64,000 nt of DNA from Sphingomonas sp. (GTDB taxonomy: Bacteria > Pseudomonadota > Alphaproteobacteria > Sphingomonadales > Sphingomonadaceae), in assembly GCF_019746665.1 (NCBI RefSeq), contig NZ_JAIERS010000003.1, positions 114,605-178,604 on the forward strand, read 5' to 3'. Positions 1 to 64,000 of this stretch are shown one piece after another; position 1 is the first letter of the stretch; each line of letters starts with the position of its first letter. The notes beneath the pieces were generated by a model. That model was not told the DNA's origin and searched no databases. It saw only the letters and a list, made by a program, of their open reading frames with translations. Position numbers and translations under genes: made by a program.

Positions 1-1356
1 ATCAATCCGCACCCGGCGCTCAAAGTCTCGGTGCCGATGAACCCGATGGTCGATGGCTGGCGCGGCGACGACTGGTTCCATAACGGTGCCTTCCGCCAGA
101 CCGGCGCGCCCTATATCTGGGAGCAGGTCGCGACCGCCGACAATTCGATCCCCTGGGTCAACACCCATGCCGATGATTATGCCGCCTATCTCGCCGCCGG
201 CAGCGCGGGCGAGCTTGGGCGGCAGCACGGGCTCGATCAGATCGGCTTCTGGCAGAAGATCACCCAGCACCCCGCTTACGACAGTTTTTGGCAGGAACAG
301 GCGATGGATAAGATCCTCGCCCGCCAGCCGCTGAAGGTGCCGGTGATGCTGGTCCATTCGCTGTGGGACCAGGAAGACATTTACGGCGCCCCCGCCGTCT
401 ATGCAGCGCTCGAGCCCAAGGATGCGCGGAACGACATGGTCTATCTGACGATGGGCCCCTGGTATCACGGCCAGGGCATCGACAAGGGTGACCGTCTGGG
501 CAACATCAACTGGGATGCCGACACCGCGAAATGGTGGCGCCACGAAGTCCTCGCCCCGTTCCTCGCGCACTATCTGAAGGACGAGCCGATGGACGTGGCG
601 CCGGTAACCGCGTTCCAGTCGGGCGCCAATCGCTGGCAGCGGCTGACCAGCTGGCCGACCGCGCCGGCGGCGACCCCGCTCTATCTGCAGCCCGAGGGCA
701 AGCTCGGCTTCACCCGCGCCGAGGGGACGGCGACCGCCGATTATGTGAGCGATCCGGCGCATCCGGTGCCCTTCACCCCGCGCCCGATCGCGCCGACCGG
801 CTATGCGGACGACCATTGGAAGGCCTGGCTGACGACCGACCAGCGTCCCGCCGCCGCGCGGCCCGACGTGCTGAGCTTCGTCACCGAACCGCTCGACAAG
901 CCCGTCACCATCGCCGGCGCGCCCGAGGTGAACTTGACCGCGGCGACCAGTGGCACCGATGTCGACTGGGTGGTTAAGCTGATCGACGTCTATCCGGAAC
1001 AGGTGGCGGGCGACCAGAAAATGGGCGGCTACCAGTTCGCGGTCGCGCTCGACATTTTCCGGGGCCGGTATCGCGAAGGCCTCGACAAGCCGCAGCCGAT
1101 CGCCGCCGACAAGCCGCTCAGCTATCGCTTCGCGCTGCCGCAGACCAACCATGTGTTCAAGCCCGGCCACCGCATCATGGTGCAAATCCAGTCGAGCCTG
1201 TTCCCGCTTTATGATCGCAACCCGCAGAAATTCGTGCCGAACATCTTCTTCGCCAAGCCCGCCGATTATCAGAAGGCGACGCAGCGAGTGAGTGTCGCGG
1301 GCGCGCAGGCGAGTTTCATCGCCCTGCCCATCATCAGCCAGGAGAAAGCGCAATGA
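1..1356 (+). CDS. CocE/NonD family hydrolase (5' end outside window)
   Basis: Partial gene: the frame is open from base 1, so the N-terminus with the nucleophile lies upstream. The visible 451 residues start inside the alpha/beta-hydrolase core of the X-Pro dipeptidyl-peptidase (S15)/CocE family, with the characteristic stretch PMNPMVDGWRGDDW followed by FHNGAFRQ. The C-terminal half (about residues 280-440) is the jelly-roll X-Pro_C domain, recognisable from SFVTEPLDKPVTIAGAPEV and DVDWVVKLIDV. Members hydrolyse esters, amides or N-terminal dipeptides; the substrate cannot be read here. The stop overlaps the next start by four bases (ATGA), so the DUF885 gene is probably translationally coupled. 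Family assignment is firm, substrate unknown. Confidence 0.85.
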   Translation: MNPHPALKVSVPMNPMVDGWRGDDWFHNGAFRQTGAPYIWEQVATADNSIPWVNTHADDYAAYLAAGSAGELGRQHGLDQIGFWQKITQHPAYDSFWQEQAMDKILARQPLKVPVMLVHSLWDQEDIYGAPAVYAALEPKDARNDMVYLTMGPWYHGQGIDKGDRLGNINWDADTAKWWRHEVLAPFLAHYLKDEPMDVAPVTAFQSGANRWQRLTSWPTAPAATPLYLQPEGKLGFTRAEGTATADYVSDPAHPVPFTPRPIAPTGYADDHWKAWLTTDQRPAAARPDVLSFVTEPLDKPVTIAGAPEVNLTAATSGTDVDWVVKLIDVYPEQVAGDQKMGGYQFAVALDIFRGRYREGLDKPQPIAADKPLSYRFALPQTNHVFKPGHRIMVQIQSSLFPLYDRNPQKFVPNIFFAKPADYQKATQRVSVAGAQASFIALPIISQEKAQ

Positions 1357-3161
1357 TCGATCGTCGCGATGTGTTGAAGGCGGGCGTCGCGCTCGGCGCG
1401 GTCGCGGCGCTGCCCGCGCGGGGTTCGGCGCAGGAGCCGGGGGAGGCGCTCGGCGCGCTGTTCGACCGGATGTTTGCCGAGCAGTTGCGGCTGAACCCCG
1501 AAGGCGCGACGCAACTGGGGCTCGACACGGGGGCAAATGCCGATCTGCGCGCGCAACTGGGCGACGAAGGCCCGGCGGGGCGGCAGGCGGCGCGCACGCT
1601 CACCGCGCGCCACATCGCGCTGCTGGAGGCGTTCAACACCGACAAGCTGAGCGCCGAGGACAAGCGCAATTACGACGTGGTGCTCTACACCAAGCGCCAG
1701 CAGGCGGCGGCGCAGCGCTTCGATTTCGGCGGCGCTTCGTACAGCCGCTCGCCCTATGTCGTCAGCCAGCTGACCGGCGCCTATCAATCGACGCCGAGCT
1801 TCCTCGACACCAAGCACCCGATCGAGAATGCGAGCGACGCCGAGGCCTATCTCTCGCGCCTTGGCCAATTCGCCGATCAGCTCAACGCCAACACCAATGA
1901 TCTGCGCGATCAATCGGCGCGTGGCATCGTGCCGCCCGATTTCCTGCTCGACGCGACGATCGACCAGCTGACCAAGACCGCGGTGCCGGGTGCCCAAGCA
2001 ACCGTCGTCACCTCGCTCGAGCGGCGCGCGGCCGCGAAGGGCCTCGATCCCCGCTTCGGCGCGCGCGCGGCGCAACTCTACGGCACGCGCGTCTTCCCCG
2101 CGCTCCAGACGCAGCTCGCACTGGTAAAGGACTTGCGCGCCAAGGCGACAAGCGACGCCGGGGTATGGAAGTTCAAGGAAGGCCCCGAATTCTACGCGGT
2201 CGCGCTCGCCGGCACGACGACGACGCGGATGACCCCGGAGGATGTCCACAAGTTCGGGCTGGACGAAGCCGCCGCCATCTCCTCGCGGCTCGACGCGCTG
2301 CTCAAGGCGCAGGGGTTCACCAAGGGCAGCATCGGCGCGCGGATGGCGGCGCTCTACAAGGATCCGGCACAGCTCTACCCCGATACCGACGAGGGCAAGC
2401 GCCAGGCGATCGCCTATTGCAACGATCGCCTCGCCGCGATCCGCCCGCGCCTGCCGCGCGCGTTCAAGCGGCAGCCGCAATATGCCTTCGAGGTACGCCG
2501 GGTACCGGTGGAGAATGAGGCGGGCGCCGCGTCCGCCTTCGCGCAGCCGCCCTCGCTCAACGGCAAGCGGCCGGGGCTGGTGTACTTCAACCTGCGCGAT
2601 GCGGCCGAATGGCCCAAATTCTGCCTGGCGACGACCGTGTTCCACGAAGGCCTGCCCGGCCACCAGTTCGAGGGCGGGCTCGCGCTCTCCAACGCCAACC
2701 TGCCGCTGATCCGCAAGACCGGCGGCTTTTCGGGCTATGGCGAGGGCTGGGCGCTCTATGCCGAGCAGCTGGCCGACGAGCTCGGCATGTATGACGATGA
2801 TCCGCTGGGGCGGCTGGGTTACCTCAAGTTCCAGCTGTTCCGCGCCAATCGCTGCGTGGTCGATACCGGCATCCATCATTATCGCTGGACGCGCGCGCAG
2901 GCGATCGCCCGCTTCGTCGACCAGGAGGGCGAGGCGCCCGGTTTCGCCGCGCGCGAAGTAGATCGCTATTGCGCGACGCCGGGCCAGGCGTGCAGCTATA
3001 AGATCGGCCATTCGGTGTTCGTGAAGCTGCGCGAGGAGGCCAAGGCCAAGCTGGGCGCGCGCTTCGCGCTTCCCGACTTCCATGAGGCGGTGCTGGGCAC
3101 GGGCCGAGTGCCGCTGGAGATTTTGGAGGCCGAAACGCGGCGGTGGTTGGCGGGGGCTTGA
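1353..3161 (+). CDS. DUF885 family protein, probable exported zinc peptidase
   Basis: 602 residues. The N-terminus MIDRRDVLKAGVALGAVAAL has a twin-arginine-like motif before a hydrophobic segment, so export through Tat is likely. The DUF885 signature HEGLPGH begins at residue 431 (HExxPGH, a putative zinc site), followed by GYGEGWALYAEQLADELGMY, which is typical of the family. Members behave as broad metallo-carboxypeptidase-like or cell-surface proteins; activity is established for few. The ATGA overlap with the upstream CocE/NonD hydrolase suggests a two-gene unit of secreted or periplasmic peptide/ester hydrolases. Family is certain, activity inferred. Confidence 0.88.
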   Translation: MIDRRDVLKAGVALGAVAALPARGSAQEPGEALGALFDRMFAEQLRLNPEGATQLGLDTGANADLRAQLGDEGPAGRQAARTLTARHIALLEAFNTDKLSAEDKRNYDVVLYTKRQQAAAQRFDFGGASYSRSPYVVSQLTGAYQSTPSFLDTKHPIENASDAEAYLSRLGQFADQLNANTNDLRDQSARGIVPPDFLLDATIDQLTKTAVPGAQATVVTSLERRAAAKGLDPRFGARAAQLYGTRVFPALQTQLALVKDLRAKATSDAGVWKFKEGPEFYAVALAGTTTTRMTPEDVHKFGLDEAAAISSRLDALLKAQGFTKGSIGARMAALYKDPAQLYPDTDEGKRQAIAYCNDRLAAIRPRLPRAFKRQPQYAFEVRRVPVENEAGAASAFAQPPSLNGKRPGLVYFNLRDAAEWPKFCLATTVFHEGLPGHQFEGGLALSNANLPLIRKTGGFSGYGEGWALYAEQLADELGMYDDDPLGRLGYLKFQLFRANRCVVDTGIHHYRWTRAQAIARFVDQEGEAPGFAAREVDRYCATPGQACSYKIGHSVFVKLREEAKAKLGARFALPDFHEAVLGTGRVPLEILEAETRRWLAGA

Positions 3162-3171
3162 GCTGACCCAA

Positions 3172-3192
3172 CTCCTCCCCGTTGATGAGGAG
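3172..3192. terminator. Hairpin between convergent DUF885 and clpS genes
   Basis: CTCCTC and GAGGAG form a 6-bp stem over a 9-base loop directly after the DUF885 stop. There is no U-tract. It sits in the gap between convergent genes and may act as a weak bidirectional terminator or be part of a dispersed repeat. Confidence 0.3.
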
Positions 3193-3237
3193 GATTGGTC
3201 ACAATTGATCGCGAGCAGGCCTAGACCGAAAAGCCCC

Positions 3238-3591
3238 TCAAGCCTTCTCCAGCGTGCATTGCAGCGGGTGCTGGTTCTGCCGGGCGAAATCGATCACCTG
3301 GCTCACCTTGGTCTCGGCGACTTCATAGGTGAACACGCCGCACACCCCCACGCCCTTCTGGTGGACATGGAGCATAACCCGCGTCGCATCCTCGATATTC
3401 ATGTTGAAGAAGCGTTGGAGGACGAGGACGACGAACTCCATCGGGGTGTAATCGTCGTTCAGCATCAGCACGCGGTAGGGCGTCGGCTTCTTGGTGCGCG
3501 CGCGGGTGCGGGTGGCGACCCCCAGGCCGGGCCCTTCGTCTTCGTCGCGGCGCTCGGCCATCGCGACCATTGGTGTCGTTGTTGATGTCAT
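3238..3591 (-). CDS. clpS: ATP-dependent Clp protease adaptor ClpS
   Basis: 117 residues. ClpS binds the N-domain of ClpA and delivers N-end-rule substrates to ClpAP. The hallmark core is present: [17 protein letters not shown] (the substrate-pocket NDDYT motif), a helix with VLQRFF, then [20 protein letters not shown] and the C-terminal EVAETKV region. The first 35 residues are a low-complexity charged extension, usual in alphaproteobacterial ClpS. I chose the ATG at 3591; a second in-frame ATG at 3561 would give MAERRDED and is also plausible, since neither has a clear Shine-Dalgarno. The gene stands alone and convergent to the DUF885 gene. Confidence 0.93.
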
Positions 3592-3694
3592 GGAAGCTGG
3601 AAAATAGGCCACGCGCCCCCTCGCCCGCAAGAGGCGAGACGATGAGAAATCGCGGGCGGTCGGTGGGTGGCGGTGGGAGAGGCAGGGCGCCGTA

Positions 3695-3836
3695 CCCACC
3701 CCAACCCGGTTTCGGGTAAGCAGTCCCCCGGACTGCTTAGGTCATGCCGGGGGCATGACCGACCCGAAACTCTTCCCAGGAGGGGCTAAGACCCTGAGCA
3801 ACACACCCCTCCCTGAAAGGGAGGGGTAGGGGTGGG
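3695..3836. repeat. Palindromic element: three-way junction plus extra hairpin
   Basis: Non-coding DNA between clpS and the phasin gene. Four perfect inverted repeats are nested or adjacent. An outer 9-bp stem GTTTCGGGT (3709-3717)/ACCCGAAAC (3762-3770) encloses two 9-bp hairpins, 3718-3726/3730-3738 and 3740-3748/3752-3760, each with a 3-base loop. Next comes a 10-bp hairpin ACCCCTCCCT/AGGGAGGGGT at 3805-3827. The whole is closed by CCCACCCC (3695-3702)/GGGGTGGG (3829-3836). No start codon or ORF explains it. It resembles the REP/BIME class of dispersed palindromes, but genome-wide copies cannot be checked here. The rest of the 350-bp gap holds only the phasin terminator. Confidence 0.65.
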
Positions 3837-3871
3837 TCGATGCCCAGAACCGCCCCCACCCCAGCGCACGC

Positions 3872-3904
3872 AAAAAAAACGGCGGCCCCCAACCGGAGCC
3901 GCCG
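3872..3904 (-). terminator. Rho-independent terminator of the phasin gene
   Basis: On the minus strand, CGGCGGC (3898-3904) pairs with GCCGCCG (3880-3886) and is followed by a run of eight T (the A-run at 3872-3879). This is a textbook intrinsic terminator 38 bases past the phasin stop. Confidence 0.88.
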
Positions 3905-3941
3905 CTCTTGTCAGCAATCCGCCCGTGAAGGCGGGATCGGC

Positions 3942-4730
3942 TTACGCGCCGACCTTGATCTTCTCGGCAGCGACCGCGACGCGGTTCGAGATCGGCTGAG
4001 CGACATCGCTCGCCAGCTTGATCATCGCTTCGGTGTGCTTGCTGGTTTCGGCGACCATGCTGTCGAAAGTCTGGCGGACATAGTCGCTCTGCAGCTTCAT
4101 CAGCTCGGCCGGGGTCTTGACGGCGGCGAGGTTGCGCATCGCGGCGGTCGCGGTTTCGAAGCTGCGACGGGTATAGTCGGCGGCTTCCTGGCTCAGCGAC
4201 TCGAAGCCCTTCATCGCGACCTTCGACGACTCGACGACCGCGTCGACATTGCCCTTCGCGAACTCGTTCATGTCGGCGAACAGCTTGGTGCTCTTCTCCA
4301 TCGCTTCCTTGGTGCGGCTGTTCATGTCGGCGAACATCGCCTGAGTCTTCTCGGCAGTGGCGTGCAGCGTGTTTTCCATCGTCAGTTCCTTTTTGCGGGC
4401 AGTAAAAGCCGACGGCGCGGAGACCGGCGGAGTGGGAAGTTCAGCAGGCTGGACCGGCGCCGGGGCGGCGGTCGCGGCCACGGGGGCCGGGGTTTCGATC
4501 ACGGGCGCGGGCACCGGGGCGGCGGGAGCCTCGACTGGCGCAGCCGCGACGACTGCCGGGGCTTCGGCGACCGGCGGCAGCACGGCCGGCGGGATAATGG
4601 CGGCGGGCTCGGCCACGGGCGTCGCCAGAATGGCGGCACCCTGCGCCGCCGGCTTCTTCACCCGTGCGCCGGGCTTGCGGGGGGCGGGCTTGGTCGGCAC
4701 GCCATCGTTCTTTGGACCCTTGGTCGCCAT
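3942..4730 (-). CDS. Phasin family protein (PHA granule-associated)
   Basis: 262 residues. Phasins coat polyhydroxyalkanoate granules and control their size and number. The N-terminal 110 residues are an Ala/Pro-rich, lysine-spotted linker (MATKGPKNDG, then repeated PVAEAP/APVPAPV blocks). The C-terminal 150 residues are the helical phasin_2 domain, with KTQAMFADMNSRTKEAMEKS and amphipathic repeats through QSDYVRQTFDSMVAETSKH. The start ATG at 4730 has GGAG 11 bases upstream. The gene has its own promoter and terminator and lies just downstream of phaC on the same strand, which supports a role in PHB storage. Confidence 0.92.
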   Translation of the reverse strand: MATKGPKNDGVPTKPAPRKPGARVKKPAAQGAAILATPVAEPAAIIPPAVLPPVAEAPAVVAAAPVEAPAAPVPAPVIETPAPVAATAAPAPVQPAELPTPPVSAPSAFTARKKELTMENTLHATAEKTQAMFADMNSRTKEAMEKSTKLFADMNEFAKGNVDAVVESSKVAMKGFESLSQEAADYTRRSFETATAAMRNLAAVKTPAELMKLQSDYVRQTFDSMVAETSKHTEAMIKLASDVAQPISNRVAVAAEKIKVGA

Positions 4731-4761
4731 GGCTACAGCGCTCCTACATTTGCTGCGCTGC

Positions 4762-4790
4762 GATATAGAATAAGGTTCCCGAAGATGCAA
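4762..4790 (-). promoter_or_regulatory. Candidate sigma70-type promoter of the phasin gene
   Basis: On the minus strand TTGCAT (4785-4790) is followed after exactly 17 bases by TATATC (4762-4767). The start codon is 31 bases further on. The spacing is ideal and the hexamers are moderate matches. It lies in the only AT-rich patch between phaC and the phasin gene. Confidence 0.45.
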
Positions 4791-4850
4791 GAAAAATTGT
4801 GCGCTGCAACATGGGTGCAGCATTGCCAGTTAACCTATTGAAAAAACCTT

Positions 4851-6593
4851 TTATCGCATTCGCACATAATCGCCCGGCGCTTCGGCCAGGGCAGGCAATG
4901 CGCCATCGCCCGGCCGCCGCGCACCAGCGACGGGCACCTGCGCCGCGTCCTGCGTGCGCAGCCAATCGATCCAATCGGGCCACCAGCTGCCCTTGGTCTC
5001 ATGGGCACCGGCGACGAAATCGGCGAGCGTCGCGCAGGCGCGGTCATTGGTCCAATATTGATATTTGCCCGCCGCCGGCGGGTTGACCACGCCGGCGATA
5101 TGCCCCGAACCCGCCAGCACGAACTTCAGCGGTCCCTTGAAATGCTCGGTGATCCGCCAGACGCTTTCAGGCGGCGCGATATGGTCCTCCCGCCCGGCCT
5201 GGACATAGGTGGGCGTCGTCACCTGGCCAATGTCGATCGGGGTGCCGCGGATCGACAGCGCGCCCGGCCTCACCAGCAGATTGTCGCGGTACAGATCGCG
5301 CAGATAGCTCAGATGCCAGGCGGAGGGCAGATTGGTCGTATCGCCGTTCCAATAGAGCAGGTCGAACGGCGCATAATCCTGGCCGAGCAGATAATTGTTG
5401 GTGACGTAATTCCAGATCAGGTCGCGCCCGCGCAGCAGGTTGAAGGTCGCGGCCATGTAGCGCCCGTCGAGATAGCCCTCGGGCGACAATTGCTCGATCA
5501 GCCGCAGCTGCTCGTCGTCGACGAAGTTCAGCAATTCGCCCGCGCGGGTGAAATCGACCTGGGCGGTGAAGAAGGTCGCGCTCTTCACCTTGTCCGCCTG
5601 CCCCCGCGCCGTCAGCACCGCGAGCGTCGCGGCGAGCGTGGTGCCGGCGACGCAATAGCCGATCGTGTGGACGCTCGGCACGCCGAGCAGCGCGCGCACC
5701 GTGTCGATCGCGTCGATCTGGCCGGCTTCGACATAATCGTCCCAGGTGACGCCCTTCATCGTCGCGTCCGCCGAACGCCACGAGACGACGAACACCGTCA
5801 CCCCCTGGTCGACCGCCCATTTGATAAAGCTCTTCTCGGGGCTCAGATCGAGGATGTAATAACGGTTGATCCAGGGCGGGAAGATGATCAGCGGCACCTC
5901 CAGCACCTGCTCGGTGGTGGGGGTGTATTGGATCAGCTCATAGAGCGTGGTGCGCTTCACCACCTTGCCAGGCGTGGTCGCGAGCGTGCGGCCCACCTCG
6001 AACGCCTTGGCGTCGGTATGCGTCAGCTGGCCCTTGGCGATGTCGCTCAGCATGTTCTTCAGACCCGCGAGCAGATTCTCGCCGCCGCTTTCGAGCGTCT
6101 TTTCGATGACGAGCGGGTTGGTCGCGGGGAAGTTGGACGGGCTCATCGCCTCGACGATGTTGCGCATCGCGAAGCGCATCTGCTCGCGCTGCTTGGGATC
6201 GAGCCCCTCGAGCTGATCGACATTGGCGAGCAGGTGATCGGAGATCAGCAGATAGCTCTGCCGGATCCAGTCGAACACCGGGTTGTCGCGCCATTGCGGC
6301 GCCTTGAAGCGCTTGTCGCGCGCGTGCTCGGGCTTTTCCTCGGCGGGCTCGGCCAGTTCGGGGACGATGAGACGCTGCCACAGCCGCATCGATTCCGCCC
6401 AGAAGTCGCGGGCGCGCGCGATCGTCTGCGGGTCGGTGAAGCCGGGGATGATGGGAAGCGCGGGATTGTCCTCCAGCGTCTTCAGCCCCGCCTCCAGCAT
6501 CATCTGCTGGGCGCGACCCATCACCCAGGTCCAATGCTGCATATCCTCTAGGCTGGGGAGCGGCGGGAGCGTCGGGGCGTCGTTTTCGGCCAT
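4851..6593 (-). CDS. phaC: Class I poly(3-hydroxybutyrate) polymerase PhaC
   Basis: 580 residues. PhaC polymerises 3-hydroxyacyl-CoA into PHA at the granule surface. The N-terminal PhaC_N domain is followed by an alpha/beta-hydrolase fold with the lipase-like box GYCVAG at 312-317 (nucleophile Cys314). The catalytic Asp lies in the DHIAPPES region and the catalytic His in GSGHIAGVVNPP. Length fits class I (about 560-600), which needs no PhaE/PhaR subunit. I chose the ATG at 6593 because AGAGGA precedes it closely; an upstream ATG at 6647 has no ribosome site. The gene diverges from the aminotransferase gene and is followed by the phasin. Confidence 0.95.
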   Translation of the reverse strand: MAENDAPTLPPLPSLEDMQHWTWVMGRAQQMMLEAGLKTLEDNPALPIIPGFTDPQTIARARDFWAESMRLWQRLIVPELAEPAEEKPEHARDKRFKAPQWRDNPVFDWIRQSYLLISDHLLANVDQLEGLDPKQREQMRFAMRNIVEAMSPSNFPATNPLVIEKTLESGGENLLAGLKNMLSDIAKGQLTHTDAKAFEVGRTLATTPGKVVKRTTLYELIQYTPTTEQVLEVPLIIFPPWINRYYILDLSPEKSFIKWAVDQGVTVFVVSWRSADATMKGVTWDDYVEAGQIDAIDTVRALLGVPSVHTIGYCVAGTTLAATLAVLTARGQADKVKSATFFTAQVDFTRAGELLNFVDDEQLRLIEQLSPEGYLDGRYMAATFNLLRGRDLIWNYVTNNYLLGQDYAPFDLLYWNGDTTNLPSAWHLSYLRDLYRDNLLVRPGALSIRGTPIDIGQVTTPTYVQAGREDHIAPPESVWRITEHFKGPLKFVLAGSGHIAGVVNPPAAGKYQYWTNDRACATLADFVAGAHETKGSWWPDWIDWLRTQDAAQVPVAGARRPGDGALPALAEAPGDYVRMR

Positions 6594-6689
6594 GGCATCC
6601 TCTTGCGCGTTTGCATTTCCTGTAACGCGCGGATTAGCATCCGTCATCGCTTATGCGCGCCGGCCCGCATTTGGCAGCAAGGGACCGCC

Positions 6690-7894
<1,205 letters not shown>

Positions 7895-7895
<1 letters not shown>

Positions 7896-8146
7896 TGTTC
7901 CTGTTCCGCGGCATCGAGAGCCACCCCCGCTCCTTCGCCAAGGCGGTGAGCTGGCGCGCGCTGGGCAGCGTCGACACCTTCGTGCTGGGGCTGATCTTCT
8001 CGGGCAGTATGAAGACCGCGGGCGCGATCGCGGGAACCGAGGTGATCACCAAGATCATTCTGTTCTACGGGCATGAGCGGCTGTGGGCGACGATCCCTTG
8101 GGGCCATCGCCGCTACCACGCGCCCGATCAGTCGGGCGAAGGTTGA
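7895..8146 (+). CDS. DUF2061 small membrane protein
   Basis: 83 residues, starting on the last base of the preceding stop (TGATG), so probably coupled. It has the DUF2061 pattern: SFAKAVSWRALGSVDTFVLG, then TAGAIAGTEVITKIILFYGHERLW, giving two predicted membrane segments around a conserved arginine. The family is widespread and functionally undefined. Its position next to the aminotransferase gives no clear clue. Confidence 0.8.
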
Positions 8147-8180
8147 CGAAGCGGGCGCCGCGGGGGCATCGGGTGCGCGC

Positions 8181-8621
8181 ATGACGCGCCCCGGATTTCA
8201 ATTCTCCACCCGCTTCAAGGTCCGCTATGCCGAGATCGACGGGCAGAAGATCGTCTTCAACTCGCGCTACCTCGAATATGCCGATTATGCGGTGAGCGAG
8301 TTCTGGGAATGGTCTGGCATGGGGGCACTCGGCCATGAGTGGACCGAGGCGGAGTTCAACGTCCGCCATACCGAAATCGACTATTTCAAGCCCTTTTCCT
8401 ATGGCGACGAGATCGAGGCGTTCGTCCGTATCGCGCGGATCGGCGGCACCAGCCTGACCCAGCGCTTCGAGCTGTGCGACGCAAGGACGGGCGAGCTGCA
8501 CTGCGTGATCGAGATGGTGATCGTCCATGTCGATCTGGAAGCGGGTCGGCCCAAGCCGATCACGGGCGCGGTACGCGTGGCGCTCGAACGACTGGTGGCG
8601 GGAGAGCGCGCGCTGGCTTGA
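8181..8621 (+). CDS. Acyl-CoA thioesterase (YbgC/FcbC type, hot-dog fold)
   Basis: 146 residues with the 4HBT hot-dog pattern: VRYAEIDGQKIVFNSRYLEYADYA carries the catalytic-type acid and the Asn/Tyr of the YbgC group, followed by EIDYFKPFSYGDEI. Members hydrolyse short-chain or aromatic acyl-CoA. The usual Asp-x-x-Gly-x-Val of YbgC is changed to Glu-Ile-Asp-Gly-Gln here, so the substrate may differ. The gene follows DUF2061 after 34 bases and could share its transcript. It faces the HxlR gene. Confidence 0.82.
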   Translation: MTRPGFQFSTRFKVRYAEIDGQKIVFNSRYLEYADYAVSEFWEWSGMGALGHEWTEAEFNVRHTEIDYFKPFSYGDEIEAFVRIARIGGTSLTQRFELCDARTGELHCVIEMVIVHVDLEAGRPKPITGAVRVALERLVAGERALA

Positions 8622-8679
8622 GCCCAAGGCCGCTCGCGTAGAATCACGAGGTCTCCGTCGTCGGCCCGCCGCCCGCCGG

Positions 8680-9186
8680 TTATTCCGCCGCTTGCGCGAT
8701 CGGCACGTCGCTTGCGACATCTTCTGGCAGCGCCCAGAGCAGGTCGCCCTTGGTCAGCACCCGCCCGTCCCAGCCATGCACCTCGACCGCGCGAATCGGG
8801 CGGCGATCGCGCGCATCGACCAGCACCGGCGTCGCCGCGACCCCGGTTTCCCAGCGCTCGCCCCATTGTCGCAGCGCGACCATCGTCGGCAGCAGCGCCT
8901 GGCCCTTGTCGGTGAGCCGGTATTCGATCTTGCGGCGGTCCTCGGGCAGCGCGACGCGCGCCAAAATCCCGTGATCGACCAGTCGCGCGAGCCGGTTGGC
9001 GAGAATGTTGCGCGCGATGCCGAGCTCCATCTGGAACTCTTCGAAATGGTGCAAGCCATTGAAAGCGGCACGCAAAATCAGGAAAGACCAGCGCTCACCC
9101 ATCGCTTCGAGCGCGGCCGGCAGGCTGCAGGCGGCCAGATCGCGCAGGGGTTCGCGTAAAGGATGGCGCGATTTGCCCTCCATCAT
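8680..9186 (-). CDS. HxlR family transcriptional regulator
   Basis: 168 residues. An HxlR winged helix fills residues 15-110: CSLPAALEAMGERWSFLILRAA, then the recognition region GIARNILANRLARLVDHGIL and the wing RRKIEYRLTDKGQALLP. The C-terminal 50 residues form an extra tail ending in an acidic, Ala-rich segment. Two adjacent ATGs (9186, 9183) follow AGGAAGAG. The gene diverges from the small secreted protein at 9345, and an inverted repeat sits between them, so self-regulation and control of that gene are plausible. Confidence 0.88.
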   Translation of the reverse strand: MMEGKSRHPLREPLRDLAACSLPAALEAMGERWSFLILRAAFNGLHHFEEFQMELGIARNILANRLARLVDHGILARVALPEDRRKIEYRLTDKGQALLPTMVALRQWGERWETGVAATPVLVDARDRRPIRAVEVHGWDGRVLTKGDLLWALPEDVASDVPIAQAAE

Positions 9187-9235
9187 CTCTTCCTAAACCA
9201 TTTCCCGTCAGATTATAAGAGTTCACGCACTATTC

Positions 9236-9254
9236 AGGTTGCAACCGGCAACCT
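9236..9254. promoter_or_regulatory. Candidate HxlR operator
   Basis: AGGTTGC-N5-GCAACCT is a perfect 7-bp inverted repeat in the HxlR/CC_3452 divergent intergenic region. Two further GCAAC half-sites follow within 30 bases. Assignment to HxlR is inferred from position. Confidence 0.45.
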
Positions 9255-9344
9255 AATGGGGTAAGTAGCAACTTGCAACGTATTTTGCGCTTGCGAACGG
9301 CCGCGCGGTGCCAGTAGCGCAAGGCAAAAGGATGAGAGGATCGA

Positions 9345-9650
9345 ATGACTCGCTTGCTTTCCGTCGCCGCCGCAGTCGCTGGCCTGATGATCGCTCCCGC
9401 CGCGTTCGCGCAAGGGGGCACCTATTATAACGCGGTGCCGGTCGCCGCGCCCGCCAAGAACTCGGTGATCACCTCGGGCACGCTCTGGAAGTGCACCGGC
9501 CCGGCGTGCAGCGCGCCCAAGAGCACGCAACGTGATGCGATCATGTGCCAGCTGGTCGTGCAGCGCATCGGCGCGCTCAAGTCGTTCAGCGTCAATGGCC
9601 AGCCCTTCGGCGCCGCCGAACTCGCCGAGTGCAATTCGCGCGCCGGCTGA
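9345..9650 (+). CDS. CC_3452-type small secreted protein
   Basis: 101 residues with a Sec signal peptide (MTRLLSVAAAVAGLMIAPAA, cleavage probably after AFA at about 22). The mature part has a four-cysteine pattern: GTLWKCTGPACSAPK, then MCQLVVQRIG and a C-terminal AELAECN. This layout matches the small secreted CC_3452 family of Caulobacter and sphingomonads, function unknown. An intrinsic terminator follows closely, so it is monocistronic. Confidence 0.7.
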   Translation: MTRLLSVAAAVAGLMIAPAAFAQGGTYYNAVPVAAPAKNSVITSGTLWKCTGPACSAPKSTQRDAIMCQLVVQRIGALKSFSVNGQPFGAAELAECNSRAG

Positions 9651-9671
9651 GTCGATTTCGTCCGGATTATG

Positions 9672-9702
9672 AAGGGGCGTGGCCGTGGCCGCGCCCCTTT
9701 TC
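9672..9702 (+). terminator. Rho-independent terminator after the CC_3452-type gene
   Basis: AAGGGGCG (9672-9679) pairs with CGCCCCTT (9692-9699), followed by more T. The hairpin lies in front of rsh and argues that rsh begins after it, at 9742. Confidence 0.8.
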
Positions 9703-9741
9703 ATGTTGCAAAGCGGCACGAGCCGCCCCCAAATAGCGCCA

Positions 9742-11841
9742 GTGCTACGCCAATATGAACTGGTCGATCGGGTCCTAAGCTACGACCCCCATGCCAATGA
9801 GGCGATGCTCAACCGTGCCTATGTGTTCTCGCTCCAGGCGCACGGATCACAAAAGCGCGCGAGCGGCGATCCCTATTTCAGCCACCCGATCGAAGTGGCC
9901 GGCATCCTGACCGACCTGAAGCTCGACGACGAAACCATCACCACCGCGATTCTGCACGACACGATCGAGGACACGGTCGCGACCCCCGAGGAAATCCACC
10001 GCCTGTTCGGCGCCAGCGTCGCCCGGCTCGTCGATGGCGTCACCAAGCTGTCGAAGATCGAGGCGCAGACCGAAAGCGAGCGCGCCGCCGAAAATCTGCG
10101 CAAATTCCTGCTGGCAATGTCCGACGACATCCGCGTGCTGCTGGTGAAGCTCGCCGACCGGCTGCACAACATGCGCACGCTCCATCACATCCCCAAGCCC
10201 GAGAAGCGGCGGCGCATCGCCAAGGAGACGATGGATATCTATGCCCCGCTCGCCGAGCGGATCGGCATGTACGAGTTCATGCGCGAGATGCAGAGCTTGG
10301 CGTTCCGCGAGCTTGAGCCCGAGGCCTATGCCTCGATCACCCGCCGGCTGGAGCTGCTCCACGAAGGCGACGAGGACCGTATCGCCAAGATCGGCGCCTC
10401 GCTCGAGCAATTGCTTCAGCGCCACGGCGTCGAAGCGCGCGTCTTCGGGCGCGAGAAGCACCCCTATTCGATCTGGCGCAAGATGAGCGAGCGCCACATC
10501 AGCTTCGAGCAATTGTCCGACATCATGGCGTTCCGCGCGATCGTGCCGAACGAGGAGGATTGCTACCGCGCGCTCGGCCTGATTCACCGCCGCTGGCCGA
10601 TGGTGCCGGGCCGGTTCAAGGACTATATCTCGACCCCCAAGCGCAACGGCTATCGCTCGCTCCACACTAGCGTGATGCACGCCGAGAATACCCGCGTCGA
10701 AATCCAGATCCGAACCGCCGAAATGCACGCCGAGGCCGAGCATGGCCTGGCAGCGCACTGGGCGTATAAGAGCAGCAAGGTCCGCCCCGATACGCAGGTG
10801 CGCTGGATCGCTGATCTCGTCGAGATCCTGGAGGCGGCGGAAAGCCCCGAGGAGCTGCTCGAACACACCAAGATGGCGATGTATGCCGATCGCATCTTCG
10901 CCTTCACCCCGCGCGGCGAGCTGATCCAGCTGCCCAAGGGCGCGACCCCGATCGACTTCGCCTATGCGCTCCACACCGATGTCGGCGATCAAGCGGTGGG
11001 GGCGAAGATCAACGGCCGGGTCGTGCCGTTACGCACCCATCTCGACAATGGCGATCAAGTGCAGATCCTGCGTTCCAAGGCGCAGCGGCCGCAGCCGGGC
11101 TGGCTGAACTTCGCGATCACCGGCAAGGCGCGTGCGGCAATCCGGCGGCATTTGCGAATCAAGGAACGCAGCGAGAGCCAGGCGCTGGGGCGCAAACTCT
11201 ACGAGGCGATCGTCAAGCAGTTACCCGCCGTGCTCGGCGACGGCGCAGTCGACGCCGCGGTCAAACGGCTGAAACTGCCTGACGAGGCCGCGCTGATGGA
11301 GGCGATCGCGCGGCGCCGCTTCACCGATTTCGAGGTGATGGAAGCGCTGATGCCCGGCAGCGCGCAAGGGCTTACGCGCGGCACCGATCAGGTGTCGGTA
11401 CCGACCAATGTGGCGATCTCGATCAAGGGGCTAACCCCAGGCGTGGCGTTCGATCTCGCCGAATGCTGCCATCCGGTGCCCGGCGACCGCATTGTCGGCT
11501 TGCGCCGCCCGAACGAGGGGATCGAGGTCCATCGCATCGATTGCCCAAGGCTGATCGACTCGGACGACGCCGATTGGGTCGATCTTGCCTGGGGTGAGCG
11601 GACCGAGGGAGCGATCGCGCGGCTCTCGGTGCAGCTGAAGAACGAGCCCGGCGCGCTGGGCGTGGTCGCCACGATCATCGGCGCGCATCAGGCCAACATC
11701 ATCAATATGCGGCTCGATAACCGCGATACCGGCTATCACACCAACATCTTCGACGTGGAGGTGCGCGACGTGGTGCACCTTACCCGGCTGGTCGGCGGGC
11801 TGCGCGCGGCCGAGGCGGTTAGCTCGGCCGAGCGCGCCTGA
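9742..11841 (+). CDS. rsh: RelA/SpoT homologue, bifunctional (p)ppGpp synthetase/hydrolase
   Basis: 699 residues. It makes and degrades (p)ppGpp, the stringent-response alarmone. Domains in order: HD hydrolase (SHPIEVAGILTDLKLDD, then AILHDTIEDT, with the HD pair), synthetase (EKHPYSIWRKM, DIMAFRAIVP, KDYISTPKRNGYRSLHTSVM, EIQIRTAEMH), TGS (FAFTPRGELIQLPKGATPID), the zinc-finger-like AECCHPVPGD and a C-terminal ACT domain. Both active sites look intact. I chose GTG 9742 because MLRQYELV is the conserved start of alphaproteobacterial Rsh; a longer frame from 9679 would overlap the upstream terminator. Confidence 0.95.
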   Translation: MLRQYELVDRVLSYDPHANEAMLNRAYVFSLQAHGSQKRASGDPYFSHPIEVAGILTDLKLDDETITTAILHDTIEDTVATPEEIHRLFGASVARLVDGVTKLSKIEAQTESERAAENLRKFLLAMSDDIRVLLVKLADRLHNMRTLHHIPKPEKRRRIAKETMDIYAPLAERIGMYEFMREMQSLAFRELEPEAYASITRRLELLHEGDEDRIAKIGASLEQLLQRHGVEARVFGREKHPYSIWRKMSERHISFEQLSDIMAFRAIVPNEEDCYRALGLIHRRWPMVPGRFKDYISTPKRNGYRSLHTSVMHAENTRVEIQIRTAEMHAEAEHGLAAHWAYKSSKVRPDTQVRWIADLVEILEAAESPEELLEHTKMAMYADRIFAFTPRGELIQLPKGATPIDFAYALHTDVGDQAVGAKINGRVVPLRTHLDNGDQVQILRSKAQRPQPGWLNFAITGKARAAIRRHLRIKERSESQALGRKLYEAIVKQLPAVLGDGAVDAAVKRLKLPDEAALMEAIARRRFTDFEVMEALMPGSAQGLTRGTDQVSVPTNVAISIKGLTPGVAFDLAECCHPVPGDRIVGLRRPNEGIEVHRIDCPRLIDSDDADWVDLAWGERTEGAIARLSVQLKNEPGALGVVATIIGAHQANIINMRLDNRDTGYHTNIFDVEVRDVVHLTRLVGGLRAAEAVSSAERA

Positions 11842-11847
11842 TCCCTT

Positions 11848-11883
11848 GGCGCGGGCGCCGATCGAGGTCGATCGGCCCGCGCC
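11848..11883. terminator. Large hairpin between convergent rsh and TPR genes
   Basis: GGCGCGGGC (11848-11856) pairs with GCCCGCGCC (11875-11883), and inside it CGATC pairs with GATCG around a 6-base loop. It probably serves as a bidirectional terminator. Confidence 0.55.
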
Positions 11884-11892
11884 GCCGGACGA

Positions 11893-12249
11893 TTATTTCA
11901 CCGCGGCCAAGCCGGGTGTCGCGCGGGCGGCCATCACCGCGAGCCCACGCCTGGCGATCGCGTGCGCGCTCATCGTCGCGCGACCGCTATCGAGCATTTC
12001 ATCGGGTTGGGCCAGCACCTGCGCATAGAGCCGGCGGGCCTGATCGGCGCGGTCGGTGCGCGCATAGACGATCGCGAGGTTGAGCAGCAGATCGGGGCTA
12101 CCCGGGAACATGCGCAGTTCGCGGTCGATCGCCCGTTCGGCGGCGGCGTAATCACCCTGCATCAGGGGCGCGGCGCCTGAAAAATCCTGCGGTTCCGCCC
12201 CACCGACCGAGCCGGCCAGGGCGGCCGCGACAAGCAAGTGAATCATCAT
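11893..12249 (-). CDS. Small exported TPR-containing protein
   Basis: 118 residues. A short signal peptide (MMIHLLVAAALAGSVGGA) precedes about two TPR units: QGDYAAAERAIDRELRMFP and SPDLLLNLAIVYARTDRADQ. The start at 12249 is set by an excellent AAGGAG seven bases before the ATG pair. TPRs mediate protein contacts; no partner is obvious. It is a single gene convergent with rsh. Confidence 0.75.
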   Translation of the reverse strand: MMIHLLVAAALAGSVGGAEPQDFSGAAPLMQGDYAAAERAIDRELRMFPGSPDLLLNLAIVYARTDRADQARRLYAQVLAQPDEMLDSGRATMSAHAIARRGLAVMAARATPGLAAVK

Positions 12250-12263
12250 TCTTCTCCTTCCAA

Positions 12264-12309
12264 TCACAAAAGCGACCTCGGCACGAACGCCCAAGTTTCA
12301 CTTTTGTGA
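12264..12309. promoter_or_regulatory. Inverted repeat upstream of the TPR gene
   Basis: TCACAAAAG (12264-12272) and CTTTTGTGA (12301-12309) are exact 9-bp complements separated by 28 bases, in an AT-rich patch just before the TPR gene's ribosome site. This could be a regulator site or a leader hairpin; the binding factor is unknown. Confidence 0.3.
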
Positions 12310-12399
12310 CATGAGAATGACGAATCAGTTACAGGCGGTCAAGTCGTTGTGAACGCAGGGGTCGGACCGGCGCCACCCATATTGGGGCGGCGCCGGAGC

Positions 12400-13809
12400 T
12401 CAGGCCGCCCGGCGCCAGCCGGTGTCGGGGGCCGCGTTGGTGAGGTTGAAGAAGCGCACCAGCTGGGCGAGTTGCTCCGCCTGCTGCTTTAGCGCGCGGG
12501 CGGCGGCGTCCGACTCCTCGACCATCGCGGCGTTCTGCTGGGTCGAGCGATCCATGCCGCTGACGGCCTGGTCGATCGACTTGATATCGCGCGCCTGGGT
12601 CTCGACCGAGGTAGAGATGTCGGCGATCAGCTGGCTGATCTCATCGACGCGGGTGAGCGTGCGGCGGATGGTGTCGCCGGTCGCGCCGACGAGATCGACC
12701 CCGCGCGCCACCTGCTCGCCGCTGCGCGAAATCAGCGCCTTGATCTCATTGGCCGCTTCCGCCGAGCGCTGGGCGAGCGCGCGCACTTCGCTGGCGACAA
12801 CCGCGAAGCCCCGCCCGGCGTCACCGGCACGTGCCGCCTCGACGCCTGCGTTCAGCGCGAGCAGATTGGTCTGGAACGCGATGCCGTCGATCAGGCCGAC
12901 AATCTGCCCGATCTCGCGCGAGACCTCGGCGATCGCGCTCATGGCCGCAACCGCTTCGTCGACGACCGCGCCACCGCTGCGCGCGTCGCTCTGCGCCTCG
13001 CGGACGAACTTGGCGACCCCGGTCGCGGCCTTGGCGCCTTCTTCCATGCCGCGGGTGATGCCGGACAGGGTGGAGGCGGCCTGCTCGATCGAGGCGGCCT
13101 GCACTTCGGTCCGCCGTGCGAGATCGCTCGATGCGGCGCTGATTTCGGCGGCGCCGCTATCGATGTCGCCCGCGACCACCGCGACTTCGGACAAGGTCGT
13201 GCGGACGCGGCCGCGCATCGCCTCGAAATCGGCGAGCAGCGCTTCATAACCCGCTGGCAGATTCGGTAGCGGCGCGGTGAAATCGCCTTGCGCCAGGCGA
13301 TCGAGCGCGCGGCCCAGTTCGCTGATCACCGCCGCGCGTTCGGCCTGTTGCGCGGCGAAATAGCTGTCGAGCGCGACATCCATGTCGAGCAGCACGCGCT
13401 TCACGATCCGCCGGGCGCGCGGCGCGCCGCCGCACCAGAAGAACAGCCGGGCGAGCACGATGTCGAGCATCGCCGCATAGCCGCTGATATAGAAACTGGG
13501 CGGCAGGCCGATGCGCGCATGGGTACCCCCCACCGTCCGCGCGCGATTGGCATAATCGTCGTCAAGCGGGCGCGCCATCAGATCGCGCCAGTGATCGAGC
13601 TGCTTGGCCGCGGCGTGCGTCATTGCCGCCTCGCCCTTGAAGAAGCGCGCGAAGGCGGGTGTCGCCCGCACGAGCTGGTAAAAGCCCTTGATCGCCCCCG
13701 GGGCGTGGCGCTTCACCGCGCTGGCCGCCGCCGCGTCCCCCCGCGTGCCAAGTTTGCCGAGGCCAAAAATCTCCCGGCGGGTTTCGATCGTCAAAGCATC
13801 GTCGGCCAT
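12400..13809 (-). CDS. Globin-coupled methyl-accepting chemotaxis transducer
   Basis: 469 residues, soluble (no membrane segment). The N-terminal 170 residues are a protoglobin/globin-coupled sensor domain: [15 protein letters not shown], then [19 protein letters not shown], whose His is the expected proximal haem ligand. A linker (residues about 185-215) leads into a coiled-coil MCP signalling domain with the hairpin tip [20 protein letters not shown] and [20 protein letters not shown]. It probably senses oxygen or another gas and signals to CheA. Start 13809 has AGGAGG upstream. No che genes lie nearby. Confidence 0.9.
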
Positions 13810-13896
13810 GCTGCGTCCTCCTGTCGACCCGAGCATAACGCGGCGCATGGTTAAGAACGGGGTGGCGAAGGCGGTGGTAGTTCCACCGCCCCGTAG

Positions 13897-15282
13897 TCAC
13901 TCCCCGGCGAAGTCGAGCGGCGACAGCCCGCGCTCCTGCTCGCGCACCAGCAGCGCCCGACCGAGCGGCGGCAGCGAGCGTTGCGGGCAGGCGGGGCGGT
14001 GGCAGCGGCGGCAACCGAGCCCGATCGGCGCCGCCTCCCCGCCCAGATCAATGCCGCGCGCCGCCGCCAAAGTCGCGGCAAGCTCGGCACTTACTCCCAG
14101 CACGACCGCGAACTCGGCGGCAAGCGTGCCATAACGCCGGCCCTGCGGCGTGACGCTGCGCGCCATCGTCAGCCAGCGCCCACCCTCCTCGATCGTGACC
14201 AGTTGCACGACCAAGGCGCCGCGCTTCTCGAACGCGCCGTGCACCGCCCAAAGTGGGCACCCGCCATCGGTCTCGGCGAGCGGCGCGGCGCTCGCGCCGG
14301 CGAACCGTTTGGACACTTGGCCGGCGCGATCGATCCGCAGCATGAAAAAGGGCAGCCCCCGCGCGCCGACGCGCTGCAAGGTCGTCAGCCGATGCGCCAC
14401 CTGCTCGAACCCCGCGCCGAAGCGGCGCTGGAGCAATTCGATATCATAGCCGGTTGCCTCGCACGCGCGCAGGAAGCGGGCATAGGGCATGATCAGCGCG
14501 GCGGCGAAATAGCTGGCGAGGTGGCGGCGATAGAGGCGCTCCGCCGCGCGATCGGCGAACGCCGCGCCGCGAACCAGCGCCTCGATTTCGACCCGTGCCT
14601 CGATCAACGCGAGCTGATAGGCGGCGGCGAACGCGCGCGAGGCAGGATCGAGCAGTTCGGAGAGTTGCAGCTGCCGCGCATGGAGATCGAGCCGGCGCAA
14701 CGCGTCGGGCATCACCTCCACCGGCAGGATGCGGAGCGACAATTGGTGCTTCACCCGCAACCGCTCGGCGACCGCGCCATAGAGATCGGCGGCGCCGAGT
14801 CGGAGTTCGTCGGCGAGCGCTTCGGCGGCGGCGTCGAGATCGGCGAAATGGCCGCGCCAGCGCTCGATTTCGGCACGCACGGCGCTGATCGGATCACCCG
14901 GCGCCGCCGCGGCGGGGACGGCGCCGGCCAGGCGATCATAAGCGCGGGCGAACGCCTCCGCCCCGCCGGGCGCGGCGGCGAGCCATTCGGCGAGTTCGGC
15001 GCGGTCGATCTCGAGATCGGCGAAGATCGGGTCGGCCAGCCGCCGCCGCAGCGCCGCCTCGCCCCCGCCCGGCTCAGCGGCGGCCAGGCTGCGGGGGTCG
15101 AAATCGAAGCGATCGGCCAGCGCGACGAGCAGCGCCGCGCTCACGGGGCGCTGATTGCGCTCGATCAGGTTGAGATAGCTCGCGGAAATGCCCAGCGCCT
15201 CGGCCATCGCCGCCTGGGTTAGCCCGGTCTGCCGGCGCAATCGGCGAATTTTGAGTCCCGCCAGAAGTTTGGGTTCGGCCAT
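13897..15282 (-). CDS. XRE/ScfR-RamB-type regulator of the glyoxylate shunt
   Basis: 461 residues. It has an N-terminal XRE helix-turn-helix (RLRRQTGLTQAAMAEALGIS, ASYLNLIERNQRPVS), a central IrrE/ImmA-like region (about 150-300) without a clear HExxH, and a C-terminal DUF2083-type domain with clustered cysteines (GCRRCHRPACPQRS). This is the architecture of RamB/MccR/ScfR regulators, which control acetate and short-chain acyl-CoA use. It diverges from isocitrate lyase with a perfect palindrome between them. That makes it the likely aceA regulator, by analogy with RamB. Start 15282 follows AGGGAG. Confidence 0.88.
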   Translation of the reverse strand: MAEPKLLAGLKIRRLRRQTGLTQAAMAEALGISASYLNLIERNQRPVSAALLVALADRFDFDPRSLAAAEPGGGEAALRRRLADPIFADLEIDRAELAEWLAAAPGGAEAFARAYDRLAGAVPAAAAPGDPISAVRAEIERWRGHFADLDAAAEALADELRLGAADLYGAVAERLRVKHQLSLRILPVEVMPDALRRLDLHARQLQLSELLDPASRAFAAAYQLALIEARVEIEALVRGAAFADRAAERLYRRHLASYFAAALIMPYARFLRACEATGYDIELLQRRFGAGFEQVAHRLTTLQRVGARGLPFFMLRIDRAGQVSKRFAGASAAPLAETDGGCPLWAVHGAFEKRGALVVQLVTIEEGGRWLTMARSVTPQGRRYGTLAAEFAVVLGVSAELAATLAAARGIDLGGEAAPIGLGCRRCHRPACPQRSLPPLGRALLVREQERGLSPLDFAGE

Positions 15283-15310
15283 GACGCTCCCTTGCACCAC
15301 ACCCGCAATA

Positions 15311-15326
15311 TGTAAAGTTGTTTACA
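15311..15326. promoter_or_regulatory. Palindromic operator between the ScfR/RamB-type gene and aceA
   Basis: TGTAAA-GTTG-TTTACA, a perfect 6-bp inverted repeat with a 4-base spacer. It is 29 bases from the regulator start and 143 from aceA. The AAAG...TTT core resembles RamB-type sites. Regulation of both genes is inferred. Confidence 0.6.
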
Positions 15327-15468
15327 GAATGACCGAAATTAACCGAAGGCCATACGACACCACCACATCTTTTATCGACCGCGCCCGTCGCTTTTGGCGC
15401 TGCTGCGATGCAACACCCTCGTCGTGAGGCCGTTCCTCCCCACGGCACTGTTTGTAAAGGATAAGACA

Positions 15469-16752
15469 ATGACTTTCGAAGAGCTGATCCCCGCGCCGAC
15501 CGGCCGTTTCAACGGCATCACCCGCCCCTACACCGCCGAGGATGTCGCCAAGCTGCGCGGCTCGATCGCGATCGAGCATACGCTGGCGCGCAAAGGCGCC
15601 AACCGCTTGTGGGAGCTGCTCAAGAGCGAGGATTACATCAACGCGCTCGGCGCGCTGTCGGGCAACCAGGCGATGCAGATGGTGCGCGCCGGGCTGAAGG
15701 CGATTTATCTCTCCGGCTGGCAGGTGGCGGCCGACGCCAACACCGCCGGGCAGATGTATCCCGATCAGTCGCTCTACCCCGCCAATGCCGGGCCAGAACT
15801 CGCCCGCCGGATCAACGCGACGCTACAGCGCGCCGACCAGATCGAGCATTCGGAAGGCGGCGCGACGCGCGACTGGTTCGCGCCGATCGTGGCCGACGCC
15901 GAAGCCGGCTTTGGTGGCCCACTCAACTGCTTCGAGATCATGAAGGCCTATATCGCCGCCGGCGCCGCGGGCGTGCACTATGAGGACCAGCTGGCGAGCG
16001 AAAAGAAGTGCGGCCATCTCGGCGGCAAGGTGCTGATCCCGACCCAGGCGCACATCCGCAACCTCGACGCCGCGCGCCTCGCCGCCGATGTCTGCGGCGT
16101 GCCGACGATCATCTGCGCGCGCACCGATGCAGAGAGCGCCAAGCTCATCACCAGCGACATCGACGAGCGCGACCGCGAATTCCTGACCGGCGAGCGCACC
16201 GCCGAAGGCTTTTTCCGCCTGAAGGATGGCACCGGCGTCGATCACTGCATCAAGCGCGGCCTTGCCTTCGCCGAGCACGCCGATCTGTTGTGGTGGGAAA
16301 CCAGCCACCCCGATCTCAACGACGCGCGCCGCTTCGCCGAGGCGATCAAGAAGCAATATCCCGACAAGATGCTGGCGTATAACTGCTCGCCGAGCTTCAA
16401 CTGGGAGAAGAATCTCGACAAGGACACGATCGCCAAGTTCCAGCGCGAAATCGGCGCGATGGGCTACAAGTTCCAGTTCGTCACGCTCGCCGGCTTCCAC
16501 CAGCTCAACTACGGCATGTTCGAGCTGGCGCGCGGTTACAAGGATCGCGGCATGGCGGCTTATTCGGAGCTGCAACAGGCCGAATTCGCCGCCGAGGCCA
16601 ATGGCTACACCGCGACTCGCCATCAGCGCGAGGTCGGCACCGGCTATTTCGATCTGGTCGCGACGACGCTGGCCGGTGGCGAAAGCTCGACCACCGCGCT
16701 CGCCGAATCGACCGAAGCCGCGCAGTTCATCAAGGAAGCGGTGAACGCCTAA
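15469..16752 (+). CDS. aceA: Isocitrate lyase
   Basis: 427 residues. It splits isocitrate to glyoxylate and succinate, the first step of the glyoxylate shunt needed for growth on acetate, fatty acids or stored PHB. The active-site loop [10 protein letters not shown] has its catalytic Cys at residue 181; [11 protein letters not shown] and the C-terminal [10 protein letters not shown] substrate-binding segment are intact. Length matches the short bacterial form. Start 15469 has AAAGGA eight bases upstream. It is monocistronic, with an intrinsic terminator directly behind. Malate synthase is not in the window. Confidence 0.97.
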
Positions 16753-16772
16753 CAGTTCCTGGGGAGGAAAGG

Positions 16773-16807
16773 TGCCCGCCCTCGCCGCGCGCGGGGGCGG
16801 GCATTTT
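16773..16807 (+). terminator. Rho-independent terminator of aceA
   Basis: TGCCCGCCC (16773-16781) pairs with GGGCGGGCA (16795-16803), followed by TTTT. It lies 20 bases after the aceA stop. Confidence 0.85.
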
Positions 16808-16847
16808 CGTGCTATCCTGCCTGCCAGCGCCCTTCCTACATCCGCCC

Positions 16848-16945
16848 TTCCCCGGCGAAGGCCGGGGTCCAGCATCCCCGTCGCTTATCCGGTGGTACAA
16901 CGCCGCAGCGCCACGCCGCTGGGCCCCGGCCTTCGCGGGGGAGGA
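16848..16945. repeat. REP-like inverted repeat
   Basis: Arms of about 24 bases (CTTCCCCGGCGAAGGCCGGG... and its near-complement, GCTGGGCCCCGGCCTTCGCG...) flank a 44-base centre. The sequence has the look of dispersed palindromes common between genes in sphingomonads. No coding potential. Confidence 0.55.
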
Positions 16946-16946
16946 A

Positions 16947-17203
16947 CTAGGTTGGGACCAGATACGCACGAAGCAAGGCGGCGACCTCGGCCTCGCTCAG
17001 CTCGCCGGCTGCAAGCGCGATTATTATAATGATTGCTTCCTTCTTTTGAAATGCCAGCTCGACCGTATTCATGTCAAGGAATAGGCGCCTGAGCACCCAA
17101 GCGGCGCGCTTTTTGCCGTCAACAAAATATGGTTGCGCGCCAAACCAAAGCAATAAGCGTCGGCGAGCGCGCTTAGATCTTCATCACCATAGGCGTGTTT
17201 GCA
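16947..17203 (-). pseudogene. Remnant of a Doc/Fic-family toxin gene
   Basis: Minus-strand reading gives KHAYGDEDLSALADAYCFGL and ARNH in one frame. After a frame change near 17130 it continues with YFVDGKKRAAW, FLDMNTVELAFQKKEA and ALAAGELSEAEVAALLR. Together these match the C-terminal two thirds of death-on-curing (Doc) toxins, with NHPFVDGNKR as the family consensus. The Fic-like motif is broken by a one-base loss (or two-base gain), an in-frame stop lies just upstream (17204-17206), and no N-terminus or Phd antitoxin is visible. It is a decayed toxin-antitoxin locus. The remaining bases up to 17363 hold nothing recognisable. Confidence 0.7.
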
Positions 17204-17363
17204 TTATAACACTGCTTGATCTCAGTGCCGATTCAGTCGCCGTCGTCTTGTCAGACCTGTTTGGGTACCCGCCGCGCTCCCACGCCTCACCGGGCAAGGC
17301 TCGGCACGCCCCCAAGATTCGCAGCACCTGCGGAGTGAGGGCGAGGGTGGGAACGCCTCTGCC

Positions 17364-18275
17364 TTACCGATCGATACTCCCGTTGAACGTGTCGCACTGG
17401 TTCGGGTCGCCCGTCTGCAGCCCGCGCTTCAACCACGCCATACGCTCGGCGGAGGTGCCGTGGGTGAAGCTGTCCGGCACCACCCGGCCTTGCGCCTCGC
17501 GCTGGAGCGTGTCGTCGCCGATCGCCTGCGCCGCGCGCAGCCCTTCCTCGACATCGCCGGGATCGAGCCGGGCGCGGTTCTGCGCGCCCCACACACCGGC
17601 ATAGCAATCGGCTTGCAATTCCAAACGCACCGACAGGGCATTTCCCTCGCGCTCGCCGGAGGCCTGCATCTGGCGTTGCACCCGTTCGGAAGTGCCGAGC
17701 AGATGCTGGATATGATGCCCAAATTCATGCGCGATCACATAATTGCGCGCGAAATCGCCGCCCGCGCCGAAGCGCCCGGCAAGCTCGTTGAAGAAGCTGG
17801 TGTCGAGGTAAATCCCCTCGTCGCTGGGGCAATAGAATGGCCCCATCGCCGCCTGGGCCGCACCGCAGCCGGAACGGCCCGAGCCGCCATAGAATTGCAG
17901 CGACGGCGGGTCATAGCGCGCGCGCGCCTGCTGGAACAACTGGCGCCAGGTGCGGTTGGCGGAGCTGAACGCCTTGCATGCCTCCAAGCTCGCCTCGTCC
18001 ACCTGGCAGGCGGTCTTGGCAGCGCTAGTTTCGGTGCGCGTGCTCGGCAGCCCGCCCGAGCCGCCGCCAGCGAGCATCGGCAGTCCCCCGCCAAAGAAAA
18101 ACATCAGCCCGAGCAGCACCGCCACGCCAAGGCAGCCGAACCGGCCCATGACGAAAGGCAGTAAGCTGAACAGCAACCCACCGCCCCCGCCGCCTAGCGA
18201 GAAGCCGCCGCCGCCAAAGCCTTGGCCGCGCTGATCGCCTACCTCGATATCGGGATCATAATCATCAAGCCGCAT
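17364..18275 (-). CDS. Neutral zinc metallopeptidase (YpfJ family)
   Basis: 303 residues. The N-terminal 30 residues are acidic then Gly-rich (GQGFGGGGFSLGGGGGG), followed by one membrane segment (FGCLGVAVLLGLMFFF), so the catalytic part is probably periplasmic. The zinc motif HEFGHHIQH starts at residue 183 and a distal acidic ligand is probable in ELQADCYAG. Cysteines around CQVDEASLEAC and GCGAAQAAMGPFYCPSDEG fit the family. The substrate is unknown. Start 18275 was taken where the acidic N-terminus (MRLDDYDPD) typical of the family begins. Confidence 0.9.
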   Translation of the reverse strand: MRLDDYDPDIEVGDQRGQGFGGGGFSLGGGGGGLLFSLLPFVMGRFGCLGVAVLLGLMFFFGGGLPMLAGGGSGGLPSTRTETSAAKTACQVDEASLEACKAFSSANRTWRQLFQQARARYDPPSLQFYGGSGRSGCGAAQAAMGPFYCPSDEGIYLDTSFFNELAGRFGAGGDFARNYVIAHEFGHHIQHLLGTSERVQRQMQASGEREGNALSVRLELQADCYAGVWGAQNRARLDPGDVEEGLRAAQAIGDDTLQREAQGRVVPDSFTHGTSAERMAWLKRGLQTGDPNQCDTFNGSIDR

Positions 18276-18417
18276 CGTCCGTCCCTCGCCTGGCCGCTGG
18301 CTGAATGTGCGAAACCAGCGCTTTGTTGCAAGGCCGGTATCGCCTTGCTGCCGCAAACTGCGGCCGCGTCATCAAACTGTCGTTGATCGCTGGAGCGAAG
18401 CGGCCCATCTGGGCGCC

Positions 18418-19587
18418 ATGGCCGATCTTGACTCGTCCCCGCGCCGTGCCGGCAACGCCATGCCGCTACCCAAGGAAGTCGCGCTCGTGCTCCAAGGAGG
18501 CGGCGCGCTCGGCAGCTATCAGGCGGGCGTGATCGACGGGCTCGCCGAATCGGCGATCGAGATCGACTGGGTCGCAGGCATTTCGATCGGCGCGGTCAAC
18601 GCCGCGATCTTCGCCGGCAACCCGCCCGAGCGCCGAGTGGAACGACTGCGCGCCTTTTGGGACAAGGTAACGAGCGCGCTCCCCAGCTTCCCGATCTTCC
18701 CCAACGACCGGGTGCGGGAATGGGTGCATGACTGGTCGGCGAGCTATGTGCTGGCGGCCGGGGTTCCGGGCTTCTTCACGCCGCGGCTGGTGCCGCCGCA
18801 ATGGGCGCCGCCCGGATCGACCGACGCGCTCAGCTATTACGACACGCGTCCGCTGATCGAAACGCTCGACGCGCTGGTCGATTGGGACTTGCTCAACAGC
18901 GGCGCGGTGCGGCTGTCGGTGGGCGCGGTGAACCTGGAAAGCGGCAATTTCCGCTATTTCGACACCAGTATAGAGCGGATCGACGCGCGGCACATCATGG
19001 CATCGGGCGCGCTGCCGCCGGGGCTGCCGCCGGTCGAGATCGATGGCTGCCTGTGGTGGGACGGCGGGCTCGTCTCGAACACCCCGCTCAGCCACATCCT
19101 TGAGAATCAGACCGAATCGATGCTGGCCTTCCAGGTCGATCTGTTCCCCGCCTCGAACACGCGGCCCAAAACGATGGCCGATGTCGAGGCGCGCGAAAAG
19201 GAAATCCGCTATTCGAGCCGTACCCGCCTCATCTCCGACCAGGCGATGCGCAAGCGGCGCGAGCATGAGGCGATCCGCCGCGTGCTCGACAAACTCCCCG
19301 AGGCATTGCGCCATGATGCCGACGTTGCCCGGCTCGCCGCGATCGCCGAGGACAAGCCGCTCAACATCGTCCAGCTGATCCACCGCGCCAATGCCTGGGA
19401 AGGCGGGTCGCGGGATTATGAATTCTCGGCACGGACCATGGCCGAGCATTGGGCCGCCGGGCGCAAGGCGATCGACGACGCGATGAGCAATGCCCAGCTG
19501 ATCGCCGAGAACATCCTTACCGGAACCAGCGCGGCCTTCGATATTTGCCCCTATCGCGCCGCGCACCAACCGATCGTTCGCAAGTAA
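18418..19587 (+). CDS. Patatin-like phospholipase family protein
   Basis: 389 residues. It has the patatin catalytic dyad: oxyanion loop QGGGALGSYQAGV, nucleophile elbow GISIG with Ser56, and catalytic Asp215 in the DGG motif (WWDGGLVSNTP). The C-terminal third is a DUF3734-like extension. The gene lies 12 bases upstream of 3-hydroxybutyrate dehydrogenase, a pairing found in PHB-using alphaproteobacteria. A role in lipid or PHB mobilisation is therefore likely but not proven. Confidence 0.88.
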   Translation: MADLDSSPRRAGNAMPLPKEVALVLQGGGALGSYQAGVIDGLAESAIEIDWVAGISIGAVNAAIFAGNPPERRVERLRAFWDKVTSALPSFPIFPNDRVREWVHDWSASYVLAAGVPGFFTPRLVPPQWAPPGSTDALSYYDTRPLIETLDALVDWDLLNSGAVRLSVGAVNLESGNFRYFDTSIERIDARHIMASGALPPGLPPVEIDGCLWWDGGLVSNTPLSHILENQTESMLAFQVDLFPASNTRPKTMADVEAREKEIRYSSRTRLISDQAMRKRREHEAIRRVLDKLPEALRHDADVARLAAIAEDKPLNIVQLIHRANAWEGGSRDYEFSARTMAEHWAAGRKAIDDAMSNAQLIAENILTGTSAAFDICPYRAAHQPIVRK

Positions 19588-19599
19588 AGGGAGACCTGC

Positions 19600-20385
19600 A
19601 TGTTCCTCAAAGGCAAAAGCGCGATCGTCACCGGATCGACCTCGGGCATCGGGCTCGATATCGCCAAGGCTTTCGCCGCCGAGGGCGCGCAGGTGATGAT
19701 CAACGGCTTTGGCGACGCGGACGCGATCGAGAAGGAGCGCGCGGGCCTCGCCACGCTGAGCGGCGGCAAGGCGCTGTACGACGCGGCGGACATGTCGAAG
19801 CCCGAGGCGATCACCGCGATGGCCGAGCGCGCCGCGGCCGAGTTCGGCGGGGTCGACATCATCGTCAATAATGCCGGCATCCAGCATGTCGCACCGATCG
19901 AGGATTTCCCGCCGGAGAAGTTCGCCGCGATCATCGCGATTAACATGAGCGCCGCGTGGCACCTGACACGCGCGGTGGTGCCGGGCATGAAGGCGAAGAA
20001 ATGGGGGCGGATCATCTCCACCGCCTCGGCCCATTCGCTCGTCGCGAGCCCGAACAAGAGCGCTTATGTGATGGCCAAGCACGGCATCGCCGGCCTCACC
20101 AAGACGATTGCGCTCGAAGTCGCGACCCATGGCATCACCGTGAACGCGATCAGCCCGGGCTATGTCTGGACCCCGCTCGTCGAGCACCAGATTCCCGACA
20201 CGATGAAGACCCGGGGGTTGACGCGCGAGCAGGTAATCAACGACGTTCTGCTCGATGCCCAGCCCACCAAGGAATTCGTCACCAGCGAGCAGGTCGCCGC
20301 GCTCGCGCTTTATCTCTGCCGGGACGAGGCCAAGTCGATCACCGGCACCAACTTGTCGATCGATGGCGGCTGGACCGCGCAATAG
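19600..20385 (+). CDS. bdhA: 3-hydroxybutyrate dehydrogenase
   Basis: 261 residues, classical short-chain dehydrogenase. It oxidises (R)-3-hydroxybutyrate, the PHB monomer, to acetoacetate with NAD. The cofactor motif TGSTSGIG, NNAG (NNAGIQHVAPIEDFP), catalytic Ser/Tyr/Lys (STASAHSL, then SAYVMAKHG) and C-terminal GTNLSIDGGWTAQ are present. SAHSLVASPNKSAYV and the PLVEHQIPD loop match the BDH subgroup. It forms an operon with the patatin gene and works with phaC/phasin (4-6.6 kb) and aceA (15.5 kb) in the PHB-acetyl-CoA-glyoxylate cycle. Confidence 0.93.
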   Translation: MFLKGKSAIVTGSTSGIGLDIAKAFAAEGAQVMINGFGDADAIEKERAGLATLSGGKALYDAADMSKPEAITAMAERAAAEFGGVDIIVNNAGIQHVAPIEDFPPEKFAAIIAINMSAAWHLTRAVVPGMKAKKWGRIISTASAHSLVASPNKSAYVMAKHGIAGLTKTIALEVATHGITVNAISPGYVWTPLVEHQIPDTMKTRGLTREQVINDVLLDAQPTKEFVTSEQVAALALYLCRDEAKSITGTNLSIDGGWTAQ

Positions 20386-20977
20386 GCGCCGCGCGGCGCT
20401 TGGCCTGGCGCTGGTCGGCGGGCTGCTGCTCGCCGCGAGCGTGCCGCGCTGGGACCAGCTGATCACCGACGCCGATCGCGACCGGCTGCGCTCGGCGCAT
20501 AACGCCTGGGTGGAAGCGCTCGCGCGCGTGCGGCCCGCGAACGCCGCCACGCTTGATGCCGAGGGCGCCTTGTTCGATGCCGACCGCGCGTTCGAGGATG
20601 GCGCGCTGCCGCCCGCCGGCGCTTATCGCTGCCGCGTGTTCAAGCTCGGCGCGAACGGCACCGCGATGGCCGAATTCACCACCTATCCGGCCGCGCGCTG
20701 CGCGGTGACCGGCCAGGGCGACGCGCGCGGCTTCGCCAAGCTCGACGGTGAGCAGCGTCCAGCGGGCACGCTCTACGCCCGCGAGCCCGCGCGCGGCGTG
20801 TTCCTCGGCGCGCTGGAACTCGGCATGGAGCAGCGCCCGATGGACTATGGCACCGACGCCAAGCGTGACCTGGCGGGGTTCGTCGAGCGCGTTGGCGAGC
20901 GGCGTTGGCGCGTGGTGCTGCCCTATCCCCGGTTCGAATCGATCCTCGACGTGATCGAGCTGGTGCCGGAGGGGTAG
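20363..20977 (+). CDS. DUF4893 exported protein
   Basis: 204 residues. It starts inside the end of bdhA (23-base overlap, different frame), which suggests coupling. The N-terminus RNRRRAALGLALVGGLLLAA is a signal peptide. The mature part has the DUF4893 pattern: WDQLITDADRDRLR, then GAYRCRVFKLG and the C-terminal RRWRVVLPYPRFES followed by LDVIELVP. The family is typical of sphingomonads and has no known function. Confidence 0.78.
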   Translation: MAAGPRNRRRAALGLALVGGLLLAASVPRWDQLITDADRDRLRSAHNAWVEALARVRPANAATLDAEGALFDADRAFEDGALPPAGAYRCRVFKLGANGTAMAEFTTYPAARCAVTGQGDARGFAKLDGEQRPAGTLYAREPARGVFLGALELGMEQRPMDYGTDAKRDLAGFVERVGERRWRVVLPYPRFESILDVIELVPEG

Positions 20978-21018
20978 GGCGGGCCGGTTGCGCGTGGCGA
21001 GGCGCCGGGGAAGAGTGG

Positions 21019-22446
21019 TCAAAGCCCGAGCTGGACGCGCTGCGCGACGATCACCAGCACCGCCGCGAGCGCGCCCAGCGCCAGGCTGCGCCGATCGGTG
21101 ATCGCGAAGGCGATCGGATCGCCCGACACCTCGCCGCGCCGCGCCATCGTCCACAGCCGCGTGAGCCAGTAGAGCAGGATCAGGCACAGGCCCGAGAGCA
21201 GTTGCGGCGTGCCATGCGCGTAAACCTCGCTGACATGGCTGATGAACAGGGCGAGCACCAGGATCGAGGTCATCGCCGCGGCGACGCCCATCATCATCAC
21301 CACCTCGACATCCGCCGGGGCATAGCCGCGCCCGCCGAGCAGCCGGCGAGGATCTTCGCTCGGCTGGGCGAGCTCGGCATAACGCTTGAGGTAAGCAAGG
21401 CTGAGGAACAGGAAGATCGAAAAGGTCAGCAACCAGCTGCTCACCGGCACCGCGATCGCCACCGCGCCGGCGAAGATGCGCAGCGTGTAGAGGCAGGCGA
21501 GCACGATCACGTCGAGCGTCACCACCGCCTTCAGCCTGAGACTATACGCCTTGGTGAGCACCAGATAGCCCGCAAGCACCAGCGCGAAGCGGGGGCCGAG
21601 CGTGCCCCAGGCGGCAATCGGGCTCGCGACCAGCAGCAGCGCGGCGGCCAGAATGGCGTGCGGGATCGGCAGCGCGCCGCTCGCGAGCGGGCGGTGGCGC
21701 TTGGTGCGGTGCGCGCGGTCGGACTCGATATCGAGCAGATCGTTGACCAGATATACGCCCGAAGCGGCGAGTGAGAAGAACAGGAAGGCGCCCACCGCCC
21801 GCACGATCAGCGCGGGATCGCTCCACAGCCCGGACGTCGCGAGCGGCACGAACACCAAGGCGTTCTTCGCCCATTGGTGCGGGCGCATCGCCTTCACCAG
21901 CGCGCGTGCAGGGCGCGGGCGCGGGGCGATGCGGCGCACGCCGGCCGGGGCGTGATCGACGCTGAGCGCGCCCGTCGCCGCTTGCCAGATCGGGCGATCG
22001 GCGGGGGCGTCCCCCAGATAATCGAACGGGCCGGCGGCATCGGCCACGATCCAGGCGAGCTTGCGCCGTCCTTTCAGGTTCACTCGCGCGCTTGCCCCCG
22101 CGACCGCGTCGAACAGCCCCAGATGCCGGGCGATGCGGGCAACGTTGCGCTGGTGCGATCCGCTCGCCAGCACCACCCGGCGTCCTTGTGCGCGCGCCTC
22201 GGCGATCAGCGCGAGCACTTCGGCGCGATAAGGCAGCCGCGCGGGATCGACCGGGCAGGCGCGCGCGACCATCGCCTTGGCGACGGCGCGCCCGCGCAGC
22301 AGCCACCAGACCAACAGCAGCGCCGGCCACAATCCGCGCCGGGCGAAGCGCACGAAACTTTCCAGCGACACGTCCGCCGGGGTGAGCGTGCGATCGAGAT
22401 CGACGTAGAGCGGCCGGGTGGTGGCGATCGGGGCGTGCAGGTTCAT
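21019..22446 (-). CDS. UbiA-family prenyltransferase with N-terminal HAD domain
   Basis: 475 residues. Residues 10-180 are a HAD-type phosphatase domain (YVDLDRTLTPADVS as motif I, VLASGSHQRNVARIARHLG, then DYLGDAPADRPIW). Residues 190-475 are a multi-pass UbiA prenyltransferase with the Asp-rich motif NDLLDIESDRAHRTKRHRP. The arrangement is like decaprenyl-phosphate phosphoribosyltransferase relatives fused to a phosphatase, which would transfer a sugar phosphate to a polyprenyl lipid and dephosphorylate it. The ATGA overlap with the upstream membrane glycosyltransferase suggests joint work on lipid-linked sugars. Substrates are inferred. Confidence 0.85.
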   Translation of the reverse strand: MNLHAPIATTRPLYVDLDRTLTPADVSLESFVRFARRGLWPALLLVWWLLRGRAVAKAMVARACPVDPARLPYRAEVLALIAEARAQGRRVVLASGSHQRNVARIARHLGLFDAVAGASARVNLKGRRKLAWIVADAAGPFDYLGDAPADRPIWQAATGALSVDHAPAGVRRIAPRPRPARALVKAMRPHQWAKNALVFVPLATSGLWSDPALIVRAVGAFLFFSLAASGVYLVNDLLDIESDRAHRTKRHRPLASGALPIPHAILAAALLLVASPIAAWGTLGPRFALVLAGYLVLTKAYSLRLKAVVTLDVIVLACLYTLRIFAGAVAIAVPVSSWLLTFSIFLFLSLAYLKRYAELAQPSEDPRRLLGGRGYAPADVEVVMMMGVAAAMTSILVLALFISHVSEVYAHGTPQLLSGLCLILLYWLTRLWTMARRGEVSGDPIAFAITDRRSLALGALAAVLVIVAQRVQLGL

Positions 22447-23660
22447 GCGAGCACCTCCCGCCGCGGCGCGCGCCGTTCGAGCAGCGGCACCAGGCCGAGC
22501 GCGGCGAGCGCGCCGACCAGCGGCATCGCCGGCAGCCGGTAGCGCGGCATCACATAGGCGGCGGCATGGACCGCCCAGAACAAAGCGATGATGGCAGCGA
22601 CCAATCGCGCCCCTCGCCCCAACCCCCGCCAGCGCACGAGCGTTGCCCCGGCGAGCGCGAGCAGCAGCAGATGCTGCGCAATCTCGCCCCAGCGCAACAG
22701 CGTGACGAGCGCGCCATGCCGATCGCCTGCCCCCGGCGGATCGGGCAGCCAGAACAGCAGCAGCTTCGTCGCGCTCAGCGCCGCCGTCTGCCCCGGATGC
22801 GCGGCGATATGCGCGCGGGCGAGCCGGCCGAGTTCATCGGTCGAAGCCAGTTCGCCGAGCCGCGCGTGCATCCGCTTCCATTCGGCCCCCAGCGGGCTGT
22901 CGCGCATGCTGACGAACCGCCCGGTCGCGTTGGGGTTGTTGCCGACATACAGGTTGAACGGCGCGTTGGTCGTCAGCACGGGGCGGCCGAGCACGTCCTG
23001 CGTGTGCCACAGCCAAGGGAGCAGCACCGCGCCGGTTGCCCCGGCGAACAGCGCCAGCGCGGGCAGCATCGCCCGACGCTCGCCCCGCCACCAGAGCGCG
23101 AGCGGCAGCGCCGCGCCGGTCAGGATCACCGAGGCGCCGGCGAGCAGCCCCGCGCCATAAGCGAGCCCGGCGCCGATGCTCCACAGTCGCGGTCGCCGCG
23201 TTTCCAGCAGCGCGACACAGGCAATGGCGAAGCCCAGCAGCAGCGGCACCGACAGATTTTCGCGCGCAGCCAACGCCGTGGCGAGCGCGGCGGGGGCGAG
23301 CAGCGCGGTGAACGCCGCCGTCACCAAGCCGACGCCCTCGCCACCCACGCGCCGCCCGAGCAGCTCGGCGAGCAGGATCGCCGCCGCCGCCAGCACCAGG
23401 TTCGCGCCGAGTACCACGCCCGCGTTCGCACCGAACAGCGCGAAAAGCGGCGCGAGCGCGAGCGGATAGCCGGGGCTGTAAAAGGCATGGTTGCCCCAGA
23501 TGTCGCGCATCCCGCCCGCCTCGAACGCGGTCGCCGCCATCAGCGCATAGCTGTGCGCATCGGCGTCGCTCAGATCGAACGGCTGCACCGCCATCGCCGC
23601 GAGCCGCAGCAACAGCCCCGCGAGCAGGATGGTCAGCAACAGAAAATGCCGGCGCGTCAT
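22443..23660 (-). CDS. Polytopic membrane glycosyltransferase (GT39/ArnT-like)
   Basis: 405 residues with about ten hydrophobic segments. The first periplasmic loop after the N-terminal helix carries the acidic DLSDADAHSYALMA, like the catalytic loop of polyprenyl-phosphate-sugar-using GT-C enzymes, followed by GNHAFYSPGYPLALAPLFAL. It overlaps the UbiA gene by four bases and sits next to a small EamA-like gene on the opposite strand, giving a putative lipid-sugar module. The exact sugar and acceptor are unknown. Confidence 0.72.
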   Translation of the reverse strand: MTRRHFLLLTILLAGLLLRLAAMAVQPFDLSDADAHSYALMAATAFEAGGMRDIWGNHAFYSPGYPLALAPLFALFGANAGVVLGANLVLAAAAILLAELLGRRVGGEGVGLVTAAFTALLAPAALATALAARENLSVPLLLGFAIACVALLETRRPRLWSIGAGLAYGAGLLAGASVILTGAALPLALWWRGERRAMLPALALFAGATGAVLLPWLWHTQDVLGRPVLTTNAPFNLYVGNNPNATGRFVSMRDSPLGAEWKRMHARLGELASTDELGRLARAHIAAHPGQTAALSATKLLLFWLPDPPGAGDRHGALVTLLRWGEIAQHLLLLALAGATLVRWRGLGRGARLVAAIIALFWAVHAAAYVMPRYRLPAMPLVGALAALGLVPLLERRAPRREVLA

Positions 23661-23723
23661 GGCTTAGCGCCATGCCCGATCGGCGTTGAGATTGGCTTAA
23701 GCTGGAGCTGCTAGAGCGCGGCT

Positions 23724-24098
23724 ATGCGCTTTTCCGACCTGTCGCTGATCCTGGTGAGCGTCGCGCTCAGCGCGAGCGGGCAATTGCTGTTGAAGCTGGG
23801 GGCGAGCGCACCCGCGGTGCGCGGCGCGATCGCCGGCGGCGCGCCGGGCGAGCGGCTGCTCGCGCTTGCAACCACCCCGGCGCTGGTCGGCGGGCTGATG
23901 GTCTATGCTTTGTCGGCGGCGGCGTGGATCGTGGTGCTGTCGAAGCTCGATCTGTCGCTCGCCTATCCGTTCGTCGGGCTCGGCTTCGTCGTCACTTTCC
24001 TGATCGGGGTCCTGCTGCTGGGTGAGCCCGCGAGCGCGGGGCGGCTGGCGGGAACCTTGCTGATCGCCGGCGGCGCGGTGCTGGTCGCGCGCGGGTAG
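23724..24098 (+). CDS. Small EamA/SMR-like membrane protein
   Basis: 124 residues, four transmembrane helices. SGQLLLKLGAS in helix 1 and LSLAYPFVGLGFVVTFLIGV resemble SMR/DMT-fold proteins of the ArnE/ArnF type, which flip undecaprenyl-phosphate-sugars. Its place beside a GT-C transferase and a UbiA enzyme supports a flippase subunit role. It is transcribed divergently from them, 63 bases away. Confidence 0.7.
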   Translation: MRFSDLSLILVSVALSASGQLLLKLGASAPAVRGAIAGGAPGERLLALATTPALVGGLMVYALSAAAWIVVLSKLDLSLAYPFVGLGFVVTFLIGVLLLGEPASAGRLAGTLLIAGGAVLVARG

Positions 24099-24110
24099 TC
24101 GAACCCCGCG

Positions 24111-24146
24111 ACGCCGCCATCCCCGCGCAGGCAGGAATGGCGGCGT
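24111..24146. terminator. Inverted repeat between convergent EamA-like and S10 peptidase genes
   Basis: ACGCCGCCAT (24111-24120) and ATGGCGGCGT (24137-24146) are perfect 10-bp complements around a 16-base GC-rich loop. Its place between two convergent stops suggests a bidirectional terminator or a REP-like repeat. Confidence 0.5.
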
Positions 24147-24160
24147 TGGGTGAAGCACGC

Positions 24161-25720
24161 TTACCGCGCCACCTCGTCATACCAGCGCGCCAGATCGTCG
24201 TGCAGTTGCGCCAGCGCCTGCGGGTTCAGGTAAATCATGTGTCCGCTTTCATAATAAGTGAAGCTGACATTCTTCTGCAGGTTTTCGGGCAACAGCATGT
24301 GGTTGGCATCGAACTCGGCGCCGTAGAAAGGTGTCGCCATGTCGTAATAGCCGTTCAGGAACAGCACTTTCATATAGGGATTGGTGCGCATCGTGTACGC
24401 GAGATCGACCGCCGTGTTGGGGCTGGTCTGCGCGCCGCGCTGGCCAGGGGCGCGGTGGCGCCAATCCCAATCGAAGCCGCTTTCGCGTGCCGAAACCTTA
24501 TACGGCAGTTCGGTCTTGTAGCCGAGCGTTCGCGCCGCATAGTCCATGAACGCCGAGACATAGGCACCGGTGATTGCGGTCGAGGCGGGATCATCGTCGG
24601 GCGAATCGGCGTTCGCGTCCGCGACGTTCAGCAGATAGCGGGAATCGAGCCGCCCGGTCGCGACGCGGCGGTCGCGCAGCAACTCGGTTTGGAAATGGCC
24701 GAGATCGATCCGCAGATTGGCGCGCAGGATGAACGCCTCCGACAGGCCGGTATAAGCCGCCATCTGCTTGGCGATCGCCTGCGCCTCGGCCGCCGGCAGC
24801 GCCGATCCCTTGGCGAGCGCGGCGGCATAGGGCCCGCTCACCCATTGCCGCACCTCGGCGAGGAACGCCTTCAGGTCCGCCGGGCGGTTGGGCACGCGCT
24901 GGTGATACCAGGCGGTCGCGGCGAAGCCCGGGAACAGCACCATGTAATTCTGGTCATAGCCCGGCTGGCGCACGCCGTAGTTGAGGATGGTCGACAGCAG
25001 CACCACCCCGTTCAGGCTCATCCCGCGCTGTTCGAGCAGCGCGGAGACCGCCCCCGAGCGCAACGTGCCATAGCTTTCGCCGAACAGGATTTTGGGCGAA
25101 CCCCAGCGGTTATACTTGGTCACATAGCGCATGATCGCGCGGGCGAAGGCGTCGGCGTCCTGGTCGACCCCCCAGAAATCCTTGCCGGTCTTGTCGCCGA
25201 GCGGCCGCGACCAGCCCGCCCCGATCGCGTCGATGAAGACGAGGTCGGTCTTGTCGAGCAGCGAATAGGGATTGGGCGCGATGCCGCCCGCGCCGGGGGC
25301 GACATATTCCGGGTTGGTGGTCTGCACCCGGACGGGGCCGAAGCTGCCCATATGCAGCCACAGGCTCGCCGAGCCGGGGCCGCCGTTGAACAGGAACGAC
25401 ACCGGTCGCTTGCCACCGCCATCCCTGGTATAGGCGGTGTAGAACACGCTCGCGGTCGGTTTGCCGTCATCGTCGCGGATCGTCAGCGTCCCGGCGGTCG
25501 CGGTATAGGCGATCGGCGCGCCCTTCACGGTGACGCTGCCCTTGCTGGTGAAGGCCTGCTCCTCGACCGGAGGCTTGGGCCAGCCGGCATCGGCCTCCGC
25601 CGCCATCGCCTCGCGGTGCCCCTGCAGCTTGGGCGGATCGACCTTCTTCTCCTGCGCGAGCGTAGGCGTGGCGCAAGTAGCGAGCAGCGCGAGCGCAAGA
25701 GACGAGCGTGTTTTCAGCAT
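24161..25720 (-). CDS. S10 family serine carboxypeptidase-like protein
   Basis: 519 residues with signal peptide MLKTRSSLALALLATCATPT (cleavage near LAQ). Catalytic elements: oxyanion NGGPGSASLWLHMGSFGP, nucleophile GESYG (ILFGESYGTLRSG), Asp in LNGYYDMATPF and His in YYESGHMIYL. This is the bacterial branch of serine carboxypeptidases common in sphingomonads and xanthomonads, acting in the periplasm or outside on peptide C-termini. Single gene. Confidence 0.9.
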   Translation of the reverse strand: MLKTRSSLALALLATCATPTLAQEKKVDPPKLQGHREAMAAEADAGWPKPPVEEQAFTSKGSVTVKGAPIAYTATAGTLTIRDDDGKPTASVFYTAYTRDGGGKRPVSFLFNGGPGSASLWLHMGSFGPVRVQTTNPEYVAPGAGGIAPNPYSLLDKTDLVFIDAIGAGWSRPLGDKTGKDFWGVDQDADAFARAIMRYVTKYNRWGSPKILFGESYGTLRSGAVSALLEQRGMSLNGVVLLSTILNYGVRQPGYDQNYMVLFPGFAATAWYHQRVPNRPADLKAFLAEVRQWVSGPYAAALAKGSALPAAEAQAIAKQMAAYTGLSEAFILRANLRIDLGHFQTELLRDRRVATGRLDSRYLLNVADANADSPDDDPASTAITGAYVSAFMDYAARTLGYKTELPYKVSARESGFDWDWRHRAPGQRGAQTSPNTAVDLAYTMRTNPYMKVLFLNGYYDMATPFYGAEFDANHMLLPENLQKNVSFTYYESGHMIYLNPQALAQLHDDLARWYDEVAR

Positions 25721-25839
25721 GGAACGGCTTCCCCCTTATCGTTTTTCCGACACCGATTATGGCGCCCGGCGCACCGTGCGCAATAGACGGTGCGGCGGCG
25801 TCAAGATATATTGGTATTCATCAAGCAAGGGAGGTGCCG

Positions 25840-26697
25840 ATGCGCGCGTTGATCCTGGTGTTTGCGGCGGCAATGCTCGCCGGTGTCGGCGCGGCCCGCG
25901 CGACGACTGACGATGTCACGGTTACCGGGACCAAGCTCACCGAACAGGCAGCGCGCGAACGGGCGGACAGCTTTGTCCGCCAGCTCCAGATCGCGAATTC
26001 AGGCAAGCAGCTTGGCCGCTGGCATGGCCCGATCTGCCCGAAAGTCATTGGTGCGCCCGAGCAAGAAGCCAAACGCTTTATGCGGCGGATCGCAGCGATC
26101 GCCAGGCCGCTTGGGGTGGCGGCACAGTTCGCTAACTGTAACGCCAATTTCATCGTCATCTTGACAGACGATTCGACTAAACTGATCGACAAGATCGAGC
26201 GCAACGTTCCTGCGCCGCCCTCAACGCTCGATCCGATCGCGTTTCGTAAGCTGCTGCATGACGACGCTCCGATCCGCTGGTGGTACAGGTTTGGCATCAG
26301 CGCGCCTGGGGGAGGCTTCTTACCGTCGCCGGTCGGGGCGAGTGACGGCCAACCGATCGTCTTCCAGCCAAATGAAACGCCGCGCATCAAGGTACCGGCC
26401 GTGCGCTCGATCAGCGCGGCGCTGATCGTGATCGACCGCCGCAAGCTGCTCGGCGTGCCGTACGATACGCTCAGCGCCTATGCCGCCTTTGTCGGGCTCG
26501 CGGAGATCGTGGCACCCAAACAGGCGCCGCCCTATTCGGTGCTTGCCTTGTGCGACGAGAGCAGTTGCCCGGTCGCGCCCAGCTTCACCGACGCGGCGCT
26601 GCTGGAAACCGTTTACAAGACCGAGGACCAACGTGATGGCCTTTATCATCGCATCGCCGTCACCAACGCGCTCGCGGCGCGGCTGGAGGGCAAGTAA
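25840..26697 (+). CDS. Hypothetical exported protein
   Basis: 285 residues, not recognised as a named family. It has a signal peptide (MRALILVFAAAMLAGVGAAR), then a region starting VTVTGTKLTEQAARERADSF. Two cysteine pairs (HGPICPKVIG with FANCNANFIV, and LCDESSCPV) suggest disulfides. GGGRGG-type or catalytic motifs are absent. GGGAGG (GGGAGGTG context) precedes the ATG at 25840. Related proteins with an opening VTVTG and HGPICPKV occur as secreted proteins of unknown role in sphingomonads. Base use is a little less GC-rich than its neighbours. Confidence 0.7.
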   Translation: MRALILVFAAAMLAGVGAARATTDDVTVTGTKLTEQAARERADSFVRQLQIANSGKQLGRWHGPICPKVIGAPEQEAKRFMRRIAAIARPLGVAAQFANCNANFIVILTDDSTKLIDKIERNVPAPPSTLDPIAFRKLLHDDAPIRWWYRFGISAPGGGFLPSPVGASDGQPIVFQPNETPRIKVPAVRSISAALIVIDRRKLLGVPYDTLSAYAAFVGLAEIVAPKQAPPYSVLALCDESSCPVAPSFTDAALLETVYKTEDQRDGLYHRIAVTNALAARLEGK

Positions 26698-26707
26698 GCC
26701 CTTGGCC

Positions 26708-26808
26708 TAGAGCGATTTCGAGGCAGGTGGAATCACCTGCCGGCTCGGAAATCGCGGCAAACCAACAATCTAGAGCGGCGATCCGATGCAATCGGATCGC
26801 CGCTCTAG
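26708..26808. repeat. Dispersed palindromic repeat, copy 1
   Basis: Two palindromes in tandem. The first spans GCGATTTCGAGGCAGGTG... to CACCTGCCGGCTCGGAAATC and folds around GAAT. The second is an 18-bp perfect stem (26770-26787 with 26791-26808) over the 3-base loop GCA. The first half recurs in opposite orientation at 45096-45142. The stem reaches into the stop of the DUF393 gene, so it may end transcription from both sides. Confidence 0.7.
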
Positions 26809-27149
26809 CGTGCGAGCCGCTGCAACGCGGGGCGCACGCGCAGGAAACCGCGATAGGCGCGCTCGAGCAGCCACAACGCGCCCGGCAGGCGCGCGGCGAG
26901 CCCCAAGGGGCGGAGCAGCGGCACCGCGCGCCACATCGCCGCGAACGCCGCCGCGCCCGACAGCAGCACCCCGCCCTCGCGCGCATGGAAACGCGCGAGC
27001 AACATGGCGCGATCGATCGGGCAGGCGGCGTCTTCGCCGGCGACATCGATGAACTCGATCGCGCGCCGCCGATCGAGCCGGCGGATCAGCGCGATCTCGC
27101 GGGTGCACAGCGGGCAAGCGCCATCATACCAGACCGTCAGCCTATTCAT
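26805..27149 (-). CDS. DUF393 (DCC family) thiol-oxidoreductase-like protein
   Basis: 114 residues. The N-terminal WYDGACPLCTREI contains the DxxCxxC motif that defines the DCC family (thioredoxin-like fold, putative thiol-disulfide oxidoreductase), followed by the AMLLARFHA segment and GVLLSGAAAFAAMWRAVP. The start at 27149 overlaps the stop of the upstream AIM24-like gene by a few bases, so the two form an operon. Confidence 0.87.
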   Translation of the reverse strand: MNRLTVWYDGACPLCTREIALIRRLDRRRAIEFIDVAGEDAACPIDRAMLLARFHAREGGVLLSGAAAFAAMWRAVPLLRPLGLAARLPGALWLLERAYRGFLRVRPALQRLAR

Positions 27150-27966
27150 TGCCGTCGATGAAATGCCCCAGCTGGCCGAGCAGCGATCCCTCGCCGCGAT
27201 TCTGCCCCCCGCCCGCGGCATTGGCGAGCACCCGCCCGGCGAGCCGCGCGAACGGCATCGACTGGATCCACACCTTGCCCGGCCCGCGCAGCCGCGCGAA
27301 GAACAAGCCTTCGCCGCCGAAGATGATGCTCTTCACCCCGCGCACCATCTCCAGATCGAAATCAATGCTGGGGGTATAGGCGGCGAGGCAGCCGGTATCG
27401 ACGTGCAGCACCTCGCCCGGCGCCAGTTCGCGCTCGACCACGGTGCCGCCCATCTGCACGAACACCCAGCCATCGCCATCGAGCTTCTGCATCACGAAGC
27501 CCTCGCCGCCGAACAGCCCGGTCATCACCCGACGCTGGAAGGCGATGCCCACCTGCACGCCCTTGGCGGCGGCGAGAAAGGCATCCTTCTGGCAGATCAG
27601 CGTCCCGCCAACATCGGCGAGACGGATCGGCAGGATCGCGCCGGGCACGGGCGCCGCGAAGGCGACCCGCGCCTTGCCCTGACCCCGATGGGTGAACAGG
27701 GTCATGAACAGCCCCTCGCCGGTGAGCAGGCGTTTGCCCGCGCCGATCAGCTTGTCCATCAGCCCGCCGCCACCGCCGCCCGAGCCGTCGCCGAACACGG
27801 TGGTGAGCTCGATGCTCGCGTCCTTCCACACGAACGCGCCAGCCTCGGCGACCGCGCTTTCGCCGGGATCGAGCTCGATCTCGACGAATTGCAGTTCCTG
27901 ACCCTTGATCTCGAAATCGATGTCATCGGCGCCGCTGCGGCTGTGGCTCCAGGGGCTGTTGGGCAT
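27142..27966 (-). CDS. TIGR00266/AIM24 family protein
   Basis: 274 residues with the AIM24-like beta-sandwich repeats: FEIKGQELQFVEIELDPGES, GKRLLTGEGLFMTLFTHRGQ, GTLICQKDAFLAAAKGVQVG, GEGFVMQKLDGDGWVFVQMG and a Gly-rich C-terminus. The family is conserved in bacteria and mitochondria; its bacterial function is undefined. Start 27966 follows AGGGAG. It is co-transcribed with the DUF393 gene. Confidence 0.88.
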   Translation of the reverse strand: MPNSPWSHSRSGADDIDFEIKGQELQFVEIELDPGESAVAEAGAFVWKDASIELTTVFGDGSGGGGGGLMDKLIGAGKRLLTGEGLFMTLFTHRGQGKARVAFAAPVPGAILPIRLADVGGTLICQKDAFLAAAKGVQVGIAFQRRVMTGLFGGEGFVMQKLDGDGWVFVQMGGTVVERELAPGEVLHVDTGCLAAYTPSIDFDLEMVRGVKSIIFGGEGLFFARLRGPGKVWIQSMPFARLAGRVLANAAGGGQNRGEGSLLGQLGHFIDGNE

Positions 27967-28045
27967 GGTCGGCTCTCCCTCGCTCGGTCGGCTCTGTTCT
28001 AGGCTTGGCGCGCGGAAAGCCAAGCGTTGCGCGCAGCGTTACGCT

Positions 28046-28837
28046 TCACGGGTTGCAGTGCGCACAGCTCCCCGGATCGGCGCGGCGCTCGGGGTCGATC
28101 AGCGCGACATGTTCATGGCCACAACCGGCGCAGCGGGCGACCGCGCGCCAGGCTTCGTCGGTCGCGCCGCCGCACCAGGCACAAGGGCGCCCGGGCGCGG
28201 TTCGCGCGGTAAAATCGGGGCGCGCGCAGGCCGGGCAGCGCGCCGCCCAGCGCCGGGCGAGGTCGGCGGCGGCACGCGCGATCGCGGCCTGACGCCGCGG
28301 GTTGCGGTGGGCGCGCATATCGGTCTCGATCCAAAGCCGCCCCGCTTCGTTCAAGCGCGCCTCGACCGCCGCCACGAGCGCCGCCACGTCGCCCAGGTCG
28401 CGCGTTACCGGTGGCCCCCCTCCCGGCGCCATCAGCAACACGCCATGCTCGGGAAAACCGGCGCGCGCGGCGAAATCGAGCGCTTCGCCAATGCTTTCGA
28501 CCTCGGCCTGGGCATAGTTGGTATCGATCGTCAGATCATGGCCCACCAGCTCGCCGCCGAGCCGATCGAGAACTAGCACCAGCTCGCGCCCGGCGGGCAC
28601 GATCGGCAGCGCGGGATGCGGCCCGAACGCACCCTCGCTCGCCACCGCCAGCTCGGCCTGGGGACAAGCGGCAAGCGCCGCCAGCGCCTTCGCCCGCGCG
28701 GCCTCTAGCTGGGTGCCGGCGCGCGGCACCTCGCGGGTGAAGGTGCCGAAGCGATCGGTGTCGAGCGTAGGCGTGGCCAGCCAAGTCAAGCAAAGCGGCG
28801 CCAGCCCCTCGGCCAGCGCCGCTTCCTTGGCGTGCAT
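28046..28837 (-). CDS. DUF6671 family protein with two CxxC zinc-ribbon pairs
   Basis: At least 263 residues. Conserved elements GRRAVAATMHAKEAAL, LDTDRFGTFTREVPR and TDMRAHRNPRRQAAI resemble DUF6671. Four CxxC pairs at the C-terminus (CPAC, CAWC, CAGC, CAHC) indicate two zinc ribbons. The start is uncertain: ATG 28837 cuts into the conserved GRRAVAAT segment, whereas the frame stays open to an ATG at 28960, inside the PII-like gene. A CTG at 28897 with GAGG upstream is also possible. Overlap with the PII-like gene places it in the dab operon. Confidence 0.68.
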   Translation of the reverse strand: MHAKEAALAEGLAPLCLTWLATPTLDTDRFGTFTREVPRAGTQLEAARAKALAALAACPQAELAVASEGAFGPHPALPIVPAGRELVLVLDRLGGELVGHDLTIDTNYAQAEVESIGEALDFAARAGFPEHGVLLMAPGGGPPVTRDLGDVAALVAAVEARLNEAGRLWIETDMRAHRNPRRQAAIARAAADLARRWAARCPACARPDFTARTAPGRPCAWCGGATDEAWRAVARCAGCGHEHVALIDPERRADPGSCAHCNP

Positions 28838-28874
28838 CGTCGCGGCGACCGCGCGCCGCCCGTGCCAATCGAAA

Positions 28875-29201
28875 TCAGGCGGCGACGAAATAGTCAGAAC
28901 GCAGCACCTCGACGTCCGACACGAACAGCACGCCCGGCTTGTGGCGGAAGATGCTGCCAACGCGCTGGGTCGCGGCGGTGATCGCCTCTGCGGGGCCGAC
29001 GCCTACGAACATCACCAGCCCGGTCTGGTCGTTGAAAATGGTGCGCGCCTGGTGGAAACCGCCATGCCCCATGCCGGCGACATCGCGCAAAATCGTCCAA
29101 CCGCCGAGGCCCGCGTCACGCAGCGCGTCTTCCACCAGCTTCACGTCCTCGGCTTCGACGACGATTTCGATCTTGCGCATCTTGTGCAGAAACTCGTTCA
29201 T
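28875..29201 (-). CDS. PII-like signalling protein linked to DabAB
   Basis: 108 residues with a ferredoxin-like PII fold: KIEIVVEAEDVKLVEDALRD, the T-loop region GGWTILRDVAGMGHGGFH and the C-terminal FVGVGPAEAITAATQR. It lacks the GlnB uridylylation-loop tyrosine motif and resembles PII-like proteins that accompany bicarbonate transporters and sense adenylates or bicarbonate. It starts 12 bases after dabA with AGGGGA upstream. Probable role: regulating the DAB pump. Confidence 0.8.
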   Translation of the reverse strand: MNEFLHKMRKIEIVVEAEDVKLVEDALRDAGLGGWTILRDVAGMGHGGFHQARTIFNDQTGLVMFVGVGPAEAITAATQRVGSIFRHKPGVLFVSDVEVLRSDYFVAA

Positions 29202-29213
29202 GTCAGTCCCCTG

Positions 29214-31733
29214 TTAAGCCATGATTTCTTCAAGCGCCTCGAACGCCGAGCATCCGCTCGCGTCGCGCTGCATCTCCTGATCGCCCCGCCAGCGGCGCGC
29301 GGCGCCGGTATCGGGATCGATCACCACCAATTGCACCCAACCATTGCCGAACAGCCGGCGCAACACGGCTTGCGTCGAAATCACCTGCTCGACCAGCGCG
29401 AACGGTGCATAGACGATCGTCAGCAGCCGCTGCGGCACATGCGCCGGGGTGCCATCGTCATGGAACAGCGCCTGGAGCGGCAGGCCGACTGCGAGATCGC
29501 CGCCATTGCCGCGCAACACGCCCAGCCGTCCGACTGGGTTGTGGACCGTCTTGTCGCCCGCGCCGAAGCGGCGGTTGTCGGCGGTGGAGAAGTTGTACTG
29601 GCAGTTGATCCACTGTGCGACCACCATCGGCGCGGTGAGGATCGTCGCCAGCGCTTCGCCGGTCTTGTCGCCGGTCCAGTCATAGCTGTGGAGGAAGGCG
29701 CGCCCCTCCAGATCGACCGGCGCGGTGAGCGCTCGCGGGGCGACGATGAACGCGGCGTTGCCCGCCAGGCCCCATTCGGGGCGCACCTCGCCCCAATGCT
29801 TGGCGCCGATCTCCAGGTCCGCCGCCGGGCGGTGGAGCAGGCCCGCGCGCCGGGCGCGATTGGCCTCGCCCGCGCGTGCCAGCGCAGCCTTGAGCTGCCC
29901 GAGATCCTCGGCGTGGCTCGCGGGCAGGCAGCAGGTGTCGAACAGCGTCACTTCATCGAGCGTGGTGTCATGCTCGGCGGGCACGAAGATCGTGTCCTCG
30001 GGCACGCCCGCGCCATCCTCGGCGAGCGCGGCGCGGACCTGCGGATCGTTCATGATCGCCGCCATCGCCCGCGCGTTCGCCGCCCCGCCATGCCCCGCGC
30101 ACGCGCCGCAATCATAGGCCGCGCCATAGGGGTTGTTGACCGTCTGCCCCCGGTGCCCGGCGAGCACCACCAGCCGCGCGGTGTGGCGCTTCATGCCGGT
30201 GAGCGCGAACAGCGCGCGCGCATAAGCGAGCCGCTCGGCGAAGGCGAGGCCACGCCCCGGCAAATCGGCGTCGAGCGAGGGGGCGAGCGCGCTCGGATCA
30301 CCCTTTAGCCGCCGCCCGACCGCTTCCGCCGCGCGCGGAAACAGCGTGCGCGCGACCATCATCGCGCCGGCGAGCGGGCCGACCGCCTCGGCGGTGCTGA
30401 ACGCGGTCGCCGCACCCCCTTTCAGCGTGCCGAACAGATCGCGCGTGGCGGCGGCGCGGCGCTCGAGCGCGATCGCCTCGGCCGCCTGCGCCTCCTGCCC
30501 CGGCGCGGCGACCATCGTCAGATCCTGTTGCGGCGCGACGAGCACCGGCAGCATCCGCTGACGCGGCTGATTGGGGGTATGGACCGCGATCATCAGCCCG
30601 AAAAAGCCGGCATAGCCAAAGGTTTCGTACCGACCCTGTGCCTCGAACGCGCGGCGATAAGGTTCGGAGCGCACGTCGATGCACATCACGAGCTGCGCCG
30701 CGGGGCGATCCTCGGCGGCGGGGGCGGGTGGGGTGAGCCGCGGTACCAGCGTGTCGCGATAGACGACTTCGGCCGCGCGCTGGAAAATCGCCGACAGCGC
30801 GGCTTCGTCGGCGGTCGTCACCGCTTCGAGGCCAGTATCGAACCGCTCGCGTTCCAGGGCGAAATGCCGCGCGAGCTGCCCCGTGACATCGGCGATGACC
30901 GGCGCGACACGCGGCCGCGCCCGCGTCGCCGGCGCCGCGCGCACGACGAGCAGCATCAGCGCGAGCAGGTCGGCCATCGTCGCCGGGGCAGCTTCGACCA
31001 GCGCGGCATCGGCATGGTGCTGGCGCCAGCGGATATGCCCCGCCCAACCTGGCAGCCGCGCGATCAGGCCGCGCAGGAATGCGATCCGCTCCCCTTCCGC
31101 GACCGCGAGCACGTCGAGCCCCTGCGCCACTGCGTCGATCGGATCGCGCGGCACCTCGGCGAGCAGCGCGCGCGGCGTCCCTTGCGCGAGCGCGGTCAGC
31201 TGCGCGTCATGCCCGATCAGCGCGAGTACCGCGCGATACAACCCCTTGGCCCGCCCCGGCATAGTGACCGACGCGGTGCCGCCATCGAAGAACGCCGCGC
31301 ACCATTTGGCGACCAGGTCCATCGCCGGATCCTCGGGCGTCGCGTGGGGCACCGGCGGCGGCAACTCGGTGAGGCGCGCCATCAGGCAATCCAGCCGCGA
31401 GACATCGGGGCCGACCATCACGAACGCTTCGCTATAGCCACCCAGCGCCTCGATTGCGGCGCGCCGCAGCGCCTCGCGCGTCAGCCGACCGGCGGCGAGC
31501 AGCTTGCGCCAGATCGACACCGGCAGCGTCGTCCGCGCGTCGAACAGCGCGGCGCCTTCTTCAAGCGCCTGCTCGAAGGCCAGTTCCTCGAACCCGGCGA
31601 GCGGGTTGACCGCGATCGCGCCGTCGAGCGGCCAGAGCGGCGGCACGATGCCCTCGGCCAGGTTGATCGCGAGCTCGATCTCGGCGCGCTGCTGCTGCGG
31701 TTGCACGCGCAGCGGGGGGAAAGCGATGGTCAT
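29214..31733 (-). CDS. dabA: DabA, inorganic-carbon transporter subunit (DUF2309)
   Basis: 839 residues. DabA is the beta-carbonic-anhydrase-like subunit that hydrates CO2 to bicarbonate vectorially when coupled to the DabB cation channel. The zinc/active-site set is visible: Cys351 and Asp353 in MCIDVRSEPYRRAFE, His527 in VVLAGHRGQTVNNPYG and Cys542 in YDCGACAGHGG, with family spacing. The N-terminal WPLDGAIAVNPLAGFEELAF is also conserved. The gene follows dabB by 17 bases. No carboxysome or Rubisco genes are visible, so the role is probably supplying bicarbonate for anaplerosis. Confidence 0.93.
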   Translation of the reverse strand: MTIAFPPLRVQPQQQRAEIELAINLAEGIVPPLWPLDGAIAVNPLAGFEELAFEQALEEGAALFDARTTLPVSIWRKLLAAGRLTREALRRAAIEALGGYSEAFVMVGPDVSRLDCLMARLTELPPPVPHATPEDPAMDLVAKWCAAFFDGGTASVTMPGRAKGLYRAVLALIGHDAQLTALAQGTPRALLAEVPRDPIDAVAQGLDVLAVAEGERIAFLRGLIARLPGWAGHIRWRQHHADAALVEAAPATMADLLALMLLVVRAAPATRARPRVAPVIADVTGQLARHFALERERFDTGLEAVTTADEAALSAIFQRAAEVVYRDTLVPRLTPPAPAAEDRPAAQLVMCIDVRSEPYRRAFEAQGRYETFGYAGFFGLMIAVHTPNQPRQRMLPVLVAPQQDLTMVAAPGQEAQAAEAIALERRAAATRDLFGTLKGGAATAFSTAEAVGPLAGAMMVARTLFPRAAEAVGRRLKGDPSALAPSLDADLPGRGLAFAERLAYARALFALTGMKRHTARLVVLAGHRGQTVNNPYGAAYDCGACAGHGGAANARAMAAIMNDPQVRAALAEDGAGVPEDTIFVPAEHDTTLDEVTLFDTCCLPASHAEDLGQLKAALARAGEANRARRAGLLHRPAADLEIGAKHWGEVRPEWGLAGNAAFIVAPRALTAPVDLEGRAFLHSYDWTGDKTGEALATILTAPMVVAQWINCQYNFSTADNRRFGAGDKTVHNPVGRLGVLRGNGGDLAVGLPLQALFHDDGTPAHVPQRLLTIVYAPFALVEQVISTQAVLRRLFGNGWVQLVVIDPDTGAARRWRGDQEMQRDASGCSAFEALEEIMA

Positions 31734-31750
31734 GGCAAGCAGCTCCTAAA

Positions 31751-33133
31751 TCAGGCGGCGAGGCCGGCGTTGAGCAGGCGGACGTAGAGCGATGGCGGCA
31801 GCGTCGCGCGGCGCGCCTGCCACACCCAGAGGATGAGGAAGGGCAGCGCGAGCACCAGCACCAGCGGGCCGGTAACGGGCGCGGTGCCGATCTGCGGCAC
31901 CGCCCGCTCGATCAGCAGCAGCCCGGCGGCATGGCCGGCGGCAAGCAGCGCGCCGAGCCCGATCAGCTGCGGCCAGCGCGGCGTCGTGGCGTTGGCCGCG
32001 CTCACCAGCGTCATCACGCCGGTCGCGGTTGCAAGCATCAGCGGGAGCAGCGTCGCGCTTGCCCCGCCGGTCCACAGCATCACCCCGCCCAGGCCAAGCA
32101 CCAGCACCGCGACCGCGCCGGCCACCGTCGCATCGGGGCGGCGCAGCGCCGGAGCGCTCGGGGTACCGATCGCCGATCCCGAGGCGAGGAACAGCCACGC
32201 CTTGAACAGGCCATGCGCGATCAGATGCCACAGCGCCGCGCCATAGGCGCCCAGGCCGCACGACAGGATCATGAATCCCATCTGCGCGACGGTCGATCCG
32301 GCGAGCGCGCGCTTGATATCGGGGCGCACCAGCGCGATGCCCGTGCCCCACAAGGCGGCGCTCGTGCCGGCGATGATCGCGGCGAGCTGCACCGCCGGCG
32401 CGGCCTCGATCACCGGCGCGAAGCGGATCAGCAGGAAGCCGCCGGCGTTGACCAGCCCGGCGTGCATCAGCGCCGAAACCGGGGTCGGCGCGGTCATCGA
32501 GCCGATCAGCCAGCTTTCGAACGGTGGCAGCGCCGAGCGCGCCATCGCCGCGACCAGCACCAGCGCCGCGATCGCGATCAGCACTTCGGGTTCGAAGCTG
32601 GTCTCGGCGGAGACGATCACGCCCAGGCTCAGGCTGCCGGCGTGCGCGGCGGCGAGCGCCAGCGCGGTGAGCAGCGCGACATCGCCGAAGATGAAGGCGC
32701 GGCGGGCGCGGGCGGCGGCGGCGCGCGCCTCCGCCCAGCCATCAACATGGCCGATCAGCCGCGCGAGCAACTGCCCGCTCAGCAGCCAGGCTGCGGCGAA
32801 GGCGATGACATTGTCGAGCACCACCACCGCGAGCACGCTGGCGGCCAGCGCCGCCACCATCGCGGCGAAGCGGCGCGGGGCACGGTCGGCGCGCAGATAA
32901 CGCTGCGAAAAGGCGAGCACGATCGTCGCGACGAAGCTCGTCAGCACCAGCAGCGCCAGGCTCAGCCCGGGGGCGGCGATCGCCCCCGTGCCGGCGGCGA
33001 TGGCGAGCGCCAGGCTGATCGCGAACGCGACGCCCATGCCACCCGCGGCGCGCCCAATCGCGAGCGAGGCGGGCACCTGCGTGGCGGCGAGCGCGGCGAG
33101 CACGGCCATCAGGGCGGGAAGCAGCAAGATCAT
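31751..33133 (-). CDS. dabB: DabB, NuoL-like proton/cation channel subunit
   Basis: 460 residues, about 13 transmembrane helices. It has the antiporter/NuoL signature: FESWLIGSMTAPTPVSALMH (with the conserved TPVSALxHA segment), then KRALAGSTVAQMGFMIL and HLIAHGLFKAWLFLASGS. It pairs with DabA; cation flow through DabB energises CO2 hydration. Start 33133 has GGAGGA upstream. First gene of the operon dabB-dabA-PII-like-DUF6671, divergent from a LysR regulator. Confidence 0.9.
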   Translation of the reverse strand: MILLLPALMAVLAALAATQVPASLAIGRAAGGMGVAFAISLALAIAAGTGAIAAPGLSLALLVLTSFVATIVLAFSQRYLRADRAPRRFAAMVAALAASVLAVVVLDNVIAFAAAWLLSGQLLARLIGHVDGWAEARAAAARARRAFIFGDVALLTALALAAAHAGSLSLGVIVSAETSFEPEVLIAIAALVLVAAMARSALPPFESWLIGSMTAPTPVSALMHAGLVNAGGFLLIRFAPVIEAAPAVQLAAIIAGTSAALWGTGIALVRPDIKRALAGSTVAQMGFMILSCGLGAYGAALWHLIAHGLFKAWLFLASGSAIGTPSAPALRRPDATVAGAVAVLVLGLGGVMLWTGGASATLLPLMLATATGVMTLVSAANATTPRWPQLIGLGALLAAGHAAGLLLIERAVPQIGTAPVTGPLVLVLALPFLILWVWQARRATLPPSLYVRLLNAGLAA

Positions 33134-33201
33134 TCCATCCTCCAATCGTTCCACGCCCCATGACGATTGGAGGATCATTTGCAAAACGAGTAGTTGCAAT
33201 C

Positions 33202-33215
33202 TTATCGATTGATAA
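33202..33215. promoter_or_regulatory. Candidate LysR binding site for the dab operon
   Basis: TTATC-GATT-GATAA is a perfect 5-bp inverted repeat. It fits the T-N11-A LysR box, between dabB (69 bases away) and the LysR gene (14 bases from its start). The assignment rests on position and symmetry. Confidence 0.5.
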
Positions 33216-33228
33216 TCACAATGGTGAT

Positions 33229-34092
33229 ATGCCGCACCGTACGCTCGACCTCGACCTCCTGCGCGCTTTCGTCACCGTCGCCGATTGCGGCGGCTTCACC
33301 CGCGCGGGCGCGCTGCTCGGCCGCACCCAGTCGACGGTTTCGCTGCAGATCAAGCGGCTGGAGGACTCGCTCGGCGGCCGGCCGGTGTTCGAGCGCACCC
33401 CGCGCCACCTGCGGCTGACGAGCGAGGGGCAGACCTTGCTCCACCATGCCCGGGCGATGCTGCGGCTGAACGACGCCGCGCTCGCCGAACTGACCGAGCC
33501 CGAGGTGGCGGGGCTCGTCCGCCTCGGCGTGCCCGAGGATTTCGCGACCGCGCATCTGCCGACGGTGCTCGCCGAGTTCACCGACGCGCACCCCAAGGTC
33601 GAGCTGGAGGTGACCTGCGACCTGACGCTCAATCTCCAGGCCAAGTTCCGCGGCGGCGGGTTCGACCTCGTCTTGCTGAAGCGCGAGCCGGGCGTCGTCG
33701 TGGAGGGGATGCGGGTGTGGCGCGAACCGCTGATCTGGGTCGCGCGCGATGCGCTCTCGGTGCCCGCCGAGGGACCGCTGCCGCTGATCGTCTCGCCCGA
33801 TCCGTGCGTCTATCGCAGCCGCGCGGTCGCGGCGCTGGAGGGGCAGGGACGGCGCTGGCGGATCGCCTATACCTCGACCTCGCTCGCGGGCACGCAGGCG
33901 GCGGTGCGCGCGGGGCTCGGCGTCGCGGTGCTGCCACGCGAGATGTGCCCGCCGGGGCTGAAGCCGGTCGGCGCCGACATCGCTCTCCCCGCGCTCGCCG
34001 ACACCGAGATCGCGCTGATCGAGGCGCCGGGCGCCTCGGTGACCGCGCACCGCTTCGCCCAGCACATCGCCGCGGCTTTGGAGCGGCTCTGA
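33229..34092 (+). CDS. LysR-type regulator of the dab operon
   Basis: 287 residues. The N-terminal HTH is LDLDLLRAFVTVADCGGFTR, followed by QSTVSLQIKRLEDSLGG. The effector domain (about 90-287) contains VRLGVPEDFATAHLP and the hinge-side SLAGTQAAVRAGLGVAVLPR. It diverges from dabB, the usual arrangement for a LysR factor that activates its neighbour, perhaps in response to a bicarbonate- or PEP-related metabolite. Start 33229 is the first methionine that fits the conserved N-terminus; no strong ribosome site is seen. Confidence 0.85.
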   Translation: MPHRTLDLDLLRAFVTVADCGGFTRAGALLGRTQSTVSLQIKRLEDSLGGRPVFERTPRHLRLTSEGQTLLHHARAMLRLNDAALAELTEPEVAGLVRLGVPEDFATAHLPTVLAEFTDAHPKVELEVTCDLTLNLQAKFRGGGFDLVLLKREPGVVVEGMRVWREPLIWVARDALSVPAEGPLPLIVSPDPCVYRSRAVAALEGQGRRWRIAYTSTSLAGTQAAVRAGLGVAVLPREMCPPGLKPVGADIALPALADTEIALIEAPGASVTAHRFAQHIAAALERL

Positions 34093-34102
34093 ACCTCCAG
34101 CG

Positions 34103-35071
34103 TCACCCCAGCCGGTGCTCGCCTTTCACCCAGCGCACCGTGCCCGAGCTCGCGCGCATCACCACGCTGTCGGTCGTCAGCCGCGTCCCCTGCCGCTTCA
34201 CGCCCGCGAGCAGCGAGCCATCGGTGACGCCCGTCGCCGCGAAGATGCAGTCGCCGCGCGCGAGTTCCTTCAGATCATATTGCTTGTCGAGATCGGCGAT
34301 GCCCCATTTGCGCGCCCGCGCGCGCTCGTCATCGTTGCGGAACACCAGCCGGCCCTTGAACTGCCCGCCGACGCAGCGCAAAGCCGCCGCCGCGAGCACG
34401 CCCTCGGGCGCGCCGCCCTGGCCGATATAGATGTCGATCCCCGTCTCCGGATTGGTCGTCGCGATCACGCCCGCCACGTCGCCATCGGGGATGAGGGTGA
34501 TGCCGCAGCCGAGCTTGCGCAGTTCCTTGATCAGCTTTTCGTGGCGGGGGCGATCGAGCACGCACGCCATGATGTCCTTGGCTTTCACCCCCTTGGCCTT
34601 GGCGAGCTTCTTGATCGTGGTCGCGATCGGGGCGTCGAGATCGATCAGATCGGCCGGATAGCCGGGGCCGATCGCCATCTTCTCCATATAGACGTCGGGC
34701 GCGTTGAGCAGGCACCCCTGCTCGGCGATCGCCAGCACCGCGAGCGCGTTCGGCCCGGCCTTGGCGGTGATCGTCGTGCCCTCCAGCGGATCGAGCGCGA
34801 TGTCGATCGCCGGCCCCTTGCCGATCGCCGAGCCCACTTTCTCGCCGATATAGAGCATCGGCGCCTCGTCGCGCTCGCCCTCGCCGATCACGACGGTGCC
34901 GTCCATGTAGAGCCCGTTGAGCGCCTCGCGCATCGCCTCGACCGCGGCGGCATCGGCGGCCTTTTCGTCCCCGCGACCGATGAGCTTGGCGGCGGCGATC
35001 GCGGCCGCCTCGGTGACGCGCACCATTTCGAGCACGAGCACGCGATCGAGAACTTTGCTGGCCTTGGGCAT
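34103..35071 (-). CDS. glpX: Class II fructose-1,6-bisphosphatase GlpX
   Basis: 322 residues. It hydrolyses fructose-1,6-bisphosphate in gluconeogenesis. Lithium-sensitive phosphatase motifs are visible: VVIGEGERDEAPMLYIGE, DPLEGTT (metal-binding Asp and Glu, IDIALDPLEGTTITA), GITLIPDGDVAGVIATTNP and GGAPEGVLAAAALR. Length matches bacterial GlpX. AGGGGA (in CAGGGGAGTAGCC) precedes the ATG at 35071. The gene fits growth on acetate or PHB through aceA. Confidence 0.94.
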   Translation of the reverse strand: MPKASKVLDRVLVLEMVRVTEAAAIAAAKLIGRGDEKAADAAAVEAMREALNGLYMDGTVVIGEGERDEAPMLYIGEKVGSAIGKGPAIDIALDPLEGTTITAKAGPNALAVLAIAEQGCLLNAPDVYMEKMAIGPGYPADLIDLDAPIATTIKKLAKAKGVKAKDIMACVLDRPRHEKLIKELRKLGCGITLIPDGDVAGVIATTNPETGIDIYIGQGGAPEGVLAAAALRCVGGQFKGRLVFRNDDERARARKWGIADLDKQYDLKELARGDCIFAATGVTDGSLLAGVKRQGTRLTTDSVVMRASSGTVRWVKGEHRLG

Positions 35072-35324
35072 GGCTACTCCCCTGTTTTGCGGCGGCGATA
35101 GGGGGTGGTGCGGGGATTGTCGAGGGTGGGGGAAGGTTGCGAAGGTTGCCTAGGCGGGGGGTGGCGGGGGGGTTGGAGTGGCTGGGGTGTTGGAGACGCA
35201 TTGCCCTATCACAACATGCAAACGCCGCATCAATTCTTCCTGAAGGTGGTGCGCTTGGGACTCGAGGAGAACGAATCGGGTAAGCGACGCTCAGAGTGGA
35301 GCTAAAATAACGTCGCTGCAGTAC
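35072..35324. other. Intergenic boundary of the low-GC island
   Basis: The first 120 bases are G-rich on the + strand with no gene. From about 35200 composition shifts to lower GC. A 29-codon frame (35216-35305, MQTPHQFFLKVVRLGLEENE...) has no visible homology and may be a gene remnant. AGCGACG (35283-35289) and CGTCGCT (35311-35317) form an inverted repeat just before the CCGCGG array. Confidence 0.4.
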
Positions 35325-35467
35325 CCGCGGGTACAAAAACATGTGGATGAGAAAGCCTTAGCAGACCTACCGCAACCCGCGGAATTTCCAATAAGTTCCG
35401 CGGCATACGAAAGCTATCACCGCGGTAGTGACAAACGCAGCCGCGGGTATTGCCGTCTTATCCGCGG
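35325..35467. repeat. Array of six CCGCGG sites, five at 21-22 bp spacing
   Basis: CCGCGG occurs at 35325, 35377, 35398, 35420, 35441 and 35462. The last five are spaced 21, 22, 21 and 21 bp, two helical turns each, with unrelated AT-rich 15-16-base spacers. The surrounding DNA has few other CG-rich words. The final site lies inside the putative promoter of the DndB-like gene. The pattern suggests cooperative binding of a protein on one face of DNA, or a site for a modification/recognition system. It is not CRISPR: the repeat is 6 bp. Confidence 0.75.
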
Positions 35468-35478
35468 TTATGTATATG
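35450..35478 (+). promoter_or_regulatory. Candidate promoter of the DndB-like gene
   Basis: TTGCCG (35450-35455), 17 bases, TATATG (35473-35478). The last CCGCGG (35462-35467) sits in the spacer, so a protein bound there would block or shape RNA polymerase access. Confidence 0.45.
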
Positions 35479-35481
35479 GAC

Positions 35482-35589
35482 GGGGCCGACTGATTAAACA
35501 GTCGGCCCCTCGAACGCCTTTCAAAGCGCCCGGACACCAGCTTTTATAAGGCAAAACGGTTCGAGGGTCCAACCATGAAAAGGACCTGA
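35482..35589 (+). promoter_or_regulatory. Structured leader with hairpin and four-codon mini-ORF
   Basis: GGGGCCGACTG (35482-35492) pairs perfectly with CAGTCGGCCCC (35499-35509) over the loop ATTAAA. CCTCGAAC (35508-35515) can pair with GTTCGAGG (35559-35566); this shares two bases with the first stem, so the folds partly compete. A tiny frame ATG-AAA-AGG-ACC-TGA (35575-35589) ends two bases before the next start codon. Together they suggest post-transcriptional control. Confidence 0.45.
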
Positions 35590-35591
35590 AG

Positions 35592-36770
35592 ATGGTTACT
35601 GAGGAAACAATTAATTGGGATGACACTGAGTCTTACGGACAGGTCGTTTCAGGCTTGTATGTTGACGAGAACCGGTTTGTTGCCGTCATGCCGTTTTCAA
35701 GATTGGAGCGGCTAGTGACGAATCCGATGTTGGCATCGAATCCAAAGCTCCGCGAGTCCAACTCCACCCTGTCTGAATATTTTAAGCTGCACGAAGAAAT
35801 TCAGCGTGCATTTGACAAAGGTAAGAAGGACAATGCCGTCAGCTATTCGGATTATATCATCCGCCTCAAAGGGGGAGCAAACGGCGATACACCGACAATT
35901 GATCTATACAGTCCAAAAAAGCTCCCGCTCCATCAGGGTAAAAATAAAATTCTGTGGCCCTACGACTTGGTCGCGGTTCCCTTCGATGGAGAAACGCAGT
36001 TGGCTGCTCGTTTTCTTGCGGCCAACAGCGATATCGAAACCAAGGCAATGCCAGTGATCGTTACAATCACTCACGGCAAGCCCGTAGAACACGCCCGTCA
36101 GTGCTTCCATGATCGCAACGCGTTCCAGCGTCGGGCGGCTGTAGGGGTCGCTATGGCAATGGATACTCGTGATCCGTTTATCACGGCAATTCGGAAGCTT
36201 GAAGAAGCCGACACTAACGTCCGCGGCAAGATACTTTGGCGGTCGCGTCAGATGCCGCAGAAGGGGAAGGATCATGTGGCAACAGCCTCGTTCCTGCGAA
36301 CGGCAACCGCGTGCTTCGCTCACGGGATCGGAGGCGTTCAAATGCCACAAGCTTCGCTTCCCGAAGGGATCTCCGAGGAAGATTTTGCGCGGCGAACCCA
36401 GATTTGGTTTGGTCGACTGATCGAGAAGGTCGGCCCCTATATGCAGGATCGGGAAAACTACGTCGCAAGTTCCCCAGCGATTTGGGCAGCGCTTGGAGCC
36501 CTCGGTAAACCGGTTTGCGACCCACAGGTGATGGACACTACTATGCTGGAGAACGTTGCTGACGGTCTCCTAGCTAAGCTTGATGGCGTGGACTGGAAGA
36601 AGGGCGGTCATTGGATTGGGATTGCTGTTAAGCAAACCAACGATGGCGGTTATAGCTTTGCGGGCGGCGCGAAGGATTCCGGTTCTATCGCTTATAAAGC
36701 GTTGACTGACGCTTCGGAGCACAACTTCCGTCAGATTCGCCATCTTCAGCCTGTCGCGAAGGCAGCTTGA
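35592..36770 (+). CDS. DndB/DGQHR-like protein, solitary
   Basis: 392 residues. Landmarks match the DndB/DGQHR superfamily: DLVAVPFDGETQLAARFLAA (the DGETQ variant at residues 132-136), then MPVIVTITHGKPVEHARQCF, HDRNAFQRRAAVGVAMAMD and TRDPFITAIRKLEE. DndB is the regulator of DNA phosphorothioation operons; no dndA, C, D or E lies nearby. Codons ending in A or T are far commoner than in the neighbours, which indicates transfer. The gene has its own promoter, leader and terminator-like hairpin. Possible roles are self-regulation through the CCGCGG array, or sensing of modified DNA. Family assignment is moderately sure; function is open. Confidence 0.62.
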   Translation: MVTEETINWDDTESYGQVVSGLYVDENRFVAVMPFSRLERLVTNPMLASNPKLRESNSTLSEYFKLHEEIQRAFDKGKKDNAVSYSDYIIRLKGGANGDTPTIDLYSPKKLPLHQGKNKILWPYDLVAVPFDGETQLAARFLAANSDIETKAMPVIVTITHGKPVEHARQCFHDRNAFQRRAAVGVAMAMDTRDPFITAIRKLEEADTNVRGKILWRSRQMPQKGKDHVATASFLRTATACFAHGIGGVQMPQASLPEGISEEDFARRTQIWFGRLIEKVGPYMQDRENYVASSPAIWAALGALGKPVCDPQVMDTTMLENVADGLLAKLDGVDWKKGGHWIGIAVKQTNDGGYSFAGGAKDSGSIAYKALTDASEHNFRQIRHLQPVAKAA

Positions 36771-36774
36771 GATA

Positions 36775-36804
36775 AGTCGGGGGAGGGTAAAATCTCCCCC
36801 GACT
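36775..36804 (+). terminator. Terminator-like hairpin after the DndB-like gene
   Basis: AGTCGGGGGAG (36775-36785) pairs perfectly with CTCCCCCGACT (36794-36804) over GGTAAAAT, four bases after the stop. There is no U-tract, only ATTGGG. The remaining bases to 36920 show no gene. Confidence 0.6.
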
Positions 36805-36920
36805 ATTGGGATAACTCCTGAGATTTACCTGCTCAACCAAAGTGTACAAGCGTGCTGACTGCGTGACTTCAACCGGCCTCATTTCAGCCGGACAAGCCGC
36901 TCTGACAGCAGCCCCCCCCT

Positions 36921-37730
36921 TCAAACCCCCACCTCAAACAAAACCGGCCACCTCTTCCCCGTCACGTACAGCTTCTTAGCGACCCCATCCCAGGCGATCC
37001 CGTTCGCCACATCGTCGCGGCCGTCGGTTCCCGCCTTGGCGTGGAGGTCGCTTAGGTCGATCACGCCGGTTACCGCGCCGGTCGCGGGGTCGATCTTCAC
37101 GATCAGGTCGGTGAGCCACACATTGGCGAGCACTTCGCCGTTCACATATTCCAGCTCGTTCAGGCGCGGCACCGGCTGGCCGTTCGCGGTTACCCGCACC
37201 CGGCCCAGCTCCTTGAAGCTGGCGGGGTCGATGAAGCGCAACTCGGGGGTGCCGTCGGACATGATCAGGCGGGTGCCGTCGCTGGTCAGCGCCCAGCCCT
37301 CGCCGGAATAACCGAACGTTCCCAGCCGCTTGAGCCCGGCGCGCGACCAGCGGAAGCCGCGATGGTGCTGCCACGTCAGGCTCAGGATCTGGTCGCGCCA
37401 CGGCACGATCCCCTCGCCGAAATAGGGGCGCGGCACCGCAACCTGGCGCAGCACGCGGCCGGTCTTCAGCTCGACCTGGCGGACCGAGGAATGGCCGACC
37501 TCGCCGGTGGATTCCCACAGCTCGCCGCGATCGATGAACAGGCCTTCGGTATAGGCGCCGGTGTCGTGCGGGTATTCGGCTACCGCGACGGCGCGCGTGA
37601 TCGGCAGCGGCGGCCCCGGCGGGGCAGCGCCGAGCAGCGCGGGGACCGCGCCGAGCAGCGCCAAACCCGCGCGGCGCAGCGCGGTGCGGCGCGGGGCAAG
37701 GCGGGGCAACGGAAACACGCGTATACGCAT
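36921..37730 (-). CDS. Glutaminyl-peptide cyclotransferase
   Basis: 269 residues. It forms N-terminal pyroglutamate from glutamine. The N-terminus (RRTALRRAGLALLGAVPALL) is a basic signal peptide. The beta-propeller family motifs follow: YPHDTGAYTEGLFIDRGELW with EST, YFGEGIVPWRDQILSLTWQH, FGYSGEGWALTSDG, LIMSDGTPELRFIDP, LNELEYVNGEVLANVW and NGIAWD near the end. It shares one base with the dapD stop, so it is probably the last gene of the nucleotidase-dapD-cyclotransferase unit. Confidence 0.92.
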   Translation of the reverse strand: MRIRVFPLPRLAPRRTALRRAGLALLGAVPALLGAAPPGPPLPITRAVAVAEYPHDTGAYTEGLFIDRGELWESTGEVGHSSVRQVELKTGRVLRQVAVPRPYFGEGIVPWRDQILSLTWQHHRGFRWSRAGLKRLGTFGYSGEGWALTSDGTRLIMSDGTPELRFIDPASFKELGRVRVTANGQPVPRLNELEYVNGEVLANVWLTDLIVKIDPATGAVTGVIDLSDLHAKAGTDGRDDVANGIAWDGVAKKLYVTGKRWPVLFEVGV

Positions 37731-38551
37731 CAGTCGCGCAGCAATTCGTTGATGCCGGTCTTGGCGCGGGTCTGCGCGTCGACCTGCTTGACGATCACCG
37801 CGCAGTAGAGCGCCGGCTTCCCCTCTCCCCCGCCGATCGAACCGGGGACGACGACCGCATAGGGCGGCACGACGCCGCGATGGACTTCGCCGGTCGCGCG
37901 GTCGATGATCTTGGTCGAGGCGCCGAGATAAACGCCCATCGAAAGCACCGCGCCCTCGCCGACGCGCACGCCCTCGGCGACTTCGGCGCGCGCGCCGATG
38001 AACGCGCCGTCGCCGATGATGACGGGGCCGGCCTGGAGCGGTTCGAGCACGCCGCCGATCCCGGCGCCGCCCGAGATATGGACGTTCGCGCCGATCTGCG
38101 CGCAGCTGCCGACCGTGGCCCAGGTATCGACCATCGTTCCCTCACCGACATGGGCGCCGATGTTGACGAAGCTCGGCATCAGCACCGCGCCCTTGCCGAT
38201 GAACGCGCCGCGGCGGACGATCGCTCCCGGCACCGCGCGGAATCCCGCCTGGCGGAACTCCCCCGCGCCCCAGCCGGCGAATTTGCTCGGCACCTTGTCC
38301 CACCAGTTCGCGCCGCCGGGGCCGCCGGCGATCTCGGCCATGTCGTTCAGGCGGAAGGAGAGGAGCACCGCCTTCTTGAGCCACTGGTTGACGCGCCAGC
38401 CCTCCCCATCGGGCTCGGCGACCCGCGCGGCGCCGCTGTCGAGCAGGGACAGCGCTTGTTCGACGGCATCGCGCGCCTCGCCCTCGGTATCGGCGCTCAG
38501 GCTGTCGCGCGCGTCCCAGGCGCGTTCGATCGCGGTTTCCAAATCGCTCAT
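37730..38551 (-). CDS. dapD: Tetrahydrodipicolinate N-succinyltransferase DapD
   Basis: 273 residues. Lysine/diaminopimelate pathway: it succinylates tetrahydrodipicolinate. The N-terminal helical domain ends at [15 protein letters not shown]. The left-handed beta-helix hexapeptide repeats run through [59 protein letters not shown] and [16 protein letters not shown]. Length is standard. Start 38551 has GGAGGACGC upstream and overlaps the nucleotidase stop (ATGA). Confidence 0.95.
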
Positions 38552-39213
38552 GCGTCCTCCATCACCTGATGCAGCCACCGCGCGAGATCGGTGACGGTGT
38601 AATCGATATAGTCATGCGCCGGGCCGGGGCCTTGCTCCGAACCGTTGTTCACCCACACGGTCGTCATCCCGATCGCCTTGGCCGGCGCCAGGTTGCGCGC
38701 CATGTCCTCGACGAACAGCGACTCTTGCGGCGCGAGATCATAGGCCTCGCATAGGCCGCGATAGATTTGCGGCTGGGGCTTGGGGACATAGTTGGTCGCG
38801 TGGATGTCGTGGATCGCCTCGAACGCCTCGCCCAGGCCCAAGCGCCCAAGCACCTTGCGCGCATAGGGCGCGTCGCCATTGGTGAAGATCAGCTTGCGCC
38901 CCGGCAGCCGCGCGATCGCGGCGACGAGCGGGGCGTCATGCTCGAGCACGTCCATCTCGACATCGTGGACGAAGCCCAGATAGTCGTGCGGATCGACGCC
39001 ATGCTCGGCCATCAGCCCGGCGAGCGTGGTGCCCTGCTCATGGAAATAGCGCTTCTGCAGCGCGTGCGCCTGGTCGAGCGGCAAAGCGAGCTTGTCGGCG
39101 ACATAGCGGCCGATGCGGGCGTCGATCTGCGGGAACAGGTTGACGCTGGCGGGGTACAGCGTGTTGTCCAGATCGAAGATCCAGTTGCGAACATGGGCGA
39201 GCGCCGCGAGCAT
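38548..39213 (-). CDS. Pyrimidine 5'-nucleotidase, HAD superfamily (SDT1 type)
   Basis: 221 residues. HAD motif I is [11 protein letters not shown], motif [20 protein letters not shown], motif III lysine in [10 protein letters not shown] and motif [15 protein letters not shown]. The cap region [20 protein letters not shown] is characteristic of the pyrimidine 5'-nucleotidase group. It is coupled to dapD by the ATGA overlap, an arrangement common in alphaproteobacteria with no obvious metabolic link. Confidence 0.9.
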
Positions 39214-39275
39214 GGCGCCGCCTTAGGCACGGGCACGGGCGCGGAGCAAGACGTGATGGCCGCTGGCGCGCGCGA

Positions 39276-42200
39276 TCAGTGGAAATCGCGCGATCCCGGC
39301 AGGATGCGCACGTCGCGCGGGTGGCGGTTCTGCGCCACCGGGCGCGCCACCTCGTCCACCGGGCAGAGCGGCGGGCGCGGCGCTTCCTCGGCGAGCAGGC
39401 CGAGCAGGTCGCTGCGATCCTCGACCCGGCTCGCCATCAGGTGGACGACGCCCTCGCGGCTGCGCTGCACCGCGCCGCCGACCAGCATCAGCCGCGACGC
39501 CATCACCGCGCGGCGGAAGCGCTCGAACAGCCGCGCCCACAGCAGCACGTTGGTGATGCCGGTCTCGTCCTCCAGGGTGATGAAGATGGCGTTGCCCTTG
39601 CCCGGTCGCTGGCGGACCAGCACCACGCCGGCGGTGCGAACATAGGCACCGGCCTTGGCCGCGCTGGTCTCGGCGCAGGTCAGCACCCCTTCCGCCGCCA
39701 GCACCGGGCGGATGAAGGTCATCGGATGGTCCTTCAGCGACAGGCGGAAGCTTTGATAATCGGTCGCCACTTCCTCGCTCATCGGCATCGGCGGCAGGGT
39801 GAGCGCGGGCTCGGTGCCCAGTTCGCGCGCGCGGGCGGCGGCGAATAGCGGCAATTCCCCCGGGGGCGTGCGCCGCGCCTCCCACAGCGCCTCGCGCCGG
39901 CGCATCCCGAGCGAGCCGAACGCATCGGCATCGGCGAGCAGGCGCAGCGCCCGCGCGGGCAGATCGGCGCGGCGGGCGAGATCCTCGGTCGCGCCGAAGC
40001 GCCCGGCCGCGCGCGCCGCGACCAGCCGATCGGCCCAGTCGGCGCGGAACCCGTCGATCTGGCGCAGCCCCAGCCGCAGCGCGAGCCGCCCGTCCGCATC
40101 GGGCTCCATGTGCGAATCCCAGCCGCTATGGTTGATGTCGATCGGCCGCACCGCCACGCCATGCGCCTGCGCGTCACGAACGATCTGGGCCGGGGCGTAA
40201 AAGCCCATCGGCTGCGAATTGAGCAGCGCGCAGGCGAAGATGCCGGGATGGTGGCATTTGATCCACGCCGAGACATAGACCAGCCGCGCGAAGGAAAGCG
40301 CGTGGCTTTCGGGAAAGCCATAGCTGCCGAACCCCTCGATCTGCTTGTAGCAACGCTCGGCGAAGGCGCGATCATAGCCGCGCGCCACCATGCCGCCGAT
40401 CATCTTTTCGGCGAATTTGTCGATGCCGCCGCGGTTGCGGAAAGTCGCCATCGCGCGGCGAAGCTGGTTCGCCTCCGACGGGGTGAAGCCGGCGGCGGTG
40501 ATGGCGAGCTTCATCGCCTGTTCCTGGAAGATCGGCACGCCATAGGTGCGGCCGAGCAGCTCCTTCAGTTCGTTGGGATTATGCCCCGGCCCGGGCGAGG
40601 GATAGTCCGGCTGCTCCAGCCCGGCGCGGCGGCGCAGATAGGGGTGGACCATGTCACCCTCGATCGGCCCCGGGCGCACGATCGCCACCTGCACCGTCAG
40701 GTCATAGAGCGAGCGCGGTTTCAGCCGGGGGAGCATGTTCATCTGCGCCCGGCTTTCCACTTGGAACACGCCGATGCTGTCGCCCTTTTCCAGCATCGCG
40801 TAAACGGCGGGGTCGTCGGCCTTGATGTCGATTTCCAGCGTCTGTTCGCCCAGCCCGTGCGCCGCCATCAGCGCGAAGGCGCGGCGGATGCAGCTCAGCA
40901 TCCCGAGCGCGAGCACATCGACCTTCATGATGCCGAGCGCGTCGATATCGTCCTTGTCCCATTCGGCGAAGGTGCGGTCGGCCATCGCGGCGTTGTGCAG
41001 CGGCACCGTCTCGTCCAGCCGGTCCTGGGTGAGGATGAAGCCGCCGACATGCTGCGACAGATGGCGCGGGAACGGCGCGGCGAGCAGCTGCTGGGTCAGC
41101 TCGATCAGCCGGCGTATCTCGGGCGCGTCGGGATCGAAGCCCGCATCGGCGAAGCGCTGTTCGGGCATCTCCCGCCCGAAGCTGCCCCACACCGTCGCAA
41201 CGATGCGCGCGGTGATGTCCTCGCTCAGCCCCAGCGCCTTGCCGATCTCGCGCACCGCGCTGCGCGGGCGGTAATGGATCACGGTCGCGGCGATGGCGGC
41301 GCGGTGGCGGCCATAGCGGCGATAGACATATTGCATCACCTCCTCGCGCCGTTCGTGCTCGAAATCGACATCGATGTCGGGCGGCTCGCCGCGCTCCTCG
41401 GAGACGAAGCGCGAAAAGAGCAGGTCATGCTCGCTCGGATCGACCGAGGTGACGCCGAGCAGGAAGCAGACGATCGAATTGGCCGCGCTCCCCCGCCCCT
41501 GGCACAGGATCGGCGGCGCCTGCCGGCGCGCGAACGCCACCAGATCGTGCACCGTCAGGAAATAGCAGGCGAAATTCTGCTGGCGGATCAGCGCGAATTC
41601 CTCGTCCAGCCGGCGGCGGACATCGGGGTTCAGATTTGGCCCATAGCGCTCATGCGCGGCCGCCAGCACGATATGCTCCAGCCAGGCCTGGGGTTCCCAC
41701 CCCGCCGGCACCGGCTCGTGCGGATATTCATAAGCGAGCTGGCCGAGATCGAAGGCGATCCCCTCCACAAAGCGGATCGTCTCCGCCAGCGCCTGGGGGT
41801 GATCGGCGAACAGGCGGGCGATTTCGGCGGGCGGCTTCAGATGGCGCTCGGCGTTCGCCTGCAGCCGGCGGCCCGCCTCGGCGATCGTCACGCCTTCGCG
41901 GATGCAGGTGAGCACATCGTGCAGCGCGCGCTCGTGCGGGGCGGCGTAGAGCGCGTCGTTGGTGGCGATCAGCGGCACGCCCGCCTGCGCCGCCAGCGCC
42001 GCGAGCGTCGCGAGCCGCTGCGCGTCACGCCCGCGCCGGTGCAGCGCCGCGCCGAGCCACACCCGGCCGGGCGCGATCCGTCCCAACCGGGCGAGCAGCA
42101 CCGCCAGCCCCTCGGGCTGGACCAGCGCGAGCGGCGGCACCGGATCGGCGCTGTCATGCGCCACCGGGTTGGGGCGAAGGCGCTGCGGCGTCGCGGTGGT

Positions 42201-42704
42201 TTCGGGCAGCACGATCAGCTGCAACCCCTGCTGAAAGGCGAGCAGATCGGCGAGCCGCAGGATGCAATCGCCCTTTTCGGCGCGCAGATTGCCGGTGGTG
42301 AGCAGCCGGGTCAGCCGCCCCCAGCCGGCGCGATCGACCGGATAGGCGACGATGTCGGGCGTGCCATCCGCGAACACCAGCCGCGCGCCGACGACGAAGC
42401 GCGGCAACGGGCGCGGATCGCCGCTTTCGGCCTGCGCCTCGCGCACCCGCTTCAGCGCGCTCCACGCGCGGACGACGCCCGCCACGGTGTTGCGATCGGC
42501 GATGCCGATGCCCGCCAGCCCCAGATCGACCGCGCGCAGGATCAGATCGGCGGGGTGCGAGGCGCCGCGCAGGAACGAGAAATGGGTCGCGGCGACCAGT
42601 TCGGCGAAAGGCGGCGGGGCCATGTCCGCGCGCGGGTCCGCCGGGTCCGCGCGGACCAGGCGGACGATACGGGGATCGCAGGTCTCCGAGCGCGCGTCGC
42701 TCAT
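39276..42704 (-). CDS. dnaE2: Error-prone DNA polymerase DnaE2
   Basis: 1142 residues, the polymerase of the SOS mutasome. The N-terminal PHP domain starts ELVAATHFSFLRGASHPADL. The Pol III alpha catalytic core shows GEPPDIDVDFEHERREEVMQ with the two catalytic aspartates, then RYGRHRAAIAATVIHYRPRS and DKDDIDALGIMKVDVLALGM. The HhH and OB domains follow (RAGAYVRTAGVVLVRQRPGK, ITLEDETGITNVLLW). Start 42704 is supported by the ATGA overlap with imuB; an inner ATG at 42623 (MAPPPFAELV) is the alternative. SOS-controlled with imuA-imuB. Confidence 0.95.
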   Translation of the reverse strand: MSDARSETCDPRIVRLVRADPADPRADMAPPPFAELVAATHFSFLRGASHPADLILRAVDLGLAGIGIADRNTVAGVVRAWSALKRVREAQAESGDPRPLPRFVVGARLVFADGTPDIVAYPVDRAGWGRLTRLLTTGNLRAEKGDCILRLADLLAFQQGLQLIVLPETTATPQRLRPNPVAHDSADPVPPLALVQPEGLAVLLARLGRIAPGRVWLGAALHRRGRDAQRLATLAALAAQAGVPLIATNDALYAAPHERALHDVLTCIREGVTIAEAGRRLQANAERHLKPPAEIARLFADHPQALAETIRFVEGIAFDLGQLAYEYPHEPVPAGWEPQAWLEHIVLAAAHERYGPNLNPDVRRRLDEEFALIRQQNFACYFLTVHDLVAFARRQAPPILCQGRGSAANSIVCFLLGVTSVDPSEHDLLFSRFVSEERGEPPDIDVDFEHERREEVMQYVYRRYGRHRAAIAATVIHYRPRSAVREIGKALGLSEDITARIVATVWGSFGREMPEQRFADAGFDPDAPEIRRLIELTQQLLAAPFPRHLSQHVGGFILTQDRLDETVPLHNAAMADRTFAEWDKDDIDALGIMKVDVLALGMLSCIRRAFALMAAHGLGEQTLEIDIKADDPAVYAMLEKGDSIGVFQVESRAQMNMLPRLKPRSLYDLTVQVAIVRPGPIEGDMVHPYLRRRAGLEQPDYPSPGPGHNPNELKELLGRTYGVPIFQEQAMKLAITAAGFTPSEANQLRRAMATFRNRGGIDKFAEKMIGGMVARGYDRAFAERCYKQIEGFGSYGFPESHALSFARLVYVSAWIKCHHPGIFACALLNSQPMGFYAPAQIVRDAQAHGVAVRPIDINHSGWDSHMEPDADGRLALRLGLRQIDGFRADWADRLVAARAAGRFGATEDLARRADLPARALRLLADADAFGSLGMRRREALWEARRTPPGELPLFAAARARELGTEPALTLPPMPMSEEVATDYQSFRLSLKDHPMTFIRPVLAAEGVLTCAETSAAKAGAYVRTAGVVLVRQRPGKGNAIFITLEDETGITNVLLWARLFERFRRAVMASRLMLVGGAVQRSREGVVHLMASRVEDRSDLLGLLAEEAPRPPLCPVDEVARPVAQNRHPRDVRILPGSRDFH

Positions 42705-44269
42705 GCGAACAGGCCGTGCATGTACCAGCGCGGATCGGCGCATTCATCGCCGTACAGGCCGTGGCGGAACAGCCAGAAGCGGCGGCCGCGCACATCCTCC
42801 ACCCGGTAATAATCGCGCGTCAGCCCCGGATCGCCCGGCGGACGCCGCCACCACTGCGCGCCGATCCGCTCCGGCCCTTCGGCGCGGAGCACCTCGTGCA
42901 GCGTGCGCCGCCAGCGGAAGCGCTGGGGCGGGCCATCGGGCAGGCCCGCGATCACCTCGATCGGCTGGGGCGGATCGAACAGATGGATCGGGCGCGGCGG
43001 CGGCTCACCCGCTTCGGCCGGCGGCCAGGGGGCGGGATCGGGCAGGTCGATCGCGGGCAGCGCGAGCGATTCCTGTTCGGGCAAATGGCTGTCGCGCGGC
43101 ACGAAGCGGCGGACGCGGCGGCGCCCGACGCGGGTGCTCAGCCGGTCGATCAGGGCCGCCACCGCCTCCTCGCGCGCGGCGCCCCCTTCCAATGCGAGCT
43201 GCGCCGCCGCCAGCGGCTCGTCGCGCGGCACCGCCAACCGGATCATGTCGAACCCGAAGCCGGGATCGATCGGATCGGCAAGCGCCCCCACCCGCTCCTC
43301 GAACAGGCGCTGGATGCGCGCCGGATCGCGCAGCGGCAGCCCGCTTTCGACCGCCAGATCGATCACATGCCCGTCGCTGCGATAGAGCCGCGCGACGAAG
43401 CGGCGCCCGCCCCGGCAGCGCTCCTCCAGCACCCCCGCCGCAGCGCCCGCCAGATCGCCGATCACCGCCATCGCCGTGTCGGCGGTGGTGATCGGCTCGG
43501 CGAAGCGGCGTTCGAGCATCAGCGCGGGCAGCGCGCGGCGCGGCGTGATCCGGCTGTCGCTGCGCCCCAGCACGCGGTCGAGCCGGTCGGTCGCCTCGGC
43601 CCCGAACCGCGCGGCGAGCGGGGCCGAGGGGCGATCGGCGAGATCGCCCAGCGTCTTCAGCCCCGCGCGGCGCAACGCCCGCTCGGCCTCCGCCTCGAGT
43701 TCGAGCGCGGCGACCGGCAGGCGGCGCAGCGCCGCCGCCTCGTCGCGCGCCGGGGCGGACTGGAACCGGGCGAGCGCGCGCGCGCCCTCGGGCGTCGCCG
43801 CCATCGCCAGCCGCAACCGGCTCGCCCAGCGCCGCATCGCCGCCTCCACCGCGGCGATCAAATCCGCCTCGCTCGCGTGGAGATGCAGGCAGCCGGTCAT
43901 GTCGAGCACCAGGCCATCGGGCGGCTCGGTCTCGACCAGCGGGGTGAAGCGGTCGCACGCATCGGCGATGCGTTCCAGCCAGTGGCGGTCGGCGGCGGGA
44001 TCGGCCTCCACCGCGATCAGCGCCGGCACCCGCGCCCGCGCGTCGGCCAGCGTCATCCCGGGGGACAGGCCGAGCGACAGCGCCTCGGCATCGCAGGCGA
44101 CCAGCCGGATCGCGCCGCGCTGGCGGTCGGTCAGGACGAGCGGGCCATCATCCCGCCTGGCGCAAGGTTGCGCGCGGACGAGCCGGTCGGTCGACAGGAA
44201 GGGCAGCCACAGCGCCAGGAAGCGCCGCCCCGCCGGTTTCGTGCCGATCGCATAATCGTCCCTGCTCAC
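42701..44269 (-). CDS. imuB: ImuB, Y-family polymerase-like mutasome protein
   Basis: 522 residues from a GTG at 44269 (GGAGTGGGA upstream). ImuB is a catalytically inactive Y-family scaffold that binds the beta clamp, ImuA and DnaE2. Visible: RRFLALWLPFLSTDRLVR, the palm region LVLDMTGCLHLHASEADLIA, the fingers/thumb stretch RALPALMLERRFAEPITT, and the C-terminal RDYYRVEDVRGRRFWLFRHG. The frame overlaps imuA by 122 bases from this start; a start inside imuA nearer RRFLALW is possible, but no ATG exists there. Confidence 0.9.
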   Translation of the reverse strand: MSRDDYAIGTKPAGRRFLALWLPFLSTDRLVRAQPCARRDDGPLVLTDRQRGAIRLVACDAEALSLGLSPGMTLADARARVPALIAVEADPAADRHWLERIADACDRFTPLVETEPPDGLVLDMTGCLHLHASEADLIAAVEAAMRRWASRLRLAMAATPEGARALARFQSAPARDEAAALRRLPVAALELEAEAERALRRAGLKTLGDLADRPSAPLAARFGAEATDRLDRVLGRSDSRITPRRALPALMLERRFAEPITTADTAMAVIGDLAGAAAGVLEERCRGGRRFVARLYRSDGHVIDLAVESGLPLRDPARIQRLFEERVGALADPIDPGFGFDMIRLAVPRDEPLAAAQLALEGGAAREEAVAALIDRLSTRVGRRRVRRFVPRDSHLPEQESLALPAIDLPDPAPWPPAEAGEPPPRPIHLFDPPQPIEVIAGLPDGPPQRFRWRRTLHEVLRAEGPERIGAQWWRRPPGDPGLTRDYYRVEDVRGRRFWLFRHGLYGDECADPRWYMHGLFA

Positions 44270-44954
44270 TGTCCCACTCCACGCGCCAGCGGCCGCCATC
44301 GGGGCGCCCGCGCTGGCGAAGCAATTCCACCTCCCAGGCCGGATCGCCGGGAGCATTGGTGGCGCGCGGCAGCGAGGGCGCCGCCGCCACCCGCCAGCGC
44401 GTCTGCGCGGCATTGGGCGTCGCCTGGCCGCCCAGCCGCAGCAGGATCGCGGTTACCCCATGCGCCTCCGCCGCCAGCGCCAGCCGGCGGCTCGCGGTGA
44501 GATCGAGCGCGCGCGGATCGCCCGCCAGCGCGATCACCACCCCGCCCAGCGCCGGGCAGCGCAACCCGTCCACCGCCGCGCGCAGCACCGCCACCGCATC
44601 GGGCAGCACGCCGACGATCAGCCGCGCCGGATCGAGCCCGATCGCGGCGAGCCCGGCGGGGCAAAGCGCGCCCGCCCCGCGCCAGGCCGCTTCCTCGCCC
44701 AGCCACAGCATCTCGCCCCCGATCAGCCGGGCGAGGAGCGCCGCGAAGCCCGAAGCGCTGCCCGCCTCTCCATTCTCGCCGAGCACCTCATGCACCCGTC
44801 CGCGCATCACCCCGCCGCCAAGCGCCTGGTCGATCGCCCCATGCCCGGTCGCCACGAGCGACGGGGCGAGCGCGTGGGCGGGCGGGACCGCCGCCGTGGC
44901 GTGACGTTCGATCAAGCCGATCCGATGCCGGACGAGGCGCAGCGACTCGCTCAT
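44148..44954 (-). CDS. imuA: ImuA, RecA-like mutasome protein
   Basis: 268 residues, first gene of imuA-imuB-dnaE2. ImuA is a diverged RecA-like protein (SulA/RecA fold): ATGHGAIDQALGGGVMRGRV followed by HEVLGENGEAGSASGF in the Walker A position (degenerate), and ALGGVVIALAGDPRALDLTA. The long C-terminal tail runs into imuB in another frame. A LexA box lies three bases before the start codon and its reverse strand supplies AGGAAC as ribosome site. Confidence 0.88.
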   Translation of the reverse strand: MSESLRLVRHRIGLIERHATAAVPPAHALAPSLVATGHGAIDQALGGGVMRGRVHEVLGENGEAGSASGFAALLARLIGGEMLWLGEEAAWRGAGALCPAGLAAIGLDPARLIVGVLPDAVAVLRAAVDGLRCPALGGVVIALAGDPRALDLTASRRLALAAEAHGVTAILLRLGGQATPNAAQTRWRVAAAPSLPRATNAPGDPAWEVELLRQRGRPDGGRWRVEWDSEQGRLCDRHETGGAALPGAVAALPVDRPARPRATLRQAG

Positions 44955-44956
44955 AT

Positions 44957-44971
44957 GTTCCTATTATGTTC
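44957..44971. promoter_or_regulatory. LexA (SOS) box of the imuAB-dnaE2 operon
   Basis: GTTCCTATTATGTTC is an exact GTTC-N7-GTTC direct repeat, the alphaproteobacterial LexA site. It ends three bases from the imuA ATG and contains its Shine-Dalgarno (AGGAAC on the minus strand). Confidence 0.85.
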
Positions 44972-45095
44972 CGTTGGTCTTTTCCGTCAACGGTTACGAA
45001 GGCGGCCCGCTCGACGCTGTTCGGCCACGGCACCGCCCGCCGATGCGGCTAGAGTCGGTTTCAGCTTCGCCGGATCGGCGCCAGCCCACTCCCAC

Positions 45096-45142
45096 GCGAT
45101 TTCCAAGCCGGCAGGTGACTCCGCCTGCCTCGACATCGCCCT
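45096..45142. repeat. Dispersed palindromic repeat, copy 2
   Basis: GCGATTTCCAAGCCGGCAGG... through ...CTGCCTCGACATCGCCCT matches the reverse complement of the first half of the 26708-26808 element with only a few substitutions. Two of these substitutions (T to C, A to G) fall at paired positions of the inner stem and keep it intact. It lies directly after the esterase stop. Confidence 0.7.
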
Positions 45143-46028
45143 AAGGAGCGGCCGGGTAGAGCTGGCGCAACGCCTTCAGCGCGGCCGGGTGATAAACGGT
45201 CGCGTGCCCCTCCCGCAGCCGCCGCGCGCTCCAAACCATGCCCTTTGGCGCGGCGCGCAGCGCACCGACCAGCGCGTCCTGCAGCGCGCGTTCCCGCCTG
45301 GCCAGATTCGGTGGCGGCGCAGGCGTGTCGAAGCCGATCCACAACCGCCGATCAGCCGCGCCCTTCGCGCGGAGCAGAGCGGGCGCCGCGCGGACGAGGC
45401 CGCCATCGTTCCACCACAGGCTCGGGCTCACCGCGATGAAGTCGTCGAAGCCCGCACCTCCCTTGAGGCAAGTTTCGAGCGTGAAGAGGCCGGCGAGCGA
45501 TTCACCGATCAGCGCGACGCGCCCATGCCCCGGAAAGCGCGTGTCGATCCAAGGCCTCAGTTCCTCGGCCAGGAAGCGCCGATAGGCATCGGCGCCGCCC
45601 GACGTCGGCGCGGCCTTCACATCCGAAGGCACCGACGACGGGGAGGTCAGGTCGTGGCGGCGATCGACCCCCTCGATCCCGATCACGACGATCCGCGGCC
45701 CCGCGCCATAGGCGCCGATCAGGTCGGTCAGCCCGGCGATGTGGAGGAAATCCTCCTTCACGCCCCCGTCCAGCAGCACGAGGACCACGGGGCGACTCCC
45801 CGGCTGATCGGCGCCTTCGGGCACATGCACATTGATCCGCCGCGTCCCGCCCAGCACCCGCGAGGGCAGATCGCGGCCAAAGCCGATCGTGATCGGCACA
45901 TCGCCCGGCTGCTCGATCGGCGCCGTTGGTGGTCGTAGCGGTGGTGGTGGTGGCGGGGACGACGGCGCCGCCAGCGCGGCCGGCGCCAGCAGGGCGAGGA
46001 AGCCGACCGATCGCACCCCATATCTCAT
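45141..46028 (-). CDS. Exported alpha/beta-hydrolase esterase (esterase D/IroE type)
   Basis: 295 residues with a signal peptide (RSVGFLALLAPAALAAP) followed by a Pro-rich linker (SSPPPPPPLRPP). The core matches the PF00756-like esterases: RRINVHVPEGADQPGSRPVV, LVLLDGGVKEDFLHIAGL, and the nucleophile GESLAGLFTLETCL; the catalytic His is in LREGHATVYHPA. Relatives include enterobactin esterase-like enzymes and feruloyl esterases. Substrate unknown. The gene ends at a palindromic repeat. Confidence 0.83.
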   Translation of the reverse strand: MRYGVRSVGFLALLAPAALAAPSSPPPPPPLRPPTAPIEQPGDVPITIGFGRDLPSRVLGGTRRINVHVPEGADQPGSRPVVLVLLDGGVKEDFLHIAGLTDLIGAYGAGPRIVVIGIEGVDRRHDLTSPSSVPSDVKAAPTSGGADAYRRFLAEELRPWIDTRFPGHGRVALIGESLAGLFTLETCLKGGAGFDDFIAVSPSLWWNDGGLVRAAPALLRAKGAADRRLWIGFDTPAPPPNLARRERALQDALVGALRAAPKGMVWSARRLREGHATVYHPAALKALRQLYPAAP

Positions 46029-46162
46029 CGGGCCACCATAGCTGCCGGGGGTGCCCAACCGTCAATCGCCTTCGCGCGCGCCGGCCCTGCCCGTTCGCGG
46101 GCTGACGCCATTCTCGCTCGGGCCGCTTCGGTTGCTCGCCCGGGACGATCGAGTGCCCGCCC

Positions 46163-47521
46163 TCAATGCTCGCGGAACGACGCCCAGAAACTGCCGACGA
46201 GCGGCTCGAGCGCATAGTCGAGCGCGGTGCGCGGGCGCAGCGGGATCAGCACCTGCACCGGCATCCCGGCGCGCAAGGCGAAGCGCGGCCCGCGCACGTT
46301 TCGAATCAGCCGCAGCTGATCATAAGGAACCGTGATTTCGGCGGTGAAGAAGCTTTGCCCGCTCTTCTCGTCGGTGAAACTATCGGCGGAAAGATGCGTC
46401 AGCCGGCCACGCAGATCGGGCAGGTTGCGCTCATGCAGGCCGGTCAGCTTCACCTGGGCGATCTGCCCCACCGCCAGGTCATCCGCTTCGTCGGGCAGGA
46501 AGCGCGCCTGGATCACCAGCGGCGCGCGTTCGGGCACGATGTCCATCAGCTTCTGCCCCGGCGCGATCACCCCGCCGGGGGTGAACACGGACAGTCCCAC
46601 CACCGCCCCCGTCGCCGGGGCGAGGATGGCGGTGCGCGCGAGCTGGTCGCGCGCGGCGACCCATTTCGGCATCACCTCGCCCAGCCGCACCTCGACCTCG
46701 CGCAGATCGGCGGCGATCCGCTCGCGGAAGCTACGCTCGGCTTCGAGCGCCTGGAGCGCGCTTTCGCGCCGGGCGCCCTGCATCTGCGCGACGCTCGCGC
46801 TGAATTGGCCGCCCTGCCCCTGCACCTCGGCCCGGGCGCGCTCCAGCTCGCGCATCCGCGTCTTCGAGACGAAGCCCTTTTCGGCGAGCGGCCGCATCAT
46901 CGCGATCTGCTGGTCGATCAATTGCAGCTGTTCGCGCGCCGCCGCCGCCTGTTCGCCATAGCCGCGCCCCTGTTCGGCGGACTGGCCCGCGCGCTCGCCC
47001 AACGCCCCGCGCTGCGCGGCGAGCACGGCGGCACGCGCGGTCAACTCGGTCTGCTGAAGCTTCAGGGCGAGCTCGGCCTCGCGCCGATCCTCCTGGGTAA
47101 GGGACGCGAATTGCGCCGGCGGCACGATCCGCTGCGCGCCCAGCTGCTCGGCCTCCAGCCGGGCGCGCTGCGCCAGCAGGCGGATCGCCTGCGCCGCGAG
47201 CGCGCGTTCCTGCGCGCGCACCTCCGCGCCGCCAAGCTCGATCAGCAGCTGGCCGCGCGCCACGCGCTGGCCTTCATGCACCAGAATCCGCGCGACCACG
47301 CCGCCGTCACGGTGCTGCACCGTCTGCCGTTGGCCCGATACGGCGAGCTGCCCGGGCGCGAAGGCCGCGGCATCGAGCCGGGCGATCGCCGCCCAGCCGA
47401 GGAACAGCACGAAGAACAGCAGCGCGGCGATCGTGCCCGTCCTGATCTCGCGCCCCGGATCGGCGACGGCGGGAAGGTCGAAATCGGGTGCGTCCGTCGG
47501 GGCAAGCATCGTCGCGTTCAT
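46163..47521 (-). CDS. HlyD-family type I secretion adaptor (PrtE-like)
   Basis: 452 residues. One N-terminal membrane helix (TIAALLFFVLFLGWAAIARL), a long coiled-coil periplasmic hairpin (about 90-280, rich in Ala/Arg/Gln/Glu) and flanking lipoyl halves (GQRQTVQHRDGGVVARILVH). The C-terminal beta domain has ALRAGMPVQVLIPLRPRTAL. It bridges the inner-membrane ABC ATPase to an outer-membrane TolC-type channel. The ATGA overlap with the ATPase gene marks an operon. Confidence 0.92.
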   Translation of the reverse strand: MNATMLAPTDAPDFDLPAVADPGREIRTGTIAALLFFVLFLGWAAIARLDAAAFAPGQLAVSGQRQTVQHRDGGVVARILVHEGQRVARGQLLIELGGAEVRAQERALAAQAIRLLAQRARLEAEQLGAQRIVPPAQFASLTQEDRREAELALKLQQTELTARAAVLAAQRGALGERAGQSAEQGRGYGEQAAAAREQLQLIDQQIAMMRPLAEKGFVSKTRMRELERARAEVQGQGGQFSASVAQMQGARRESALQALEAERSFRERIAADLREVEVRLGEVMPKWVAARDQLARTAILAPATGAVVGLSVFTPGGVIAPGQKLMDIVPERAPLVIQARFLPDEADDLAVGQIAQVKLTGLHERNLPDLRGRLTHLSADSFTDEKSGQSFFTAEITVPYDQLRLIRNVRGPRFALRAGMPVQVLIPLRPRTALDYALEPLVGSFWASFREH

Positions 47522-49248
47522 CGCGCCGCCTCCCGGGTCGCCGGCACGGGACGCAAATTCTGGGGCATGATCTTGGCCAACACCTCGTCGCGCGGGCCGT
47601 ACATCTCGACTCGCCCGTCGCGCAGCACCAGGATCCGGTCGATCACGGGCAGGATGCCCAGCTTGTGCGACACCACCAGCACGGTGCGCTTTTCCGCCTT
47701 GGCGGCGGCGATCGCGGCGATCAGCGCTTGATCGCCTTCCTGATCGAGATGCGCGTTGGGCTCATCGAGGATCAGCACCGCCGGATCGCCGTAGAACGCG
47801 CGCGCCAGGCCGATACGCTGCGCCTGCCCCGCCGAAACGCCGCGCCCGCCCAGCTTCAGCTCATGATCATAGCCGCCCCGCAGCGCGCGGATCAGCGCGT
47901 CCGCGCCCACCTTCTCGGCGGCGGCGACCACCCCCGCGTCGATCGCCGCGCGCGGCGTGCCAAGCTCGCCCTCGAACCGGGCGATGTTTTCGGCGACCGT
48001 GCCGGCGAACAGCACCGCGTCCTGCGGCAGATAGCCGATATGCGTGGCCAGCTCCTCGGCATTCCAGTCGCGCGCATCCGCGCCGTCGAAGCGCACCGCG
48101 CCGCGATCGGGACGCTGGGCGCCGGCGATGGCGCGCGCCAGGGTCGATTTGCCCGCCCCACTCGGCCCGATCACCGCCACCACCTCGCCGGGTTCGATCC
48201 GCAGCGCGATGCCGTTCAGGATCGCGCCGTCGCGGGTGTCGTTCAGGATCGTCACGCCATCGAGCGTCACCGCCCCGCGCGGGCGGGGCAGCCGGGTCGG
48301 CTCGCCCGTGGCGGCGGCGCCTTCGACCAGCGTGGCGATCGCGCGGTAGCTCTGCCGCGCCTGGACGATCGTTTTCCACGTGCCGACCAGCTGCTCGATC
48401 GGCGCCAGCGCCCGGGCGATCAGGAAGGACGCGGCGAAGATCGCGCCGGCCGAGATCAGATTGTCCACCGCGAGCAACGCCCCCAGCCCCAGCGCCAGCG
48501 ATTGCAACGCGAGCCGGGTGAATTTGGTGACGGTGAGATAGCCGCTCGCCGCGAAGCTCGCCTCGGTCTGGGCGATCAGCATCGCCCCCCGCTGGCGGCG
48601 CTGCCGCGCCACCATCGCCCGGCGCATCCCGAGCGCGCGCACGCTGTCGCTCGCGGCGAGCAGCACGTCCTGGTTGGCGTAGGAGGCGGCGGCGCTCGCC
48701 TGCGCACGGTCGAGCCGCTGGCGGATCGCGCGCTCGGTCGCCCAGGCAAGCAGCGGCAGCGCGGTGCAGCCGATGAGCGCCACCAGCCCGATCCATGGAT
48801 GCACCAGGAAGCAGACCAGAATGTAGAGCGGAAACCAGGGCGCGTCGAACAAGGCGAGCGCGGCGCCGCCGGTGAGCGCCCCGCGGACCGTATCGAACTC
48901 GCGCAGCGCCTGGCGCGCGATCGGCAGATCGGGCCGCTCGATCGCCGCATCGAGGATCAGCGGCGCGAGCGTCCGATCGAGCTGCACGCCCGCGCGCACC
49001 AGCAAGCGGCTGCGCACCCGATCGAGCAACGCCAATGTCGCCAGCGCGAACAACAGCGCGAGGGTGAGGAACAGCAGCGTCCGCAACCCCTGGGTCGGGA
49101 CGACACGGTCATAAACCTGCAGCATGTAGAGCGTCGGCGCGATATAGAGCAGATTGATCAGCGCACTGAACAACCCCGCCGCCAGCAAATGCCTTCGGCA
49201 CTGGCGCAGCGCGACTCTCATGACATCGGCCGCGGGAGCGTTATTCAT
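47518..49248 (-). CDS. Type I secretion ABC transporter ATPase/permease (PrtD-like)
   Basis: 576 residues. Six-helix membrane domain (about 20-300), with no C39 peptidase domain, then ABC ATPase: Walker A GPSGAGKSTLARAIAG, Q-loop IGYLPQDAVLF, signature RGVSAGQAQRIGLARAFYG and Walker B AVLILDEPNAHLDQEGDQAL. It exports RTX proteins with C-terminal signals. Divergent from the metalloprotease gene and followed by the HlyD adaptor; an outer-membrane partner is not in the window. TTTGGAG precedes the ATG. Confidence 0.94.
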   Translation of the reverse strand: MNNAPAADVMRVALRQCRRHLLAAGLFSALINLLYIAPTLYMLQVYDRVVPTQGLRTLLFLTLALLFALATLALLDRVRSRLLVRAGVQLDRTLAPLILDAAIERPDLPIARQALREFDTVRGALTGGAALALFDAPWFPLYILVCFLVHPWIGLVALIGCTALPLLAWATERAIRQRLDRAQASAAASYANQDVLLAASDSVRALGMRRAMVARQRRQRGAMLIAQTEASFAASGYLTVTKFTRLALQSLALGLGALLAVDNLISAGAIFAASFLIARALAPIEQLVGTWKTIVQARQSYRAIATLVEGAAATGEPTRLPRPRGAVTLDGVTILNDTRDGAILNGIALRIEPGEVVAVIGPSGAGKSTLARAIAGAQRPDRGAVRFDGADARDWNAEELATHIGYLPQDAVLFAGTVAENIARFEGELGTPRAAIDAGVVAAAEKVGADALIRALRGGYDHELKLGGRGVSAGQAQRIGLARAFYGDPAVLILDEPNAHLDQEGDQALIAAIAAAKAEKRTVLVVSHKLGILPVIDRILVLRDGRVEMYGPRDEVLAKIMPQNLRPVPATREAAR

Positions 49249-49388
49249 GAAAATACTCCAAAGCGGGCGAAGACATAAGCTCGTTTCTTTAATTGGGTAA
49301 CGCGCGATAAGTCTAGATGAATTTGAAGTTCATCGTCGCTTTACCTTAGGTTTAATATCATTATTGGCACACCAGGTGAAATAAGAAC

Positions 49389-49413
49389 GGTTTTTCATGG
49401 CATCGGAAAAACC
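49389..49413 (-). terminator. Hairpin after the inhibitor gene
   Basis: GGTTTTTC (49389-49396) and GAAAAACC (49406-49413) pair around a 9-base loop at the stop of the inhibitor gene. AT-rich, no clear U-tract; weak terminator candidate. Confidence 0.35.
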
Positions 49414-49808
49414 TATTTTACCCGTGTCAGCAGGAGCAGCGTGCCGTCCGCCGCCGTCGCCTGTGCCGCGCCGTTGTCGCCATAGGCGAACAGCAACACC
49501 GTGAGACGGTCGCTCCCCGCCAGTTCGATGCCCTCCGGCGACGGGCGCCAGCCGGCGATCGCGGTGCCGACGAGCGCGGTCAAACAGCCCGAAGGATCGC
49601 TCAGGCTATACGCATTTACCGAATCAATTCGTTTCGCCTCCAATCGTAAAAGGCAATCCGATCGACCTGAACCACTGATTTTCCACATGCCGGCAATCTC
49701 TTTGGGTTCGGCGAGCCGCAGGCTGGCGCTAATTCGGGGCGTTTCGTCTTGCATTTCGGCTCCTCGTGCCATGAGCGGCTGATCGATGATTGCCACCATA
49801 AGGCTCAT
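49413..49808 (-). CDS. AprI/Inh family metalloprotease inhibitor
   Basis: 131 residues. The inhibitor protects the producer from its own serralysin. An Inh-like eight-stranded barrel is seen: KEIAGMWKISGSGRSDCLLR, then GCLTALVGTAIAGWRPSPEG with the conserved CxxxL and Trp-Arg-Pro, and GTLLLLTRVK at the end. A Cys pair (SDC and GCL) would form the usual disulfide. The N-terminus MSLMVAIIDQPLMARGAEMQ is short for a signal peptide but plausible. Start 49808 has GAAGGGA eight bases upstream. It lies between the secretion ATPase and the protease genes. Confidence 0.85.
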   Translation of the reverse strand: MSLMVAIIDQPLMARGAEMQDETPRISASLRLAEPKEIAGMWKISGSGRSDCLLRLEAKRIDSVNAYSLSDPSGCLTALVGTAIAGWRPSPEGIELAGSDRLTVLLFAYGDNGAAQATAADGTLLLLTRVK

Positions 49809-49919
49809 TATGATCCCTTCACAATGGCGACGCGATAATCCCTTCCGGTCCTTAATTACAATGCGATTAACCTGAGGTCCAAGGAGCATCGTTGTCGTCC
49901 TAACCATGTGGAGCTGTAT

Positions 49920-51494
49920 ATGAGACCTGCTAGATTGATCGGAACTGATCAAGACTATAACTTTTCGTTTGACGCTGGTTTCGGCCAGCTGAACGGCTTT
50001 TCAGGATCGCTCGCCAATAATATGGGATTTGCGACGATCGATTCTGGCACGTTTCACGCCGATACATTGTTCGGTTTCGCCGCGCCAGGGCGTGGCGGTG
50101 GCGCGGGCGGCGGGGTCACCGGCTTCGCCGCGCTGAACGAGGATCAGCGGGGCGGCGTCGGGCCGAACAACAAGCCGTCGCTCACCAACGCCGAGGCCGG
50201 GGCGCAGATCGGGCGGAACAACATCACCTGGAACGGCTCGGGCGTGCTGGGCCAGGCGGCGAGCGTCACCTATGCCTTCCGCTCCACCGCGCCGACGACG
50301 ATGCCGGACGACACCGCCGGTTTCAGCCGCTTCAACGCGACCCAGATCACCCAGGCCGAGCGCGCGCTGCAAAGCTGGTCCGATGTCGCGCGCATCACCT
50401 TCAGCCGGGTGAGCAACGCCGACGGCTACAGCAATTCCGCCCAGATCCTGTTCGGCAATTACGCGACGGGCGCGGCGGGCGCCGCCGCCTTCGCCTATTT
50501 CCCCGGCACCGGGATCGGCGGCGATGTGTGGATCAACAGCTCCCTCAGCTACAATGTCAGCCCGGCCAATCTCAACTATGGCCGCCAGACGGTGACGCAC
50601 GAGATCGGCCACGCGCTCGGCCTCAATCATCCGGGCGACTATAACGCCGGCAACGGCACCCCGACCTATGCCAACAGCGCCGTCTATTATGAGGATACGC
50701 GGCAGTACACGATCATGAGCTATTGGTCGGAGGCGAACACGGGCGGTAATAATGGCGGCTATTACTCGGCCGCGCCGCTGCTCGACGATATCGCCGCGAT
50801 CCAGCGTCTCTACGGGGCCAATACCACCACGCGCACTGGCAACGACGTTTACGGCTTCAACTCGACCACGGGCCGCGACTATTACTCGGCCACGTCGGCG
50901 ACCACGCCGGTGATTTTCGCGGTATGGGACGCCGGCGGCAACGACACGTTCGACTTTTCGGGCTATACCCAGAACCAGCGGATCGATCTGAACGACGGCA
51001 ATTTCTCCAATGTCGGCGGGCTGATCGGCAATGTCGCGATCGCGGTGGGCGTCACCATCGAGAATGCGATCGGCGGGTCGGGCGCGGACACGATCATCGG
51101 CAACGAAGCCGCCAACACGATCCGCGGCGGCGCTGGCAATGACGTGATCGATGGCAATGCCGGCGCGGACTCGCTCTATGGCGGCACCGGGGCGGATACC
51201 TTCCTGTTCGATCAGCTCTCGGACTCGTCGCCCACCGCGATCGATCGCATCTTCGATTTCACCTCGGGAAGCGACCGGATCGACCTATCGCGGATCGACG
51301 CGCGGACCAATGTGACCGGAGACCAGGCGTTCACGCTGGTGGCCTCGTTCACCGGGGTTTCGGGGCAGCTGACGCGCAGCTACAGCACGACCACCAACAC
51401 CACGACGATCCGTGCCGACGTTAACGGCGATGGCGTGGCCGATTTCGTCCTTTACGTGAACGGCCAGATCGCCAGCACCGATCTGATCCTGTGA
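49920..51494 (+). CDS. Serralysin-family (M10B) RTX zinc metalloprotease
   Basis: 524 residues. The zinc site HEIGHALGLNHPG and the Met-turn in TIMSYWSEAN define serralysins. The N-terminal 100 residues are a propeptide-like region with no Sec signal. The C-terminal beta-roll has RTX nonapeptides (GGSGADTII, GGAGNDVID, GGTGADTFL), and the extreme C-terminus serves as a type I secretion signal. The secretion ATPase and adaptor are divergent next to it, and the specific inhibitor lies between. Start 49920 has GGAG seven bases upstream; a GTG 12 bases earlier is possible. Confidence 0.94.
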   Translation: MRPARLIGTDQDYNFSFDAGFGQLNGFSGSLANNMGFATIDSGTFHADTLFGFAAPGRGGGAGGGVTGFAALNEDQRGGVGPNNKPSLTNAEAGAQIGRNNITWNGSGVLGQAASVTYAFRSTAPTTMPDDTAGFSRFNATQITQAERALQSWSDVARITFSRVSNADGYSNSAQILFGNYATGAAGAAAFAYFPGTGIGGDVWINSSLSYNVSPANLNYGRQTVTHEIGHALGLNHPGDYNAGNGTPTYANSAVYYEDTRQYTIMSYWSEANTGGNNGGYYSAAPLLDDIAAIQRLYGANTTTRTGNDVYGFNSTTGRDYYSATSATTPVIFAVWDAGGNDTFDFSGYTQNQRIDLNDGNFSNVGGLIGNVAIAVGVTIENAIGGSGADTIIGNEAANTIRGGAGNDVIDGNAGADSLYGGTGADTFLFDQLSDSSPTAIDRIFDFTSGSDRIDLSRIDARTNVTGDQAFTLVASFTGVSGQLTRSYSTTTNTTTIRADVNGDGVADFVLYVNGQIASTDLIL

Positions 51495-51500
51495 CATTTG

Positions 51501-51534
51501 GCGAGGCGGGCGCTTCCAGCCCGCCTCGCTTTCC
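51501..51534 (+). terminator. Rho-independent terminator after the serralysin gene
   Basis: GCGAGGCGGGC (51501-51511) pairs with GCCCGCCTCGC (51519-51529) over a 7-base loop, followed by TTTCCC. Begins seven bases past the stop. Confidence 0.78.
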
Positions 51535-51592
51535 CAACATTGGGCTCGGAGCGATTTTTCGCCCTTGCACCACGCGCCCGGCCGTCGCCGGA

Positions 51593-53284
51593 TCAGCCCG
51601 CCATTCCGCTCCGCGTCGCCGCCGAGAGATCGGCGAGCGGCCGATCCTCCGGCCGCAACCGTGCCAGCGCGTCGCTGGTCGCGGTGGCGCCGAAGCTCGC
51701 CATGCTCTGGAGCAGCAAGTCGCCGTGGCGGTTGGGCATGATCGCGGCCGGCGGCAGGTCGCCGGGGAGCGGGTCGGGTTGGCTCGCCGCGATCAGCTCG
51801 TCGAGCGTCACGGTCACCCAGGCGGGGCCGCCGCCGGTCAGTTCGGGCGCCCACACCAACTCGGCGGGCGGTGTCGGCACGCGGTGCTGCTCGCCGCGCG
51901 GCTGCTCCACCGGCGTTTCGCCGGGGAGCGGCGCGGGGGGCGCCAGCTCCGCGACCGGCGATGCGACGACGGTCAGCGCGGGACCGCCCACGAGTTCGGG
52001 CGCCCAGACGAGCTCGGGGGCCGGTTGAACGGGCACATCGGGCTGGACATCCGCAACTTCATCGACCCGCACGGGGCGCTCGAGCCGACCGTCCGCGACC
52101 ATCGGTCGGTCGGCCGCGGAGGCCGGCATCACCCCGGCGCTTGGCGAAACCGCCGCGGCTTCGGGCGAGCGCGGCGCCCCGGCGCGCGTCGCGACCGGCT
52201 CGCCAATTGTCGCATCAGGCGCGGGCGCGGGCTCGGGCGCGGGGGACGGCGAGACGACGACGATCGGGCGATCGGCGGGCGTCGCCGGCACCGCCGAGGC
52301 ACTCACGGGCGCGGTCCGCCCCGCGCCCGGGGTGAAGGCGAGTGCTACCTCGCCAAAGCTGCCGCCGCTGCCGTCGCGCCGGCGGCAGCCGCCGAGCGAC
52401 AGCGTGACATTGCCGCCCAGCCCCGCCGCGCCGGCGCGATAGCGCAGGTTGAGGTCGATCGCGGTGATGCCCAGCGCCTCGAGCGTCATCAGCTCGCCCG
52501 CCTCGGACACGCCATTGCCGTTCAAGTCGCGCCACACCGCGAGTTCGCCGAAGCGCGCGTCGCGGGCATCGAGCACGCCGTCGCCGTTCATGTCGAAGGC
52601 GATCAGCGCCTCGCTCGCATTGCGTGCGCCCGGCGTGGCGGTGAGCAGCGACAACTCGCTCGCATCGGTGATGCGGCCGTCGCCATTGCGATCGATCACG
52701 AGCAGGCCATCGCCCCGCGCGGTCCACCCGGTCCGGTCCAAAACGCCATCGCCATTCATGTCGAACGAAGCTCCCGAAGTGTCGCGATCGGCAAGCGACA
52801 GGCCATTGCCGTCGAGATCGATCACCAGCGCGCTCAACATCCCCACCCAGGTGTTGCGGAAGCGCATCAGCGTCGCGGGCCCGATCAGCTCCGACACGGG
52901 AACCCGCCCGCGCCGATTGAGCGTGACCGCGCCGCGTTCATAGGTCAGCAGATATTGGCCGTTGTCGCCATCCAGGTCGCGCGCACCGAAGCGCAACGCG
53001 ACCGGCGGCCCGCTCGCGGCGCCCGAGAAATAGGTGAGCGCCGCGTCGAGCAGGTCCATATAGCTGCCATCGGTGCGCTGATAGCGCCCGCGCTGGATCG
53101 CGACGACATCGCCGAAGCGCGCCTCGCCCGCCACCGCCTGCGCCTTGAGCTCGATCGCGCCCACGCCGGCGGCGGCCAGTTCCAACACTTCGCCGGGATC
53201 GACCAGGCCATCGCCGTTGCGATCATGCCACAGGCGGAAATCGCCGAAGCGCGCATCGCCCGCGGCAAGCCGCATCGCTCGCAT
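51593..53284 (-). CDS. Calcium-loop/dockerin-like protein with Pro-rich tail, probably 5'-truncated
   Basis: 563 residues. The N-terminal 270 residues hold repeated EF-hand-like calcium loops: HDRNGDGLVDPGE, VIDLDGNGLSL, FDMNGDGVLDRTG, VIDRNGDGRITDASEL and DLNGNGVSEAGEL. This order (DLDGNG, then the FDxNGDG Gly-Trp repeat, then DRNGDG) is typical of the C-terminal parts of large RTX adhesins and hemolysin-type proteins. Residues 300-480 are Ala/Pro/Val-rich. The frame begins in mid-repeat with no ribosome site and abuts the PadR promoter, so the gene may be a stump. Possible type I substrate of the neighbouring exporter; not certain. Confidence 0.6.
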   Translation of the reverse strand: MRAMRLAAGDARFGDFRLWHDRNGDGLVDPGEVLELAAAGVGAIELKAQAVAGEARFGDVVAIQRGRYQRTDGSYMDLLDAALTYFSGAASGPPVALRFGARDLDGDNGQYLLTYERGAVTLNRRGRVPVSELIGPATLMRFRNTWVGMLSALVIDLDGNGLSLADRDTSGASFDMNGDGVLDRTGWTARGDGLLVIDRNGDGRITDASELSLLTATPGARNASEALIAFDMNGDGVLDARDARFGELAVWRDLNGNGVSEAGELMTLEALGITAIDLNLRYRAGAAGLGGNVTLSLGGCRRRDGSGGSFGEVALAFTPGAGRTAPVSASAVPATPADRPIVVVSPSPAPEPAPAPDATIGEPVATRAGAPRSPEAAAVSPSAGVMPASAADRPMVADGRLERPVRVDEVADVQPDVPVQPAPELVWAPELVGGPALTVVASPVAELAPPAPLPGETPVEQPRGEQHRVPTPPAELVWAPELTGGGPAWVTVTLDELIAASQPDPLPGDLPPAAIMPNRHGDLLLQSMASFGATATSDALARLRPEDRPLADLSAATRSGMAG

Positions 53285-53299
53285 CGCGGCGCTAAAGGC

Positions 53300-53328
53300 T
53301 TGACATTAACTCTACCTAGATAGAGTTA
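53300..53328 (+). promoter_or_regulatory. PadR promoter with palindromic operator
   Basis: TTGACA (53300-53305) is a consensus -35. TAACTCTA-CCTAGA-TAGAGTTA (53307-53328) is a perfect 8-bp inverted repeat covering the -10 region, ending six bases before the ATG. Autorepression by PadR is inferred. Confidence 0.65.
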
Positions 53329-53334
53329 TGCGCC

Positions 53335-53646
53335 ATGTCCCGAACACGTTCTCTCTCACCCGCCGCCCGAACGGTCCTTGCGGCCCTGGTCGACGCTGGC
53401 GAGCGATGGTCCCACGGCTATGAGCTGGCACGGCGGGCACAGGTTAAATCGGGTACGCTTTACCCGCTCCTGATCCGCCTGGAAGCGCAAGGCTATCTTC
53501 AGGCCGAGTGGCAACAGCCTGTTGAGCCTGGCCGGCCGCCTCGGCACGCCTATCGGTTGACCGCAAGCGGGGTGCAATTCGCCCGCGCCAATCCTCCTGA
53601 CCGGCCGACTCCGGCAGCCGCGAAGCCTAGGGAGGCGCTGTCATGA
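53335..53646 (+). CDS. PadR family transcriptional regulator
   Basis: 103 residues, winged helix: RTVLAALVDAGERWSHGYEL (helix 1-2), KSGTLYPLLIRLEAQGYLQA (recognition helix) and RPPRHAYRLTASGVQFAR (wing). The C-terminal dimer helix is short. It overlaps the next gene by four bases (ATGA), so the regulator and the membrane protein are coupled. The palindrome in its promoter fits self-control. Confidence 0.9.
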   Translation: MSRTRSLSPAARTVLAALVDAGERWSHGYELARRAQVKSGTLYPLLIRLEAQGYLQAEWQQPVEPGRPPRHAYRLTASGVQFARANPPDRPTPAAAKPREALS

Positions 53647-54725
53647 GCGGCGGCGTTCGGCGCGGGCTTGCCGATTTCACCTGTCGTGTGCTGCAGGCGA
53701 CACTCCCGCCGGCGTTACGATCCTGGGGATGGGCGATCCGCTGCGAGACCGCCGCCATTCCTGACGATAGCCAAGCCCTGTTGTTCGCGCTCCAAAGCGC
53801 GCGCGGGCTTCTGCCGAGCGCGGTTACGCCCCGCCTGCTCCATCCTTCCGCGGCGCTGATCGGCGCCGTCGCGCTTGGCGTGGTTTACATGGCAATCGCG
53901 GGTGCGCCGACGCGCTACCTCGGCATCAATCTCGGCGCGCTGTTTGTCGGGCTGGCGATGCTGGCGCTTTTTCCCGGTGCTGGGGTCTCGGGACGAATAT
54001 GCGGCGCTCGCACGATCGCGGCCATGGCGGGCGCGCTGCTGGCGACCCCGCTGCTCGGAGACAAGGTCGACGGCATTGGACGCTGGGTGAGCTTGAGCGG
54101 CGTATCGGTCCAGCCGAGCCTCATCCTGCTGCCTTTCATGCTCGTGGCGTTCGCGCGAGAGCGCAACCGGACTTCGACAATGGGCATGGTCGTGGCCGCC
54201 GCGGCACTGGCGATCCAGCCGGATCGAGCAATGGCCGGGATGCTCGCGGCGGGTCTTGCTGTGCTCATGGTGATGCGCCCGGACAGGTTTGTGATCTCGG
54301 CCTTCGCGGCAAGCGTCGCTGGCTTCGCCGTAACGCTTGCCCGCGCCGACGCGCTGCCGGAGGCGCCCTATGTTGACGGGATTCTCCTCTCGGCTCTCCG
54401 CGTCCACTGGGCGGCTGGCGCGGCGGCTTCGGGCGGATCCGTCCTCCTGCTGTTTCCCGCGATTGCCGGCTACTATCGCGATCCGGCGAAGCGCGCGACG
54501 TTCGCCGTGTTCGGTGCTGCCTGGCTTGCCCTGATTCTCGCGGCGGCCTTCGGCACATATCCGACGCCGGTCGTCGGTTACGGCGGCAGTGCCATCATCG
54601 GCTATACACTAAGCATTCTGGCGCTACCGAAGCTGATGACAGACCCGGTGCCGCCCGTTGCCGGCATAGCTGAACAACCGATCACACCGCTGAGCGATCA
54701 ACGGCTTTCGGTCGTACTGGCCTGA
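53643..54725 (+). CDS. PadR-linked membrane protein with FtsW/RodA-like segment
   Basis: 360 residues. Residues 1-60 look like a permease prefix domain (TLPPALRSWGWAIRCETAAI followed by PDDSQALLFALQSARGL). Nine or so hydrophobic segments follow. The segment GRWVSLSGVSVQPSLILLPF resembles the SEDS signature of FtsW/RodA (GRWIxxGxxxxQPSE), but the Glu after PS is replaced by Leu and the protein is short. I do not call it a peptidoglycan polymerase; it may be a diverged SEDS-like protein. It is second in the operon and is followed by two hydrolases. Confidence 0.55.
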   Translation: MSGGVRRGLADFTCRVLQATLPPALRSWGWAIRCETAAIPDDSQALLFALQSARGLLPSAVTPRLLHPSAALIGAVALGVVYMAIAGAPTRYLGINLGALFVGLAMLALFPGAGVSGRICGARTIAAMAGALLATPLLGDKVDGIGRWVSLSGVSVQPSLILLPFMLVAFARERNRTSTMGMVVAAAALAIQPDRAMAGMLAAGLAVLMVMRPDRFVISAFAASVAGFAVTLARADALPEAPYVDGILLSALRVHWAAGAAASGGSVLLLFPAIAGYYRDPAKRATFAVFGAAWLALILAAAFGTYPTPVVGYGGSAIIGYTLSILALPKLMTDPVPPVAGIAEQPITPLSDQRLSVVLA

Positions 54726-54730
54726 TCGGC

Positions 54731-55663
54731 ATGTCCGGGACCGAACCCCGCGAAAAGCTTCGCCGTGTGGCATCATCGGTGCTCGGGCGCCGATCTCGCC
54801 AATGGCTGGCGGCGGTCTTGGTCGCCGGTTTGGCTTTTTACGCATGGACGCAGATCTCGCGACCGCGCGGCGCTCAAAAGGTTGCGTTCCGGCCCGCCGT
54901 GCAGCATTGCGGCACCAACGGTCCGCTGCGCTACTGCGTCTATCGGGACCGTCGGGGCACCACCGGCGACATCGTCTATCATCTGCACGGCCGGCGGCTG
55001 GACGAGCACGTCTGGAACGACGACACCTATTTCACCGCCATGTTGCAGTCGGAATGGGAGCGCAACGGGACGCTGCCGCCCACGGTCGTCACGCTGTCTT
55101 ACGGACCGACCTGGCTGCTCACACCCAAGGGCGCCAAACCGGACAGCGGGTTGCTCGAGCAATTGATGGCCAGCCTGCCGGCGATCGAGGCCAAGATCGG
55201 ACATCCACGTCGCCGCCTGTTGTTAGGTGAATCGATGGGCGGGCTGAACGTTCTCGTGGCCGGTCTCTCCTACCCTGATCGGTTCGCCAAAATCGCGGCC
55301 CTTTGCCCCGGCGTCTATCAATCGTCGCCGTTCGCCTCGCTGTCTAGCATCCGTGCGTCGATGGAGCGCACCGGCGCTGACCCGAAGACTGTGTTCGGCG
55401 TCTGGCTGATGGCGCGGCACTATGTCGCCAGCGATGCCGAGTGGCGTCGCATCTCGCCCCTCGACCTTATCGCGCGGGCCGGTCCGGGTTCCCCAGCGCT
55501 CTATCTCTCCAACGGTCTCTATGACGCCTATGGAAATTTCGAGGGCACCGAGCGACTTGCCCAACTGGCGCGGGGTCGGGGCGTCAGGACGGAATGGCAC
55601 CCATTATATGGCGGACATTGCGCGATCGATGCAGCCTCGCTCGCCGCATTTCTGAGTTCCTGA
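54731..55663 (+). CDS. Membrane-anchored alpha/beta-hydrolase esterase
   Basis: 310 residues. One N-terminal hydrophobic segment (QWLAAVLVAGLAFYAWTQIS), likely a signal anchor. The esterase core is present: GDIVYHLHGRRLDEHVWNDD (oxyanion), LLLGESMGGLNVLVAGLSYP (nucleophile Ser in GESMG) and YGGHCAID (His). It belongs to the esterase D/antigen 85-like group. It starts six bases after the membrane gene's stop. Substrate unknown. Confidence 0.82.
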   Translation: MSGTEPREKLRRVASSVLGRRSRQWLAAVLVAGLAFYAWTQISRPRGAQKVAFRPAVQHCGTNGPLRYCVYRDRRGTTGDIVYHLHGRRLDEHVWNDDTYFTAMLQSEWERNGTLPPTVVTLSYGPTWLLTPKGAKPDSGLLEQLMASLPAIEAKIGHPRRRLLLGESMGGLNVLVAGLSYPDRFAKIAALCPGVYQSSPFASLSSIRASMERTGADPKTVFGVWLMARHYVASDAEWRRISPLDLIARAGPGSPALYLSNGLYDAYGNFEGTERLAQLARGRGVRTEWHPLYGGHCAIDAASLAAFLSS

Positions 55664-55692
55664 GGCATCATCGGTTAACTGAGGAAAACCAA

Positions 55693-56691
55693 GTGTCGCG
55701 TCCCTGGCTCATCGCTTCCACGCTCTTTCTCGCCCTTGGAATTGCAGGGGCGGCCTGTGGCCAGGCGAGCCAGGAGGTGCCGAAAGTCGAACGCGAAGGC
55801 GTGTGGCAGCCGACGCGGGGCGGCACCCAGGTTCCACTATGGCCAGCGAACATGGCACTCGCGAAGCCCGACACTGGCGATCATCCCGAAGCGACCGGCA
55901 ACGGGTCGCCCCTTGTGGGGGGAAGAAAATGGCACTGGGCCAGCTATGTGACCAGGCCGACGATGACGATCTATAAACCCATTGGCCGAAATACTGGCAC
56001 GGCGATGCTGGTTCTGCCGGGCGGCGGATTCTACGCCGTCGCCACCGATCTCGAAGGCACCGAAATCTGCGATTGGGTGACCCGCCAGGGCATGACCTGT
56101 GCGATGCTGAAGTACCGCACGCCCCAGGTGTGGCCGAAGGTGGATGGGCATCAGCAGCGGCCGGCGGTGCTGCTGGGGCTGGAGGACGCTCAGCGCGCGA
56201 TGGGGCTGCTTCGGCAGCACGCGGCCCGCTACGCGATCGACCCTCGCAGAATCGGCGTGATCGGGTTTTCGGCCGGCGCTTACCTCGTCACCAACATGAG
56301 CAATACCGAAGAACGGACCTACCCGCTGACCGATGCGGCGGATCATCAGTCACCGCGACCGGACTTCGCCATTGTCGCCTATGGCGCGCGCATGCTCGAT
56401 GACAGCAAGGGGAAGAACAGCCTTGAACTCAGACCGTGGGTGAAGATCAGTCCCAACGCGCCGCCGACCCTGATTATCCACGCGATGAACGACCCCGTCG
56501 ACGATGTCCGCGAAGCGATGGCATATGCGCTGGCCCTCAACGACGCCGGCGTTCCGGTCGATATGCGCCTATATGCCAAGGGGGGTCATGCCTTTGGCTT
56601 GCGACCGACCGCCAACCCGATCACGACGCGATGGCCGCAACAGGTGCGGCAATGGCTGCACGACATCGGAATGCTGCACGGCGGCAAATGA
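55693..56691 (+). CDS. Secreted alpha/beta hydrolase (BD-FAE/acetyl-esterase type)
   Basis: 332 residues from GTG 55693 (GAGGA upstream). Signal peptide region PWLIASTLFLALGIAGAACG, possibly a lipoprotein (AACG). The core has AMLVLPGGGFYAVATDLEGT (oxyanion HGGG-like), RRIGVIGFSAGAYLVTNMSN (Ser in GFSAG), PTLIIHAMNDPVDDVREA (Asp) and GGHAFGLR (His). Similar enzymes are carbohydrate or feruloyl acetyl-esterases. Last gene of the PadR operon. Confidence 0.82.
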   Translation: MSRPWLIASTLFLALGIAGAACGQASQEVPKVEREGVWQPTRGGTQVPLWPANMALAKPDTGDHPEATGNGSPLVGGRKWHWASYVTRPTMTIYKPIGRNTGTAMLVLPGGGFYAVATDLEGTEICDWVTRQGMTCAMLKYRTPQVWPKVDGHQQRPAVLLGLEDAQRAMGLLRQHAARYAIDPRRIGVIGFSAGAYLVTNMSNTEERTYPLTDAADHQSPRPDFAIVAYGARMLDDSKGKNSLELRPWVKISPNAPPTLIIHAMNDPVDDVREAMAYALALNDAGVPVDMRLYAKGGHAFGLRPTANPITTRWPQQVRQWLHDIGMLHGGK

Positions 56692-56790
56692 GGGAAGATG
56701 GCAATAACCGGCGCGGTCGGACGGACTGGTTTGCGCCGCAACTACGGTCATAAAGCCCGACAAGCCGTCGCCCCAAAAGCGGGCGTCGAT

Positions 56791-58389
56791 TTACGCCCGG
56801 TCGTCGGTGATGCTGGCCCAGTCGAGCCCGAAGCGCGCGAGATATTTTCGTAACCTATCCGCATCGTTGGCGGAACTGCGCCGCGCCCGCGACGCAGTGA
56901 ACAAAGCTCTACCAGCTTCAGACAGTGAGCGGCTCCGCCGACACACGCGGATTGTTTCGACCAGCTGCACGCGATCGAACGGATCGATGGCCTCGAGTGC
57001 CTCGCGCCCCAGCAGCCGAGCGAGGATATCATCTCCCTGGTCGCATTGGCCGCTCCACAAGCGTTGCAGGCGGGCGATCTCGGCGTTCACGCATTCAAGG
57101 TCGATCCGCCCCTTCGGACTAAGCGTCGCCATGCGCGTAACGCTCGCGGCGAGGTCACGAAAGTTGCCCGGCCATGCAGCGCCAGGGCCGGTTGCAAAGG
57201 CAACGTAACGCTGGCGCGCTTCTTTGTTGAAGCTGGCCCTATCACCCTCGCGCTCTGCGAAGCGATCGAGTTCGTAGTCGAGGTTGGGTTCAATATCCTC
57301 GCGGCGATCGGCCAGGCCGGGCAGATGAAACGTCCACAGGTTGAGGCGGGCGTAAAGGTCGTCTCGAAACGCACCGCTTGCGACGGCTTCGCCGAGATCG
57401 CGATTGGTGCCCGCTATCAGCTGGAAGTCGCTCGCCGCTTCCTTGTCGGCACCGACGGGCAGGAAGCGTTTGTCCTCGATCGCGCGCAGGATCATCGCCT
57501 GCTCGTCGAGGCCGAGTTCGCCGATCTCGTCCAGGAACAGCATGCCCTTGTCGGCCGCCCGCAGGAGGCCGGGGCGATCGGCGACCGCGCCGGTAAAGGC
57601 GCCCTTGCGGTGACCGAACAGCGCGGACATCGCGCCATCACCCTTCAGCGTCGCGCAGTTCACCTCGACAAACGAGCCTGCGACCTGATGCTTGAGCTTC
57701 TTGAGCTCGTAGATACGCCGCGCCAGCAAGCTCTTGCCCGCCCCGGTCGGCCCCATCAGCAGGATCGGTGCCTTGGAGCGGAGCGCCACCTTTTCGATCT
57801 CATCGATCATCCGGTTGAACGCGACATTGCGCGTGTCGATGCCGGATTTCAGGAATGACGTGCTCTCGGCGCTTGCAACGGCGAAGCGCGTGGCGATGCT
57901 GTCGTAGCGCGACAGGTCGAGATCGATCGTGTTCCAGGTCCCGGCGGGGTTGGGTGTGCCACGCTCGGGCTGGGTCTGGAGGAGGCGGCCAGGCAGGTAA
58001 CGCGCTTCGGTCAGCAGGAAGAGGCAGATCTGCGCGACATGGGTGCCGGTGGTGATATGGATGAGGTAATCCTCGGTATCGGGATCGAAGGGCTCGGCGC
58101 GCGCGAAGTCGAGCAGCTTGCCATAGACCTCCTCGAAATCCCACGGATCGCGGAAATCGAGCAGGCGCAGGTCGACATGCGTCTCCGGCGATACAGAGCC
58201 GATGTCCTCCGCGACATATTCGGCGAGCCGGCGATGCGGTGTCCCATGCAGGAGAATCAACCGATCGACGCGGAGGTCCTCATGCATCGCGAGCCCGACC
58301 GTAGGCCGCCACTTGCTCCAGCGCGAGGGGCCGAACTTGCTCGCGTCGAGCGTCGAGCCGAGGAAGCCGATGACGGTCAGGGGTTTCAT
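56791..58389 (-). CDS. rtcR: RtcR, sigma54 activator of the RNA-repair operon
   Basis: 532 residues. The N-terminal 180 residues are the CARF-like sensor typical of RtcR (GFLGSTLDASKFGPSRWSKW, then RPTVGLAMHEDLRVDRLILL). The AAA+ domain has Walker A GPTGAGKS, the sigma54-contact loop KGAFTGAVAD, Walker B FLDEIGELGLDEQ and the arginine-finger region. The C-terminus carries an HTH. In E. coli RtcR is held inactive by its sensor until damaged tRNA ends are present. It is divergent from rsr-rtcBA with a candidate enhancer between. Start 58389 matches the conserved MKPLTVIGFLG. Confidence 0.95.
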   Translation of the reverse strand: MKPLTVIGFLGSTLDASKFGPSRWSKWRPTVGLAMHEDLRVDRLILLHGTPHRRLAEYVAEDIGSVSPETHVDLRLLDFRDPWDFEEVYGKLLDFARAEPFDPDTEDYLIHITTGTHVAQICLFLLTEARYLPGRLLQTQPERGTPNPAGTWNTIDLDLSRYDSIATRFAVASAESTSFLKSGIDTRNVAFNRMIDEIEKVALRSKAPILLMGPTGAGKSLLARRIYELKKLKHQVAGSFVEVNCATLKGDGAMSALFGHRKGAFTGAVADRPGLLRAADKGMLFLDEIGELGLDEQAMILRAIEDKRFLPVGADKEAASDFQLIAGTNRDLGEAVASGAFRDDLYARLNLWTFHLPGLADRREDIEPNLDYELDRFAEREGDRASFNKEARQRYVAFATGPGAAWPGNFRDLAASVTRMATLSPKGRIDLECVNAEIARLQRLWSGQCDQGDDILARLLGREALEAIDPFDRVQLVETIRVCRRSRSLSEAGRALFTASRARRSSANDADRLRKYLARFGLDWASITDDRA

Positions 58390-58473
58390 GACTATCCCAT
58401 AGGATAAATCTTGATCCACATCGATAGAAAAAGAGCGAATGATATGGTGCCGCCCCGTATCACCTCGTTTCAA

Positions 58474-58498
58474 TAAAACATTATAATCTAATGTTTTA
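58474..58498. promoter_or_regulatory. Candidate RtcR enhancer (UAS)
   Basis: TAAAACATT-N7-AATGTTTTA is a perfect 9-bp inverted repeat, AT-rich in a GC-rich genome, centred 43 bp upstream of the sigma54 -24 element and 97 bp from the rtcR start. Position fits an enhancer-binding protein site. RtcR recognition is inferred. Confidence 0.65.
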
Positions 58499-58527
58499 CT
58501 CGATTTTCAGCAGCACTCCGATGCATT

Positions 58528-58543
58528 TGGCACGCCCCCTGCT
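58528..58543 (+). promoter_or_regulatory. Sigma54 promoter of the RNA-repair operon
   Basis: TGGCACGCCCCCTGCT has the invariant GG (58529-58530) and GC (58541-58542) separated by 10 bases, and TGGCAC matches the -24 box exactly. It drives the tRNA-like RNA, rsr, the Y RNAs, rtcB and rtcA. Confidence 0.85.
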
Positions 58544-58594
58544 CTACTCTGTGCGTCGGTCGAGGCGGATTGCTCTTCCGATGGAGCGGAAACC

Positions 58595-58622
58595 GGGGCG
58601 GCCGGAATGGGCCGGCCGCCCC
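58595..58622 (+). other. Leader hairpin of the RNA-repair transcript
   Basis: GGGGCGGCCGG (58595-58605) pairs perfectly with CCGGCCGCCCC (58612-58622) over AATGGG. It has no U-tract and sits between the promoter and the tRNA-like RNA. It may protect the transcript 5' end or direct processing of the tRNA-like RNA, whose first base is 11 bases further on. Confidence 0.45.
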
Positions 58623-58632
58623 ACGAAATTCA

Positions 58633-58711
58633 CAGGGCGTAGCTCAGTCTGCGTGAGAGCACCGGCCTTGGGAGCCGGGGGTCGCAGGTTCAAATCCTGC
58701 CGCCCTGACCA
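58633..58711 (+). tRNA. tRNA-Pro(TGG)-like RNA in the RNA-repair leader
   Basis: 79 nt cloverleaf in normal order: acceptor CAGGGCG/CGCCCTG (C1-G72 as in bacterial tRNA-Pro), anticodon stem CCGGC/GCCGG with loop CTTGGGA (anticodon TGG), T-arm GCAGG-TTCAAAT-CCTGC and an encoded CCA. The D-loop AGTCTGCGTGA lacks the G18-G19 pair needed for the tertiary fold, and the D-stem is GCTC/GAGC rather than the usual Pro form. It lies 17 bases before rsr with its Shine-Dalgarno between. It may be a tRNA, a tRNA-derived sensor or a decoy substrate for RtcB; a standard tRNA-Pro gene would not be expected inside a sigma54 operon. Confidence 0.65.
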
Positions 58712-58728
58712 ATTGAGGAGGTTGGACG

Positions 58729-60276
58729 ATGGCCAACAAGGGACTTTTTGCATCGGCCGCGACGAAGTTGCTGCCGCGCGCGAATGCGGTGAACAACGAA
58801 GGCGCGCCGGCCTATGCCTATGGCCCCGAGGCCAAGCTCGCCCAGCTTGCCGCGACCGGAACGCTTGCCGACAACTTCTACGGCGCGGCGGAAACGCAGC
58901 TTGCCGATGGGCTGGCCGCGGCCCAGGCGGTCGACCCGTATTTCGTGGCGCAGGCAGCGATCTATGCGCGGCGCTCGGGGGCGATGAAGGACATGCCGGC
59001 ATTGCTGGCGGCGTATCTTACGGTCGCCGATCCCGATTTGGCGGTGCCGGTATTCAGCCGGGTGATCGACAACGGGCGAATGCTGCGCAATTTCGTGCAG
59101 ATCATGCGCTCCGGGCAGGTCGGACGGACCTCGCTCGGCTCGCGGCCGAAGCGGCTGGTCCAGCATTGGCTGGAGCAGGCGTCGATGCCGCAGCTGATGG
59201 CGGCGGCGACGGGCAAGGATCCGAGCCTCGCGGATATCGTCCGCATGGTTCACCCCAAGCCCGCCGATGCCACGCGCAAGGCATTCTATGGCTGGCTGAT
59301 CGGGCGTCCGTATGACGTCGCCGCGCTGCCCGCCGAGATCGCCGCGTTCGAGGCGTGGAAAGCCGATCGGTCGTTGCCGCTGCCGCAGGTCCCGTTCGAG
59401 TGGCTGACCGCTTTTCCGCTGACGGCGGCGGATTGGGCCGTGCTGTCGACGCGGATCGGGTGGCAGGCGCTGCGGATGAACCTGAACACCTTGGCGCGCA
59501 GCGGCGCGTTCGACGTGCCAGGCGTGTCCGAGGTCGTAGCCGCGCGGCTCGCCGACGCCGAGACGATCGCGAAGGTCCGGCCAATGCCCTATCAATTGAT
59601 GGTGGCACTTGGCCAGGCTGGAGACGGGGTGCCGCTGAATGTCCAGGCTGCGCTCGAGCAGGCGCTGGAGCTGTCGCTTCGGCGCGTGCCGAAGGTGGCG
59701 GGCCGGGTCGTCGTCTGCCCCGACGTGTCGGGGTCGATGGAATCGCCGGCGACGGGTTATCGCAAGGGCGCCTCGTCGAAGGTCAGGTGCATCGATGTCG
59801 CGGCCCTCGTCGCGGCGGCGATGCTACGCACCAACCGCGACGCGCGGGTGCTGCCGTTCGAGCAGGCGGTCGTGAAGCTGAAGCTCAAGGCCAATGCCCG
59901 GGTCGCCGTGAATGCGGCGAAGCTGGCGGCGGTCGGGGGTGGCGGGACCAATGTCTCGGCACCGCTGGCGCTGCTTAACCGGGAGCGGGCACAGGTCGAT
60001 CTGGTCGTCATCGTCTCGGACAACGAGTCCTGGGTCGATGCCAGCCGGCGCGGCGCGACGGCGACGATGGCGGAGTGGAACAGGCTGAAGGACCGGAATC
60101 CGGGTGCGAAGCTCGTCTGCATCGACATCCAGCCGTACGGGACGACGCAGGCGAAGGACCAGGCGGACATATTGAATGTCGGAGGTTTCTCCGACGCCGT
60201 GTTCGATACGATCGCGCGCTTCGCCGCGGGCAAGACGCGCGATTGGGTCGAAGTTATCAAGGAGATCGAAGTATAA
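58729..60276 (+). CDS. rsr: Rsr, Ro60-like TROVE-domain RNA-binding protein
   Basis: 515 residues. It has the alpha-helical TROVE ring (residues about 30-320, with YFVAQAAIYARRSGAMKDMP, VDAKPADATRKAF-like helices and PYQLMVALGQAG) and a C-terminal vWA domain whose MIDAS motif DVSGS has Asp332, Ser334 and Ser336. Rsr binds Y RNAs and misfolded RNA and can couple them to exonucleases such as PNPase. It follows the tRNA-like RNA (GAGGAGG upstream) and is followed after five bases by the first of five Y RNA-like genes. Confidence 0.93.
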   Translation: MANKGLFASAATKLLPRANAVNNEGAPAYAYGPEAKLAQLAATGTLADNFYGAAETQLADGLAAAQAVDPYFVAQAAIYARRSGAMKDMPALLAAYLTVADPDLAVPVFSRVIDNGRMLRNFVQIMRSGQVGRTSLGSRPKRLVQHWLEQASMPQLMAAATGKDPSLADIVRMVHPKPADATRKAFYGWLIGRPYDVAALPAEIAAFEAWKADRSLPLPQVPFEWLTAFPLTAADWAVLSTRIGWQALRMNLNTLARSGAFDVPGVSEVVAARLADAETIAKVRPMPYQLMVALGQAGDGVPLNVQAALEQALELSLRRVPKVAGRVVVCPDVSGSMESPATGYRKGASSKVRCIDVAALVAAAMLRTNRDARVLPFEQAVVKLKLKANARVAVNAAKLAAVGGGGTNVSAPLALLNRERAQVDLVVIVSDNESWVDASRRGATATMAEWNRLKDRNPGAKLVCIDIQPYGTTQAKDQADILNVGGFSDAVFDTIARFAAGKTRDWVEVIKEIEV

Positions 60277-60281
60277 GAATT

Positions 60282-60441
60282 GGGTCGTGGCGAATGCTGG
60301 TGGGACTACATCGTCACCAGAGAAGGCCCGACGAGTAAAGCGCTCCAGCGCCCGCGAGGGATTGGAGAGATGCGGGTTCGAATCCCGCCGCCGACACGTA
60401 GCTTAAGGGCCGCGTCTTGCCGCTCCTCGTCGCCACGACCC
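60282..60441 (+). ncRNA. Y RNA-like gene 1
   Basis: About 160 nt. The terminal stem is a perfect 12-bp pairing: GGGTCGTGGCGA (60282-60293) with TCGCCACGACCC (60430-60441), carrying the GRCGA core. A 6-nt (ATGCTG) / 9-nt internal loop is followed by stem 2 GTGGGAC (60300-60306) / GTCTTGC (60414-60420, with G.U pairs). The T-arm is GCGGG-TTCGAAT-CCCGC (60372-60388). The acceptor is shortened and the D-arm poorly formed; a 65-nt insertion (class II variable-arm-like) precedes the T-arm. It is the longest and least tRNA-like copy. Confidence 0.8.
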
Positions 60442-60450
60442 ATCCCGCAT

Positions 60451-60573
60451 CACGGCGAATGCCAGTGGAACTACATGAACTTCAGTGTCGGCGGTTCGAA
60501 TCCGCCTCCGGCTTCGGCCGGGTAGCTCAGCTGGATAGAGCATGAAGCCGTTTCACGAACATTCGTCGCCGTG
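60451..60573 (+). ncRNA. Y RNA-like gene 2 (UUCG-capped tRNA module)
   Basis: About 123 nt. Terminal stem CACGGCGA (60451-60458) / TCGCCGTG (60566-60573). Internal loop ATGCCA / 9 nt. Stem 2 GTGGAAC (60465-60471) / GTTTCAC (60550-60556). T-arm GGCGG-TTCGAAT-CCGCC (60490-60506). Acceptor TCCGGC-TTCG-GCCGGG (60507-60522): the 3' strand is joined to the 5' strand by a UUCG tetraloop. Then TA and an intact D-arm GCTC...GAGC with GG in the loop (60525-60541). Order is 3' half before 5' half, a tRNA opened at the anticodon. Confidence 0.88.
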
Positions 60574-60584
60574 GACCTGACAAT

Positions 60585-60715
60585 CGTGACGAATGCCCGA
60601 CGGACTACATCGACTGCTAATCGCCAGGTCGCGGGTTCGAGTCCCGCCGGGTCTACCACGGGCCCGTAGCTCAGTTGGTAGAGCGGGGACGTCTGTCAAA
60701 CACCTGGTCGTCACG
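60585..60715 (+). ncRNA. Y RNA-like gene 3 (covariant stem; ACCAC loop)
   Basis: About 131 nt. Terminal stem CGTGACGA (60585-60592) / TCGTCACG (60708-60715): here the core is GACGA instead of GGCGA, and the 3' strand changes to match (TCGTC instead of TCGCC). Stem 2 GACGGAC (60599-60605) / GTCTGTC (60691-60697). T-arm GCGGG-TTCGAGT-CCCGC (60631-60647). Acceptor CGGGTCT-ACCAC-GGGCCCG (60648-60666, two G.U pairs); the linker begins ACCA, as in a mature 3' end. D-arm GCTCAGTTGGTAGAGC at 60669-60684. An anticodon-arm remnant (CTGCTAA loop) precedes the T-arm. Confidence 0.9.
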
Positions 60716-60728
60716 GACCGAACAGCAA

Positions 60729-60866
60729 TTCTGGCGAATGCCGGAGGAACTACAGCACGCCCGAGACGCCGGTTCGATCCCGGCCGGATCAGCGCGGTGA
60801 AAGCCGACTGATCCGTCGTCTAGCGGAAGGACACGGGCCACGTTTCTCCACTTTTCGTCGCCGGAA
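60729..60866 (+). ncRNA. Y RNA-like gene 4 (tRNA-Glu-like D-arm)
   Basis: About 138 nt. Terminal stem TTCTGGCGA (60729-60737) / TCGCCGGAA (60858-60866, one G.U). Stem 2 GAGGAAC (60744-60750) / GTTTCTC (60842-60848). T-arm GCCGG-TTCGATC-CCGGC (60768-60784). Acceptor CGGATCA (60785-60791) / TGATCCG (60809-60815), perfect 7 bp, with a 17-nt loop that adds a CGG/CCG extension. D-arm TCGTCTAGCGGAAGGACAC resembles bacterial tRNA-Glu. Confidence 0.88.
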
Positions 60867-60876
60867 GACGAACACA

Positions 60877-61001
60877 GCTGGCGAATGCCGGCGGGACTAC
60901 AGGTCAGAGCGCTTGCCGCAAGGCAAGAGGTCGGCGGTCCAACTCCGCCTCCGGGAAACCGGATAGCTCAGGGAAATGTCTCGCCACGCCTCGTCGCCGG
61001 C
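60877..61001 (+). ncRNA. Y RNA-like gene 5 (GAAA-capped, long arm)
   Basis: About 125 nt. Terminal stem GCTGGCGA (60877-60884) / TCGCCGGC (60994-61001, one G.U). Stem 2 GCGGGAC (60891-60897) / GTCTCGC (60978-60984). An extra hairpin CTTGCC-GCAA-GGCAAG fills the variable-arm position (60912-60927), like a class II tRNA. T-arm GGCGG-TCCAACT-CCGCC (60933-60949, T-loop diverged). Acceptor TCCGG-GAAA-CCGGA (60950-60963) is closed by a GNRA tetraloop. D-arm reduced. rtcB follows after 26 bases containing its ribosome site. Confidence 0.86.
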
Positions 61002-61027
61002 ACCATGATGAAACAAGGAGGTCGCAG

Positions 61028-62254
61028 ATGACCGAAGCACTGTACGACTACCAGCACGTCGAAGGCGGCGTGCCGATCAAGATGTGGACGCGCGGCGTGC
61101 CGGTCGAGGCCGAGGCTCGGGCGCAGCTGTCGCGCGCCGCACAGATGCCGTTCGTGTTCAAGCATGTGGCGGCGATGCCCGACGTCCATGTCGGCATCGG
61201 CGCGACCGTGGGCTCGGTGATCCCGACCAAGGGCGCGGTGATCCCGGCGGCGGTGGGCGTCGACATCGGCTGCGGCATGATGGCGGCGCGGACCTCGCTG
61301 ATGGCGAGCGATCTGCCCGACAATCTCGAGGGCATTCGCTCGGCGATCGAACAGGCGGTGCCGCACGGCCGGTCGGTCGGTCGCGGCAAGCGCGATCATG
61401 GCTCTTGGGGCGATCCGCCCCCGGCGATCGTCGAGGCCTGGGCCACGCTTGCCGTTCGTTTCGAACGAATCTGCGAGAAGCATCCGCGGCTCAAGAACAC
61501 GAACAACCTCGTGCATCTGGGGACGCTGGGCACCGGCAACCACTTCATCGAACTGTGCCTGGATACGGAACAGCGCGTATGGGTGATGCTGCATTCGGGC
61601 AGCCGCGGCGTGGGCAATGCCATCGGCACGTTCTTCATCGAACTGGCCAAGCAGGACATGCGCAAGTGGCACATCAACCTGCCCGATCAGGACCTCGCCT
61701 ATTTCCCCGAAGGGACCGACCATTTCGACGATTATGTCGAGGCGGTGGGCTGGGCGCAGGATTATGCCGCGCTCAACCGGCGAATGATGATGACCAACGT
61801 CATCCGGGCGCTGCGGACCCAGATCGCTAAGCCGTTCGATGCGGAGCTGGAGGCGGTGAACTGCCACCACAACTACGTGACGCGCGAAAACCACTTCGGC
61901 GAGAATGTGCTCGTGACCCGCAAGGGCGCGGTGCGGGCGGCGAAGGGCGTGCTGGGGATCATCCCGGGGTCGATGGGCGCCAAGTCGTTCATCGTGCGCG
62001 GGCTGGGCAATGCGGAATCGTTCGACAGTTGCTCGCACGGTGCGGGGCGCGTGATGAGCCGGACCGCCGCCAAGAAGCTGGTGTCGCTCGACGAGCACAT
62101 CGCCGACACGGCGGGCGTCGAATGCCGCAAGGACGAAGGCGTGATCGATGAGACGCCGAAGGCCTATAAGCCGATCGAGGCCGTGATGGCCGCGCAGGCG
62201 GACCTGGTCGAGATCGTCCACACGTTGAAGCAGGTGGTGTGCGTCAAGGGGTGA
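61028..62254 (+). CDS. rtcB: RtcB RNA 3'-phosphate/2',3'-cyclic phosphate ligase
   Basis: 408 residues. It ligates RNA with 2',3'-cyclic-P or 3'-P ends to 5'-OH ends using GTP and Mn2+. The metal and nucleotide site is visible: VDIGCGM (Cys82), TLGTGNHFIEL, MLHSGSRGVGNAIG, NCHHNYVTREN, and the guanylylated histidine His337 in CSHGAGRVMSRTAAKK, which is the same number as E. coli RtcB. AAGGAG is eight bases before the ATG. Part of the sigma54 operon. Confidence 0.96.
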   Translation: MTEALYDYQHVEGGVPIKMWTRGVPVEAEARAQLSRAAQMPFVFKHVAAMPDVHVGIGATVGSVIPTKGAVIPAAVGVDIGCGMMAARTSLMASDLPDNLEGIRSAIEQAVPHGRSVGRGKRDHGSWGDPPPAIVEAWATLAVRFERICEKHPRLKNTNNLVHLGTLGTGNHFIELCLDTEQRVWVMLHSGSRGVGNAIGTFFIELAKQDMRKWHINLPDQDLAYFPEGTDHFDDYVEAVGWAQDYAALNRRMMMTNVIRALRTQIAKPFDAELEAVNCHHNYVTRENHFGENVLVTRKGAVRAAKGVLGIIPGSMGAKSFIVRGLGNAESFDSCSHGAGRVMSRTAAKKLVSLDEHIADTAGVECRKDEGVIDETPKAYKPIEAVMAAQADLVEIVHTLKQVVCVKG

Positions 62255-62298
62255 AACGGGATCGAGCGGTATGCCGGGGGCATGCCGCCCCGTTTCAC
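62251..62298 (+). other. Long RNA hairpin between rtcB and the 159-residue gene
   Basis: GTGAAACGGG (62251-62260) pairs perfectly with CCCGTTTCAC (62289-62298). Inside, GCGGTATGCC pairs with GGCATGCCGC (one G.U) around GGG. It begins within the rtcB stop codon. There is no U-tract, so it may be an RNase or protein-binding element that sets relative rtcB/rtcA levels rather than a terminator. Confidence 0.5.
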
Positions 62299-62354
62299 CG
62301 GCTGCGCAAGCGGCCGTTGGAAGCCGCAGCTTGCACCACCAATCGGAGGCTGTG

Positions 62355-62834
62355 ATGGCGAACGGTGTCAACGAATGGTCTCAAGAAGGCCAACTTTATG
62401 TCTGGCGGTACGCCAACCCCAAGCACGACTGGCGCGGTTGGCACTTCACCGCCGATCCGACCGGGTGCAGGTCCGTCCGAAACCTCCTGGACCGGATGCA
62501 CGGAGGCGAAGCCTGTCATCGCACGCTGAAACTCGGGACGGTTACTGACGCCATCCTGAGCGTGCCCAATTACGCAGCGAAGGCGATGGGCAGGTTTGAA
62601 AAGCTCCGGATCGAATACGTGCCGGGTTTCGACAATCTCTACGTCTCACCAAAGGAAACAGCGCTGATCATGACTGTCGGCGATCGACGGCTTCGAAAAC
62701 TGACCGCCGCATTTGCTGAGGTCGAGGTCGGGCTTGGTGACTTCGGCATCGGTACGTCCGACAAGAAAAATGCCGACACGTGGATGTTCTGGTGGATGCC
62801 GAGCATCAAATATCATGACGGGAAGAGACAATGA
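62355..62834 (+). CDS. Unrecognised protein between rtcB and rtcA
   Basis: 159 residues, no family recognised. Start 62355 follows CGGAGG; the stop overlaps rtcA by four bases (ATGA), so it is translated with rtcA. No signal peptide or membrane helix. Visible features: a Trp-rich N-terminus (QLYVWRYANPKHDWRGWHFT), CRSVRNLLDRMHGGEACHRT with two cysteines, a positively charged middle and a C-terminal WMFWWMPSIKYHDGKRQ. Being embedded in the RNA-repair operon, it may bind RNA or modify RNA ends. Codon use is slightly less GC-biased than that of rtcB. Confidence 0.7.
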   Translation: MANGVNEWSQEGQLYVWRYANPKHDWRGWHFTADPTGCRSVRNLLDRMHGGEACHRTLKLGTVTDAILSVPNYAAKAMGRFEKLRIEYVPGFDNLYVSPKETALIMTVGDRRLRKLTAAFAEVEVGLGDFGIGTSDKKNADTWMFWWMPSIKYHDGKRQ

Positions 62835-63859
62835 TCATCATCGACGGATCGGCAGGCGAAGGTGGCGGGCAGGTCGTGCGCAATGCATGCGCGCTGTCGC
62901 TCGTCACCGGTCAGCCTTTCCGCATCACGAACGTCCGTGGCAAGCGTTCGAAGCCCGGGCTGATGCGGCAGCACGTCACCGCGGTCGAGGCGGCGCTGGC
63001 GATCGGCGGCGCACATGCCGAAGGCGTCGCCGTAGGCTCCTCGGAAATCGCCTTCACGCCTGGACGTGTCACGCCGGGCGAGTACCGCTTCGCGGTCGGC
63101 ACCGCCGGCAGCACCAGCCTCGTCTTCCAGACGCTGCTGATGCCGCTGCTGCTGGCCGATGCGCCGTCGCGGCTCGTTCTCGAAGGCGGCACGCATAACA
63201 TGATGGCGCCGCCGTTCGAGTTCATCTCGAAGGCGTTCGTGCCGATCGTGCGCCGGATGGGCGGCGACATCGAGCTACGACTGGCGCGGCACGGATTCTA
63301 TCCGCGCGGCGGCGGCCGGATCGAGGTCGACATCCGGCCGGGAAAGCTTTCGCCGATCGACTGCCTTGAACGGGGCATGTTGAAGTCGGTTTCGGGTCTG
63401 GCGCTGTTCGCCGCCCTGCCGTTCGACATCGCCGAGCGCGAGCTGAAGACGGCACGCAAGTTCTTGCCGAACTGGCCGGAGAATGTGTTTGCGGTTCGCC
63501 AACTCCCCGACGAGCAGGGTCCCGGCAATACACTGTTGCTCGAAGCCGAGTTCGATCACGTCACCGAGATCGTAACCGGCTTCGGCAAGCTCGGCGTGTC
63601 GGCGGAGTCGCTCGCCAAGACAGCAGCGCACCGGATGGCGGGATTCTTGGCGACAGACGCGTTCGCCGGGCCATACCTGGCGGACCAGCTGTTGTTGCCG
63701 TTCGCGTTGGCCGGCGGTGGAAGCTTCACGACCGTGCAGCCGAGCGATCATGCGCGCACCGCCGCGGATGTCATCGAGCGGTTTACCGGCCAACGTTGGA
63801 AATTTGAGCAACAATCCAGCGGCAGCCGCCTGGTTCGGCGAATGCCGAGGGCCGGGTGA
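62831..63859 (+). CDS. rtcA: RtcA RNA 3'-terminal phosphate cyclase
   Basis: 342 residues. It converts RNA 3'-P to 2',3'-cyclic-P through a covalent AMP intermediate. Signature elements: DGSAGEGGGQVVRNACALSL, the RGKRSKPGLMRQH loop, EGGTHNMMAPPFEF, RHGFYPRGGGRIEV and the adenylylated histidine His307 in QPSDHARTAADVIE. Length is standard. Last gene of the operon; no terminator is obvious in the following 70 bases. Confidence 0.95.
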   Translation: MIIIDGSAGEGGGQVVRNACALSLVTGQPFRITNVRGKRSKPGLMRQHVTAVEAALAIGGAHAEGVAVGSSEIAFTPGRVTPGEYRFAVGTAGSTSLVFQTLLMPLLLADAPSRLVLEGGTHNMMAPPFEFISKAFVPIVRRMGGDIELRLARHGFYPRGGGRIEVDIRPGKLSPIDCLERGMLKSVSGLALFAALPFDIAERELKTARKFLPNWPENVFAVRQLPDEQGPGNTLLLEAEFDHVTEIVTGFGKLGVSAESLAKTAAHRMAGFLATDAFAGPYLADQLLLPFALAGGGSFTTVQPSDHARTAADVIERFTGQRWKFEQQSSGSRLVRRMPRAG

Positions 63860-63936
63860 GGGGCGCCCGATCAGCAGGCGCCCGGTCAATACGAAGGCGC
63901 GTCAGGCGTTCAGTCCACCCCGCCTAGGGCTGGGAC

Positions 63937-64000
63937 TCATAAGCACCATATGATGGCGGCGGCGAGGTGGATGCTGCCTAGGAAGATGTCGGCGCGCCGG
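63937..64000 (-). mobile_element. 3' end of an IS5-like transposase gene (cut by window edge)
   Basis: Minus-strand reading gives RRADIFLGSIHLAAAIIWCL and a stop. This closely follows the C-terminal tail of IS5-family transposases (RRxADxFLGFxHLAAAIIWLR). Only 21 codons are in the window, so whether the element is intact or a fragment cannot be judged. It lies 77 bases after rtcA. Confidence 0.65.

Follow-up and report, generated by a model that had tools for sequence, protein, structure and literature searches.

Five Y RNA-like units with differing tRNA-shaped ends, one of them a putative D-loop permutation, in an RNA-repair operon of Sphingomonas

The closest described counterparts of the locus reported here are the bacterial Y RNA YrlA and the RNA-repair operons in which Rsr and Y RNAs occur. 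YrlA is a substrate of DusA and TruB and a partner of PNPase (PMC8394870), and in its solved structure it lines up with tRNA in circularly permuted order (PMC11472068). The signal that activates RtcR is a 5' tRNA half with a cyclic phosphate at its end (PMC7790460). The study that identified this signal leaves open the role of Rsr and Y RNAs in RNA-repair operons and that of Salmonella YrlA, which it reports as not cut by the SOS tRNA nuclease (PMC7790460). Several putative Y RNAs have been suggested near an Rsr relative in a Listeria phage (PMC12282133), and a Vibrio jumbo phage has a Ro60 relative (PMC7765460). In the literature searched, which covers part of the bacterial Y RNA papers, we recognized neither multi-unit arrays nor a class permuted at the D-loop.

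The DNA analyzed here (64 kb in all, hereafter the window) encodes an RNA-repair operon with a divergent rtcR, a sigma54 site, rsr, five RNA units, rtcB, and rtcA. The rtcR gene, encoding the sigma54 activator of the operon, lies on the minus strand (56791..58389, with the start codon picked by eye) and scores 815.9 bits with the NCBIfam model RNA_repair_RtcR, against a cut-off of 650; Pfam RtcR matches too. All other features described below are on the plus strand. A sigma54-type -24/-12 promoter of the rsr operon (58528..58542) was located by pattern match and is the single exact match to TGGCACG-N5-TGC within the 64 kb. A looser sigma54 pattern, likewise following the general rules for such sites, occurs within the 330 nt ahead of rsr at every one of the 81 loci (the best 80 of 155 plus the window). 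The rsr gene (58729..60276; Pfam vWA_Ro60, E 1e-18) encodes a Ro60-type RNA-binding protein whose closest solved relative is D. radiodurans Rsr (2nvo, E 5e-15), rtcB (61028..62254; Pfam RtcB, E 2e-127) encodes the RNA ligase, and rtcA (62831..63859; Pfam RTC, E 2e-73; NCBIfam above cut-off) the RNA 3'-phosphate cyclase. With rsr, rtcB, rtcA, a divergent rtcR, and a sigma54 promoter, the locus has the make-up of an rsr-yrl-rtcBA operon. Between rtcB and rtcA sits an ORF (62355-62834) that gave no match in Pfam and NCBIfam searches and has relatives of 40-65% identity at 9 of 80 loci (best 80 of 155); at six other loci viewed, the rtcB-rtcA gap is occupied by a gene that looks, by eye, like a nucleotidyltransferase. 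A scan of 58400-61100 for sigma70 promoter and terminator patterns gave no match, a null that says little because shuffled sequences yield just 0.3 and 1.9.

The original prediction placed five head-to-tail Y RNA-like genes with tRNA-mimic modules in the rsr-rtcB gap, separated by spacers of 9-13 nt. We searched both strands of the whole window with R1, a covariance model built from 26 units of 26 other loci and containing no window sequence (its 26-row alignment, A3, was hand-picked from 56 other-locus candidates, and its E-values are rough). R1 found exactly five units, with E-values of 1e-33 to 2e-8, and its sole other match was a 17-nt stub (E 0.6) inside a tRNA-Pro-like gene. Unit 1 (60286..60437; R1 35.0 bits) is Y RNA-like and is assigned to what we call type A, a predicted tRNA with its permutation point in the D-loop and its anticodon arm closed. 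Units 2 to 4 are assigned to type B: unit 2 (60451..60573; Rfam YrlA 80.2 bits, R1 115.7) is a YrlA with an Arg-like D-arm, unit 3 (60585..60715; 66.3 and 115.9) is YrlA-like and encodes ACCA inside its acceptor loop, and unit 4 (60730..60865; 51.6 and 77.3) is YrlA-like with a Glu-like D-arm. Unit 5 (60877..61001; 30.1 and 49.1) is Y RNA-like, with a T-arm, a 5-bp acceptor hairpin, and a reduced D-arm. Unit 2 lies above the cut-off of the Rfam YrlA model (RF02553, 69 bits) and units 3, 4, and 5 match below it, at full model length; unit 1 gave no match to that model up to E 1. The number, orientation, place, and general nature of the units were thus as predicted, and the spacers, by the model borders, measure 13, 11, 14, and 11 nt. 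When four arrays were searched with both models, R1 returned 15 units and Rfam 10, the Rfam search having stricter filters. A match to RF00005 at 60660-60792, which combines the unit 3 D-arm with the unit 4 T-arm, was rejected by reading as an artefact.

The units have in common a basal stem (GRCGAAUGC...GUCGYC) and a second stem, both with compensatory changes. All five are encoded beside rsr and have the basal stem, as expected of a bacterial Y RNA in the broad sense, of which binding by Rsr in the cell, predicted here, is a further mark; units 2-5 also carry the CGAAUGC box in the basal stem and ACUAC behind the second stem. Folded as single sequences, unit 4 gave the expected plan, unit 5 the reduced plan, and unit 2 most of the plan; the plan was not recovered for unit 3 (z -0.5) or unit 1, and the evidence for these two units is therefore comparative only.

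Our relatives are 80 named rsr loci (the best 80 of 155 candidates), mostly from Sphingomonadales with some Rhodospirillales. R1 searches of these loci and the window gave 170 and 163 matches, or 333, one of which was omitted (weak, E 0.0037, over a tRNA-Arg gene of L046); the remaining 332 all fall inside the rsr-rtcB interval (best 80 of 155 plus the window). A covariance-model search of related operons, the check proposed with the original prediction, found units there as well, and the claim survived it. A strict parser likewise detected one or more units in each of the 80 related intergenic regions (best 80 of 155), compared with 3 units in 400 shuffled regions and 0 in 80 rsr coding stretches. 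The relatives hold 327 units, 2-6 per locus, with five the commonest count: three loci have two units, 20 have three, 25 have four, 31 have five, and one has six (best 80 of 155). The same prediction held that five units in one operon are unusual, a view contradicted by the 31 of 80 relatives with five (best 80 of 155) and by 12 further genomes whose best loci were re-searched, 10 of which have 4-7 units next to an Rsr relative; three of the 10 (G517, G534, and G423) lie outside the class. These counts rule out the array size as an oddity of this genome. At five loci (L148, L151, L180, L182, and L184) the array adjoins an Rsr relative, and the RtcB encoded after it is a distant relative (about 25-28% identical) in place of the close one.

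We also drew an even sample of the class: 5 of its 289 genomes have an Rsr at E <= 1e-20, and in each of the five, full-length R1 units lie immediately 3' of that gene (2-5 at the filters used). R1 at E <= 0.001 matched 97 of the 289, including 92 of the 284 without such an Rsr, indicating that from the RNA side the link to this Rsr is not strict; some of these 92 matches cover part of the model, and others are full-length and mostly weak. Of two genomes that we viewed, G342 has a single unit (82.6 bits) near an Rsr relative of 27% identity and G104 has three units, with no Rsr found within the 2.6 kb examined.

Type B units run in the order T-arm, acceptor 3' strand, loop, acceptor 5' strand, and D-arm, with the Y stem at the anticodon end. 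Across the 26 rows, 95.0% of cells are paired and 20 of 35 pairs show double changes (0 of 500 shuffles), compared with 39-47% paired in slid controls, and G15 occurs with C48 in 26 of 26 rows. In many type B units a short loop caps the acceptor, and units with CCA in the acceptor loop come from 21 sources, namely the window (unit 3) and 20 relatives (best 80 of 155). Judged from the alignment, type B is the known YrlA plan, permuted at the anticodon, with unit 5 as a reduced version. The order T-arm, acceptor 3'-5', D-arm, originally ascribed to all five units, is seen in units 2, 3, and 4, holds in part for unit 5 (a 5-bp acceptor hairpin and no D-stem), and fails for unit 1. The further suggestion that each unit matches a different tRNA class finds partial support, in the D-arms of units 2-4, the units that our comparison covered: the D-arm of unit 2 is identical to that of the host tRNA-Arg in all 19 letters, that of unit 3 equals the Val, Lys, and Phe D-arms of the host in 18 of 18 letters, and that of unit 4 is nearest to Glu and then Gln. 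The two tRNA halves taken together point to no clear single tRNA.

Unit 1 falls in a class of its own. We aligned 65 type A rows (alignment A6; 64 relatives and the window, after three other-type units were dropped from 68), in which 95.2% of cells are paired and 22 of 35 pairs show double changes (0 of 500 shuffles), with slid controls at 34-52%. The D-stem is split: its 3' strand (AAGC, GAGC, or AUGC) lies upstream and its 5' strand (GCUU, GCUC, or GCAU) downstream, with the anticodon arm and T-arm between them. All of its cells (100%) are paired across GCUU/AAGC, GCUC/GAGC, and GCAU/AUGC, and an exact partner lies upstream in 64 of 65 units and within 23 nt downstream in 0 of 65. By our assignment of tRNA numbers, U8, A14, A15, G19, A21, U55, and A58 are present in 65 of 65, and the junction falls past G19 and ahead of U20-A21. 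A15 accompanies U48 in 61 of 65; positions 15 and 48, which we take to form the Levitt pair, thus differ as a pair between types A and B. For the helix GGNCC/GGNCC, pairing reaches just 85-89% of cells, with one subgroup relying on different columns; in the anticodon arm, the two pairs next to the loop are broken in 15 and 25 of the 65 rows. The acceptor may be formed as a pseudoknot between the strand past the T-arm and a stretch past ACUACA: over the 65 rows each sequence matches its own complement at a mean of 4.11, compared with 3.61 (sd 0.09; 0 of 500 shuffles), and in unit 1 itself the match is weak (longest own complement 3 nt). Taken together, the alignment supports a predicted tRNA that is opened by permutation at the D-loop, where the Y stem enters, and that keeps its anticodon arm closed, and the unit 1 alignment and its covariation rule out a single plan for all five units.

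R2, a covariance model of type A that includes unit 1, scores that unit at 159 bits and the other units of the window at 34-54. Type A occurs at no fewer than 70 of 80 loci (best 80 of 155; 64 aligned plus six more at 91 bits or above), and nine other loci score at most 68 bits, with L079 left out. In a phylum sample of 299 genomes, R2 exceeded 150 bits only in the genome of the window and one other, the next match reaching 60.

We think it probable that the window encodes five distinct Y RNA-like adaptors for Rsr, predicted to carry different tRNA-shaped ends and to act when tRNAs are broken. Two further elements lie ahead of rsr. A leader RNA hairpin of 11 bp with an AAUNNG-type hexaloop (58595..58622; GGGGCGGCCGG-AAUGGG-CCGGCCGCCCC), recognized by pattern and covariation, is present in 76 of 81 loci (best 80 of 155 plus the window), although the search pattern itself demands the loop. 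Its stem is paired in 99.2% of cells across 45 distinct sequences, with double changes in 9 of 11 pairs (0 of 500 shuffles). Counted from the promoter's first base, the loop begins after 72-86 nt in 72 of 76 loci and after 47-55 nt in four. Between the promoter and rsr, ARAGORN also calls an extra tRNA-Pro(UGG)-like RNA with an encoded CCA end (58633..58711). G18 and G19 are standard features of the tRNA D-loop, and of the 42 distinct host tRNAs this RNA alone has no GG in nt 14-25. Among 16 relatives that resemble it in the D-arm, eight lack GG in the loop, seven have GG at the loop start (by reading, not at 18-19), and L092 retains it. Altered anticodon arms or remnants were seen among the relatives of this RNA (L037, L050, L092, L098, and L101), three loci have a Trp-like RNA, and in L036 a Pro-like one follows the array.

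As an alternative to distinct adaptors, the tRNA-shaped ends could be decoys that soak up toxins or enzymes attacking tRNA, the tRNA-Pro-like RNA being bait with a real anticodon loop. Competitive inhibition of an anticodon nuclease has been suggested for Salmonella YrlA (PMC7790460), and the extra tRNA-Pro(UGG)-like RNA, lacking the D-loop GG, stands first in the operon. We nevertheless find this unlikely: contiguous pairing gave a 7-nt anticodon loop in 0 of 65 type A units (14 of the 65 show loops of 4 nt, most of them GNRA), type B lacks an anticodon arm, and the tRNA-like gene is not general, ARAGORN calling a tRNA immediately ahead of rsr in 19 of 80 relatives (best 80 of 155).

A second possibility, that the units are plain, equivalent YrlA copies supplying Rsr by dosage, their sequences having drifted with no division of labor, would fit the basal stem common to all of them and the R1 score of every one. 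It seems unlikely given how the units relate across genomes. Of 332 units, 331 have their closest relative in a different genome (best 80 of 155 plus the window; some loci are close relatives, which raises this figure), and the mean best score is 0.84 elsewhere and 0.44 within the array. The five units of the window fall into five clusters at one cut-off (cluster number ranges from 13 to 36 across cut-offs), and unit 1 is predicted to be permuted differently. By these comparisons the array units are old, distinct subtypes. One cluster, with 15 units of 76-87 nt from 15 relatives (best 80 of 155), lacks the T-arm, indicating that the tRNA shape is not required of every member. In three mini Y RNA-like units of 77-81 nt (L026:6356-6436, L044:6487-6564, and L085:6200-6276), the basal and second stems are present and a plain hairpin replaces the tRNA part.

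It is very improbable that the units are precursors of genuine permuted tRNAs, to be joined by RtcB or another ligase. An RNA ligase gene does adjoin the array, and the predicted breakpoints match those of Cyanidioschyzon merolae permuted tRNA genes (PMC3978253). In the models, however, no anticodon can result, as the type A arms are capped and the Y stem replaces the anticodon loop in type B, and many type B acceptors are closed by their short loop. Decayed tRNA genes, tRNA debris, or a tandem-tRNA artefact have the least chance of all of being right, for although 8 of the 9 weak YrlA or R1 matches outside rsr arrays that we examined with Rfam cover two tRNA genes in tandem, compensatory changes occur in the basal and second stems, high-scoring full-length matches occur in the rsr-rtcB interval of all 80 loci (best 80 of 155), and the covariation of the Y stems together with the split D-stem refutes tRNA decay, which the original prediction had also rejected. 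Because tandem tRNA genes give similar matches, the order T-arm, acceptor, D-arm is by itself insufficient proof; for the ninth weak match, in L020, Rfam showed no tandem tRNA genes.

Returning to a set of distinct adaptors, we infer that the five RNAs serve Rsr and are co-induced with RtcBA by broken tRNAs. By analogy with described systems, broken tRNAs would likely switch the operon on, RtcR sensing 5' tRNA halves and sigma54 transcription following. The five RNAs would be cut from the rsr-rtcBA transcript and would bind Rsr through the common basal stem, while their tRNA-shaped ends could recruit or compete for tRNA-binding enzymes, for which PNPase, TruB, and DusA are precedents; RtcA and RtcB would meanwhile mend the tRNA breaks. 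In our models, what remains of the tRNA in both types is the elbow, presumably presented with a capped acceptor in type B and a capped anticodon arm in type A. Both modeled types lack a 7-nt anticodon loop and a free CCA end, so no charging and no codon reading would be expected.

The type B units with CCA in the loop and the matches to tandem tRNA genes suggest an origin at a tandem-tRNA junction, and the permuted modules look as if derived from the junction of two such genes. As a tentative generalization, which we hold as possible, Rsr particles of Alphaproteobacteria may use two circular permutations of tRNA, one opened at the anticodon (YrlA) and the other, a class without a match in Rfam, at the D-loop, both derived from tandem-tRNA junctions, with one operon carrying a non-interchangeable set of orthologous adaptors that presents different tRNA faces to repair, decay, and modification enzymes upon tRNA breakage. 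One class would show the anticodon-arm side of tRNA and the known class the acceptor side, suggesting two sites of opening in the tRNA fold and a single handle that carries both forms. Given distinct adaptors conserved as a set, it becomes testable which tRNA face each enzyme binds.

The arrangement bears comparison with four described systems. Among the four types of permuted tRNA gene in C. merolae (PMC3978253), type I, opened at the D-loop (20/21), resembles type A and type II, opened at the anticodon loop (37/38), resembles type B, whereas types III and IV have no counterpart in the array. The C. merolae genes mature into real tRNAs by splicing; the ends of the array units, in contrast, carry the Y stem, with no anticodon loop or free CCA in our models. 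In the D. radiodurans complex of Rsr, Y RNA, and PNPase (RYPER), Rsr holds the lower stem of the Y RNA and the other end acts as effector (PMC4726728); there a single Y RNA tethers PNPase, whereas here there are five units whose binding to Rsr is predicted. The Salmonella rsr-yrlBA-rtcBA operon with rtcR has the same gene content and order, a sigma54 activator, and Y RNAs between rsr and rtcB, but by its name it has two Y RNAs rather than five, and the locus described here has in addition a leader hairpin and a tRNA-Pro-like RNA before rsr. The likeness to YrlA (RF02553; crystal structure 6CU1 for the tRNA-like part) lies in the basal Ro-type stem, the ACUAC box, the position beside rsr, and the permuted order of T-arm, acceptor hairpin, and D-arm, which is common to units 2-4 and reduced in unit 5. 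The array differs from YrlA in combining five subtypes, among which unit 3 keeps ACCA in its acceptor loop and unit 5 is without a D-stem, and unit 1, which has no Rfam YrlA match and appears to follow another permutation, is the new part of the finding.
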